DNA of 64,000 nt from Apophysomyces variabilis (lineage: Eukaryota > Mucoromycota > Mucoromycetes > Mucorales > Mucoraceae): positions 585,337-649,336 of the forward strand of contig MZZL01000391.1 of the NCBI GenBank assembly GCA_002749535.1, read 5' to 3'. The notes under the pieces were generated by a model. The model was given only the letters and a program-made list of their open reading frames with translations, was not told the origin of the DNA and searched no databases. This document shows positions 1-64,000 of the stretch, piece by piece; within the stretch, counting starts at the first letter, position 1; the number at the start of each line of letters is the position of its first letter. Made by a program: the position numbers and the translations under genes.

Positions 1-3000
1 CTAGCACGGGAATTAAATTTTTTTTTCCTTACGAGTGCTCGTTAAGAGGTGACATGTTTTTCTTTTTTGTTCGCCCGCAGACATGAGCGTTTCCCCGCCT
101 TATTTCTTCCATTTTAGGAGTACGAAACACGGAGACGTAAGGAAGACGCCATGGAAAATCGGTGTTGAGTCTTCCTGCAGAGAGTCCTGTCAACTATAAC
201 ACTATGCCCTAAGCACGTTTAAAGAATAGTTTTTGTGGACCCTGTTTCACAGGACCATACTTCTATGCTACCATTGGTTAGACCCTTTTCGGAAAGTTAC
301 CAAACAAACAAACGAGTAATAGCTACATACTCTGTTTCAATAATGCATCGTATCGAATCCAACAGAATTATACGCGGGCCGCGTTTGCTATCGATCATAC
401 CAGCAACACTGATTGCCTAGTGATACAGATCAAACAGCGATGCCCACTTGCCTAAAAAGGGAATTTTATCCGTGCTATCGCTGTTCACCGCAACCAGGGA
501 CAAGCAGTCGTAGGAAACACACAATTGCGTGCTCCGCTACCCCACACATATTCTATGAACAGCGCAACATTCCTCAGACGATCCAGTTACGAAAGATTTT
601 GAAAACAAAATCCATTAGCAAGCGTTGGCTTTTGGAGAAAGGATAAAGATTCAGAATAGGCGAACCAACGTGTTCTACAAACAAGCCCGCGTAGCATTTA
701 TTTCTGTCCATGGGAAAATTTTTATTGGCATGAGTGAAAAGAGTAACTTTTCCCAAAAGAAACGGCCGACCATCAAACGCTGTCTGTGCAACATGACAAT
801 GATCAATGATCAGGAGTAGATGAGCCAATCGCGTAACTTCTTGCAAAACGAAAATGACCAATGATTCAGCTGATGAATCAAAACCTTTCTTCAAACTCGT
901 TCTTGCCACAAAAAAAATCATCTGGCTGCTTTTTTTCTAGGACTCCAACTACACCACTAAAAATAAGAAGGTTTCTTTCTCCTTCTAAATTCGTTGTTTC
1001 TCAAACAGGTCGGTTTTTTACTATCTGTTGACTGATCATCCAGCGGGGTGATATCCTTGTAAACTTAATCATCCATATCAAAAGACCGGTCAATCTTATG
1101 TTTAAGCGACAATCTACGATGTACTAGCCTCTTTTTTGTTGGGACATTTGAAAGTCATGGACCATAATCTAAATGACAGATCCGTTAATGACTGCCACAT
1201 CGATATTATGTTGCTCTTGAACATTGTCTGAATGTTGTCAGCGTATGAAATTTTATATCATGCCGCCTATTATAGTTTTTCTCGTTGTTTGATTTCTAAT
1301 GATTTGTCCTGTGTATTTCTAAGTAATAATACGTTCTATGAACTTCTAAAGTTACGACAAAAAATTTCATATGATCTACGCACGGTGGGTTTCCGACCGA
1401 ACGTTTGGAAACCCATTCTGACATTATTCTTCGAATCAGATTGGTCTTCTATTTTTTTTTTTTGGACAAGCAGCCATGAATGGAGAACCGTAATGCTAAG
1501 TGTCAGCAAAGCATCGCGATTGATCTAAACGTTTAAGGAACTACCAAAGACTTGACAGTCTCAACAAACACTGTTCTCTCGACTTACTATTTCATCTTCT
1601 TTAGTTACCTTAGAAGCGGTGAAAACTGAATAAGCTAGCCTCAATGTCATCACTGCAAGTTATCTGACACGACCATTTCCCGCCCGTCAGTGTGACAGTG
1701 GAAAACATGGAAACACTTCATAGGGATCCAGTAACATAAGGTTTGATTCATTTGCTGCCACAAAATCTGGAACACTAACTATTAAGACAAACCGTAACGT
1801 AAAATAAATAGTCTTCTTGATTTCAACAAGAAAGCCGTTGCATACTTTCTGCCAAAACCCTCCTAAATTTTGATAGCTTCCTGTAAGAAGCCTTTCTATC
1901 TATGGCAAGAATAGTATGTGTTGAAAATCGCTTACTAATGAACCGGAAATTATACAATATCATGTAGTTTAGTCAAGAATAATTCTACGCTGCTGTAAAG
2001 AATTTCCGCATCTTATGAAGGAAAAGTTTGAATTAAGGAATAAACTAAATATACACCGTTAATACGTCATAAATAGGAGGAAATGATTATTTATTGCATA
2101 GACTTGGTTCCGTCATAGACGAAAACTCGGTCATAGCAAGAGATTGCGTTTAAGAGCGATAAATGAAACGTTATTTCGCCATCTCTACATTTTGCATCAT
2201 GCGATATAGACTATTCACCCTCAACTTAGACCCCAGCACAGAGCGCGTGACATCAATGCTCTAATAAGAAAGATTCTTCCTGTTACTGTATACTCAGTAC
2301 AAGCTAAGGTTCCCCAACACATTCCTTACCGGTTTATTCCTTGCAACAGCCTCATGGGAAGCGGTCCTTGATAAGCTACGGATTTCTTATTTTACCCTAA
2401 TGGATAAAAGGAATTGAAGCAACCTAATAGGAGTTGATAATAACCAACAGGAACCTGTGTTTACCATTGATGCATTCAATCCTAAAACCCTGTTAAGTGT
2501 AACGCACTTTCTCTTTGAAAGCTGATAAATCAATCCCACAATTTCATTATCTCTGATGGAGTATATATTATCCAATCGTTGGAATTTCTCCTAGGTATAT
2601 AAATAAGATCCAAAGAGAACCCCATACTTTGCATAATAAACGACACTGAAGAAAGCAGTCTCAATGCATTCAAGTGCATGGTGAGTGCCACAGCCATGTA
2701 TATCCATTGTTGCTGACAATTACCAGAGACAATATAAACTTAGCAATCCAGTCAGGCTATGCACCATCGGCGTCCCTACGATAACACGATATTACAGCCT
2801 TCTAACTTTCGCAATTGCTCTCTCAATGTTGAAGCCTATCTGTTACTTTTACCAATCTTTTACCCTCGCTGGATAAAAATTATCCAATACTTTCAGTCTC
2901 TTTGCTTAAATTTACGCACTTTTTCATAAGGTCCGGTAATATAGACTATCAGCAATGAAAATTGGCAAACATAAATAAGCCAAAGGGTTTAGAAGAAGTA

Positions 3001-3150
3001 ATGGTCGTATTTATATATCCAATTTGTGTTTAACCTTTTGCTGATCGGTACAAAAATGGGAGATTGTGTAACCTACGGAAGATATACTTCCGTAAGAACC
3101 GCCGGAGAAAAGGAAAACCGTGGATCACCGATGTATATAAAGCGATCAAG
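1..3150. other. No supportable gene; 5' flank
   Basis: About 3.1 kb of AT-rich sequence with only short open frames (longest about 115 codons, minus strand 574-921). None has a motif I recognise, and none joins to a neighbour by convincing splice sites. It may hold the distal promoter of the ABC transporter or remnants of older sequence. I see no tRNA, rRNA or repeat array. Confidence 0.5.
3134..3141 (+). promoter_or_regulatory. TATA box-like element before the ABC transporter
   Basis: TATATAAA lies just before the first plausible start codons of the ABC transporter (ATG at 3151 or 3178). If it is the functional TATA box, transcription would begin about 25-35 nt downstream and the ATG at 3178 would be preferred. 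A second AT-rich TATA-like stretch sits near 3009-3021. Confidence 0.4.
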
Positions 3151-6100
3151 ATGATTAGTGAAGATTCGTCGGAAATCATGAATTGCGACGTAAAAGACTC
3201 CATACCACACAAGGAATCTGTACAAACCATAACGGAAAAGTCGTCGATCGCTTTTACAACCGTAAATCCATCATTCGTTATGAATCAACAAGGTAAAAGA
3301 CAGATCGCCAATGTTCCATGTATCTAAAACAAGATAATTAGATTCTAAGAACCAGTTTAACCTAACCGAGCATGACGTATCGCCCATTCACAAACGATCG
3401 GGAGATTTCGAGCAGCTAGAAATAGGAGCCGACGCCACATTCGCTCTTGCTGAATATATGAAAGATCTGGTTCAGGACCAAAGGCTTGAAGAACATGAAC
3501 ATCAAAAGCTAGGGTTGGTTTGGAAGAATTTAACAGTCGAGGTACGAAAAGTACTTTGATCCCATCGAGCCGTCCTCGTGTTGATCCATGTTTGCTTTTC
3601 TTGCAGGGCCTCGGTGCCGGTGCCCACACTATACCCACGGTTTTAACCAAAATAACGGATCTGCTACCGTTTCTCGGAAAATCCAAAGCCAAGAAGACGA
3701 TCCTCAACAAGTTGAATGGCTTCTGTAAAGAAGGTGAAATGCTCCTTGTTTTGGGACGTCCAGGAGCTGGATGCACCAGCCTTCTCAAAGTGTTGTCAGA
3801 TCTGAGAGAATCCTTTCTCAGCATTGATGGGGAAGTTTGCTATGTAGCCTCTGAATTGGATAAAGACCTGTTTCCCGAAGATTACCGTGGTAGAGTTGTC
3901 TATCATGATGAGGAAGATCATCATTACCCGACACTGACGACCAAGGAAACCCTTCAGCTAGCCCTCCGCACCAAAATCCGCGGAAGTGCAAGGGAACCCA
4001 AAGAAGTTACGCAAGCTAGAGCGCTAGAACTCCTTGTCAAGACGGTCGGGCTCACCAACCAGACGGATACAACTGTCGGTGACGCTTTCCTGCGCGGCCT
4101 ATCGGGAGGAGAGCGAAAACGTCTGTCAATTGCTGAGCTAATGATAACGCAAAGTGCGATTGCTTGTTGGGATTGTCCTACGCGTGGATTGGACTCTACT
4201 TCAGCCCTGGCTGTTATTCACTCTTTAAGAACAATGACAGACATCCTGGAGCAGACAACGATTGTGACCTTGTATCAGGCTTCCGATGCTATGTTTTCCC
4301 TTTTTGACAAGGTGTTGATCCTGGATGATGGTCATTGTATGTATTTCGGTCCCGCTTTTCAGGCAAAACATTACTTTGAATCCTTGGGGTTCTACTGTCC
4401 TCCTAGGAAATCAATTCCAGACTTCTTAACCGGTATCGCTAATCCAATCGAGCGTCAAATAGCACCACGGTTTTCTGGCTCTGTTCCCCAAACAGCTGAT
4501 CAATTTGAATCATGCTATTTGCGTTCCGTCATAGGAAAGGATATGATGGATCAGTTAGAAGCATACCAAAACAGCAGGTCACAAAACAAGGATTCGGCCC
4601 ATAAATCACGGAGATACTTGTTACCACCTTCTCCCTACGTGGTCTCATTTTATCAACAAGTCCGGTCTCTCACCATCCGTCAGTTCCATTTGCTTATTCA
4701 AGACAAGTACGCTTTGATCGCACGCTATGGCAGTATCTTCATCCAGGGATTGATTATGGGTTCCTGCTTTTACAGTATCCCTCTTGATGCTACGGGCGCT
4801 TACGGACGAGCAGGCGCCATCTTTTTCACAGTGCTCTTTAATACCCTAGTCTCTCAAGCTGAACTTATCCGATTCCTTATGGGTCGCCCAGTCCTGGAGA
4901 AACACAAACATTTCGCACTATATAGACCCTCAGCCTTTTATATTGCGCAGGTCCTCATGGATATCCCGTTTGCGCTTGCTCAAGGTAGTTAATACAATTT
5001 TCACCCAAGTTTCTTATTCTAACCGTGCTTATAAAGCTGCTTTGTTTTCTCTGTGCACTTATTTCTTGATGGGGTTCGATTTAACAGCAGCCAAGTTTTT
5101 TACGTTCCTTATTACTATCTTTTTCCTCGTCATGACAATGAACGGTTTCTTTCGTTTCTTTGGTGCTATTGCAACTACTTTCTTCGTGGCCACACAACTT
5201 TCGAGCGTCATAGTCAATGTTTTGTTACCTTACGCTGGCTTCGCTGTAAGTTCTCCCCTCTATACCAGACAAAGTGATTCACATATCTTATTTGTATTCT
5301 CAAGATACATGTATCATCCATGCATCCTTGGTTAAAATGGTAGCTCGTTATGACAACAAGAAAACGTTCGTTCACCGTTCTGCATATTAGGCTATACTGG
5401 ATCAACCCACTGGCTTATGTTTACAAGACTTTATTGACAAACGAGATGCATGGTCAACGCTATTCATGCGAAGGGCAAGGAAATTCCGTTCCGTTTGGTC
5501 CTGGTAGGTTTCACATCCTTCTGTGTATCCTGAATCTAACGATTCATTACACAGATTATAACGATTGGAGATACAAAGTTTGCACAATGACAGGTCGGCA
5601 AGAGGGAGAAACCTTTGTCGAAGGAGACAACTATCTGTTGCAGGAGCTTAGTTATAGTCCATGGCAAATCTGGATCCCCGATTTCATAGTCGTCGTTGCT
5701 TTCTTTCTGCTCTTTGCGCTCTTAACAGCACTGACAATGGAATGGAAAGGTGCTTCTAACATGGGTTCACAAACCAAGCTCTATCTTCCCGGAAAGGCAC
5801 CTCAATCAAGCACACACCTGGAATCCGAAGAGAAAACGCAGAGAGTGGCGGACGTGGAAAAAATAGCAACAGGAACCACATTTAGCTGGCAACATCTCAA
5901 CTACACCGTACCAACCAAGGGAGGTTCTGTCCAGTTACTTCGAAATGTTGGAGGTATCATTAAACCTGGTCACCTAACTGCTCTGATGGGAGCGTCTGGC
6001 GCAGGCAAAACCACATTGCTCGATGTTCTAGCCCGCCGCAAGACAATCGGCAAAGTGACCGGACGGGTCTATTTAAACGGAGAGGCACTGGCCCACGATT

Positions 6101-7866
6101 TTGAACGAACGACGGGTTATTGCGAACAACTCGATGTACACCAACCTGCAGTGACAGTGCGCGAGGCGCTTCAGTTCTCAGCCTATCTTCGACAGCCTTC
6201 GGAGGTTCCCAGAGAGGAGAAAGACGCGTACGTCGAAAAGGTCATACACCTTTTGGAAATGGAGGCTATTGCGGATGCCCAAATTGGCCTTGTCGAGAGT
6301 GGCTTTGGTATCTCTGTTGAAGAACGCAAACGACTCACTATCGGCGTTGAATTGGTGGCCAAACCTCGGTTACTTTTCTTGGATGAGCCCACATCTGGTC
6401 TGGACGCTCAGAGCTCATTTAATATTATTCGTTTTATCCGTAAACTCGCCAATGCCGGTTGGCCAGTCTTGTGTACCATACATCAACCTTCTGCTATCTT
6501 GTTTGAACACTTTGACCACCTGTTACTTCTTGCTAACGGCGGACAAGTCGCTTATCATGGGGAAATTGGCCAAGATGCGCGCACCGTCATGGAATATTTC
6601 CAATCGCACGGTGCGCCAAAATGTGCCCCGGACCTGAATCCAGCTGAATATATTTTGAGCTTGACTGGCACAAATCCTAAGGATGGACGCATGGACAATG
6701 GCATTGATATCACGGACTGGGCAGCTATTTGGGCTCGTTCCATGGAAGCTAAAACACTTCAGGATGAACTTGAAGAAATCCATCTTCGGTCGAGCGCCAT
6801 TATCCATCAACAACAGCGAAAGGAAGTATTAACCTATGCGACGTCTTTCTGGACTCAGTTCTATCTAGTCCATTGTCGGATGGTGCTGGCATACTGGCGG
6901 TCTCCGGATTATAACGTTGGAAGATTCCTGAACATCATGGTCGGCTCTTTGCTCAATGGTTTTACCTATTGGAAGATGACGGACGCTTATGCAGACATTC
7001 GAAATCGATTGTTTGCTCTCTTTGCCACGTTTCTTATGGCAAACACATTGATTATTCTTGCACAACCTAAGTTTATGATGGAACGTCAATATTTCCGAAG
7101 GGAGCATGCGTCCCGTTATTATGGATGGATTCCTTTTGCGCTGTCAGTTATCCTAGTAGAGTTACCCTATATACTATTCATGGCTGCGTTCTTCATGTTT
7201 GGTTCATACTGGACAGCTGGCCTAACCAATACGTCTACCGCTGTTGGGTATTTTTATTGCATCACCATCTTCTTTGTCTTCTGGGCTGTTACTCTTGGCT
7301 TTGTGATTGCTTCTGTGGCAGAGAATCCAACCGTGGCAGCGGTGCTAAATCCTTTGATCATTATGCTACTTGCCTTATTTGCTGGTATGTTTCAATCAAT
7401 CAAGACTATGCCAAAATTTTGGAGTTCCTGGTTTTACTGGCTAAGTAAGTCCTTTATCCTCCATATCTGCTTTCTCCTTTTTCATTCACTGTTAACACGT
7501 GGGAACATAGATCCATTCCATTATTATATTGAAGGTCTGGCTGTAAACGAGTTGGGGAATATGGTAGTGCAATGCCTAGATCAAGAACTCATACGATTTA
7601 CACCGCCACCTAATGTCACCTGTGCTGCTTACCTCGGGGAGTTCTTTGCATCCGGTGCGTCGGGCTATCTGTCAAACCCCAATGCCGTGCAACCGGAACA
7701 GTGTGGCTATTGTCCTTACCGAACCGGGTCTGAGATGTATAGTATTACGTATGAATGGGACTATGCGAACCGATGGCGTAATGTAGCCATCATAGCATGT
7801 ATTGGTGTGTTTAATGTTATTATTTTCATGCTCCTTGTCTTTTGGAAACGCAAGGACAGACGTTGA
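3151..7866 (+). CDS. Full-size PDR/ABCG-type ABC transporter
   Basis: Pleiotropic drug resistance pump of the plasma membrane, exporting xenobiotics or lipids using ATP (family knowledge). Predicted exons are 3151-3292, 3342-3541, 3607-4984, 5037-5245, 5305-5339, 5391-5503, 5555-7444 and 7511-7866, giving about 1440 residues, normal for the family. The order is NBD1, membrane domain, NBD2, membrane domain. NBD1 has Walker A GRPGAGCTS (about residue 164), signature LSGGERKR (about 279) and the degenerate Walker B CWDCPTRGLDS. NBD2 has canonical Walker A GASGAGKTT (about 838) and Walker B LLFLDEPTSGLD (about 966), but the signature is the divergent VEERKRLTIG. This asymmetry is typical of fungal PDR pumps. 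The membrane part has the PDR-specific YWINPLAY and DPFHYYIEGL-type segments; the latter is rebuilt as NPFHYYIEGL across the last intron. One exon is only 35 nt. The start is uncertain: ATG at 3151 or 3178. Confidence 0.93.
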
Positions 7867-9040
7867 AAATTTAGTGTATTTGATCATAGAATCCAGGAAT
7901 GCTTCCATGTTGTGCACACAGACGATCTACATTTGTGTTACTTATTTTAGATGACCGACCTATGAATAGCCATTAGACGAAAAACTCTGCTAAAGAATAT
8001 ACCCACACCCTATTGTGGAGAGAGACTCCACTGTTTTTGTGGGGATGGAAAAATAAAACATGCGAGTCAGAAATAATCATTCATGCAGGCATGACCATTG
8101 GTGATAGATAAACCATGGCTTACATCATCACGCAATTACTTAAACGAGTTGATAAGTAGCATGGTAATTTACCAAGTTTCATCAAGGTTTCAGCCTTATT
8201 CTGGCTAATCGTTTATCATTTTCTGCTTTTAATGCTTTCCATGGGAAAATGGAATCATCGGTACGACCAACTTTGTACTGAATGGAGAAACCAGATGGCA
8301 TGTGATGCCTCAAAATATGGAACCAATCAGGTATCATAGATAGCGAAATAAAGTTAGCTAAGTGTGAATATTTTTCTTAATGTAAAAGATGTAATGAAAA
8401 ACAAGAGGGAAGTGCAGAAAACTGTCAAAATGCAAAGTGTGGGACAGAAAGGACCTGTCAAAAGTTGATCACACATTGGAAAAAGTTTAAACATCAGAGG
8501 GTCCTTCCTGTAGAGCTCTATGCGCCGCGGATGCGTTGCAGTTTATGGGATATCTGATAAAAGCCAGACTAGATCCGATCCGTCCAAACGTTTTTCCCTC
8601 TGCTTAAACTTTGTGTCTCCCACATTTAACGGGCTTTTTGGTTATCTATCTTACTAGGCATTTCTTTTCTCTCCCTTTTTCGCTCTTTTATCTTCTAAAA
8701 AAACTTGTTAAACATCGATTGTCTTACACGTGCAGGTTTCTACGCAACGAATGAAAATTGGCAAATGTACTTGCCGATGAACTTTGGTCAACAAAGCCGA
8801 ATCCCGATATGTATAGTTGATACTATAAAGAAATACTCCGCACGCATGGTATCACTCCGACCATGTTGCTCTAGTGTTGCCCTGGAAAATTTAACCCAAC
8901 AAAAAGGACGCAGCGGACCCAAAGCGGGAAAATCTATAAAATGGTTGCTACCCCAACAAAAAAAATTAAGAACAAAGTCTTCTTCCATTCTCTTTCTCTT
9001 CTCTCCCTCCTCCCCAACCTCTGGCGCCTCTTTATCAACA
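7867..9040 (+). promoter_or_regulatory. Intergenic region and CT-rich leader of the acetyl-CoA synthetase gene
   Basis: Gap between two co-directional genes. No coding signal is seen. From about 8640 to 9030 the plus strand becomes pyrimidine-rich, ending in a strong CT tract (about 8980-9022) just before the ATG at 9041. Such leaders are common in highly expressed fungal genes. I found no certain TATA box. Confidence 0.4.
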
Positions 9041-11369
9041 ATGACCGTACACGACGATAACATTCCAGTTCATCAAGTTCCAGCTCGTCTCCTGGATGCT
9101 AAGCAATGTCCTACACCCCATATCAACTCGCTCGATAAATACAAATCCATGTGGAAAGAGAGCGTGGAACAGCCTGACAAATTCTTTGGAAATGTAAATT
9201 TGAAGTGCCAAGATGAGATAAAATGATTTTGTGATACAAGGGCCTTGGGTCAATGGGCGTAATTCTTTTTTTGCTGATCTGTTTCCTTTTTCTCTCTAGC
9301 TTGCTCGTGAATTGCTTACATGGTCTAAGCCTTTTACAACAGTGCGCCATGGTTCGTTCGAGGAAGGAGATGTTGCCTGGTTCCTTGAAGGAGAGCTGAA
9401 CGCATCCTATAACTGTGTGGATCGCCATGCCATCAAGAACCCTAACAAGGTGGCCATCATCCACGAAGGTGACGAGCCTGATCAAGTGCGCCATATCACC
9501 TACGGTGAACTTCTTCGAGATGTCTGTCGTATGGCCAACGTGCTGAAGAACCTTGGTATCCGCAAGGGTGATAATGTGGCTATCTACATGCCCATGGTTC
9601 CCGAAACCCTGGTTGCTATCTTGGCTTGTACCCGTATCGGCGCGGTTCATTCCGTCGTCTTTGCTGGTTTCTCTGCTGAATCCCTTCGAGACCGTATGGT
9701 GGACTGCGCTGCACGCGTCGTGATCACTTCGGATGAAGGTCGACGTGGTGGTAAGAACATCGCCACCAAGCGCATTGTTGATGATGCTTTGCGCGATCAT
9801 CAAACCCATATCGAGCATGTTCTTGTCTATCGTCGCACTGGTTCTCCCGTGTCGTGGGTCGAAGATCGTGATCTGTGGTGGCACGAGGAAATGGAGAAGG
9901 CCAGAGCCTTCTGTCCTCCGGAGCCGATGAATGCCGAAGATCCCTTGTTCTTACTCTACACCTCTGGTTCAACCGGTGCACCCAAAGGTATTTTGCACAC
10001 CACAGGTGGTTACTTGCTTGGCGCTGGCGCAACTGTCAAGTACATCTTTGATTACCATGACGAGGATATTTTCGCTTGTAAGTTGCTCTGCTTGGAACTT
10101 TTAAAGAATGAGAAAAGGGAAGGCAGTTTTTCTGATGGTTATGGGTTTTTGTTGGCGACTTTTTTTAGGTCTTGGTGATGTCGGTTGGATTACTGGTCAT
10201 ACCTACCTCGTGTATGGTCCTCTTGTGCTTGGCGGTACAACTGTTCTTTTCGAATCTACCCCTACGTATCCCAACCCATCTCGTTTCTGGGATCTTGTCC
10301 AAAAGCACAAGATTACTCAGTTCTATACTGCTCCTACCGCTATCCGTGCCCTGCGTCGTTTGGGTGACCAATGGCTTGAAGGTTATGACCTTTCCACGCT
10401 TCGTGTGATCGGTTCAGTCGGAGAACCAATTAACCCCGAAGCTTGGGACTGGTACAACGAGAAGGTGGGTCAGAAGCGTTGCGCTGTTGTGGACACCTAC
10501 TGGCAGACGGAGACAGGATCTATCATTGTCAGCCCTCTGCCTGGTGCTACCCCTACCAAGCCTGGCTCGGCCACATTGCCTTTCTTCGGTATTTCTCCCA
10601 TCTTGCTTGACCCTGCCACTGGCAAAGAACTCACCACCGTGGATGAGACCGGTGTACTGGCTATCCGCCAACCATGGCCGTCCATGGCTCGTACCGTGTA
10701 CAACAACCATCATCGTTTCATGGAGACCTACTTGAAGCCTTATCCTGGCTATTATTTCACTGGTGATGGTGCTCTGCGTGATAAGGACGGATATATCTGG
10801 ATCCAAGGACGTGTGGATGGTAATGTCTTGATAGAGATATGAATGCGAAAAGGAAAAGGGCGATGAAATATTCACCGAGATTATGTTTTGCACCATTTAG
10901 ATGTCATTAATGTGTCAGGTCATCGTCTGTCGACTGCTGAAATCGAATCTGCCTTGGTTCACCATGATGCTGTTGCCGAAGCCGCTGTTATTGGAGGTCA
11001 TGACGAGCTCACCGGCCAGTGTATTCATGCCTTTGTGTCTTTGAAGCCTCATATCGATGCTGCTGAAGGTTTGGAGAAAGAGCTGACCTTGCAAGTACGC
11101 AAGATCATTGGTCCTTTTGCTACACCCAAGCGTGTCTATGTCGTGAACGAACATCCTAAGACCCGAAGCGGTAAGATTATGCGCCGAATTTTGCGCAAGA
11201 TCGTGAATGGTGAACAAGATCAGCTTGGTGACATTTCCACTCTTGCCGATCCTAAGTAAGTTTATCTGCTTTTTGTTTTACTTTTGTTTCTACCAGATTT
11301 CTTACTATTATTTTTCTTTCTAGCGTTGTTGCGTTGTTGATCGAAAAGGTGCATGGCAAGCAAGCTTAA
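9041..11369 (+). CDS. ACS: Acetyl-CoA synthetase (AMP-forming)
   Basis: Activates acetate to acetyl-CoA through acetyl-AMP, feeding the glyoxylate cycle, lipid synthesis and histone acetylation. Exons 9041-9193, 9300-10077, 10169-10819, 10901-11255 and 11324-11369 join in frame to 660 residues, the usual length. The N-terminal ACS domain has PDKFFGN then LARELLTW across intron 1. The adenylate-forming P-loop [11 protein letters not shown] lies near residue 270. [11 protein letters not shown] is completed across intron 2, and [12 protein letters not shown] follows intron 3. The C-terminal acetylation-regulated lysine motif RSGKIMRR is present, so catalysis should be intact. The start follows a CT-rich leader. 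AATAAA stands about 90 nt after the stop. No peroxisomal PTS1 is obvious (C-terminus GKQA). Confidence 0.96.
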
Positions 11370-11458
11370 AGACATTTTGTGTATACTTTTTTGTTTAAAA
11401 CCTTTTCCTCTTTCTTGTACAAACTAAGCTTTTTTTTTACATTAATCATTAAATCTGA

Positions 11459-11464
11459 AATAAA
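11459..11464 (+). terminator. Poly(A) signal of the acetyl-CoA synthetase gene
   Basis: AATAAA lies 90 nt downstream of the ACS stop codon, following a T-rich stretch, as expected for a fungal 3' end. Confidence 0.5.
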
Positions 11465-11469
11465 GACTT

Positions 11470-12477
11470 TGTCAAAGTATTCCCGTTTGATGAACAAACA
11501 TGAGGCGATTGCACCTCATACATTTAGCAGATCCGCTGATGATTTTCATCAGTCTTAACACGTACATGTTGTTACAGAAAACATTATCTATGCTTTCTTT
11601 TGATCTATAATCTGCGAGGCCTGTTCCTTCCGAGACTTGAAGTCCATTACAGATCATGGGAAATGCCCAAATGTGAGAAGCGTAGACGTGTTTCATCGCA
11701 GTAATCTATTTGCCACCAAATCTTCTTCCACTATTTGTCTGCTACGGTTACAGACAAAAATCATGGCGATTGTTTTAACCATCTGTCTTTCTCTGCCTAT
11801 GAACGCAAGTTCAAACGGCGACAAAATGCTGGAATAAAGAGAAAAAACCTGGCGAGGCGACGGAATCGGACAAAAGAGAGCAGAAGGAAGTTACTCAAAT
11901 GACCTTTTGTTCCTTTGATTCTCGTTGACCCCAAGCCCTCATTAACTTCTAGAGGGCCAAAAAATAATGAGCCTTGTTTTCCGGACTAGGATGATCTTTT
12001 TCCTCTTGCGTTCTTACTCTTCTAGAGGCTTTGGAACAATAAAGGTAAACAAAGGACTGGGTCCATGCTACCCATCACCAGTTTACGTACCAGAACATAT
12101 CGGATAGAGACAGTTAAGTGGAGCTTCCTCGAATGTGAGGGGATATTATTGAACGGATAAATAAATCATTTTCTTTATTTTGCGTGCTGGAGCCACAGGG
12201 CACAATTCATCCTTTGATGCGTCTTTCGATGTAAATGCGAAAGTTGGATGGATTTGACACCTAGGTCGGTTATACAGCAGCCACATCTCTTTTCTGGGGA
12301 TAGACATCCCACTGAATATTGCTGTGAAGGGCGGGACCCGCGCTGTCTACTGTGGCAAGGGTAACATAGAAGAGTATTGTGTAACATAACCTCATTTGCC
12401 TCAATTTTCGTTTTTGGAAATATCTGGGTGTCGAACGGACCACGAAAGGGCGGTTGGGATGGCTTGTGGGGAGAGCC
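11470..12477. other. Intergenic region, nothing recognised
   Basis: About 1 kb between ACS and the FAM210-like gene, with only short open frames on both strands and no family motif. It presumably holds the 3' flank of ACS and the promoter of the next gene. Confidence 0.45.
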
Positions 12478-13021
12478 ATGTTGTCTCGGTCACACTTACT
12501 GTCATCCTACGTATGGCGGCGTCAGGCACGCTTATTGACAACCACTCATACACCTGTACTTAGGGGCTGGCGTAAGTATGCGCAACAGTTTCGTGACAAG
12601 CCTGCATCCTACGTAACAACATTTGCGGTGCTGCATGAAGTTACTGCGATTGTCCCATTCCCCTTCATCTACTATGTACTGGATCGTGTCAGTTGGGAAG
12701 TACCCGTACCAGACGAGGTCGTGGCTGAGGGAAACCGGATCATGAGCAAACTGAGAGCACGTTACGGATACGAACCGTTGGAGCCTCAGAATCGGGTAAT
12801 GGTTAACCTGGCGACCACTTATGCCATCGTCAAGGTATATTATAGGCTTACCTTGTTTAGCTGAGAAGTAAATTGGAGTTGAACTAAAAAAAGTTTATTT
12901 TGCTGCAAAGGTATTAATGCCTCTACGCGTTGCGGCTTCAGTATCTATGACACCCTTCTTTGCCGAACGTATGGTGGGTCCCATACTAGCCTCCGTGAGA
13001 AGATGGTTTAAGCGATCTTGA
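12478..13021 (+). CDS. FAM210/DUF1279-family mitochondrial membrane protein
   Basis: Small protein of the FAM210 (DUF1279) family, thought to sit in the mitochondrial inner membrane; its molecular role is not firmly known. Exons 12478-12834 and 12911-13021 join in phase 0 to 155 residues.
The N-terminus is Arg- and Ser-rich without acids, as in a mitochondrial presequence. The DUF1279 core begins with YAQQFRDKPASYVTTF (about residues 38-53), followed by the hydrophobic VTAIVPFPFIYYVLD. After the intron a second hydrophobic helix has VLMPLRVAASV and MTPFFAERM. I prefer ATG 12478 over 12454 because it gives a cleaner presequence. Family assignment rests on recognised motifs. Confidence 0.82.
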
Positions 13022-13350
13022 AAATATAACCATATTCATTGTTGTACAAGTTTCCGAAATGTCGAAATAAAAGCGTTCACAAGGTTGCTATCAACTTCTC
13101 GTTAGCATTATTCAATTTGATGACCGATATGATCGGACGTTTCATCGTATATGTTCATTTTTATAGAAATATGAACGGGACTCAAAAGGAGAAAAGTAAA
13201 TAGGCCATGTGCCTCAATGTTATCGCTTCTTGGCAACGCTTATTTTCCTTGCTCGTTGGCTCCCCAAGAACCCGGCACTATGTTTTTCCCCGCTCCCCCA
13301 AGGAACAACAGCTGTAATCATCAGGGTTGCACACCCATTTAAACACTGTA

Positions 13351-13358
13351 TATAAAAG
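13351..13358 (+). promoter_or_regulatory. TATA box of the aminotransferase gene
   Basis: TATAAAAG lies 70 nt upstream of the aminotransferase ATG (13421) in the 400 bp gap after the FAM210-like gene. Spacing and sequence fit a functional TATA box. Confidence 0.6.
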
Positions 13359-13420
13359 AGAAAGGGTCCCAGAAATCATTTGGATTCTGCTTCCATTTTC
13401 TTCTACAAAACTTAATCTCG

Positions 13421-15581
13421 ATGTCGCTACCTGCAAACAATGTTAATGACTCTCGCCCAACTAGCTCGGGTTCAGGAACACAGAGATTCCATTTTTACGA
13501 TATTGCCCAAAAAGTCATCGAGCAAATTCATAGGCAAGTCTCTAGGCTTCCAAAGCTTTTTTGTTCGTTTCTTTTTCTAACAGGTTCACAAATAGTGAAG
13601 CGGATTCTCACGCGCACCGGACTTGGAGAAGTTACGCTGGTAATGCGAACAAGGCCAGCCGCAAGAACGATGAAGGCCATATCTATGGCATAGAGCATCC
13701 AAGCCAGACTGGAGTCATCTATGTCACCGACCGTGCATCAAAACTAGGTTTCTACTACGGGAATACAGAATGGGGTAAGAGAAAGTAGAGTTTCTTACGG
13801 TTAGGACACTTTAGGTTCTCACAAAAAGTTCTTTACTAGCCAACTTTGGCCAAGGTGCCCCCGAAGGTATACTTTTTTCCCTGAGTAACAAATAGACCAG
13901 AACACAAACCCTTTTTTTTTGTATAGTGGGCCACATTGATGGGTGTGTGGATAAGCCAACACATATCGAAATCCCTGCAGCTGCCATGGAATATGCACCT
14001 GCCTCTGGCACAAAAGAGCTTCGAGCAGCAGTAGCTAACCTCTACAATGAAATTTATCGAAAGGACAAGGAGTCTAAATATACATTCGAAAACGTAAAGC
14101 TTTTTCCTTAATCTTCGTTCTTTTTCACTGATAGAGGCTTTTGGTACGATGCTTTTTAGGTCTGTATAGTTCCAGGTGGTCGTGCTGGCTTGACACGTGT
14201 GGCTGCCGCCATTGGTGATATCAATGTGGGTTACTTTTTGCCCGAGGTAATCTATATCAGATTGAAGAAGAAAGATAAACATACTGGAAACTAACCATAT
14301 TTTGTCTAGTATACTGCGTATGAGCAAATGCTATCTATCTTTAAGCGATTTGTTCCTATCCCTACCACCCTGGAGGAGGAAACGAACTATCACATTGATC
14401 CAGACACAATTCGAAAAGAGATTGCAGGACGAGGCTTAGGCCTCATCTGTGCTTCTAACCCACGTAACCCAACGGGTCAGCTGATTGAAGGCGAGGAGCT
14501 TCACGAGTTGGTCAAGATTGCTAGACGAAGACACACGACCTTGGTCATGGATGAGTTTTATTCGGCGTATATCTACTCGCACGACCCATCTGAAAATGGT
14601 CGTACTGTCAGTATCGCAGAATACGTTGATGGTAAGATAAGCAATTAGGTTTGTTATGGATCTGAAAACTTATCGATGCTCTGTCGTATAAAGACGTCAA
14701 CCGTGACCCCGTGATCATCATTGATGGTCTAACCAAAAACTTCCGAGTATGTGCTAATTGTCTTACCACGCCTAATAAGAACATGACCATGGTTTATGCT
14801 AACCAATTCCTAATGCTAGCTTCCAGGATGGCGTGTATGCTGGATTGTCGGACCCAAATCCGTCATTTCCTCTGTGAACAGCTGTGGTTCCTTCTTAGAA
14901 GGTAAAAGATAAATTAAAGTTAACCAAGGATATAGTCCACTAAAGGGTTGGGCACTTTGAAAGGTGGAGCAAACCATCCGCTTCAGATTGCGGCAATACC
15001 TTTCCTTGACCCTGAAGTTTACAAGAATGAAGCTAAACATCTTCAAATCCATTTCCGAAGCAAGCGGGATTACGTATTGAACAGACTGGAGGAAATAGGC
15101 CTTAAAGTACGTGTTCCTCCTGTTGCCACGTTCTACGTCTGGCTGGACCTTAGTGCGCTGCCGTCACCCATTAATATTGGCCTCAACTTCTTTGAGGAAT
15201 GTTTGCATGAAAAAGTGTAAGTTGTCCTCCCTAAAATCCTCCTCAGGTTCACAGATTTGTACTTATCTATCTACAGCATTGTTGTCCCTGGTATCTTCTT
15301 TGACGTAAACGTAAGGATCATGCGTTTTTTTTCTTTCTGTTAGATAACTGTATTTTAACCTATATGATCTACAGCCCGCACAACGTCGTGAACTCTTCGA
15401 ATCTCCTTGCCATCATTTCGTAAGATTGAGTTTCGGACCACCACTTGAAGAGCTTGCGAAAGGTCTCGATGGCATTGCCCGAGGTAAGGTTGATGTCTTC
15501 TGGATTGCCAAAAAATTGATCCGTTTTTTCTTAACTCCAGTGGTTAATAAGTTCAAACAAGATCATGTGCCGTTGAAATAA
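13421..15581 (+). CDS. Class I/II PLP-dependent aminotransferase (fold type I)
   Basis: Likely transaminates an amino acid with a 2-oxo acid; the substrate cannot be read from sequence. Twelve short exons are predicted: 13421-13533, 13584-13774, 13840-13866, 13927-14093, 14160-14246, 14310-14631, 14694-14746, 14820-14901, 14964-15216, 15277-15310, 15375-15483 and 15541-15581, about 490 residues.
Supporting motifs are NFGQGAPE near the N-terminus (substrate-binding loop), SNPRNPTGQ (PLP-ring Asn), and the Schiff-base lysine in DGLTKNFRLPGWRV, rebuilt across an intron. FLEGGANHPLQ also spans an intron. Intron 1 appears to be a GC-AG intron (AG|GCAAGT at 13534), and one exon is only 27 nt. The stop lies 10 nt from the stop of the convergent minus-strand gene, so their transcripts must overlap. 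Confidence 0.88.
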
Positions 15582-15591
15582 GAGATATATT

Positions 15592-16342
15592 TCAAAATAA
15601 TAAATCATCCTTTTCACCTCCATCGTTCTGATTCTCTTTAACCAATTCCGCATCCATACCAAGCACAACCACCTTTCTAACACGTTCTAACCGTTCTCTC
15701 TGAATCTGCAATAGCTCGTCCATATCTTCATCTTCTAATGGTTGATCATTGCGGGAATCTTGTTGCATGTTAGCTGAATCGTCCATTTCGGAGTAGTCTA
15801 ACAGTATATCTGTATCCATGTCCGTAATATTTTCTTGTTTCTCTTGTTCATCATCTTTCTCGTGAGCTGCTTTTTCTGCTTGGGACTGCAGCGCCATCTT
15901 TTGCTGCCAATCCAATTGTAGCACGCGTTTTGATTGTTCCTACGAACAATCATTAATTTACATTTTTGATACTTAGAGATTGAGCATTCGATCATACCAG
16001 CATATAGTATATTTGATCACACACTGTATCAAAATCGTCGCATTTTTGTAAAAGCTGATCAATCAAGTACTGTGGCGGTTCAAGCATTACAGAATCCAAT
16101 TTACTGTCTGATGGTTATTCTGTCTTTGTCTTTTCTACTGCTCACATTTTTCTTTCCACCTTCTTACATGCTTCGAGTGGCAGCGAAATGCTCGAGAATG
16201 CGTGCTGCTTTTTCTAAAATATCCTACGGCTGCTGTGTCACATGGATAGCAATAGCGATGCTTAACTTACCTGTGAAACTAACTTATTAAGCATTATAAT
16301 CTCGTTCATCAGTGGTCGTGTCGCCTGGTTCTGATTGTTCAT
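15592..16342 (-). CDS. Small helical protein, unrecognised (possibly Mediator tail-like)
   Basis: Read on the minus strand as exons 16342-16271, 16223-16168, 16103-15998 and 15939-15592, all with consensus splice sites and matching phases; 193 residues. The first 90 residues are amphipathic helices (for example MLNKLVSQ, DILEKAARILEHF, YLIDQLLQKCDDFDTVCDQI). Then comes a Lys/Glu/Gln-rich helix and a very acidic tail ending DDLLF.
The helical pattern loosely recalls Mediator subunit Med29/Med2, but I see no diagnostic motif, so this is only a suggestion. The start codon overlaps, in another frame, a short reading frame further upstream. It is tail-to-tail with the aminotransferase. Confidence 0.6.
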
Positions 16343-16586
16343 TCGAGGGGGCATACTTTATAAAAGTTGGGCTTGATCGTTGAACAGCCACTGATTCAAG
16401 TTGCTTCACTCTTTCTTGTAGCTGAATTTCAGATCCCGATATAGTGTGACAAGAGGAGAGGGCAGAAGGGAAGGTGTAGTGTTCTGTGATTGGAGCAATG
16501 AGATATCATTGTTTGGCTTTGTAAGGGCTTACCATTGTTTGTTCTTTTGTTTGCTTAGCGCATGGACACTTAATTCTTTCACTCAT
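16287..16586 (-). CDS. Doubtful 62-residue reading frame overlapping the start of the next gene
   Basis: Starting at ATG 16586, an 18-codon exon (16586-16533) can be joined in phase to 16421-16287. The second exon follows a strong polypyrimidine tract. The product is 62 residues, hydrophilic, with CPC near the N-terminus and an LQERVKQLES helix. Its 3' end overlaps the first exon of the helical protein by 56 nt in another frame. It could be an upstream reading frame of the same transcript, an alternative 5' exon set, or chance. I recognise no family. Confidence 0.22.
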
Positions 16587-16951
16587 CAAATTGCTGTAAT
16601 ACAGTGAATCTGCAAGTTACTTATACCTTTCATAAATAGCCCGCTCGAACTGCGGATCGATAGATGTATTAGCATCAATAGGTGACAACTCTCGATTAAA
16701 AATATTGGCGCTTGTGCATTTATCGTAATGTGTAGGCTAACATGCATGAGATAACCCCGTTTGACCCACTTCATGCACCCTTTACAGAAACGTTGCCATG
16801 AGATGGATCCTTAATGTTATTATATTCTATGCTTTTGTTGCAGTTGAAATGGTTCTCTTTAATGGTATATGGTAATAGTAGCTTTACATGTCGTTTAAAA
16901 TGGAATTGGCAGATATGAAAGATCTGAGGAATTCTATTTTTTTTTCTCTCA

Positions 16952-18454
16952 TTAGATGCGTACTGACTTTTTGAATGCATGAGATACATTTGTGGGTAAA
17001 GTTTGTGTCGGTTCAGTAGGGCTCAGCGCGACATGAGCTAGAGTATTATCCATTTCGTACCATTCCTCTGCATATTTCCGTCGAGCCAAATAACTAGACG
17101 AACAAAAAATCTGCGTTATCTAGCTTTCCCCAAATTTCTAATAGAACCTGCCTTTTTGGTTGTGGCCTACACAAGCTGTGGACCATATTAGAAAATGCGT
17201 TGTCGAATGCAAATAAATTTTCTTCCGTAGAATTTAGAGACATGGTAGAACGCAACTGAAAGCTTTCGTTTATTCTATTGATGCAATAATACTTTTCTCC
17301 CCTGCCTCTTACCTGTTCGTGCGTTGTCATGCCTTGCAGTACGAGATAGCAGTGATATCCTGATAGACTTCCTACTGGAATAATCAGGAGGAAACACAGC
17401 AATACCAGGGCGAAGCTGACAGGGGCTTCTAGCAGCACTTGATCAAATGAACCTTGATCCTTGTATAATGTGATGATCTGTGTTAAGCTGAATGCAAAAA
17501 CATAGCAGCAAAGTATTGTGCACGTCATGATAAACGTGAAAAAGGGTCGATAATTGCGTTTGCCGATACATTGGTTTACCCAGACACAATGATGGTCTTC
17601 GTTCTCTACGAAAAAGTTTAGATAACGTAAGAATCAATCAAATCCATGTTACACCTACCTACACAGTTATTGCATTGCTTGCAGTGACTAGCGCGTGGTG
17701 GTCGATAGATACGGCAAGTATCGCAGTATTTCAATCGTACGGTTTTGCCTTTAATGAGAACTTCTTTCGGTGGTGGGATGTTATCTGTCATGGCACCGTA
17801 TGGGTATCCAAAACCATCTTGGCTTGCAGATGGGGCAGGGAGTGGATCGAGATCCCGTGGAAGGATCTAGCAGATAAGTTTGTTAACATCATAATTCCGT
17901 TTTTGACGGCCCGGCCAAGCGTCCCGTCACATCTGCCTACACATATTGTCTGTTGTTTACCCCTGGATCAGTCCATGACGTCTTAAGCATGGATGCAAAC
18001 GCTAGTATAAATAGGTAGCCAAAAAGTATCGGCACTGCAGGGTGAATATGGTTCCATAACCAAGGGCAACTATATGATATAAGACGAACGACAAATTACC
18101 TTTTATTATGTCGCTTATACCTTTTGCTTACGTGAATACACAAAATAACACCGCTGGAGCGCATAAAAATAATAGGGCTATGGCAAAGGCCCAATAGGCT
18201 CGACTTGTCAATAGCCTTCCTCCCAAGAAGAAGACGTTGTTTCCAGGGAAGAGTTTGTAATTTCGCGTAGTTGTTGTGCGGATTCTTCGTTTAGGCTCGG
18301 TGTTTGTTTGAGGGCGACTGGTGAAGTTGAAATGTTCGAAGCTATCTTCGACGGGGGGAGCACGGGACGAAGGTATTCGGAAAGCTTGAGAAGCTGATCG
18401 TTCTTCAATAGCAGGTATGATGAGCCGTGATGGCGTCTGGTCATATTCTGACAT
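16952..18454 (-). CDS. ERF2: DHHC palmitoyltransferase, Erf2-like
   Basis: Transfers palmitate to cysteine residues of membrane proteins; yeast Erf2 acts on Ras at the ER with Erf4. Predicted exons are 18454-18132, 18069-17961, 17866-17659, 17605-17313, 17255-17152 and 17093-16952, 392 residues.
The protein runs: hydrophilic N-terminus; Erf2-type [16 protein letters not shown]; two membrane spans; TDPG then ILPRDLDP; the Cys-rich domain with [22 protein letters not shown]; the catalytic [18 protein letters not shown]; two more spans; and a TTxE-like segment (MTTHEQ). The residue after DHHC is Val, not the more usual Pro.
The last junction is ambiguous. A GC-AG splice at 17151 gives [14 protein letters not shown] and stop 16952; without it the frame ends at 17094. 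The ATG at 18454 was chosen because the sequence upstream looks non-coding. Confidence 0.9.
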
Positions 18455-19241
18455 GAATGGACTATACAAAGCAAAAGGAAGGACCAAGGAAGTTCCTTTT
18501 AGGATGCGCGCCTTTTTTTCTCCGAAATCCCTTGATGTGAGACAAAAACCGTTAGTTGCATGCTTCTTATGCGGTGGTAAAGATTCATCTTTTGTCCAAC
18601 GGAAAACTCCTTTATCTTTATTGTTGCGCTTTCGGAATGAGTTGCGCGCGCATAAAACCCTTCGCTTAGTTGTTGCACTGAATATTAACGGGCCTGTACA
18701 CTGCACATGTCAAGCGGAAGCACCTCTGGCTTCTGTAACAGGAGTACTAGCGTGCAGTCCGCTAACTGATTCTATTGCTGCAGTAGAACTACCAAAGCAT
18801 ACTTGCATAACTTCCAAATGTAGCATCTTGACCTACTGCTTATTGGCTGTGATTTCCTCGTTGTACTTCCAAGACATAATAATGATAGGCTACAACAACA
18901 ATTATTAGTTAACTAAAGACCTGGTTTATCTGTGTTAATGACCCAATGAGTCCTGCGTAACTCAGGTCCATATGATCATGATAGACAATTGAAGCTTTCT
19001 AGCATCGATTAATTCAGGGAATATTCTTGAGTGAAATATTTTATCTTTTTACTTACCAAAAACTCAATCCATCATATTTAGCCAGTTTTAGACAGATTTC
19101 GTGAGTGTTCAAAAGTCCATAACATTAGCAAAGTGATGGCCCAATTACAGCCAATCAAATTGCAAGTTAGGAGCATCACGTCACGTTCTAACAGGATCTC
19201 ATATTCCTTTTACTGAGTTTTTGGAGTTCTTCATTGTTGCA
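18455..19241. other. Divergent intergenic region between DHHC gene and U1C
   Basis: Shared 5' flank of two genes on opposite strands. A 163-codon open frame on the plus strand (18417-18908) overlaps the first DHHC exon and lacks any motif, so I treat it as chance. No clear TATA box is seen; the region probably holds both promoters. Confidence 0.4.
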
Positions 19242-20060
19242 ATGCCCAAGTATTACTGTGGCAAGTATCTGATTAAATATTGAATCATTCGTGGATAGCT
19301 GGCTCACTACTTAACTTGTAGAGTACTGTGACATTTTTCTGACACATGATAGCTGTAAGTACTGAACGATTGAAATCAAACGTACCAAAGCAATACTGAT
19401 CATTTTCCTTAGCCGCTGTGCGTAAAGCTCACAATGCAGGAAAAAACCATGTACTAAACGTTCGAACATACTACGAAGGTAATGATGAAACAAGTAATTA
19501 GCAACGTTATCGGAATGATTCACGTCGGTACAGAGATCGGTCATGACAAGGCTCAAGCCATCATCGATGAGATTACCAAAGCATACGAAAATTCCGCCTC
19601 CGGTGAGTATGCTCTGAACTGATGTGATAAAGACGTATTAATACATAATTGCACAGTTTTACCGCCTCAATATTCGGGATATCCTGTACCACCTCACGGT
19701 CACTGTAAGTGAATACATGGAATAATTTTGGCGAGGCAAGCAGTCAGACTCACAGGAACTTTGAATGCCATTAGATGGGTTCCCTCCACCACCTCATGGA
19801 TATCCTCCGCCTCCCCATATGATGGGTCGTCCGCCACACGGATTCCCGCCCTTCCCACCAGGACAGAGGCCTCCTCCTCCCCCTGGTATGATGCCTCCTC
19901 CTCCGCCAGGTCATATGGGATATCGTAAGTTCTACTACGGAATTGTTGCGGCTTTTAGTTAAACTTCATTGAAGGTCCTCCACCACCACCAGGTTACTTT
20001 GGTCATGGTCAACCTCCGCCACCGCAGCCTCAACAACGTCCGCAGTCATTGTCTTCTTAG
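19242..20060 (+). CDS. YHC1: U1 small nuclear ribonucleoprotein C (U1C/Yhc1)
   Basis: Zinc-finger component of the U1 snRNP that stabilises pairing of U1 snRNA with the 5' splice site. Exons 19242-19260, 19322-19354, 19413-19478, 19534-19602, 19657-19704, 19775-19924 and 19975-20060 join in frame to 156 residues, matching the family (about 159 in human).
The N-terminus MPKYYCEYCDIFLTHDS and the following VRKAHNAGKNHVLNVRTYY make the C2H2 finger with all ligands. Residues 45-67 form the helix GHDKAQAIIDEITKAYE. The rest is a Pro/Gly/Met-rich tail (MMPPPPPGHMGY).
Intron 1 begins with GC, not GT (TGTG|GCAAGT), yet the spliced product is exactly the conserved family sequence. A splice-site recognition factor thus depends on a weak, non-canonical 5' splice site. 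AATAAA follows about 10 nt after the stop. Confidence 0.95.
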
Positions 20061-20069
20061 ATCCATTCA

Positions 20070-20075
20070 AATAAA
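20070..20075 (+). terminator. Poly(A) signal of U1C gene
   Basis: AATAAA, repeated as an overlapping AATAAAATAAAA run, lies 10 nt after the U1C stop codon. Confidence 0.4.
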
Positions 20076-20079
20076 ATAA

Positions 20080-22619
20080 AACCGGCCTATTGTACATCGT
20101 TGCAGATAACTTCAAGTTTGGTGATCATTATCGATGATATTCATGGACGATATGTACTTCGCCTTCTTGGAATACTGCTTGCTCTGTCAGTGCATGGGTT
20201 GACATTTATGTTTGATTGTAGATGTTTGTTGTTATGAAAAGCGAACTATTTACCCTAGGGTAAAGGCTACATTCAATGGGTGTTTGAACAATCTTTTTTC
20301 GGCCACTTCAGGTTTACTGTAAATGGAATTGCGGCTTACAAAAGATTTTTGACTCGCAGATATGTTTTACCCAGCGCTTTTAAACATATGCCAAACGCCC
20401 AGTAGTTAATGCTCTCATGAAGCGGCTACCGGCTTCTTTGCGAGTTTGCGTTATCTTACGGTATGTAGGTACAGGCATGGCATATCACGTTCTTTTCCAT
20501 GTCGCAGTTTCTTTCCTTTATTATTTAGTGTGATTCATGCACCGCTTTCCAGCTGAAGATCGAATGTCAAAGACGAACAGTGGGGATAGATAGCATGATA
20601 GCCAGAGAGTCTTATCTTTATGCCCTAGTGGTTTACAAGCGAACTTGCAGTTCCAGCGCATATGGGCTGCTACCCGCGTGCATGTCCTACCCGGGGCAAA
20701 ACGGGGTTGTATATAACAAATGAGGGGCAATGCTAGCCGATTTAAATGAATGCCGGCCAAAGAGCTGAATAGTAAAAGAAAAAAAATATCTCAGTCAATA
20801 AACTGCTCGCTTCAGCTACACAATATTTGCCACTTACAGAAGTCATAAACCCGCCTAAGATATTATTGGCACCTTGATTGGGGAATAATGATGGGCTCAC
20901 TTTAAGATCTGGCAGAGAAAGGATGGGAGATCAAAAAAAGATAATGACCCGCGCCTGGCACCATTTCCTATTCCAGAAGAGTCAATAATGATTGCATTGA
21001 CAGAATTTTGATACTTATCGGTTTAAATATGTACATTGAAGTAGGGAAGAGTGGGAACGGTCAATGAATCCCTTATGCCATTGATATCATGTACACTCAG
21101 CAAGGAAAGGAATACGCATAAAAATGATCCCATCAATGACAAAAGACGTACATGAAAAATCAGAAAGCCAACAGTATTCGCGTGGTGCAAAACAACCGCA
21201 TCGTCAGTATGAAAACATGAAATAATATTATCAATCAAACACTTACAAATATCATACCCATCCAGGATGAATGCGCTCCTTTCGAAGACGCTGATACTCA
21301 ACGGGACGAGCCGTTGAGGGAAACACAGAAAACCAAAAGAGGAAGTCCAAAGAAGTAAGAGGGCTTCTTCCAAACATTTACCAGCAGCACAACTATGTGA
21401 CACAGAGTTAATCTATGTTCAAAAAGTAGACAGAAGTATTTGACCTGAGGAGAAGATGAGCGATTGAGAAGAAAAATCCACACACTCTTTGTCAACGATA
21501 ACATGACCATGACTTCTTTTTTCAAAGGCACATTCTATGTCGTCAATGCAAAAAAAGCGGTATGGATGGGAGAGCAGTAAAAGTAACTCAACAAATATGA
21601 TTGTTTCGTATCTGAATTCACATTACCGCCATGGATTTGCGGACCTCATACTTGTTTTTGTGCTTCAAAAGCCCTTGCTCAACCCGTAAAGAAGTCTAAT
21701 AAGTAATAGCTCCTATTTGGCAGTATAATTTACTATGAAGGCGAAAAAGGGTAATATCCCTCAACAGGATCTATTAAACAATGATGAAGTTGAATACTTC
21801 GAGACGGAAAAGCAAAATCATCGTTATACGTCTGGATGTTGGTACTGAATACTTTCCAGCTTCAGTAACCGCAATGAGCAATTAACTTGAAGGTTGTGGA
21901 GTGGTCATAGAAGAAGTAATTTTATTTAATTCTGCAGACAACAAAGAGTGAAGATAGTATTATTACGTATAGATTTAAAAAACTTTTCCGTAATTGCATG
22001 ATGGCAAGGTATGTCAATGGTCCCTGCTGTCATGTTTATGAATATTAGGGTGGAAGAAGAGGAATCTTCCGGACACATTTAACGTACATACAAAACAAAA
22101 AGAGGGTATATCAACTAAAGAAAAGATATCCTTAGGTTATATTTTAGAATGAACATTATCATCCTGTTTGGTATCTTCGACTTGGGGAAAAGTAATCCAA
22201 ATGACAGGCAGTTAGTAACATTCACGCCCATGATTTCGGGATATCATTCACTGGGTTCACCGGAAATAATGGTCTGTTGAGGCGAGAATGAGTTTTTCCA
22301 TACACTATGAACAGCATCAAGTATTATAATAACATGATGTTTGCTATGGTGGACAAAAGATTGCTAGAGCAAAAGGAGCTGTCTTCATACATTTTAGGAT
22401 TTGTTCTGCTTTGTATAATGGATTCTCACGATATTTTCCGGGAATTATTGATTGGATTGAGTCTTCAAACGTCGTACAAAGAGCCAAGTAAGGCTAAAAC
22501 TTCCTTAACCATGACCAGTCATTTCTCGATCGCGTTTCCATTCCAAGTAACTATGCCACAGACGTCTGGGTGCCGAAACGACTTTTTATAAGGCACCTCA
22601 CTAACAAAGTAGCTGACCC
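20080..22619. other. 2.5 kb gene-free region
   Basis: No gene can be supported. Minus-strand open frames at 21023-21403 and 21298-21531 are hydrophobic and could be exons of an unrecognised membrane protein (one contains LSLTKSVWIFLLN), but no splice model gives a convincing product. The plus strand has only short frames. No repeats or RNA genes are seen. Confidence 0.4.
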
Positions 22620-23761
22620 ATGAGTACTTCTTTCTCTCATACTATGGTCACTATAGAGGATATACAAGCAGCGGCAGCGCGAATTCAGGTGCACCGCACA
22701 CCGGTGCTAAAATGCTCCACCCTAAATTCTTTAGTATCCGAAAAGATTGGATCTGTCGAATTGTTCTTTAAATGCGAACTGCTCCAGAAAACAGGCGGTA
22801 TGACTAATAGTAAGCATGCAAATTAGTTTGTCTGAGCTTTTACGTAGCTTTCAAAATTCGCGGGGCTACCAATGCCGTTAACCTGTTAACGGAGCAAGAG
22901 GCAGCAAGGGGCGTGGTAACTCATTCCAGTGGCAACCATGCTCAAGCAATTGCATTTGCTGCACAGCAGAGAGGTATACCTGCTTACGTCGTGATGCCCC
23001 ATAATGCACCCGAAGTCAAGAAAGCGGCAGTTAGGGGTTATGGCGCGACGGTCGTTGAATGTGAGCCTACTCAAGAAAAACGGCAGGAAGTGGTATGTTC
23101 GAGTCAGTAATCAAATCGTCTGGACCCCACTAAATTAGTCCGTATATGTATTCATATATAGACAGAACAGCTGGCACGAGAAACAGGCGCCACCCTTATC
23201 CATCCATTTAATAATGTTAATGTCATTGCTGGTCAAGGCACAATTGCTACTGAGTTTATTGCCCAAACGGATGAACAAGGAACACCGTTGGATGCTCTTC
23301 TAGTCCCAGTTGGTGGTGGAGGGATGCTGTCTGGTTGCTCCATAGCAGCCAAGGCGTTGAATCCGCGTATCCAAGTTTTTGCCGGCGAGCCAGAAACTGT
23401 CAATGATGCATTCCGCTCATATTCGACGAAGACACGGCAGTCCAATCCGACAGGGCAAGCATCGATTGCTGATGGATTGTCGGCAAATATTGGCGAACTT
23501 ACTTTCCCGCTAATCATCAACAATGTTGACGGCATATTCACCGTGTCGGAGGCAGAAATCGTCAAAGCCATGAAGCTGGTATGGACGAGAATGAAGCTAT
23601 GCATCGAACCTAGCGCCGCCGTACCTTTGGCAGTAGCATTATTTAGCACCGATTTCCATGAGCGTGCTCGCAAAGAAGGTTTACGCAAAATTGGAATCGT
23701 CTTTAGCGGCGGTAACGTGGATCATGCGCATGCTGTGAACTTGTTTGAGAAATTTACATAA
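22620..23761 (+). CDS. Serine racemase / threonine dehydratase-like PLP enzyme (fold type II)
   Basis: PLP enzyme acting on serine, threonine or 3-hydroxyaspartate, by racemisation or ammonia elimination. The family includes yeast Sry1 and mammalian serine racemase, and the exact activity cannot be read here.
Exons 22620-22797, 22848-23092 and 23162-23761 give 340 residues (323-340 is usual). Motifs: HRTPVLKCS near the start; the PLP lysine in KTGAFKIRGA, completed across intron 1; SSGNHAQA (phosphate and carboxylate binding); the glycine loop VGGGGMLSG; and acidic metal-site residues around FAGEPE. The C-terminus has FSGGNVD, where SGGNVD is typical. A second ATG at 22644 is also possible. 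No organelle signal is obvious. Confidence 0.92.
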
Positions 23762-24583
23762 TTTATTTGGCATCGCCTATTATTATTTCGCGCTAGCGAA
23801 CTTGATCGTTTCATAAATCAACATTTGTTCGGGGCAACCTAGAGACTGATTTAAATGAACAGTATTTGACATGTGACAATAACTTGTTGCACCTTTTGCT
23901 GGAAACCGAGTGGCCAACATCGGAACCTTTATAGTCTAGGCATTATCCTCGCTAAAGTTTTATCCAACATTTGATATCATCCGCTTTTTAGTGATCTTTA
24001 CACCGTTAATCCTATACCAATTGGACTAGAAGCGCTTCTCAGCCATTACTGTATACGGCTTGTGTCCGCGAATTAACTATTTCTGTCCTAGAACAGTGAA
24101 TATCTATACGTACGGATTGAACTGCTCTTTAAGAAGGTTTTGTACTCAGTTTTCAAACGCTTACCATAATCCCATCTATTTCTGTCCGCTAATTCACGAT
24201 GCCGCCAGAATACCAAAGTTAAAATCCTGGGGCATAGATGGAATGGTCACTATTTAAACCTCTTCGCTTAAGGTCTGTTTGATTGCAGAATTAAGCTGTT
24301 TTGTACCTAGAGATAACCCAACATGTTATTAAGAGGATATCTGTTCCAGACGCCAGCACAGTCGGATCCTTTGTCATATAAACGTTGAGACTGTGGCATA
24401 GGTATGCGGAATTATTGTTTTATACAGTACATACTTAACCGCCAACACCTAATTCCACAGCGAAAACTTGCATCGCAGCATGGACAGTCGCCAAAAGACA
24501 CGTGGATGATCGGAGATTACGCTCACTTGGTAACAATGTCCCTGTGCAGCCCTTTCTGTGTCTTGTCCAAAGTTTACTCAACT
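23762..24583. other. Intergenic region, nothing recognised
   Basis: About 820 bp between the racemase and Lunapark genes with only short open frames. It likely includes the 3' flank of one gene and the promoter of the other. No motif stands out. Confidence 0.4.
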
Positions 24584-25787
24584 ATGGGTAATGCCTTCTC
24601 GAAAAACAAGGTGATTCCTCCTTCCTTGACCGCCAATCACTGTTAACTCCCGGCCTGCAGACTGACCCCAACGACTATGAAAAAATCCTGTCTGAACTAG
24701 ATGCTGCTGTTCAAAAAGCAGAGTTTCGCTTGTCCGAGATCAAGATTCGTCAGAGACGCACTGGCGTGCTATGGATAATTTATAGCAGTCTTATATGGGC
24801 CGTCTATTCAATATATTGCTTCTTTACATGGGATCCAGAACAGGAGTATCAAGCGATCTTCACTATTGCCGCTCCCATCTTCCTCATTCCGTTTGGGTAA
24901 CAACTGATGCACTATGATTTACATTATGCTTACCATGCCAACTGCAGGATATACTATATTCGGCAAGCAGCGGCATGGTATTATATGCGGAAACAGAAAA
25001 ATGAGGAAACGCGTTTAGTAGCTCTTCGTGCACAACAGAAACTGAAAGTCGAAGAGTTAAAAAAGAAGACGTCTTATTACACCACCAAATCGCTACTCGA
25101 GCGATATGATCTTTCAAAAAAGAAAGAGCAAGAGAAAAGTATGGATCAACTTCGGCAAAGAAAACCAGGTACAAATTGGCGAGGTGAGCTCAAAAAGAAT
25201 GAAAATAACCTTTTGGATTCAGTATCTGTGCCTGGTACGACGCGTCAGACGCCACCTCATCAGGGCCAAAGTCAATTACAGGGTCCATCTGCCGTAGCAA
25301 GTCCTGTCTCTCCTACTATCAACTCCGTACCTCACCCTGTCAATCCACCTAGCAGCATGGCAGCACCTCCTCAGCGTCAATGGTACGATAAACTAGTGGA
25401 TGCCCTAGTTGGCGAAGATGGTCCGGAAACCAAGTATGCTCTTATTTGCTCTCACTGCTTTGCGCATAATGGGCTGGTGCTTCCTCAAGAGATCGAGAAA
25501 ATTCGTAAGTTATCATGATTATACCAGATGCCATCCGCTAGAACCTTGTAACAGAATACACTTGTCCGGTTTGCAAAAAGTTTAATCCGGCGCGTCAGCC
25601 ATCTGCTAATACAGCTAGAAGCCCAGCACCGGCGACACCAGTATTACCGGCTTCACCCGAACCTTCGGGTAGTCCGAGCCGTGAGGGTTCGCCAGCAAAA
25701 GAAGCCAAAGAAGATAGTAAGGAAGAGTCACCTGCGGAAGAGCAGTCATTATCAGCCGAAGCTCTATCGAAAGAGGAAGGAGACTAG
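24584..25787 (+). CDS. LNP1: Lunapark (Lnp1) ER three-way-junction protein
   Basis: ER membrane protein that stabilises three-way tubule junctions, working against atlastin/Sey1 fusion. Exons 24584-24610, 24661-24896, 24948-25504 and 25555-25787 give 350 residues.
The N-terminus MGNAFSKNK carries a Gly2 typical of N-myristoylation. A coiled segment with EIKIRQRR precedes two membrane spans (about residues 50-90). A long Lys/Glu/Gln coiled coil and a Pro/Ser linker follow. The diagnostic Lunapark zinc finger has CSHC and CPVC pairs, read as YALICSHCFAHNGLV and, after the last intron, YTCPVCKKFNPAR. The tail is acidic and Ser-rich. All four zinc cysteines are present. Confidence 0.93.
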
Positions 25788-26677
25788 TAACATGTCACGA
25801 GGGAGAGCAGTAACCAAGATCAAAATTTTTCCGCTATCAACAAGAGGTCGTCATATATTCGGTCAAAGCGTCGTCGTGTTGCCGACCACGTCAATGAATA
25901 AATTCTTATACTACAATTTCAATACCAAAACGATATGACCGATAGTATGCTACAAAAAGCAGACAATTAAGTACTTTTACGTCCTTTAATTCTGAATCAG
26001 CTTACATTACCGGAGTTCTGTTCAAGAACTTGTGACACAAAAGGAAACACGTATGGATATCCAGTTGCGGTTTGGTGATCTACCAGAAGATAGGAAGGTG
26101 AAGCCAAAGACAGTAGCTCCTCAGCAAGGACTACTATTAATTCGGCTGCACTAAGCCTATGGATTAGCACATGTAGAATGTACATATTGTATCCTCTCAG
26201 CAAGTATACGTTCTTGCTAAAGCACTTTTATACCATATCTCAGATCTCTGCATATATCTAATCCGCTCCGGCGAAAGAAAGGTTTAATACCTTGCCTCAG
26301 CCTTCCACTTGCTTCCGAGACAAGTTGAGCCTATTTCACCCTGTTTTGTTTGCTGGATCTGTACTCTTTCGATGCGTAAAAACAGCTAGGCGGAGATATA
26401 AATAGACAATGGACTCTCAGCTTGCTCAGTAAGTTTAGATTGTGCAATATATCAAAGACTTCAATCTAGCTTTGTTAACAATGTAGCCACCTATTTTACT
26501 TTGCTTGGCTTTATTCAGCTATCCAAATCGAACGAGTCTATGATCAAGGCGTACTTTGCATAATCGTTCCACAGTTTTCAGTGATCATATCGTCTGGGGG
26601 AAAAAGGCGAAGTCACACAAAAAAATAACAATCATTTGCAGCTGGACTTGCCTCGCTCGTCTCAAAGTTCGCGCGAT
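25788..26677. other. Intergenic region and 5' leader of the nucleoporin gene
   Basis: About 900 bp. A TATA-like GATATAAATA lies near 26393-26402. An ATG at 26409 opens a 7-codon frame interrupted by a splice donor (GTAAGT at about 26429), so a 5'UTR intron or an extra first coding exon is possible. I could not find an in-phase acceptor linking it to the nucleoporin frame. Confidence 0.35.
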
Positions 26678-29186
26678 ATGAGGTATGTCATGCATAACCT
26701 CCGGCGAATAAAGACATTCACACTTGTTATACAGTAGAAGAAGCCATAGAGCAAAGAAAGGCGGAAGTGGAGGCTCCGATGCCAATATTCCTAACTTCGT
26801 ATTTAATGCTGGAGGCGCATCGACTTCTCCTGTCAGCTTCAATTTCGGAAGCCAACCAAGCAGCCCACAAGGAGTGTTCGCATTTGGTACTGGATCAAGC
26901 TCCCCTGCGAAACCAACCTTTGGCTTTGGCTCTCCCACCAATGCTGTTTCTCAAACATCCACATCGACCTCACCTTTCACATTTTCAGTGCCATCAGCGG
27001 CTCCGTCATCTCCATTTGGCGCCAGTCAGCCCAGTCCTTTGACACGTTCTTCCTCAGAGATGAATTTGGCACCGCCAACAAAGCCAGTGGAATCGTATAA
27101 ACGATCAGCTTCTGATCATGTCGATCCTACGGTCCTGAGCACCCCTACTCAGGCAACGCCAACGGCTTTCGCATTTACACCTTCTCCTCAGCTTCCTGCA
27201 GCAGCACCAGTAGCTTTCTCGATTCCATCAGCGTCAAGCGGATCTACAAGCACTGCCATGACAACGACTGCGTTCGGCACGGAAAGTACAGCCGTAAAGA
27301 CTACTACGATTCCTACACCAACATTCAGTTTTGGCACGCCACCTCAAACATCCGCATTTGGAGCAACAACTTCTGCTTTCGGTACCTCACCTGCAACAAC
27401 GACTGCTAGTACATCTACACCGGCAGCAGCTTCAGTGTCTGCTTTCACATTTGGAGCTAGTACTACTGCTGCTAGCACAGCTACTCCTACCTCGGCAACA
27501 CCTACCGGCCTTCTTGGAGCCAATACGGAGCCTACCCCTTCAACAGCTGCTCCGACGTCTGTAGCTACTGTTGCTCCTTCAATATCCGAAGCGAAAACAA
27601 GCGCACCAGCATCAGCTACATCTGCTCCCATATTTACGTTTGGCACCGCGAAACCCACATCGACGTCAAATGCTACTACGACCCCAACAACAACTACTCC
27701 ATTATTTGGCACGCCTAAAACGTCCTCTCCAACTACAACAGGTGTGGTGGCAACTTCATCTATCCCGACCTTTTCATTTGGTGCGCCAAAAACAACTACG
27801 ACAACTACAACAACGTCCAGCACTACAAGTACGACCACTTCGGCCTTCTCATTCGGCACACCAAAAGCAACGTCAACAGGTACGGCAGGAACCACGCCTT
27901 CAATTTCTTTTGGATCAAACAAGTCAACAGCAGATAACACTGCATCAAAAGCTACTACGGCACCAACGTTTTCATTTGGAGCAGCACCTGGCAAAAAGGA
28001 AGATGGGATCAAGACAACTACTCCAGCTACTGCAGCAATCAGCACACCTGCTTCTGCTAGTACCACAACTACTACGTCTGCACCTGCGCCTGCAACGACA
28101 GGCGCGTTTTCATTCTCGGCTCCACCGACAGCCTCGGCTGTTTCAGCACCTGAGAAACCAAATCCTTTCTCACTTGATAAGATCGTTCAAGAATTGACAC
28201 AGATTTCTACCGTACCACCTAGTCAGATTCATGCCACTGTTATTCCTCCTTCAATGCAAGGACTATTGTAAGTATCGATAATATCAAATATTTGTTTGTA
28301 TTCATGTAGAATTGCAGGGAGAATAAGATAGTTGTAAATACCAATTTCCGAATCGATAATATCTTGCCAGAAACGAAATTCACAGAGTTACCGGAGGCAG
28401 CTCAGAGAGAATTGGATGCGCTTGATGCATATATCCGAACTGAAAGTCAGCGATGTCAGTATCTTTTGAAGCAGAGTAGTTCTCGAAACACCGAATCTGT
28501 TGAGAAAGCCAAGGCAGATATAGAATCGCTATCCCAGGTAAACAGAGTGATAGACTACGTTTGAAAGGAGTTATTTATACGGTATGGTGATATAGCGATT
28601 GAATGCGTTGACGAGTCAGCTTAAAGGCTATAAGGAAGCGACAGGGCGTCTTTTCGATACTGTTCAGGAACAACTTCGTCACGCGGCGGATGGCAGTGCT
28701 ATCATTGAAGCGTGTAAACATTCAGGGCGCACAGCACCTTGGCTTTTTGGTTATGGTGCCGATGATGAGTAGGTTAATCGATAAGTGATAGATCAGTCCT
28801 AATATAGAACGATCGACTGTAGTTATTTCCTGGTGCTTGCCAATCAGATGAGTCAACGGCTGGAAGAATACAAGAAAACGATTTGGGTAAGTCCATAAAT
28901 CTGTATAGGTTCGATAGTTGACACATAACAGGAAATTGAACGAACACTTGATTCGTGGGCGAAGAACAGGACGCGTTCTCCTCAAGGTAACACACTTTGT
29001 GATAAAGCAGGAGCTCACCGGCTTGTTTGTGTTGTAGATATTGCACATATCATCAAGGCACAAAATCAGACTTTCCTTGCATTGACAGACAAAGTGGCAG
29101 CACTCCATGAAAAGGTTAAATTAGAAGAGGATTATTACACTCAAAGTTTTGCAAAGAGGGATAACGTAAGGATGGGAGTGTATTAA
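26678..29186 (+). CDS. NUP49: FG-repeat nucleoporin Nup58/Nup49 (p58/p45)
   Basis: Central-channel nucleoporin of the Nsp1-Nup57-Nup49 type complex (Nup62-54-58 in animals). Its FG repeats bind transport receptors. Exons 26678-26682, 26735-28267, 28318-28537, 28596-28768, 28823-28886, 28932-28986 and 29038-29186 give about 732 residues.
The N-terminal two thirds are a Ser/Thr/Ala-rich FG domain with many FG, FSFG, FxFG and GFG units (for example FSFGAPK, FTFGAST). The C-terminal third is coiled coil, with NFRIDNILPETKF then the family-specific YFLVLANQMSQRLEEYKK and SPQDIAHIIKAQNQTFLAL, close to animal p58.
The FG domain is codon-biased to ACx and GCx, so other frames stay open over long stretches. 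The 5' end is the weak point: the proposed start exon is 5 nt, and a start at 26409 with an unresolved intron remains possible. Confidence 0.88.
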
Positions 29187-29317
29187 AAATTGGTTTCTGT
29201 ATGGCATGTTACTGTGCGGGCTTAAAAAAACTTTTAAATTGGCGCTCAGACGGCCATAAAAATAAACATTTTTCGAAAACTTTTTGTTCTTCTCCTTTCA
29301 AACGTAAACTATCAGCC

Positions 29318-29937
29318 ATGGAACGTACTTACATTATGGTCAAGCCTGACGGTACGTCACTAATGGCAGGATGATGTGTATAAGCTGACGTACGAATGGA
29401 ATAGGCGTTGAGCGCGGTATCGTCGGTGAAATTATCAAGCGCTTCGAGCAACGTGGCTACCAGCTTCTTGCCTTGGAGTTGTTGCACCCCACCAAGGAAC
29501 TCCTTGAGGAGCACGTAAGTTGCAATAAAAGTGATTTAGCATTTCTTCAGCAGGGACTGACATGACGACAGTATCAAGACTTGAAGGGCAAGGGTTTCTT
29601 CCCCAGCTTGATTGAGTACATGTCCTCCGGACCTGTTGTTGGTATGGTCTGGGCTGGTAAGGAAGTTGTCAAGGTTGGCCGCAAGATGTTGGGTGAGACC
29701 AACCCTCTTGCCAGTGCCCCTGGTACCATCCGTGGTGATTTCTGTATTGAAGTCGTAAGTATTGTAAAACGTGATAAAATGACAGGGTGGCTTACTCCAA
29801 AAATTCAGGGCCGCAACATCTGCCACGGATCTGACTCTGTCGAGTCTGCTGAGCGCGAAATTGCCTTGTGGTTCCCCCGTGGTGTCAAGTCCTACGAGCG
29901 CAACAAGTCTTTGCACTCCTTGATCTACGAGAACTAA
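29318..29937 (+). CDS. YNK1: Nucleoside diphosphate kinase
   Basis: Moves the gamma-phosphate from ATP to NDPs through a phospho-histidine. Exons 29318-29351, 29405-29514, 29572-29754 and 29809-29937 give 151 residues, the family norm.
[12 protein letters not shown] starts the protein. [14 protein letters not shown] and the Kpn-loop segment [13 protein letters not shown] follow. The active site is [18 protein letters not shown], with the catalytic His, and the end is the typical hexamer C-terminus SLIYEN. All catalytic residues are intact. Base composition is more GC-rich and C-ending than its neighbours, as expected for a strongly expressed gene. AATAAA lies 17 nt after the stop. Confidence 0.97.
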
Positions 29938-29953
29938 ATGCTTTCTCGCAAAC

Positions 29954-29959
29954 AATAAA
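29954..29959 (+). terminator. Poly(A) signal of the NDK gene
   Basis: AATAAA lies 17 nt past the NDK stop codon, in an A-rich 3' flank. Confidence 0.4.
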
Positions 29960-30507
29960 TACCTTGTAAATTAAAAGCTTTGCGTTGTGTGTCCACGGTT
30001 TGAGAATAAGAGAACAACTTTGTACATACCAAAATTGAAGGGTTTAGTGGTTATGACCGTCCCCATTTGCTCGTAGACGTAGTAGTATGAATCCTTTAAC
30101 CGGAATACGGATGTACCTGCGTAACAGCTTACAATCAATGTCATGCTACTTGCAACTAACTTACACAATGGTGAGGCTTACTGTGGCACAATAAAGGTAT
30201 TCCTTTCATCGATAATGAGCCATTCGTTTCTGTTTATGCGACCAACAGAAGACCAAGAGATGCGGTATCTTGGAAAAGGGCAAATGCTATTTAGTTCGGT
30301 TGGAAGCCTACACTATTTTCAATAGTTGGATTGCAGCATAGGAAAGGCTTTCAGATAGCTGTTAGTTTTAAGACCGATCCTCTTTCAGTGGAACGAAGTT
30401 AGGAACGCATTAATCACTGAAACGAATTGAAAGTGACTTTGCTTCGTTAAAGCGCGTCAGATCCATACTTTTCCTTGCTTGCCGGAGCCTATCTATCCCC
30501 ATCAATT
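29960..30507. other. Intergenic region, nothing recognised
   Basis: About 550 bp between NDK and the DEAH helicase. Open frames are short and featureless. It probably holds the helicase promoter. Confidence 0.4.
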
Positions 30508-33500
30508 ATGGCAAGGAAGACAAAAAAGCATACATCTAATCGTGGTTATGCCACCTCATCCTTGCCCTCCAAACAAGTTACTGCTCTAAATGAGACACCA
30601 GCAGTGGGAGAATCCGCGTCTGACACGTCAACTGTCCGACATAAAGACAATGTTGCCAAAGACATGCGATTGAATGAAGAATTAAAAGATCATGTCTTGA
30701 CATTAGTTAAGCGGTTCGACTCGTTAAATGAACGGAAAGCACAAAAGGCCTTGGATATGATGTCCCAAGAAGAACATCACCGACTTGAACAGAAATCGTT
30801 TGCTCTTCCCTCGGAACTTGAGCATGAATTGCTTCAAGTCCTAAAAACAGAAGGAAACATAAACAAATCTCGTAAGCAAAGTCTACCTGTTTTATCACTT
30901 GAGTTGACACTGTCTTGTCTCGCTTTTCAGCGGTAGTCGTATCATCTGCATCTCAAGTATTTCGTGAAGATGAGAAAGACAAAACCATTGAACAGCTAGA
31001 TCTCATTTATCGCACATTACTCAAACTCGGGTTCCACGCAGCTGATATTGAACAATCACTGGGAGCTAGTCTTTCCTTACAGCTGCAGGACCATCTAGAC
31101 TGGGTAAAGGGCGTTTGTGCTTCGATGCAGCATTCTAAATACAGTTTCTCCAGCTATGTATTAATGTCCCTTACGAAAGAATGCCTGTGGGCTTGTTCGA
31201 TAAGTACTATACTGAAAATGGTTCGTACGTTGGTTGTAGAACTTAATGCTTATACTCATGGCTCATTCTCAGATACCACAATTGAGACCGTATATTACGG
31301 TGGAAAAGATGTATGTATCGCAAATGCTTTACAAATGGTGTAATTAATTTATTCCTTTTAGTCTTCTGTCAAAGCCGAAGACCAGACGCCTCGTCACGTA
31401 GCTCAACCTGCTGAGCCAATACAGGTAGCGTCGACTCTTAAGGCTAAAGGCGCTGATGAGATCAACGATGACTACAAATCACGAATTATGCGTGCAGCAC
31501 AACAATATATGGTAGCTGTTTCAAAGGTTAACAGGTGTATAAGCTAAGGAAAGAAACTTCATCTATAGGAGGAAGATGAAGAACAGGAAAATGTGAATGA
31601 AAAGCATGCTAGGCTTAAATTTGAAATGTCCACACTTGAACAGCAGTTGCCTTCCAAGAAGAAAGGGAAAAAGGGCAAGAAGCATGTAGACACTCAATTG
31701 ACAGATACAGAATTGATAAAACTGCAAAAGAAGATTCAGGATATTCAGCAGACCCTGTGTAACATTGAAGCAGATTGGGAGTATGACAAGGCTAAAGCAG
31801 CAGAACTATACATCGCGCACAAGCAAAAAGCTGCAAAGGAACGAGAAGACAGATGTCAAAATCCGGAGACGTCTGTGGGTCATATATCAGATCCTGCTAC
31901 TGAGGCTGTTGTTAAACCAGAGCTAATGAAGGAGGAAGAAGAAGACGAATATGGCCTTCTCGGTGGGCTAATGCTGGAACAAATGGAGAACAATGAGGTT
32001 GGTGCTAGTCATTCTGTTGTAACGTGGGACGTGGTCAATGTTGTCACCTCGTCCTGGAAAGGCAAATATCCGAAGCATCAGCTTCAAGACCTGTCTAAAC
32101 GTCATGGCTACATAACACAAAAGTACAGCACATCAAACATTGGTAGTGGTTTATGGCGAGCGAGCGTTAGTCTTACTTCGAGATCCCCACAAGATCCATC
32201 GGTTACAGTTGAGATGCCGGAAGGTCTCGCAGCTTCGAATGCCGGTGATGCAGAGCAATTAGCTGCGGTATGCACATATTCAACATGAGTAAGTCCTTAG
32301 TGTTTTGATAGACAGCAGCATTATTCCATCTGGATCCTGATGCTACTATATATCGAACTATGCCGCAAACTGTGAAAGACCTATGGTTAAAGTGGAAGGA
32401 TGATAAAGTACGCACCGGTGTGATATTGCTTGTATTAACCTTTCAATGCTAGGAACAAATGGAAGCCGGTCCGCGACTAGAAGCCGGGCGTAGGCGTATC
32501 CAATTTCTATATGACTTGCTGGAAACGTCATCTCAACAGCGTAAAACTCGCAATGTATAGATCTTGTTAAGGTTGACCTCCTCTGACTGCTACTCTAGGG
32601 AAAGGAACTAAAGGGAGATGAGTCTAAACTTACAGATCATACTATGCCAATTCTTCGAGAGTCGTTACCCAAGAGAAAAGAGGTATTTTCCAGAGTTCAA
32701 CAATCGTTTCTGAAGCGTCTCCAAACTGAGAGATATCAAGGCATGAAAGTACGTACTACCTGCAAGTTATACTATCTTAACCAATTTTCTCTTCCAGAAA
32801 AAGCGTGGCGAATTACCGGTATCCGCTTACCGCAAGGATATCCTTCGCCTTGTGAAGGAAAATCAAGTGATCATCATTTCTGGTGAAACTGGATGGTAAA
32901 GTGGAAATGTGCGTATTCAGACTATTAATTCTGTAAAAGCGGTAAGAGTACGCAAGTACCCCAGTTTATTGCAGAGGATTTATTACAGAATTCTGCGGAG
33001 AATGGCATGGTGATTTGTACGCAGGTAAAGTATTGCAAGTAGAGGTTATTTCTACTTAAAATGCCAGTAAAGCCCCGTAGAATCTCAGCTATTTCCATTG
33101 CAAATCGCGTATCCGCCGAGATGGGTGACAAACCTCACTCGACTGGAAGTCCTGACTCGCTTGTGGGATATCAAATCCGCTTGGAGAGTAAAGCGTCTAA
33201 AGAGAATGTCCTTTTGTTCTGCACTACGGTAATCTATACATCTATCGTTCCTGAGAGTCTATTAACTTGGCACCTTGATTGCAGGGCATATTACTGCGCC
33301 GTCTCGAGTCAGATCAATATCTTGAAGGCGTTACACATGTTGTGGTAGACGAAGTTCACGAGAGGACCGTTGAAAGCGACTTTCTTCTCATCGTTCTAAA
33401 GCGTTTGTGTGTTACTCGTCCGAACTTAAGGTATGCATTGATTTTTGATTGTTACTGTTTGGCTTACCGTGACTAGGGTTATACTCATGAGCGCCACTGT

Positions 33501-35907
33501 GGAAGCACATCGTTTTTCTTCGTATTTTGGTAATTGCCCTGTTTTGTCAGTACCTGGAAGAACGTTCCCAGTGCAAGTACAGTACCTCGAGGATGTGATT
33601 CAAACAACTGGTATACAACGCACAATAACCTAGAACATCTTTATAAGTGAGCGATGCTATCTAGGTTATGTTTTGGAAGAAGAATCTCCATATGCCATCA
33701 AGCGTGCAAGGGTTCGTCAAGGTACTGTGACACTTGAATAATTTAACCTGTTCTTATGTGGAATTGTGTAATTTAGACAAAGGATCTGTTGATATATCAG
33801 GAAAGCATGGATCATCGAAGCGAGTGAGACTTGAGTGGTTTGAAGAAGACACAGATGATGAAGATCCGTACGATTTCGCAAGATACGAATCCAAACTCAA
33901 AACAGTTGATACAGATGAGGCTGAAAGCAACGATAAATACAGCAAACAGACTTATAAGATGATAAGGCGCATGGATGAATATAGGATTAATTACGATCTT
34001 ATCTTACAATTGTTCGAACACATATGTATCAAATCCACAGAATCAGATACGGACATTCCAATGAGCGGAGCCATTTTGGTGTTCTTACCTGGTATGCCGG
34101 AGATACGACGATTGTATGATTTGCTTTCCGGTCATAGCGTTCTTGGTGACTCTACGCGATTCCTTTTGATTGCTTTGCATTCTACTCTATCCTCGGAGCA
34201 TCAGGAGCGAGCCTTTGATATACCTCCTGAAGGTGTACGAAAAATCGTGTTGTCTACGAACATTGCGGAAACAGGAGTTACCATTAGCGATGTCACCATT
34301 GTTATCGATACTGGCATGGCTAAAATTGTGAGGTACGTGACAACTTTCTCGGAAAAGGTTATAATGTACTTTGTTACAGCTATGAAGAGAAAAAGAGGAT
34401 TACCCGCTTGCGCCAGACATTTGTTGCCAAGGCAAATGCTCGACAACGACGTGGTCGTGCTGGTCGAGTACAAGAAGGAATTTGCTTCCATCTATTTACA
34501 CAGGAACGATATGATCAAGTATGCTTACAGTATGCTTCCCATGGTCAGATTGCTTACAGGAGGTTAGATGCCGGACTACGAAAAGCCTGAAATATTGAGG
34601 TTGCCGTTAGAAGAGCTGTGCCTGAGGATTAAAGTGTGTAATCTCGGTTCCATTCACGAAGTCTTGGCCGCCGCTCTCGATGCGCCTTCGCAGAAGATGA
34701 TAGACAACGCCGTGCAAACCTTGCAAGAGGTGATACAATATGGTAATACCGCTCCTTATTTAATACAGGGTTGATAGGTACAAGCATTGTCTTCGGACGA
34801 ATCCCAAACATTGACACCGCTAGGCGCACATCTTGCACACCTACCTGTAGATGTACATATTGGAAAAATGATACTGTTCGGTGCTATTTTCCGATGCCTG
34901 GATCCTGTTCTAACCGTTGCTGCCTCCCTGAGCTTTAAAAGCCCATTTGTCCGACCCTTTGGGAAGGAATCCGAGGCAGATGCTGCTAGGGAGAAATTTA
35001 GATATGGTAAACAAATTAATTTTCAAGTGGCAATATATTAAGCACCTATAACAGCCAATTCGGATTTCTGGACGATATATAAAGCGTATTGCAGCTGGAG
35101 AGAACACTTACAACGAGTGAGACATCAACCCAGATGGACTAAAGAGATGCACAAATTTTGTAGCAAACATTTTCTAAGCCAGCAAAACCTGGAAATGATT
35201 GAAGATATGAAGCAGCAATATCTCGAACTGCTGGTCAGCATTGGATTCGTTAAGCTTGATCAGCAAAAGGCTGTACATCGCTATGAGTTAAAGCGCGCAA
35301 ACCGCATATGTCGTGTACCGGGACCGTATGATGCTCATTCCGATAAGGTCGCAGTGGTCAACGCAGCCATTGTCGCTGGATTATATCCGAAAATAGCCGC
35401 ATATTCTCGCGAGAAGAATCAGTTCATGACTGATATACTCACAGTTCAAATTCATCCTTCCTCGGTGCTTCATCGTTCTCCGGATATGCTCCAGCACGAT
35501 TTCCTGACATACAACACCATCGTGATGAGCGACAAGGTATATCTCTGGGAAACTGCGTCCATTAAAGCAGCTATTGTGCTGCTCTTAGCAAAAGAAATGG
35601 TGATTAAGGTAAATGATCAATACTATCGTACTAGTCACTTATAAAGTTGTGTTTTATTCAAAGCACAAAACCCGTTGTGTTGTCCTGGATCGCTGGATTC
35701 CTTTTAAGTGCTATGCAAGAACAGCCGTGTTACTTAAATTCCTTCGTACAGAACTGGTAATTTGACGAGTTTTTTTTTTGCATATTTTAACCAATGGCTT
35801 TTATACAGAACAATTGGCTCGCAGCAAAGATGGATACACCCAGCTTGGATTTAACAAACTATGGCCAGGAAATCATGAATGTGTGGATTAAGACATTAGA
35901 AGTATAA
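30508..35907 (+). CDS. DHX29: DEAH-box RNA helicase, DHX29-like
   Basis: Large RNA helicase of the DHX29/DHX57 group. Animal DHX29 binds 40S subunits and helps scanning through structured leaders.
The N-terminus [17 protein letters not shown] matches the DHX29 start. First exons: 30508-30871, 30931-31103, 31154-31232, 31273-31310, 31362-31511, 31569-32267, 32312-32407 and 32453-32554, then about ten more; I estimate 1250-1350 residues. A UBA-like N-terminal region and a Lys-rich coiled part ([11 protein letters not shown]) precede the helicase.
Motif I SGETGCGKST is split by an intron near 32897. Motif II is DEVH ([10 protein letters not shown], about 33349), motif III MSATVE, motif [15 protein letters not shown], and motif [14 protein letters not shown]. 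The HA2/OB region follows. The last exon ends NVWIKTLEV. The small exons at 31.15-31.31 kb are my least certain junctions. Confidence 0.9.
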
Positions 35908-36332
35908 ATAAAGTTGAGTCAGAAGATCTTCTACCGAAATATAACAGAGCAATGGCTTCAATCGCGATCCTAATTTAACAGCAGAATGTCTTCCCAGCAT
36001 CTTTCATTTCCCTCGTACATAACGGGTAACGCTGTTTTGCTTTGTAGTGCGTACGTTCCTTGACATGCTCCAGAAATCTGGATATTATGATTGTCCGGCA
36101 CTGATGTGCTTAACGGTAACATCAACCAATATGCATGCTGATTCATGGCGAGTTATAAAGACAAATATATCAAAATATGACGCGCAAGATACAATGGCAA
36201 CTGCTTTGCTGATATAGGATACTCTAGTTACAATTTGCTCTTATCTGAACGATTAGAAATAAAGAAGCGAGTTATTAATATATCTATGATAGATTTTTAC
36301 GTATATCGAACAAAATATATACATAGATTGCG
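35908..36332. other. Tail-to-tail intergenic region
   Basis: About 420 bp between two convergent genes, AT-rich with AATAAA-like words on both strands (for example near 35907-35912 on plus). No gene is seen. Confidence 0.4.
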
Positions 36333-37515
36333 CTATTGCGGTCGATTTCTGCTGTGAGGTTTGTCGATATGGATTGTCAAGTCATGGTCAGGCTTGATTA
36401 TATTGGTAGGAGTATCAGGTTTGTAGGAAGGTATATCGCCTGGCTGTTGTACTAGGGTCTTTGTGTGAGTTACTGGTTCGTCACTGTACTTGTAGCCTGA
36501 CTCAGAAAAATTGGGGGCATGATTGACTCCATAAGTTTGCCATTCGTAGGGATATGTATGGCTTGTTGGTGTTGTGTTTAATGCAACTGGTGACGGTGCA
36601 GAAACAGCAGGATGGTGATTCGTATAAGGAGTTTGGGATTGGTCTGAATGGTACACTGTATTCATTGGTGAAGTGCTGACCGCGTCATGATGAGAACTGT
36701 ATGGGCGATCTTGCGAAATATAGGGCCGGTCTTTGGAGATATACGGGCTAGCTTGAGAGAAGTACGGGCGATCTTCATATACTATATTCGATGCCTGCTT
36801 TCTGCCATAATCTTGCATGCAGCAGAATCTCTGAACAAAAAAAATAAGAAAATGCTTATAGCAAGCAATAGCTACTTACACGAATAAAATAGGCTGAAGC
36901 TAGTGTGGTAAGAAGACCACCAACTGAGATGACCACGATAACAGGAATTGGTAATGCCAGGCCTTTGGGCTGTATAGGATTTCTAGGCCAGGAGTACTCG
37001 TCGTCATCATTTGGACGAGGTGCGATGGAGGGGTAGCTAGGTGGATAAGGGTCTACCGGAGACTTAGGAAGAGGGCTACTGATGGGACCAGTAGGCTGAG
37101 GAGTACCCGTGGGCATAGTGGGGTTACTAGCGGTGCTAGAAGGCACTGGCCCTGGAACCCAATCTCCGAAAAGAGGACGAATAGTCATAGGACCGTAATT
37201 GGCACGAGATGATGAGGCGCCGCAGCTAGCCACGACCCAATAATTATTTCCAGGAGTTACGTTAGGAATCTTAGTAATGATGTCCTTTGTAGCTCGGTTA
37301 GCTTGGATGGTGTTCTCCAGCACACGCGGATTATACAAGCTATCCCCAGATTGTATTGCTAGTTCTATGGTCATCATGCCGCAGTCAGTGGGAGGATCGC
37401 TCCATTCGAGCCATAGAGTCATCCCTGCGTTAATCTGTGCATCTTCAAATTTAGGCTGGATCGAAAATGCCCAAGTGTGAAGGACCAGCGATAACCATAA
37501 TAGAATCTGTATCAT
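36333..37515 (-). CDS. Kre9/Knh1-like type I membrane protein, copy A
   Basis: Predicted cell-surface protein of two exons, 37515-36880 and 36830-36333, 377 residues. An N-terminal signal peptide (IQILLWLSLVLHTWAF) leads to an ectodomain of about 110 residues with GMTLWLEWSD and NVTPGNNYWVVA. This is the pattern of the Ser/Thr-rich Kre9/Knh1-type beta-sandwich found in fungal wall proteins.
A Pro/Thr/Ser-rich stalk follows, then one membrane span (PIPVIVVISVGGLLTTLASAYF), and after the intron a cytoplasmic tail of about 165 residues. The tail contains a short repeated motif: RPYFSQ, SPYISK, RPYISQ and RPYSSH occur in tandem.
The neighbour at 38.0-39.1 kb has the same architecture, so the two may be tandem paralogues. 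The function, perhaps wall sensing, is inference. Confidence 0.75.
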
Positions 37516-38017
37516 TCGTCCAATAGATACCGGGAAAATGAAGCGATTATAAGTGCGTAGCTGAGTGAAGTAAAAGAGAGAAAACCCTCAGTAAACACAA
37601 AGGAAAAAAGTTCTTGATTCAAGTGTTGTAGCTGGTAGTACAACGGATTATATAGCCGTAAGATACATGGGCTGGTAGGTAAAAAGGTACACTTCTAGTT
37701 ATAATGTTATTCAGACTTATTACCTCTTGAGGACCATAAGAGCAATTCCCAAGCGCATTATGTGTTGATATTTCTCGTAGATCACTTGTAAACTAGAATA
37801 GTTCGATCTGCCCCGTGTGGCAGTCGGAAAAGGAAAGCTGTGAAAGCCAAATTTTTCAAATACCGCTAGTGGCACAATTGCTGATTTCCTTTCATTGCAC
37901 GTGGGATAATCCCTGGTATGCGATGACCTGCATCGCTGTATGCTTTATTTGCTGATTGAAACCGGGCTCAGACAATTTCCCAATTGAGGTAAACTTTAAC
38001 ATTAGTGCCTTATTAGG
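37516..38017. promoter_or_regulatory. Promoter region of copy A surface-protein gene
   Basis: 500 bp between the start of copy A and the stop of copy B, both minus strand. It holds short AT-rich stretches and no open frame worth naming. Confidence 0.35.
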
Positions 38018-39137
38018 TCATGACACTGCGTGAGGTTTCTGTATTTCCTGTCGGCCTTCTTCGCTTTCAGTTTTTGCTAGGTGTGCGTTTTCTGTCGGTT
38101 TGCTGAGCTGACCAATTGGATAAGGTGCAATTAATGCTGTAGTAGAAAAGAAAGGAAGAAAAGCTGTTTCTGGAGGAGCAGAAGCGGCGTTTGTTGATGG
38201 TGCTGGTGACAATGGAGGTGGTGGTGGATAAATGTATTGTAGATGCGATTTATCGTCGCTTGCATACGGTGCATGGAGCTCTCCGGGATATAGATACGGA
38301 TTGAACGCATAAGGTGCAATGACAGGGGAGAATGGAGGTGGAAGTGTACTTGGCGTGGGCGAGTTAAGCATGGGGCTTGTCGATGGCGGTGTAGATGTCT
38401 GCTTAGGCGAAGATGAAGAAGAAAGTGAAGATGGTGCTGAAGACTGCATGCTTTTTTTGTCGTCATTGCAATTGGATGGTTTGAGAGTACTGTCATCCGA
38501 TAACTCGTATTTCGACTGTTTCCGTTTCTTGTAAAATACGTAAAATCTCTAGTAATAAATGAAAATCATAATTAGCTCATCTTACAAGAGAGAAGCGCTC
38601 GTAAATACCCATAGCAACAGTGCGACAATGGCAAGATAGGCTACACCACCTACTGCAGCTCCAATAATAGCCTGTTTAGACAAGGGATCTTTATAATAGA
38701 TGCATTCGCCGGATGGAAGCTGATGTTTGCCTGAGGGTTAGCCGGGTTTACACATTGTTGATCTATTTACTTACAGGATCGACAAAAGTAAACGCCCCAA
38801 AGACAGCTTTAGACAAGGATAAATCGTTGCCTTGGGCTAGCAGCCAATATGAATTACCGGTGTTCACTGTGTGCGGCCATATGAAAGTATAGTCCTCTGC
38901 ACCAGGCATAACGTTACTGGCAAGTTCCGATACAGCCATGGCATTTTCGTACTCGAAACCTTCGAGTAAGATCAAAGAAATCTTTGTGATATTGCTGTTT
39001 ACGTTGGTCCAACGGACCGTAGCCTCGTCGCCAGCGTAACGAAAAGCATTTTCAGACCGCAAGCTGATTGACAAAGAGAATGTACGATTGATGGTAAGTA
39101 ATAATTGAAAGATCAATAGAAAGGTTGCAATTCGCAT
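38018..39137 (-). CDS. Kre9/Knh1-like type I membrane protein, copy B
   Basis: Three exons, 39137-38775, 38719-38609 and 38548-38018, give 334 residues. A signal peptide (MRIATFLLIFQLLLTI) precedes an ectodomain with AGDEATVRWTNV, ISLILLEGFEYENA and NTGNSYWLLA, the same beta-sandwich pattern as copy A. After the first intron come LPSGECIYYKDP and a single membrane span (AIIGAAVGGVAYLAIVALLL). The cytoplasmic part starts with basic RFYVFYKKRKQSKY, then a Ser/Pro-rich tail with PPPPPLSPAP, resembling ligands of SH3 or WW domains.
The intron positions flanking the membrane span resemble copy A, where one intron follows the span. An upstream ATG at 39185 would lengthen the signal sequence. Function unknown. 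Confidence 0.72.
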
Positions 39138-41864
39138 TTCGTAGAAAGGGAAAAAAGAAAAGCAAAGAAAAAAAAAACGATCCAAAGCATCCGTTACTTT
39201 GGGTTTTTGTTTGATATGAATTTTTGACTACAGACAGGCAGGTGTAACATGAACGAAAATACAGTGGTTTAAAGCAACACCCGCTCTTTAAACGCAATTA
39301 AAGCTATACCTAAATATTTCGCACATATAATTCCTTGAAGTATTATTCCACCCATTACTAGCATTGAATACGGCCAGTTAAGAATACATATTCTGTGCAG
39401 GATTAGGTACTATTAACGCCGGGCCATTGCACGGTGCAGAGACAAAGTTACCCACACAAAGCCAGACAAAGTGAGTACCTTTATGGACACTGAATTTGAT
39501 GAACCGTATACATCCATTCTGAATATAACATGGTGTTTCTTTAGCACAATGAATGTCAACAACTAATCTTATCTGTCTGTTTTAGCTATGAGAAACATGA
39601 AAAGATGAACACAAATGTCTTGGCAGGTCTGACTTTCCTCTAATATCTGTTGAGACCTATTTACAGGAATTTTTGCCTAGCACTTTGGGTGTCCCACCTA
39701 TATTTCACTGATGAGCAGGATTAGCTGACTTTCTGAATATTAACTTTGCTCCAGTTCAACAGTAAATTATCCCTTGGTTTACAATGCGAATTACCTTTGC
39801 TTATATATGGAGTCAAGGCGTAGAGCGTACAGATTCTATAGTTTGTAGAGGTCTTGGCTCTGTGTTCTTTCTGATGGTCAGATCCAATTAAATCGGGGTC
39901 CACTGGGGGAAAAGTAGTAATCCTATCTCCGACGGCTATATATAATCTGCGATGGTAGATTTTCTGCAGCTACATTACTCGAAGGGGCACCTGCGCAAAT
40001 AAAAACCAAAGCTTCACAATCCTCTAGTTATGGAAGATCGCTGAATCTCTGTGCAACTCCAACTGTCGTGCGGCATAGCCTGTATAGCTCCGTTCGTGCA
40101 AAGCTTTGTTCTTGCTTGGATGATAGAACTACCGTTATCTAAACGAAACTGCAATTGCCGTTCAAGTCATAATTTCACTTAAAGACAAACTGCGGTTCGT
40201 GCTGTGCATATTTCAATCCGCTATGGCACAATGCGGTAATTCTAATTTTGTGCCGAATATGAGCGACATCCAAATGCACTCTGAATAGTATAGACAATTG
40301 ATAAATTTGAGCTAGTTGATATGCATTTGTTCGGACAAAAATATGGAAGCCATAATTTGTGCCAGTTTTAATTCTTCTTACTGACTCCCTTAGTTGACTT
40401 GCGATATTAGATTAGCATAGGGATAAAACTAATAATGCTTTGCTTTGTATGAAAGCTATTGTGATGATGTCTGCATTTCATCAAGCCCAAGGCAGGAGAC
40501 AGGCAATAGCCGAACCTGCTTTTGCGATTAGAGCAAGTTGTCATTTAATTGCAATTGCGAAAGTGGACGAGCACATCTTGGCTTGCCTAAAAGGCTTTAT
40601 TGTACAATACATCATTTAAGCCAACCTTAGTGGTCCATGGTAAAGTTTAATTAACGACAGGTATTGAGTTGCACGCATCTATAATCTTTCTTTGCAACCA
40701 TGAAATATACGCCGACTTTGGAGCATAGTTTTAACAGCTTATATGTCGCCAATTTAGCTTGCTAGAACAAATTCTCCACCCCATTCTTAGCTTACATAAC
40801 TTAGTTTGTCTTTTCTATTGCTACTGATCCGGTGATTCTCTAGTTATTAAGCAGCAGATACCATTTACAAGAAAACAAATGCATCTTTAATCATGTCATA
40901 GTGGTACATGCAAAAGCCGCAAGGAATATTATCTGTTGGATATAAGAGGCTGCTAGACTTCCGATATCAGAATTTCTTGTCGATATGTTCTACGAGAATT
41001 AATGCAACCAGAATCAAAGCGTTTGCAAGCCAAATGACAAATGCATGTTACCATGACCTTAGCACTTTACCTTGGCGAATTTGAAAGAAAGGTCTCTCCG
41101 TACATTCAAAGTGATATGGGGTAGATGTTAGGCAGGCTAAAGGATAGATAGACTCAAATGAATTGCTCTGTATACGAATTCTTTCAGTATGCTTGTTAAA
41201 CAACGTTTGTGGGAGAGCGCAGAATGGGAAAACAAAACCATTAGATATTTCTCTCTAGATGGGCTGCATCATAGTTCCATTGATCGATGTCAGCGTTAGA
41301 AGTGCATGAACTAATCCCTTATAATGGATGCATAGAATGATGTGAAGTCTCTCTCACGTAGATAGGTTATATGTATAATGCAAGGCTTGGTCATGAGTTG
41401 AAGTATAAAGGAATATCCTCCCAATTGATTTCTAAAGCTAAGCAACCATATCTCGCTCTTTGACAGACCCGAATACCATGTTCGACGACCCGATATTCCT
41501 GTGTTTTTGTATTCCGAGAGTTACCGATTAAGGGCAGGTTTCCGGTCCCACAAGATGTATGCTAATGGACTTATATAGCACGTTCCAACATTAGGTATGC
41601 GTTATGTGCGGTATAGAGCAGACTCAGTGACTGAATCGCAGCACTCCCAGCTATTTCATCGAAAGGGATTTCATTTCCTATAAAAGATAAGTAGTCGTTG
41701 TGGGAAGGGGGTTTTCCGAGGGGTTTCCCCGAACCGGCTCTATTTGGGCAATCTGAGTGGATGGTAAGTCGCCTTCAGCTTCTTTGGTCACACGCTTACG
41801 GGTTCATCTCCTTTTCTTTTTTTTTTCTTTAGACTTTCTTTCATCCCATTCATCTAGTTTTAGA
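39138..41864. other. 2.7 kb gene-free region upstream of the Ras gene
   Basis: The longest clearly non-coding stretch in the window. No open frame above about 60 codons looks real, and I see no repeat array, tRNA or transposon end. Near 41700-41735 is a short G/C-rich patch with G-runs and C-runs able to pair (GGGG-TTTT-CC and GGGG-TTT-CCCC). A probable 5'UTR intron of the Ras gene runs from about 41763 (GTAAGT) to about 41832 (TTCTTTAG). Confidence 0.45.
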
Positions 41865-42656
41865 ATGTCGAAAACCGCTTCTTGCGTTGTACGGGAGTAT
41901 AAACTCGTCATGGTTGGTGGAGGTGGTATGTAGCCGACGATATTTGCAACCAAAGTCTAAGATCAGCTAGGTGTCGGTAAATCGGCCTTGACAATCCAGT
42001 TCATTCAGTCCCATTTTGTGGATGAATACGACCCAACCATTGAAGGTTCGAATAAAAAAGGAAGACAACGATAAAAAAAAGGCTTAACAGACCGCACTGA
42101 AATAATTCTTTCACCAGATTCTTACCGCAAGCAATGCCTTATCGATTCAGAGACCGCCCTTTTGGATGTGCTTGATACGGCGGGTCAAGAGGAATATAGG
42201 TTAGAAACAATAAAAAAAGAAAAAGAAAAAATATGTTTTTGACTCACTTACTCGGATAGTGCAATGCGTGAGCAGTATATGCGTAATGGAGAGGGGTTTT
42301 TGCTTGTCTATTCCATTACGTCTCGCATGTCATTTGATGAAATCGCAACTTTTTACCAACAAATATGTCGTGTAAAAGATCGTGATTATTTCCCAATGGT
42401 ATTGGTTGCTAACAAAAGCGATTTGGAGATGGACCGTCAAGTATCCAGTCAAGAAGGACGTGATCTAGCGAGACGATTTGGCTGTCGTTTCGTTGAGACA
42501 TCAGCTAAGCAACGGATTAATGTGGATTTCGCTTTTTATGAAGTCGTACGAGATATCCGACGTTATAACAAAGAACAAGACCCACGCAAATCAGACAATG
42601 GTGGCATTCATGATGCACCTGATGGAAACTCGGACAAATGCTGTGTTCTAATGTAG
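41865..42656 (+). CDS. RAS: Ras-family small GTPase
   Basis: GTP-switched signalling protein at the plasma membrane, upstream of cAMP or MAP-kinase control of growth and morphogenesis in fungi. Exons 41865-41925, 41971-42045, 42118-42199 and 42260-42656 give 204 residues.
P-loop VGGGGVGKSA is completed across intron 1. The effector region is YDPTIEDSYRKQ, also spliced. The G3 motif [17 protein letters not shown]4 NKSD and G5 ETSAK are intact. The hypervariable tail ends CCVLM, a CaaX box for farnesylation (CVLM) with an adjacent Cys as a palmitoylation site. Gly and Gln switch residues are wild type. The Erf2-like DHHC gene in this window would be a natural modifier (inference from yeast). 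Confidence 0.96.
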
Positions 42657-43807
42657 TTAACCTCCTTTTTTACCCTTTCTTTCATCTGTGCTCTTCCTAC
42701 ACTCCCATTTTTACACTTCTTCCCCTTTGATCCTTTACCTTAGTAATTTAATTCTGTAGACAACCGATCCAGTGTTCTCAGCCGAATTATCTCTAGATAT
42801 CCGCACTAGTACTACCCGGGACAATGTAACTATGTTATATCATAAACTTATTAGCGAAAAGTTATTCTTCACCACTGCTGATATTCAGCTAAGATCCACA
42901 CGTTATCTATTGAAGATGTACTCCAGCATAATCCGAAATAAACAATAGATCATTTCATAGCTGGTTTTTATAATCTATTTATTCACGGGCTCATGTAGGA
43001 TAAGTATACGAGAAAAGCTCCATAGGAAGATATCCAAGGATGTATCTGCAGTCGATGAGATGGGTAAAGTGTTAATAATGCCGGTATCGACCACAGGGTT
43101 TAAGAGGACAAGAGAATCACATCATCTGTCGGCTATAACTTGCTATTATTTATTATGAACATGTTTGACCTATCCTTGGAGTGCACGAAAACACGAAGAT
43201 AAGAGTAGTTGCTACACTCGTTCATGTATCAGAGAGTGGAGATGATAGTTGCTACAAACATATTTCAACCAAGAAGGATGATTTTCAGTTTTGCTGCTGC
43301 AAAGTAGCTATTTTTTAACTAAGGAGGGAAGCGAATATGTGAGGTATCAGTCACCCCATGTTGGTCCTGTGGAAAAGAACTGGTCAAGACATTCATTTAG
43401 GATTTTTTTCAGTCCGCAGATCTTTAATCACTGTCTGTAGACAAGTATAGGGGATTAGGTTTCACTCATGTATGCTTACAACATTTACCGCGAGCGCTTC
43501 TGGATTGACACCTTTCTCACACAGGGATATGCACAATACTAACGATTCACGATCGAGCCCAGTGTTTAAAAGATTGGAGATTTCATGGACAACTGTCAAT
43601 GCAAGGATGGTTACGTGCTTGGATGAAAGGACACTATTTAAATTAACATACTATCTATTGCTTCTTGAACTTCAGGCCGTTGATCCATTTAGACACGAGA
43701 AAAATCTAGCAAGGGAAACGACGGTCGCCGTGACGTTTCATTGCTGCCAAATGAATATGCTGCACATGTATATTGCTTTTATTGATATTGGAGTTCTATA
43801 ACTTTTC
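42657..43807. other. Tail-to-tail intergenic region between Ras and cyclophilin
   Basis: 1.15 kb. A 109-codon plus-strand frame at 43472-43801 reaches the cyclophilin stop region but has no motif or splice support, so I treat it as chance. T/C-rich sequence after 42657 fits the Ras 3'UTR. Confidence 0.4.
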
Positions 43808-44607
43808 TTATTCTTTGAGCTCGCCGCACTCCACAATCTTTGCTGAAGCCAAGGGTCTTCCAGTAGGATGACCAATACTTTCTAAAGCTTTTAACACCTC
43901 GTCACCCTCGACCAACTGACCGAACACTGTGTGGTTGCCGTCCAACCAAGGGGTCTTGTCAAAAGTAATGAAGAATTGCGATCCATTGGTATTCTACAAA
44001 ATTTATCAGTATAAATTAGTGTAGTATCGACAACTTACAGGTCCGGCATTAGCCATAGACAGAACACCACGACCAGAATGCTTTAAGGTGAAGTTTTCGC
44101 TGAAAGAAGCCGGTAAATTTACTCGCTTCATATCAAACCTTCCTTTCAGGGACTTACTCAGGGAACTTTCGGCCATAGATGGATTCACCACCGCGCCCAT
44201 CACCCATGGTAAAATCTAATGTAGACTTACTTATGTACACCATGATCATGGGGCTCACTTACCACCTCCTTGAGCCATGAAGCCAGGAATAATTCGATGG
44301 CTAAATTCCAGGATCAGTTCCCTTCTGTATCTAGGCTCAATCATATCTCATGAGACTTACAAAGAACTACCCTTGAAATGAAGCGGCTTTCCGGAGACAC
44401 CTTGACCTTTTTCACCAGTGCAAAGGGCGCGGAAGTTTTCGGTGGTTTTAGGGCAAGTGTCCGAGAAAAGCTACATTTCACCGAGAGACCAGATGAATGA
44501 GAGGCAAAAAAGGCGTAATATATTTCTACCTTAAAAGTCATGCGACCAGCAGCTTTTCCTTGGATAGCAACATCAAAGAACACCTTGGAGAATTTTTTAG
44601 CGGCCAT
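43808..44607 (-). CDS. Cyclophilin-type peptidyl-prolyl isomerase (CypA-like)
   Basis: Catalyses cis-trans isomerisation of prolyl bonds and is the cyclosporin A target; likely cytosolic. Minus-strand exons are 44607-44530, 44470-44361, 44300-44263, 44215-44158, 44099-44039 and 43993-43808, 176 residues.
The core motifs are complete: [28 protein letters not shown] (catalytic Arg and Phe), [28 protein letters not shown] (with the cyclosporin-contact Trp) and a C-terminal VECGEL. The protein is slightly longer than the 162-165 residues of classical CypA, mostly in the loop between exons 3 and 5. No signal peptide or targeting tail is present. Confidence 0.96.
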
Positions 44608-46423
44608 GGCGAAACGTCAACAGTATAGTTCAACGCGCTACTGGGTTTTTCAAATGTTTTGAAGTACCGGAGAGTCAAATTTTGCAGAATCATCCAATCA
44701 AACCATGAAGATTCCAATAAGAGATTTTGAATCAAAAGCTTATGCTCTTTCAGAGGTAAGTGCAACTACATCCCAAAGTCATAGATAACCATCCTACTAA
44801 TTAGAACGTAATTCTAAACGACCCAGTGGTTAAAACAGTTGAGGATACTGGAAAATATCACCAAAAACAGTGTAGCCGATTTTGTTTGCGTAATGCAAAA
44901 CGCCAGATGTCTGTATGATGTATGGAAAGACAGTAAGTAAAGGCTGAACCTTATCAAATATATCAATTACAATAACTAAACAAAGTCAGTAGTAATTTTC
45001 AACGTAAATAGTTTGAATTACTGAGTATTACGTCGAGACATACTGTTTATTGACTACTAGATTAGGATCGTAGTAGAGGATTATAGGGCTACAATTCCAG
45101 GGTCAGAATGGATACAGCTGGAAAAGAGTTCTTTATTCTCTAAGCGCAGACTAATTAAATAGCTGGCTTTCAATTCTACTTCTACTTTCTACTTTCGGCT
45201 AATTCTATAACACATCTCATGGAGGCTTACGTGATATATAAACCAAGCTATGGTTCCCCAACTGTCTGACCCTTGTTCTCAATATCTTGTAGATTCTCTC
45301 ACGAACAAAATGATCACGGAACTTTTTGTTTATTCTACAATATCAGCCTCCTCAATACGTGAGGTCTTATCCATAGCTGCCCCTCTGTGTTCAACAAATG
45401 AGAATAACACTTCCTATTGGGACCGCTATTCGTGGCGTAATCAGTCATTACAACAATAAGTGACAGAAGATTAGAAAATGAAAGACTTCAAAAATTCCAC
45501 TAAATATGATCCTGTTTTGTTTATAAAGTGCGATCCAGAATGCATATCAAGGAAAGTTTGATTGTTCTTGCTAATGAAAACAAAGATGAATACATATTTT
45601 AGTGGTAAAGTTAACAATGAGTGTACAAAGAATTAGTATCAATAGCCCTTCTTTGAGCAGACGATAACCACGAATGATACATTCTACCTGTATCATCTCT
45701 AGATCAATTCATTGATCTCATACACACTGGTCCATCCTCGTACATCAGGTAAATGAAACCTTACTGACAGTGGCCGTCAAATGATTGCTGCCTTCTCTTC
45801 GGCAGTCAAACAATTGTTCCCGACACGAGGCATCACATACCGCATCTTCCTATGCGATTTCTCTAACTTTGACCGTTATATTGTTTTTATTTGGATCCAT
45901 TTTCACCACTTGTGCAATAGATGAAGTGTGGCAAACCTGTGGGTTCCAAATCATAGGTACACATGAATGGGGTGGAAAACGAAATGTTGTCAAACGCAAA
46001 ACCTACTTCATACTCAGTCACAGAATACAATGATTTTGACAAACGAGAATTATACATGCCTTTGTCTGATTAGTACACCTTACTGCTCAAAAAAGTACAC
46101 CTTTGTTCTGTTTATGGTAAGCCCACTCATTTTACACTGCGCATTGTGGCTTGGTATGCATAAAAGGCAAATTTTAAAACTCAAGTACACCCCAAGTACA
46201 CCTTTTTTTTCACTCTTTATAACACTACCAAATCAGTATGTTTTAACTCAGCAGTACTATATGAATTATCCATCTATCTGAATAAAGGAACAACAACCTT
46301 AACCTCAAATAACTCACTTGTGCATTCAAAACCATTCAACAATATTTCTTGCCAAAACTCTTACCTGTTGTCAATATTAGTATTCAAGAATGTATCGAAT
46401 ATTAGTGGAGGATTCAATCATAA
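44608..46423. other. Gene-free accessory region
   Basis: About 1.8 kb of AT-rich sequence with no supportable gene. Short frames at 45250-45459 and 45785-46033 have no motif. From 46072 the word AGTACACC occurs four times (listed separately). Confidence 0.4.
46072..46203 (+). repeat. Four copies of AGTACACC(T) in 132 bp
   Basis: AGTACACCT at 46072 and 46094, AGTACACC at 46184 and AGTACACCT at 46195, several preceded by A and followed by T-runs. The last two are 11 bp apart. Spacing is irregular (22, 90, 11 bp), so this is neither a CRISPR nor a minisatellite. They could be sub-terminal transposon repeats or binding sites. Confidence 0.35.
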
Positions 46424-46862
46424 ACTGCTAAAAGAATTACGTCACACATCACCATTCCCCCGGTGCGACCCGGTAAGGCTAGACACAAAGCAGTCAAAGC
46501 GATATTGGATTTGGCATGTGACTTTCAACCAGTTGAATACGTTCCAAATTTGAGACATATTTGCTCGAGACAGCTCAATTACAGGGTGAATGTACAGACA
46601 AGAGAAAAGCATGCTAACTACGACGACAGACGACAATGATAGAACAAATTTAGCCAGAGGTGGGATTTGATTTGAGACACAGGTAGGGAAGCGACCACGG
46701 GAATAGCTGATTTTGAATAACACGGCAGAGAGCGACGTTGAGACTGCGGTAAATACTCTTGCGACGGAACGAATCGAATCAGTGATTCTTGCATTGAGAA
46801 TCGTGCCGTTTAACTGCACCGGCAGGGACCGAAGCCCCCAACCACTTGAATACTATTTATAG
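46424..46862 (+). other. Coding-like fragments of unknown family
   Basis: Two plus-strand open stretches have the composition of real protein: 46424-46639 (72 codons, containing ILDLACDFQPVEYVPNLRHI) and 46707-46862 (52 codons, containing DVETAVNTLATERIESVILA). An intron from about 46659 (GTGGGA) to 46706 (AATAG) could separate exons, but I found no in-phase join. A 125-codon minus-strand frame covers the same bases, so even the strand is uncertain. It may be a decayed gene belonging to the mobile element next to it. Confidence 0.3.
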
Positions 46863-47075
46863 CATAACAATTTGCATTGCTTAGAGAAATAATTTGCGTC
46901 AACTGGAAATGATATAGATAAAGGGCTTGTGAGAACATTGCTTCCCCAAGATAATAATTTCTTACTCACCCAGATGATATGCACAAGAAAAGGTTGGGCA
47001 AGGTGAAAAGACCAGTCGTTAGAAAAATGTGAATTTAAAGCATTGAACTTACCGTTCGAGACGTATAAATCTAAA

Positions 47076-47090
47076 TCCTCGTTACGAGGA
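47076..47090. repeat. Perfect hairpin downstream of Fanzor A
   Basis: TCCTCG-TTA-CGAGGA forms a 6-bp stem with a 3-nt loop, 48 nt beyond the Fanzor A stop codon (gene on minus strand). It could belong to a 3'UTR, a guide-RNA scaffold or a transposon end, or be chance. Confidence 0.35.
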
Positions 47091-47137
47091 AACCACATTC
47101 GTAGTGGCGATATCATTTTTAGCCGGACGGCAGAATT

Positions 47138-49356
47138 CTATGGGGCGACCTTGTCCGCGCCAAACCGAGTTTGCAATGTAGAACATGTTTTTTCCGAGTT
47201 AATGTCCCGTTGCCATAGTGTACGGCAGTGTTTGCAAACTACTACACCATGGTGGGACACAGAATCGGATGTGGTGACATTCTCCAGCCCTCTCTGAAGG
47301 CAGCTGTTGCACACCTATAGATAAACCATGAGGGTACATACGAAGCAAAAGACAACAAACCTGAGACGTGTAAAATTCATCGATTGTTGTTGCAATCAAT
47401 TCCCCTCTCCTTTCTCTTCTCTTTAGCATTTTCCAACAGGTGTTGACTAACGCAGCACGCTTGCCCTTTCTTGACGCATGTCCACTCGCACCAAACATTG
47501 CTGATCCGAATACAATTAATGATATTTTTTTGCTTGCTTGAAATGCCTTTGGATGCCATTTCTTTGTGCTTGGGTGCGGTTTATTTTGCGTTGATCTGAT
47601 TCCAGACTCTTGTGGCCTAGGTTAGAAGATTTCGTTAATATCACTAATTTCAGTACTTTGCACTTAGTCTCTGACCCTGATCGCCATTTCAGCTTCTCTT
47701 GTTCTCGCCGTTTCAGAGTCTTTCTCTTCTTCTTTCGTCTATTCTTTCGAGTCTTTCTTCGCCGCTGCTTGCAGTACTTTTTTCCACCGTTGACTAACAC
47801 ATTAACGAGCTCTTCACGAGCACGTTGTACTCCTTGGTAATTGTGGAAACGCTTCTCAGCCATGCCGGGCCCGTAAAAAGCTGTCAATACTGGAAAATTC
47901 TGGGCGAAGCACTCCACCAACTGATGATGTTGCTCTGATGATGCTGTTTTACAACTCTCTAAACCAGTCTCGATACGAGTGATACCCGCCGCATCCTTCT
48001 GTTTTTCGAGTTGCTTCGCTCTCCGCGTACAGCCAGTCATGGCATAATACTCTTTTGTCGACACACGGCGTAGTTGATGCCTCTGTGAGCCACTACCGTC
48101 TGCAGCTGTGTATATTTGATTCAAACCCGGATCCACGGCCCACGGTTCGAACCACTGCTCGACTTCATCAACGGTAAAGTCCTCGAGGTCAATTTCCGTT
48201 GCCAGCAACCTTTCCTTTTGTTTTCTTGCGAAAACTAGATTTACTGCAAATCCATCAGAAAGAATTCTGCATGCGAAACGATGATTTCCATTCCGGTAAA
48301 ATCTCCCAAGCTGTACGTATATATTAACACAGAGTGAGTGTTTGAAATTAAAGGTAACTACCGCTATTTCCCATACTTATTAAATGCGAAACGAGTAAGA
48401 TCAAGCGCTTCAAAAAATACTCGTGGATATTCGCTCGGCTGTGTTGGTTCTCGAATGGATAACAGACTTGCCAAAAGTTTGGCGTTTATTGAAATAAAAC
48501 GCCACTTGTAACTTGGCTTTGGTGAAATCGAAAAAAGACGAGGTAGAGTTGTTTCACTAGAACTTTTTTCGGAAGCAGCAACGATCTTATGCTCTTCTTC
48601 ATAGGAAGACAGGATGTATTTTAACGTTGGAATATACGCGCCAGGAGATGCCGATATGGCTTGCTGCGTTGCAGGCTTAGGCGTCAGTGCCTCTAAATCA
48701 TCACAAATCTTATCGACAATAGCCACTAAAGACAAGTCCGGTTCAATCAAATTAGGCCATTGAGGGGATCCACCAGCGATGCGTTCGAAGGCCTATTCCG
48801 ATGCAATATTTTGTATCTCAGTTTTATTCATACTCTATATATGATGAAACTTAGTTCAGATATATCAAAACACGATACATACCGGAAACGCTACTGACGA
48901 CTTATGTTCAACGAATGAACGCACCCGAGTTCCGAAATTTTCGACTATATTGTTTGAATAGCATGTGGCCAGCAATATACAAGCTTCTGACAATACATCA
49001 GATGATCTTACTTGTGTGTTGGGCGCTTGTTGCATCTGAGGGTGCTTGTCACGAAATTCTCTCCACGAGCCGCTAAGATCTGTTGGCATTTTATCGTTTT
49101 TAGTTGTCATTGACTTGTTGAGCACAAGTTGCATGACCGAACAGAAGAAATTTTGAGTGAAACGGATGAGTGGGATTACTTGTTGATCAAGTATATACTG
49201 GTTGACAAACAGTTGAGTTCTTTCAATCACGTCTCTCTGTATATTGTGAAAGCTCTTGAACTTTTCTCTGAAGCTGATCTCGATGTGCTTCAATGACAAC
49301 GGAATGTAGAGGAGCTTTTCGAGTGAACGTTTCGAGACCTTTTCCGAGTTGATCTT
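47138..49356 (-). CDS. Fanzor (eukaryotic TnpB-like RNA-guided nuclease), copy A
   Basis: Fanzor proteins are eukaryotic relatives of TnpB that cut DNA guided by an RNA from their own locus and travel in transposons (family knowledge).
Minus-strand exons with good splice sites are about 49356-48883, 48792 to about 48372, 48310-47664, 47616-47361 and 47314-47138.
Landmarks in order: a helical N-terminal domain; the conserved FACRILSDGFAVN; RuvC-I in WAVDPGLNQIYTAADG; a helical region with GMAEKRFHNYQGV; a Lys/Arg-rich stretch; RuvC-II region LIVFGSAMFGASGH; IDEFYTSQVCNSC and VVVCKHC, which form the zinc ribbon; and RuvC-III in WQRDINSEK.
The join near 48372-48310 lacks a proper GT donor, and the 5' end is interrupted, so the copy may be partly decayed. 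A degenerate Tc1-like transposase lies 0.9 kb upstream on the opposite strand. Confidence 0.83.
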
Positions 49357-49366
49357 CTAATATCTC

Positions 49367-49650
49367 CTAGGTCGACTTAGTGTGTCGCAGGCAACTCTTC
49401 GCTCGGGTACTTCTGTGTTCAGTGGAACCACATGCAGGACAATGGATTTGCTATAAAGGTCGTATTACTGAACTTGCTTGCTTACTCGCTCGACTCGTTT
49501 TCTCCGCTTTTTTGAGCGCCACACTCTGAACTTCTGGCTGGCGCGTCCGCTTAGTACCAGCTATTGGGCATACTTTAAGCGTGATACCTGTATAGCAATG
49601 TGATGCCCCCAGAGTCCGCAAGAGTTACAGTGAGACTGATTTGCTGAGAT
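49367..49650 (-). pseudogene. Disrupted 5' portion of Fanzor A with zinc knuckle
   Basis: Upstream of the first clean Fanzor exon, one frame encodes a basic segment (KRTRQPEVQSVALKKAEK) and a zinc-knuckle-like CPACGSTEHRS...C, as expected for the N-terminus of such proteins. Two TAG codons break it (49453-49451 and 49369-49367). The GTAAG donor just before the first TAG leaves the wrong phase for the zinc-knuckle frame. Beyond the second TAG the same frame still looks coding (LETFTRKAPLHSVV), whereas the clean exon uses another frame. Either introns are mis-called here or the 5' end has decayed by nonsense and frameshift changes. Confidence 0.5.
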
Positions 49651-50202
49651 TGGTTGCTGTCAGTTAACTTTCTTTTATGAGGATGTGTACGTAACTTTTT
49701 TTAACCTTTTCTCCTCTTGTAGCTGATTCTGTAATTCCATATCAGCGGCTTTTTTTCCCCTTTTTCTTCTGGATGTAGCCTTTGTCTGTCAAGGCGGTCA
49801 GAGACAATATGAAAATAGACCAGATAAGCGAACGCATATAAAACGCAAAATCATCCATGATGAATTCAACTGTAAAAGAAGAAATAACAAGGAAGAAAAG
49901 ATGATAACGCTCAGGTGTACTCACATTAAACCATTTCTTTTTTTTCTTGTAATGACAACATTTATCTTACAGGACAGTGTAAACTAACAGTCGCTCAAAG
50001 ACAGGTTTCACATAAACTTAGCAGATTATCATTAACCTTACCCAAGGCTAAAGTCAGATAAGGAACGATTTGCCCATCCACACGTTCATGATAGTTGTCT
50101 GTATAATACCGCGCTTTGCATTGAAAGTTCTGGATCATGTTCATATATTATTTTCATCCATCATTTTTGCTACAGTACGTTACAATTTGTTGAATGTGCA
50201 AT
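49651..50202. other. Gap between Fanzor A and the transposase remnant
   Basis: About 550 bp, AT-rich, with a few short frames only (for example a hydrophobic 60-codon minus-strand frame at 49742-49924). If Fanzor A has its own transposon end, it should lie here. I could not identify inverted repeats by eye. Confidence 0.3.
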
Positions 50203-51400
50203 CGCAACACTTCTATAAGCGTGCTTGCAAGCGACTCCCAACAAAATTTTCGAAGGGCAATTAAAGTTCGAATTCCCAAGAATAAACGCGGTGCATACCG
50301 GAATTATACTGACGAACAGTTAGCTATATGGCTTAATCTAGTAACGTATGAAAAGAAAATCTGCAGCAGCTGCATGCAGAGAAGCGGGCATTAAAGAAGG
50401 AACGGCCCAGAATTACGTTAAGTTGTACTATCAGAGCCAGAGAGAGGGCACTCATGCAACACTTTCACTTGCAAAATAGAGAGGTCCGAAGCCGCGCATA
50501 CGCAGCACTTGATCAAATATATTGATAAAAATCCCACGGCTATATTAAACGATATCACCGAGGATTTATGTAATGCATTTGATGGCCTGAGCATAACTAC
50601 ATCTGCAGTTCATAAGCATCTGGTTGCTAAATGTGCTATTACACTCAAAAGAGCTGAAAAACTTCCTGCTGCAAGAAACACAGAGAGTGATTGAATTGCG
50701 AAGACAAAAAGTACTTGAATGGGAAACCATGGGAGATGTGGACTTCAAAGCGAACTGCGTTTTCATAGATGAGGCTGGCTTTGACTTGCATCTTGTGCGT
50801 AACTATGGGCGCTCTAAGAAAAGGTAGCTGGTAAAGCAGGTTGTAGTCACCAGAAGAGGTGTATTTATCACGATTCTCTGTGCCATTTTCTCAGCTGGCG
50901 TCATTGACATATATTTAAAGCGACCTGAAGAGATCATGGCGAGAAAGAGAAAGCTAGATGAAAGCAGATCTATGAATATTAATGCTAGAATTGGAACTTG
51001 TACAGAACACTGTATGATGTACCGTGATATCTTGATGAAAGTGTATATAAACGGCGCTTTCGGATACGCTGTTGGTTTCCTGAGTCTGGCATTACGTTGA
51101 GCTTAACCTCCAAAAATGCAGCCTTTTTTCGGGTGCACCAGTTAGCAAAGTCTCCAGGGATGCTTTTGGTATCTATTACATGCTTTGCAACAACTGAACG
51201 GTACTGACATGCTCTAACAAATCATGTACGACCCTGTTTTGGAATGGAGACTTTATGGCTGCATCCAACATTTTCCACATTTTCTTGCACATTAGAGATT
51301 ATGCCAATCGACGACCAGCTTCCTTTACCAGATCGGCAATACATAAATAGTATTCAGTTGGAGAATATTATGTCATGACTTGTTAGAAGGTACTATAGAA
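50203..51400 (+). pseudogene. Degenerate Tc1/mariner-IS630 family transposase
   Basis: A plus-strand transposase relic readable only by switching frames several times. Pieces in order: basic start then RGAYRNYTDEQLAIWLNLVT; a helix-turn-helix with AACREAGIKEGTAQNYVKLY; RGPKPRIRST followed by a stop; IDKNPTAILNDITEDL; VHKHLVAKCAITLKRAEKL; and the catalytic-core start NCVFIDEAGFDLHLVRNYG with the first Asp of the DDE/D triad. After another stop come RRGVFITILCAIFSAG and a late fragment.
At least three frameshifts and several stops make it inactive. The family assignment follows from FIDEAGF and the two N-terminal HTH-like segments. Terminal inverted repeats were not found by eye. Confidence 0.8.
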
Positions 51401-51782
51401 ATTAAATTTCACTTCTTCTGGATTTCATATAGTCACAAGAACTTTAGACTCCAGGGGTTGAGAGACAGAAACAGGTGCGTGTGGTATTGATAAGTTTTGT
51501 CGTGTTAAAGGCGTCTTTTTCCCTTTCAACATATGAGTGGACATGAATATTGTCATATAGACTGCATCAGCACCGGTGGCCCGCAAGCAATAAGACGTTG
51601 AGATACTCAGCTAGCCCAAATATAGCAAACAGTGTGCTTTAGCAAGGTGTAAATAGGAAGATACCTAGGTGCTTGAATAAAGCATGTACTATCATCATCT
51701 TTGAAAGTCCAATTCTCTTTGACATGCAAGGTTTATCCAGATTTCACTACTCTGGTAACACAGAAGATAATGTTTCCTAGGG

Positions 51783-52301
51783 TTATTCTTGATTGTCTCC
51801 GTTGTTTCCTTCATCATCATTATTGACTTGGCTGTTATATCTCCCATATTGCTTGCTGTCACTGAACCTCCTCCAGATTTGGTAACATACAACCATTGTC
51901 AAGGATACGAATGCAGCTCCAAACAAGACAGGGACGAGGAAAATGAGCCCAATACCAACTGCCACCGATAGGATAAAGAGAGATATAAAGCTCGCGACAC
52001 ATGTTGTTGTAAACGTAATCAATACGACGTAAGAGCAAAAGATAAAGATGGGAACAGCCGAGAGGGCACCAAACGCAATAACAAGGAATTGAAATTCCGC
52101 GCTGTAAGAGAAGGAGGAAGTGAACACCAACCGAAAGATTATTGCTCAAACGTACTATTGCCATAGATTTTTGATCACATCCCATATTCTGGACGAATAT
52201 GCGTACGTAAGATTAAAAAGGTTCGAAATAGTGTCATAGCTGGTTTCGGTTATTTTTCGCGGTATCGAGTCTTTCATGGACATATCTGTATCCTGTTGCA
52301 T
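51783..52301 (-). CDS. Promethin/LDAF1-like lipid-droplet membrane protein
   Basis: Two exons on the minus strand, 52301-52156 and 52101-51783, give 154 residues. A short hydrophilic, helical N-terminus (about 50 residues, ending DVIKNLWQYAEFQ) leads into about 75 very hydrophobic residues that can form two or more hairpin-like spans (FGALSAVPIFIF, then VGIGLIFLVPVLFGAAFVSL). A polar, Asn/Asp-rich C-terminus ends GNNGDNQE.
This is the layout of promethin/LDAF1 and yeast Ldo proteins, which work with seipin in lipid-droplet formation; FGAxSxxP is typical. The assignment rests on architecture, so other small membrane proteins are possible. It lies between the dead transposase and a gene-poor stretch, on its own promoter. 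Confidence 0.6.
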
Positions 52302-54381
52302 CTTATTATTACGATATACAAGGAAAGGAGGTGATAAAAAGTCACCAGCAACAAAAACGGCACGGTTATTCACAGTATCATGCGAACAAAAAAGGAGGAA
52401 AAAGCCGTCCATCACCGTTTAAAATTAAAAATTGGGATTCATGTTTCGGTGGCGTAATCGCACATGACTTCGGTTTTGCTATCCTGGTCGATGTTGTGCA
52501 TTGTGATAAACGCTGTGGCCCTAAACGTTCAAAGAACACGGACCTATAAGCATACGCTATCACTCCTGTCATTCACATTATCATAGTTATACGACTGTGT
52601 GGCTTGTTTCCACTAGACGAAGACAATACTTTAAGATACAACTGTAATCTGGGAGCAAACTGTATCATCAAACACAGGGAAAGAGAAAATGTTGACGGAT
52701 AGTCTAAGACTTAGTAGCTTTTGTATCGTTGTGTAACAGTTCGTTCATGTGTAGTTCGTGCAGCGTACTTGTCCAATGAAACGATTTTCCTCCAAATGGT
52801 TCCTCGAAGGGCACAGATGTAAATATGCCTTTTTTTTCAGTGTATAGTTTGTGCGTGTTTTCTGTTACTAAAAGCCAGGACTGCATCAACCTTGTGAAAG
52901 CATCCTCCTAGGTGGAACTTGGTTCTGCAGACACATACACAGTTGATGCAGAGAGAGTTAGTATCATCGGATGTAATTATTTACCCATAAATGTCAGTGC
53001 TCGATTGATCGAGCATATTTTAGCACACCAAAAATATGCACCGTTCCATCTAAGCAATCCGATAAGCATGCCTTTGAATTAGTTTTATCTGCTGATAGCA
53101 TGTAGCATACGTTACCAAACCCTTTCAATATATGAGGTAGTGCGCTGTTTAAGTTATTGAAAACATGGGGTCTTCTAATTTCGCGCATAAACACTGCAAA
53201 AGCCAGTAATCAATTGGTTTCTCGTGTACAAATAATGTGAGAGCCAATAATCCGTTTCTGTAGTGGAGCAGATGATTATCAAGGGCCATATGGCATTTGG
53301 CTACCCGCACTTCATTTGTGTACTTCCAACCATTAGAAAACGAGTAAATAGACATGTATCGCATCATAGAGAATGAAGCTGCACATCTCATCCAGATTAA
53401 AACGCAGGATAATGCAGCTAACGGTCAGTGCCTGATTCATAAGTATAATTTTGCTTTTATCCATTGTTTATGAATTTGGTAGGTCAATCGGAATAGTGAC
53501 GATCATTGTTCGTAAAAAACGAACCGTTTAATAGAGAAAAGAAAAAAGAAAAGACAATTCACGAACACACCATTTACCGCTGTGAAGGTCATCTGTTTAA
53601 CTTGTGCAACCAACCGGTACTGGAGCCTCCACAGCGGTTGTTTTTAGCCATTGCTGCTTTTGGTAAGCGTATATACGCTCTTAATGTCGTTTTCTAGCCT
53701 ACAATGTTTAGACTATGGAAATCATTTATGGCTCGCAGCCAGTACTGTATCTTGGTTGGTGGAGTGCCAAAACCGGTTTTCGACTGTTGTATACCACTGT
53801 TGAAGTGGTAGGCAATAGGGACATGCTATCCAGCTCATTTGTTCAGTACGGATTTGGTTTCGGGTTTTGCTTTTCTCCAACTGTTCAAGGCAGTGGGTCG
53901 TAGTCCTTTGCTGACATCATTTTGCTGCCATTGCAGGTGCGGGTGAGCAATTTCCAAGTACTCGAATACCATTTTTAGACCCTTTTTTTTCCCTTTCTCC
54001 AAGACAGAAGGGACCGACAAGGAAAAAGTACCTTTCTCTTTCTCCTTTTATTTCTGTCACTGATCATGAAATCAGCTATTCAATTAGTTTTGCTTGGCTG
54101 ATTTTGTTTAACTACTCTCGATTCATCAGCGCAAACACACTCTTCCTTCATACCATTGGTGTCTGCATTCATTGGTTATCCGGTAAACCCTTTATACCAA
54201 CAATAAACTACAAATAAGACAGAGTCTCATGACTGGTATCTAACTTGCGATAGCTGTCAGTTTTGACCGATTTTTCGACGCATAAACGTATTGTCACCTT
54301 AAGGCCACGCCTAACCAAGTTGCTATCTCTTGTTTTATGCAGACTTTTGCTAAATCAGCCAAGTAGACTAACCTCAGATAA
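52302..54381. other. 2.1 kb gene-poor region
   Basis: No gene can be supported. Short frames exist on both strands (for example plus 53506-53697 with CEGHLFNLCNQPVLEPPQR, which has coding-like composition, and minus 53149-53391). They have no recognised motif and do not join to neighbours. The last few hundred bases probably carry the kinase promoter. Confidence 0.4.
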
Positions 54382-57300
54382 ATGTTTTGCGATCGTTCTG
54401 AATTCCTCGACAGAAACAAGGATAGTTTTGCCGACAACGAGTTACATACAGTATCATCACATAAACGACAGCCAACACATGCCGAAAGACTCCGGCAACT
54501 ACAACATCTGGAACAGCAGATAGCAGATGCTACTGACTGGAACCAGAAACTGACAAAGCTTGTTACTACACAGAATAGATCAAGTTTATTAACGGAGGCA
54601 GAAGCGAAACCTATAGATGAAAAACCCATATCATCCGAACCTGGTCTCACTCTACAATTTCTTTCGCACATCAGTCCGAATGACTCCGGTTGCCAAGACA
54701 CATCTAGCAACAGCCTGAAACAACCGATGGTTTGTAGACAATCTCAGAAACGGCCATGCCACTAACTCTTTCCATAGGCTGAATGCATGCCTCCCTCTAC
54801 GCGTAGCAACAAAGCCGAAGAGCAAACAAAATCGCATTTTACAAATGAAACTAATGTCACCTTGTCACCTAACGATAACCAGAGACCAAGTAGCGGATCT
54901 TCGGCGTCTCAAAGCACGGATTCTAGCAACCCAGGCAATACAGAAATAGTGCGCCTTAATGATTCGATGGATAGTGACGGTCTACTAAACGACGTATCTG
55001 TTTACTATGACAGTGGAGCCATCAATACCACAGGCTCCATGCCAACAGCATCTAAAGAACTTAGTTGGAAAAAAGGAAGCGGCCATGGACTCAATAGCAT
55101 ACATAGCCTATCTACTTTTGAAAGTCGTTATTTCAAGGAGGATGTATTGTTGAAACAGCAAAAACCCTTTCCAAGCGAACGGAAAGCAGCATCGGACACC
55201 ATGCCTTCTACAACTTTTGCCACTATACGCAATAAGTTCGAAATGGAAACACAATTTAATACCACCCAGCCATTAATCAATCGTTTTGACCCTCTCCTGA
55301 GCAGAGAAGATGAGCGACAGACCGCCGAAGAAAGCGTGTTGAAGGACAGTAAACGAACAATGCAGGACACTATACAGGTTGAACATCGAGCGGAAAATAG
55401 CACGTGTGTTTTTGACCCTTCCAATGATCAGTTAATATGCGCTGAAACAATGCAAAAGAAACAGCAGTCTGCTGTGCCAAATGCAGGAATGATTGATAAA
55501 TTTATTCCTGCCAAGTCCGTTCTAGCCAGCAGCCCAACTCGTCTTCCGACGCCAAAGACGAAATCAAACCGGTTTTCCTTACCATTTGATCCACAACAAC
55601 GAGGGGAAGAATTTATGCGGACTTTTAGTCCTACCACTAATGACTCTTTTAAATGGGTTGAAAATGTAGTTGTTTTCAATCAATCACAGACAAAATCGAC
55701 TTGTGCAGTATCAACGCCTAAAATAGATCAACCACGATCAACCACGAGCGCAATTCCCGGTATAAAGTCAGGCAATTCTGCAAAACGCAGTTTAGTTTCT
55801 TATATATCGGAACCGGAGCAATCTACAAAACAAAAGGCAGATATCCGCGCAACAGATATTCAGGAAGAGGTTCCTTCATCCCCAAGAGCCCGTCTCATCT
55901 GGTTGAGTATGCAACGAGCACAAAGTATCCATGTCACGCAAGAGCGACCACCTGACGAGACTTCGATGCGTACTCGTAAGGCTAGCATGTTATCAACAAT
56001 GAGCTGCGGGAAAGCGAATCGAGCACTGGCAGATTTTGATCCGTTGTTAACGGATGATAGCGACGACATCGAAATGCCGAATAAAATAAACATTAAACGC
56101 AGCTCTATGATACGGCCAAAGTCGGTGAAAGGAACAGCCGATCCACTTAAGACTTCCGAGTGTCCACATAGTCGCGGATTAGAAACTTTACAACCGTCTA
56201 AGAAAGAAGGGGCAAAGGTAAGAAGATCCTGAAGACTGTAAAGGGGAGCCGTAGCTATGGCGCTTGTGATTTGTTTGTATAACGTCGGTGTCTAAGGTGA
56301 CCACGACTTCTTCCGCCATTCCTTCTACAGCTTGTTTCGCATCGCCCGAATGCGATACGAAGAATTCTGTTAAACCACCGTCTCAGCGATCACCTACACG
56401 AATACCTTTACCGATATCAAAACCGCTTGTGCTTTCAAATCAAGAAAGCATTAGTAACAGAGACGGAGTCAACACTAATGGAGATAATCATAACAGTCGA
56501 AAAAGTAATGCAAATACGAAACGAAGTATGGCAACAAAGATTGGACCTACACCCGTTTCTTTAGGATCGGCAGCTACTTCCACCATACCGAAGCCAACAC
56601 GAGCGGATACCAAAACCGTGCGAAAGCCTACCTCTTTCTCCGCACTGAAAGTACCCAACAACTGGAGCAAGAATACAGTAGCACCGGAAAAGCAAGGTGC
56701 AACTCACAGTCGCAAAGCAAGTACGGCCAATGTTTGTGTAAACAAGTTCATATCAGGGGACATCGAACGACGCCCTTCTATCACGAACGCGAACGATCTT
56801 CTACATGATCAACTGGAAAAGGAAAAAGCAAAATCTCAGCGACTTAGTGTGAATTTGGTTTCTGCGCAAGGGGTTATTAGCTTACCTGAGTCTATCAAAT
56901 CAACTAGCAATGAAACTAGGGGAATATCTACTACTGCCAAAATCGTTCCATCTGGTGGCCGAAAAATGTCCTCCTTTCGCGAACGGCTCCAGGAGTTGGT
57001 AACAGAGGACGTGTGGAGCATAAATGCAGAGCACGGGAAAGCAAAATCGCAGAAGGATAGACAAGAAGAAGATGTTCTCGGTAATATCAGCACGAGTACT
57101 ACAGCTAGCGCAAGGGAGGAGATTGCCACTCTCTATTCAAAGCATGAAACTGAACAGAGCCGTGCTAAATCTGAACAGCAATCAAAACTTATCAAAGAAA
57201 AAGAAAAAGGATTGCGGGTCGCAATGAGTTCTCAAAGTAGGAAATTACTTGACGGCCAAAACTGCTAATCGCCTTCCTTCTTAGCTGCGCTTAAGCTCTA

Positions 57301-58752
57301 TAAGAATAGCCTGTCTCCTTACGAAAGGGAGGAAATCCTGGAGCATTCTCAGATATATTTCGTCGGCCCACACGCCAAAAAGCGACATGCATCGTTGGAA
57401 CATACGACGTCAAACTTCGGATATGACGATGAGGGAGGCGATTATCATATTGTGTTGCGGGATCATCTAGTTTATCGCTACGAAGCACTTGAAGTCATGG
57501 GCAAAGGATCTTTTGGTCAGGTTATCAAATGTTTCGATCACAAGTCGGGCCAAACCGTCGCGATTAAGATCATTCGTAACAAGAAGCGGTTCCATGCTCA
57601 AGCGATGGTTGAAGTGAAGGTTTTGGAAGATCTGATGCGATGGGTAAGAAGAAGGGCGCTATAGATCTCTGGTAAATTCATTTGCTGTTAATACAGGATC
57701 CCGAAGACAAGCATAACAATGTTCGAATGACAGATCATTTCTATTTTCGCAGTCATCTTTGCATTGCTTTTGAATGCTTAAGTATCAATCTGTATGATTT
57801 CATAAAGAGCAACAATTTCCAAGGGTTTAGTATGGGGCTCATCCGACGGTAGGAATTGGTCTTTTGTATACTCTCGGTTATAACCTATGTCTTTTCCATA
57901 GCTTTACTATACAGCTGCTTAACTCGCTCGTATTACTGTATAAGCATAAACTAATTCATTGTGATCTAAAACCAGAAGTGAGCTTATACGATGTTTAATA
58001 GCGTGCACTAATCTGTATTGGCATTGTTAGAATATTTTACTAAAGCACCCTACCAAAAGCACTATCAAAGTCATAGACTTCGGGAGTTCATGTCTCGAGA
58101 GTGAAAAAGGTATGACCTATCAAACTTACTTCTGCATGACTGATGGTATAACATAGTTTATACTTATATTCAAAGCCGCTTTTACCGTTCTCCTGAAGTC
58201 ATATTAGGTATTCATATTTCGGGGGTTTCTAATTTATTATTGCAGGCTTATTGACGTTGATTGTCTAGGTTTGAGCTATAGTATGGCAATCGACATGTGG
58301 AGCGTGGGTTGCATCTTGGCCGAACTATTTACAGGTAAATAGTTATTCAACCATGTTCACGCGATCTTTACGTTCTGCATTTGTAGGGCACCCTATCTTC
58401 GCGGGAGAAAACGAACAAGATCAGCTTGCATGCATTATGGAAATACGGGGTGTCCCAGAAAAGCATTTGATAGATGGCAGCTCTCGAAGGAAATTATTTT
58501 TTGGTAAATTAATCTCGTACGAATACATAATCTAACTGTTAACTAGATTCCTATGGGAACCCACGCATTATGCCGAACTCCAAAGGTCGAAAACGGAAAC
58601 CAGGAACAAAGAAATTGACACAAGCTTTAAAATGTACAGACGACAACTTCACAGACTTTATTGACAAATGTTTACAGTGGGATCCGGCACGTAGACTTAA
58701 TCCCATAACGGCTTTTAAACACCCTTGGATTAGATGTAAGAAATCCACCTAA
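54382..58752 (+). CDS. DYRK-family protein kinase (Pom1-like) with long N-terminus
   Basis: Dual-specificity kinase of the DYRK/Pom1 group; in fission yeast Pom1 marks cell ends and controls mitotic entry and division-site placement.
Eleven exons, 54382-54729, 54778-56217, 56297-57236, 57285-57643, 57697-57848, 57902-57977, 58031-58109, 58157-58207, 58269-58334, 58387-58503 and 58547-58752, give about 1277 residues. The first 900 are Ser/Thr-rich and disordered. The DYRK homology box before the kinase reads NSLSPYEREEILE...YFVG.
The kinase domain (about 975-1265) has MGKGSFGQV, VAIKII, IHCDLKPENILL, DFGSSC, the activation loop YTYIQSRFYRSPEV with the YxY self-phosphorylation site, and a typical C-lobe DMWSVGCILAELFTG. 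Catalytic residues are complete. The long N-terminus presumably carries localisation signals. Confidence 0.92.
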
Positions 58753-59301
58753 TCCTTGTACAAAAGAGAGAAAAGATCCCATAAAAGAAGGGCGGTTAGT
58801 CACTATACAGAGAGATATGGAAACATCATTATTTATTTTTTGGCTACTGATACACACTGCCAGCAATAAATTTTCGCATCAGCTAAGAAGCTACGTCCAA
58901 AGTGAATAAGTAGAACTTTCAAGAATAGCAACTACTTTTAACCCAAACCAGACCCTATCACTGACAGTTTCCAGGAAATACTTGGTCCTGTTGACTGTGT
59001 CCTTGGTTAATAATTACTACATCATGGTTCAACTGACATAACCCGGCAGACCATTGTGCCAACTATATTGGTTATGAAACGCCAACCTTCAGTTGATTAA
59101 CTGGGAATTCATATCTGGATTCCTACTAAAACCTGACGGTTCTTTCTCAACCTTTTTTGCATTGTATGCGCACTATCGCGAGACAGTTGAACGTTTCTTT
59201 CTCCGTCTCCTAACAGGAAATGCATTTGGAAACTAAGATATCACGACTCCAATGAATTAACCCAACATTCCCAGAAAGTTATTTATTACAACTTTTTTTT
59301 T
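58753..59301. other. Tail-to-tail intergenic region between kinase and Prp5
   Basis: 550 bp, AT-rich, no open frame of note. The T-run near 59293-59301 lies at the Prp5 3' end (minus strand). Confidence 0.4.
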
Positions 59302-63019
<3,718 letters not shown>

Positions 63020-63445
63020 AATATAGTGTGGAAGGTTGCGACAAAAAGTCCAGTGTTTTCCCTATTTGTTTGCGCATTTCTATTTTTCATTTGCGGACTG
63101 GGATTCAAGTTTTTGCGGAATACAAAAATGGCTTTTGGGACGGTTTTCTAAAACCGTTTGTGTAATGCTCCAATCACATCAAAAGGGAATCTCCTAGGGC
63201 AACTGGCTATGGCTATGCCTAACAGACATCCATACCTTGTACAGTACAAATGACCCTTTACTGCTCTTTTCGCTAGCAGGACGTCTTGACGACTTGGAGG
63301 GAATTTTGAAATCTGGTATTAATTAGGTCAATTACTCAGGTCGTAGATTGTTATGAGTCTTGAGTATGTTATTATCTCGGACTGTAAATGATCTGCAAAT
63401 ATTTTATAGCGGTTCTTAACTAGGTTAAGGAATAGTATCCTATAA
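63020..63445. other. Gap between Prp5 start and Fanzor B end
   Basis: 425 bp with no open frame of note. It must contain the Prp5 promoter (minus strand reads away from here) and the 3' flank of Fanzor B, where a guide RNA or transposon end could lie. A perfect hairpin is at 63415-63429. Confidence 0.4.
63415..63429. repeat. Perfect hairpin downstream of Fanzor B
   Basis: CTTAAC-TAG-GTTAAG is a perfect 6-bp stem with a 3-nt loop, extendable by two weaker pairs. It starts 16 nt beyond the Fanzor B stop codon (minus strand). It could be part of the 3'UTR, of a guide-RNA scaffold, or chance. Confidence 0.35.
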
Positions 63446-64000
63446 CTAAATACTGTGCGTTGTCTTTGGCCTACGGAACGCGCCTGGGCGTTCATTGTTA
63501 TGGTCTCTCATATACAGAAATACGTGTAAAATATTTGTTGCAGCCATTTTGTCTCGATTCCAGAACATCACCGTACATGATTTTTTCTGACATGTCGGTA
63601 CAGCATGTATAGTCGAGCCTTTGTGGCCTTGTGCATCATTTTCTTCGTTCGCTTTCTGCAGATCTCAAGTCTGACATGCTGGACAGATTTGGGATGTGAG
63701 GTATTCGTCTATGAGAAATACAAATGTCGGAGCCTTTCCCATCCATGGTCAACCATAAGCCCATGAAATAACTCTATAGCCTACCTTTCGTCTCCTCGCT
63801 TGTTGCTGTAGTTCCTTGAAAACCGCCTTGGTAGGTGCAGCCTTTTTGCCTTTCATACTACCAGAAAACCCTCCATTTCCATAGGCGACAATGATCGGTT
63901 TGCTCTTCTCGTCAGATCGATCGTTCGGAGAAAGAGGAACCCATTTCGAATCATCTCGCTTAGGTTCCTTTTGCTTACTGCTTTGATCATACTTCTTGCT
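63446..64000 (-). pseudogene. Fanzor copy B, 3' half, with in-frame TGA
   Basis: The gene enters from the right edge. Exon 64000-63785 joins in phase 0 to 63733-63446.
The first exon carries the RuvC-II-region segment KPIIVAYGNGGFSGSMKGKK; the second starts APTFVFLIDEYLTSQICPAC, the entry to the zinc ribbon. An in-frame TGA (63667-63665) follows immediately. Beyond it the same frame continues into clear Fanzor sequence, with a second Cys pair (TCQKKSC) and RuvC-III in FWNRDKMAATNI, then MRDHNNERPGAF, ending at a TAG at 63448-63446. CGA to TGA (Arg to stop) would be a single C-to-T change.
It differs strongly from copy A in every motif, so it is not a recent duplicate. The N-terminal half lies outside the window. 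Confidence 0.85.

Follow-up and report, generated by a model that had tools for sequence, protein, structure and literature searches.

Fanzor is a known eukaryotic family of RNA-guided DNA-cutting proteins. In Spizellomyces punctatus, the Fanzor1 protein SpuFz1 is carried by SPu-1, an element with terminal inverted repeats and putative TA duplications that needs no transposase within it, and the genome contains 42 Fanzor loci and 134 ghost loci (PMC3627910, PMC10432273). The target-adjacent motif (TAM) of SpuFz1 is CATA (PMC10432273). High Fanzor copy numbers have been noted (PMC10711439). Fanzor1 of Mucor circinelloides, Rhizopus oryzae, and Phycomyces blakesleeanus was described in 2013, as was Fanzor1 in TA-flanked Mariner elements with inverted repeats, both with and without a transposase (PMC3627910). 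PpFz1 of Parasitella parasitica is a fungal Fanzor1 of solved structure, with an FRI insertion, the TAM ATN, and exonuclease-tested RNA-guided cutting in vitro (PMC11423790). In the open-licence full-text literature we found nothing joining Fanzor with Mucoromycota by name.

We analyzed a 64,000-nucleotide stretch of the Apophysomyces variabilis genome (hereafter the window), in which a Fanzor locus occupies the following positions.

46851 to 50330, minus strand: Fanzor transposon copy with a complete right end and no left end, 93-95% identical at the nucleotide level to the copies at L039-L043 (L044 matches in two pieces)
47082 to 49583, minus strand: Fanzor1 gene remnant of about five coding exons, from exon borders compared in 19 copies and the PF07282 match
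To 48883; 48834-48377; 48310-47664; 47616-47361; 47314-47082, minus strand: exons 1 to 5 of the remnant
49367 to 49369, minus strand: premature stop in exon 1, where the relatives shown have no stop
48793 to 48795, minus strand: premature stop in exon 2, a sense codon in 18 of 18 other aligned copies
46851 to 47081, minus strand: conserved non-coding right end, a presumed guide-RNA scaffold, from subfamily A-B identity compared with four-fold sites
46851 to 46900, minus strand: right terminal inverted repeat with its terminal TA; in L040, the corresponding 50 bp are 76-80% identical to inverted left ends
46831 to 46850, minus strand: flanking DNA that would serve as guide if the RNA extends past the right end in the way published for other Fanzors, assigned by position only
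50273 to 51021, plus strand: DDE_3 (Tc1/mariner-type) transposase remnant adjoining the truncated left end, 89.8% identical to L077

L-numbers denote loci of the same genome (38.7 Mb, 126 contigs). The frame at 5344-7863 of the window encodes a PDR-type ABC transporter whose closest match is from Apophysomyces (72%); the remaining listed hits, mucoralean in nearly all cases where an organism is named, have 59-67%, and this one protein points to a mucoralean host near Apophysomyces. The locus most likely represents a left-truncated and decayed member of a multi-copy family of inverted-repeat transposons flanked by TA; the element carries Fanzor1, probably together with a guide-RNA gene at its right end, and would be retained by RNA-guided cutting. 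It shares with SPu-1 the presence of Fanzor1 in an inverted-repeat element, the TA at the ends, and the many copies per genome. SPu-1 is about 2.1 kb and encodes a 633-aa protein in a single ORF, whereas the gene here has five or more exons and encodes at least 766 aa in a compact element of 3.8 kb. The TA flanks and inverted repeats are also those of the Mariner elements with Fanzor1; the MuDR-like Fanzor1 elements of Rhizopus, Phycomyces, and Mucor come from the same fungal order as the window, but have 9-bp duplications instead of TA (PMC3627910). The window copy is a new, broken member of a published family and, taken by itself, an ordinary result.

The preliminary description had named the gene a Fanzor and proposed a profile search. 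That search against Pfam matched PF07282 (OrfB/TNB zinc ribbon) at 29.2 bits, with a cut-off of 26.3, and bore the name out. The query for the Pfam, protein-database, own-genome, and PDB searches was an earlier exon join in which introns 1 and 2 were misplaced. At E <= 0.001 the sole database match was the Rhizopus microsporus hypothetical protein RMATCC62417_11569 (34% identity over 63% of the window protein, E 1.1e-69), a protein of 499 aa that stops before the zinc ribbon, unlike the gene here. A structure model (AlphaFold; this protein plus three window exons) had a mean pLDDT of 44.9, too poor to use. The Fanzor1 of the mucoralean Parasitella was absent from the PDB sequence matches up to E 10, both for the window protein and for the relative L039. 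The nearest solved chain for both was Guillardia theta Fanzor1 (PDB 9cer, 9ces, 9cet), at 8e-4 for the window protein and 2.6e-6 for L039. Guillardia theta is an alga, and its Fanzor1 has the TAM TTAA (TTAAN in PMC10432273). SpuFz1 matched L039 weakly (phmmer 0.028), in three collinear blocks of which none was significant alone.

We further compared the motifs with published definitions. The window encodes the DPG and the Glu before CxxC described in PMC10711439 (AVDPGLN; E-FYTSQV-CNSC), and L039 combines DPG at RuvC-I with a Glu placed six residues ahead of CNSC, the C4 ribbon, and RDIN. The pattern D-X(125,275)-[TS][TS]XX-C4-X(5,50)-RD (PMC3627910) matches L039, which is open; in the window copy its components occur, but they are divided among exons and separated by frame breaks. 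The regular expression of PMC10711439, which was written to find TnpBs and defines related TnpBs, not Fanzor1, gave no match with its strict spacing (DPG to Glu about 234 residues and CxxC to CxxC 21, versus the allowed 120-160 and 12-18), and its widened form matched L039. Sequence comparison supports the membership of the window gene in Fanzor1.

All motifs named in the preliminary description were recovered on the minus strand, in the order given there and distributed among exons: AVDPGLNQIY is encoded in exon 47664-48310, LIVFGSAMFG and IDEFYTSQ in exon 47361-47616, and CNSC, CKHC, and RDIN in the exon beginning at 47314. LIVFGSAMFG had been read as the RuvC-II region, but it does not hold the catalytic Glu; in Fanzors that residue stands six positions ahead of the first CxxC (PMC10711439), which places it in IDEFYTSQ. 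The span proposed earlier, 47138 to 49650, does hold the gene, but its limits required revision: in the relatives the frame continues beyond 47138 as far as the TAA at 47082-47084, and the element itself extends to 46851. No start codon was found, and the 5' limit of 49583 is approximate. Four introns lie at identical places across the 19 aligned copies of subfamily A, which include the window copy; the borders of introns 1 and 2 (for intron 2, the acceptor) were set by comparison with relatives. In subfamily A the coding frame closes at the TAA within TCCTCG-TAA-CGAGGA, a perfect hairpin. Subfamily B has a different sequence at this site, CTGTTACC-TTA-GGTAGCAG, which, read by eye, is also able to pair throughout.

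Own-genome searches and comparison of the element ends supported the earlier suggestion of a mobile element or its ruins, revealing a multi-copy family with common ends, inverted repeats, and flanking TA. The window protein had at least 162 exon matches (best E 1.1e-159; 68 of 595 candidates scored). Zinc-ribbon matches with E up to 0.001, from several Fanzor families, numbered at least 73 (150 of 164 candidates scored). In the window and in the six fetched copies (L039-L044) the right end reads CAATAAACAG-TA, exactly or with small variations, and borders on DNA that differs from copy to copy; in five of the six fetched copies the left end reads TA-CAGTTTATTGAATTATATTTTGCGCC, again exactly or nearly so. 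Across the genome, left-end matches numbered at least 40 and right-end matches at least 41. Of 15 Fanzor-type left ends, 13 had TA, as did all 25 complete right ends, 3 of the 28 Fanzor loci being excluded for an incomplete right end. The elements at L039 and L075 span 3.8 kb and 5.4 kb, respectively. No left repeat of the window copy was found within the window, where matching to relatives stops at 50330; three of 11 joined flanks, searched in the same genome, gave no full-length match to an empty site; and no DDE transposase sharing the repeats of the Fanzor element was found in the elements read. The element is apparently a non-autonomous, TA-flanked inverted-repeat DNA transposon.

Two transposases were considered, one as a part of the element and one as its mobiliser, and neither was accepted. 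The first, the remnant at 50273-51021, is related to L077, whose frame matches Pfam DDE_3 at 3.6e-18. L077 has inverted repeats of its own (33 bp, 94%), so that of the remnant only the first 58 bp, which 12 further copies of the Fanzor element share, count as ancestral to the family. The transposase of L078 was a candidate mobiliser on account of its position next to a matching left end, on the inner side; it belongs to a DDE_3 element with its own inverted repeats, nested immediately inside a left end of the T-type, the class of related repeats to which no Fanzor was assigned.

We then examined the bases flanking the elements. Among the 40 left ends (30 + 10 loci), 15 were of the Fanzor (GCGCC) type, and two of these lacking TA were excluded (L056, with CA after TC, and L068). 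Twelve of the 13 scorable left ends belong to elements with Fanzor exons among the matches listed, the remaining one being L085. Directly before the left TA stood C 11 times and G twice; one position further out, T 11 times and C twice; the pair TC preceded TA in 9 of the 13. Of the TA sites of the window, taken as background, 19% have C in front and 6% have TC. The chance of 11 of 13 C is 7e-7 and that of 9 of 13 TC is 7e-9, figures that are not formal tests because the motif was chosen after looking. The base following the right TA was G in 7, A in 7, C in 7, and T in 4 of the 25 loci with a complete end; L013 and L026 have one flank in common, and so 24 of these flanks are independent. From this left-flank bias, TCTA is a candidate TAM. 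It has the expected form, two bases and TA, since CATA is the TAM of SpuFz1 in an element with putative TA duplications; it differs from the TTAA of Guillardia theta.

The C before the left TA may instead reflect the target preference of a transposase, with no relation to a TAM. The T-type elements are also uneven at this position (G 9, C 4, A 3; n = 16, with one flank common to L072 and L073), which makes such a preference a serious rival. However, only one side is biased: C stands in front of the left TA in 11 of 13 cases and G behind the right TA in just 7 of 25 (Fisher p 0.0016), and a symmetric preference would appear on both sides. We give the transposase preference somewhat less than an even chance.

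To the right of the stop codon, the DNA of the family is better conserved than its protein. Between 3 copies of subfamily A (L040, L042, L010) and 6 of subfamily B, identity was 32% at four-fold sites, 45-50% in introns, and 61-65% in exons. In blocks, it was 74% at 47137-47040, about half of which is coding, and 88% and 86% in the non-coding blocks 47039-46940 and 46939-46851, respectively. Scanning 3 A and 4 B copies in steps of 50-nt windows gave 66% at the stop codon, a peak of 95% at 46976-47025, and 81-83% towards the element end. The 127-nt core of the right end occurs at no fewer than 40 genome places (40 of 47 candidates scored), 32 of these 40 beside a Fanzor exon among the exon matches listed and 8 with none listed nearby. 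The right-end RNAs of published Fanzor1s include the terminal repeat and the target duplication (PMC10711439), and conservation of the right end is therefore what a guide-RNA scaffold predicts. A guide RNA is likely encoded there. Of the proposal that the locus may encode both a nuclease and its guide RNA, the guide-RNA part is made likely by conservation, and a working nuclease is not supported for this copy, whose gene is broken.

An alternative is that the right end is kept by transposase binding, or by exchange of ends between the subfamilies, with no guide RNA and with Fanzor as a passenger. The left repeat, too, hardly differs between subfamilies (98% identity over 58-60 bp in L060 and L063), and the right-end stems lack covariation: of the cells in the three main predicted stems, 97.6% are paired, none of the 20 pairs changes on both sides, and shuffles equal them in both respects. 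Over the whole consensus, 1 of 38 pairs changes on both sides. However, identity peaks about 125-175 bp inside the end and declines to 81-83% in the terminal repeat itself, and it climbs stepwise from the stop codon with no single jump. Transposase binding or exchange of ends therefore appears improbable, and a guide-RNA gene is the preferred explanation of the conserved right end. The folding energy of one right-end copy was no better than that of shuffles (z 0.26), no Rfam family matched the right end, and the right-end model R1, run over the window, matched the right end itself and nothing else. The 20 bases made up of the terminal TA and 18 flank bases of the window copy had no second exact match in the genome and one match with 2 mismatches. 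Within the conserved right end (46965-47060, minus strand) we observed GTAAGT and, downstream, CTAAC, which resemble splice signals; a deletion in L025 begins at the GTAAGT.

The gene in the window is decayed. Relative to its relatives it has the two premature stops and frame breaks in exons 1, 3, and 5, and because the copy is broken, the working nuclease gene proposed earlier is unsupported at this locus. Among the translated copies of subfamily A, the window included, one of 18 is open, that of L039 over 766 residues, and none of the six translated subfamily B copies is open; these counts leave aside L020, L028, L030, and L044, which were extracted, and some copies may be less broken than apparent because their borders were projected from the window. 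dN/dS was 0.51 within subfamily A (120 pairs; window and L009 excluded), 0.51 within subfamily B (15 pairs), and 0.64 between the window and subfamily A (16 pairs). The family protein is under mild constraint, and the window copy is under less. Frameshifts are a common assembly error, but it is very improbable that assembly errors conceal an intact gene here, given two separate stops where relatives read through, frame breaks in three exons, a lost left end, and an open reading in just 1 of 18 close copies.

The role of Fanzors for their transposons is unsettled. By analogy with published Fanzors and TnpB, we infer for the intact relatives a cycle of transcription, RNA binding, cutting, and retention. 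An RNA would comprise a scaffold from the last ~230 nt of the element and a guide from the flanking DNA; the Fanzor protein would bind it and cut DNA bearing the guide sequence beside a TCTA-like motif, that is, the site emptied by excision; and repair after cutting would restore the element. A bolder reading, which we regard as tentative and rather doubtful, is that RNA-guided cutting shapes the sites at which copies survive, insertions persisting where the left flank offers TCTA to the guide RNA of the element itself and so leaving a one-sided footprint, and that copies with dead protein and conserved RNA, the window copy among them, supply guides in trans, from at least 40 RNA loci, to proteins of other copies. 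With dozens of mostly broken copies, a slowly changing non-coding right end, and a one-sided flank bias, the retention idea could be tested from sequence and one TAM assay. Two features deserve further attention, the closer conservation of the presumed RNA than of the protein and the flank bias on one side.

Other repeats were observed in and around these elements. The right flanks of L013 and L026 agree over nearly 300 bp (by eye) but their left flanks do not, a pattern that would fit movement of the element together with some adjacent DNA. L057, L058, L059, L062, L066, L067, and L069 form a larger T-type family with related end repeats and no Fanzor assigned; its interior of 1.4-1.5 kb, which is common with L075, has no long open frame. 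L043 is located at the margin of a repeat that has no fewer than 38 other genome matches, and several T-type left flanks carry sequence related to this right-flank repeat. The T-type end in L074 is ~0.9 kb from a frame resembling enolase.

Within the window, a repeat just past the Fanzor right end (46722-46839) is 93% identical to DNA beside the L077 transposase element, outside the repeats of the latter. Two further Fanzor remnants were detected. The first (63484-63721, minus strand) is a C-terminal remnant of another Fanzor1 family with an internal stop and a zinc ribbon at 25.2 bits, just under the Pfam cut-off. The second (51198-51350, plus strand) has 72% DNA identity, over 51201-51318, to 63601-63484; it lies downstream of the transposase remnant in the same direction, and both may therefore derive from one mariner-Fanzor element.
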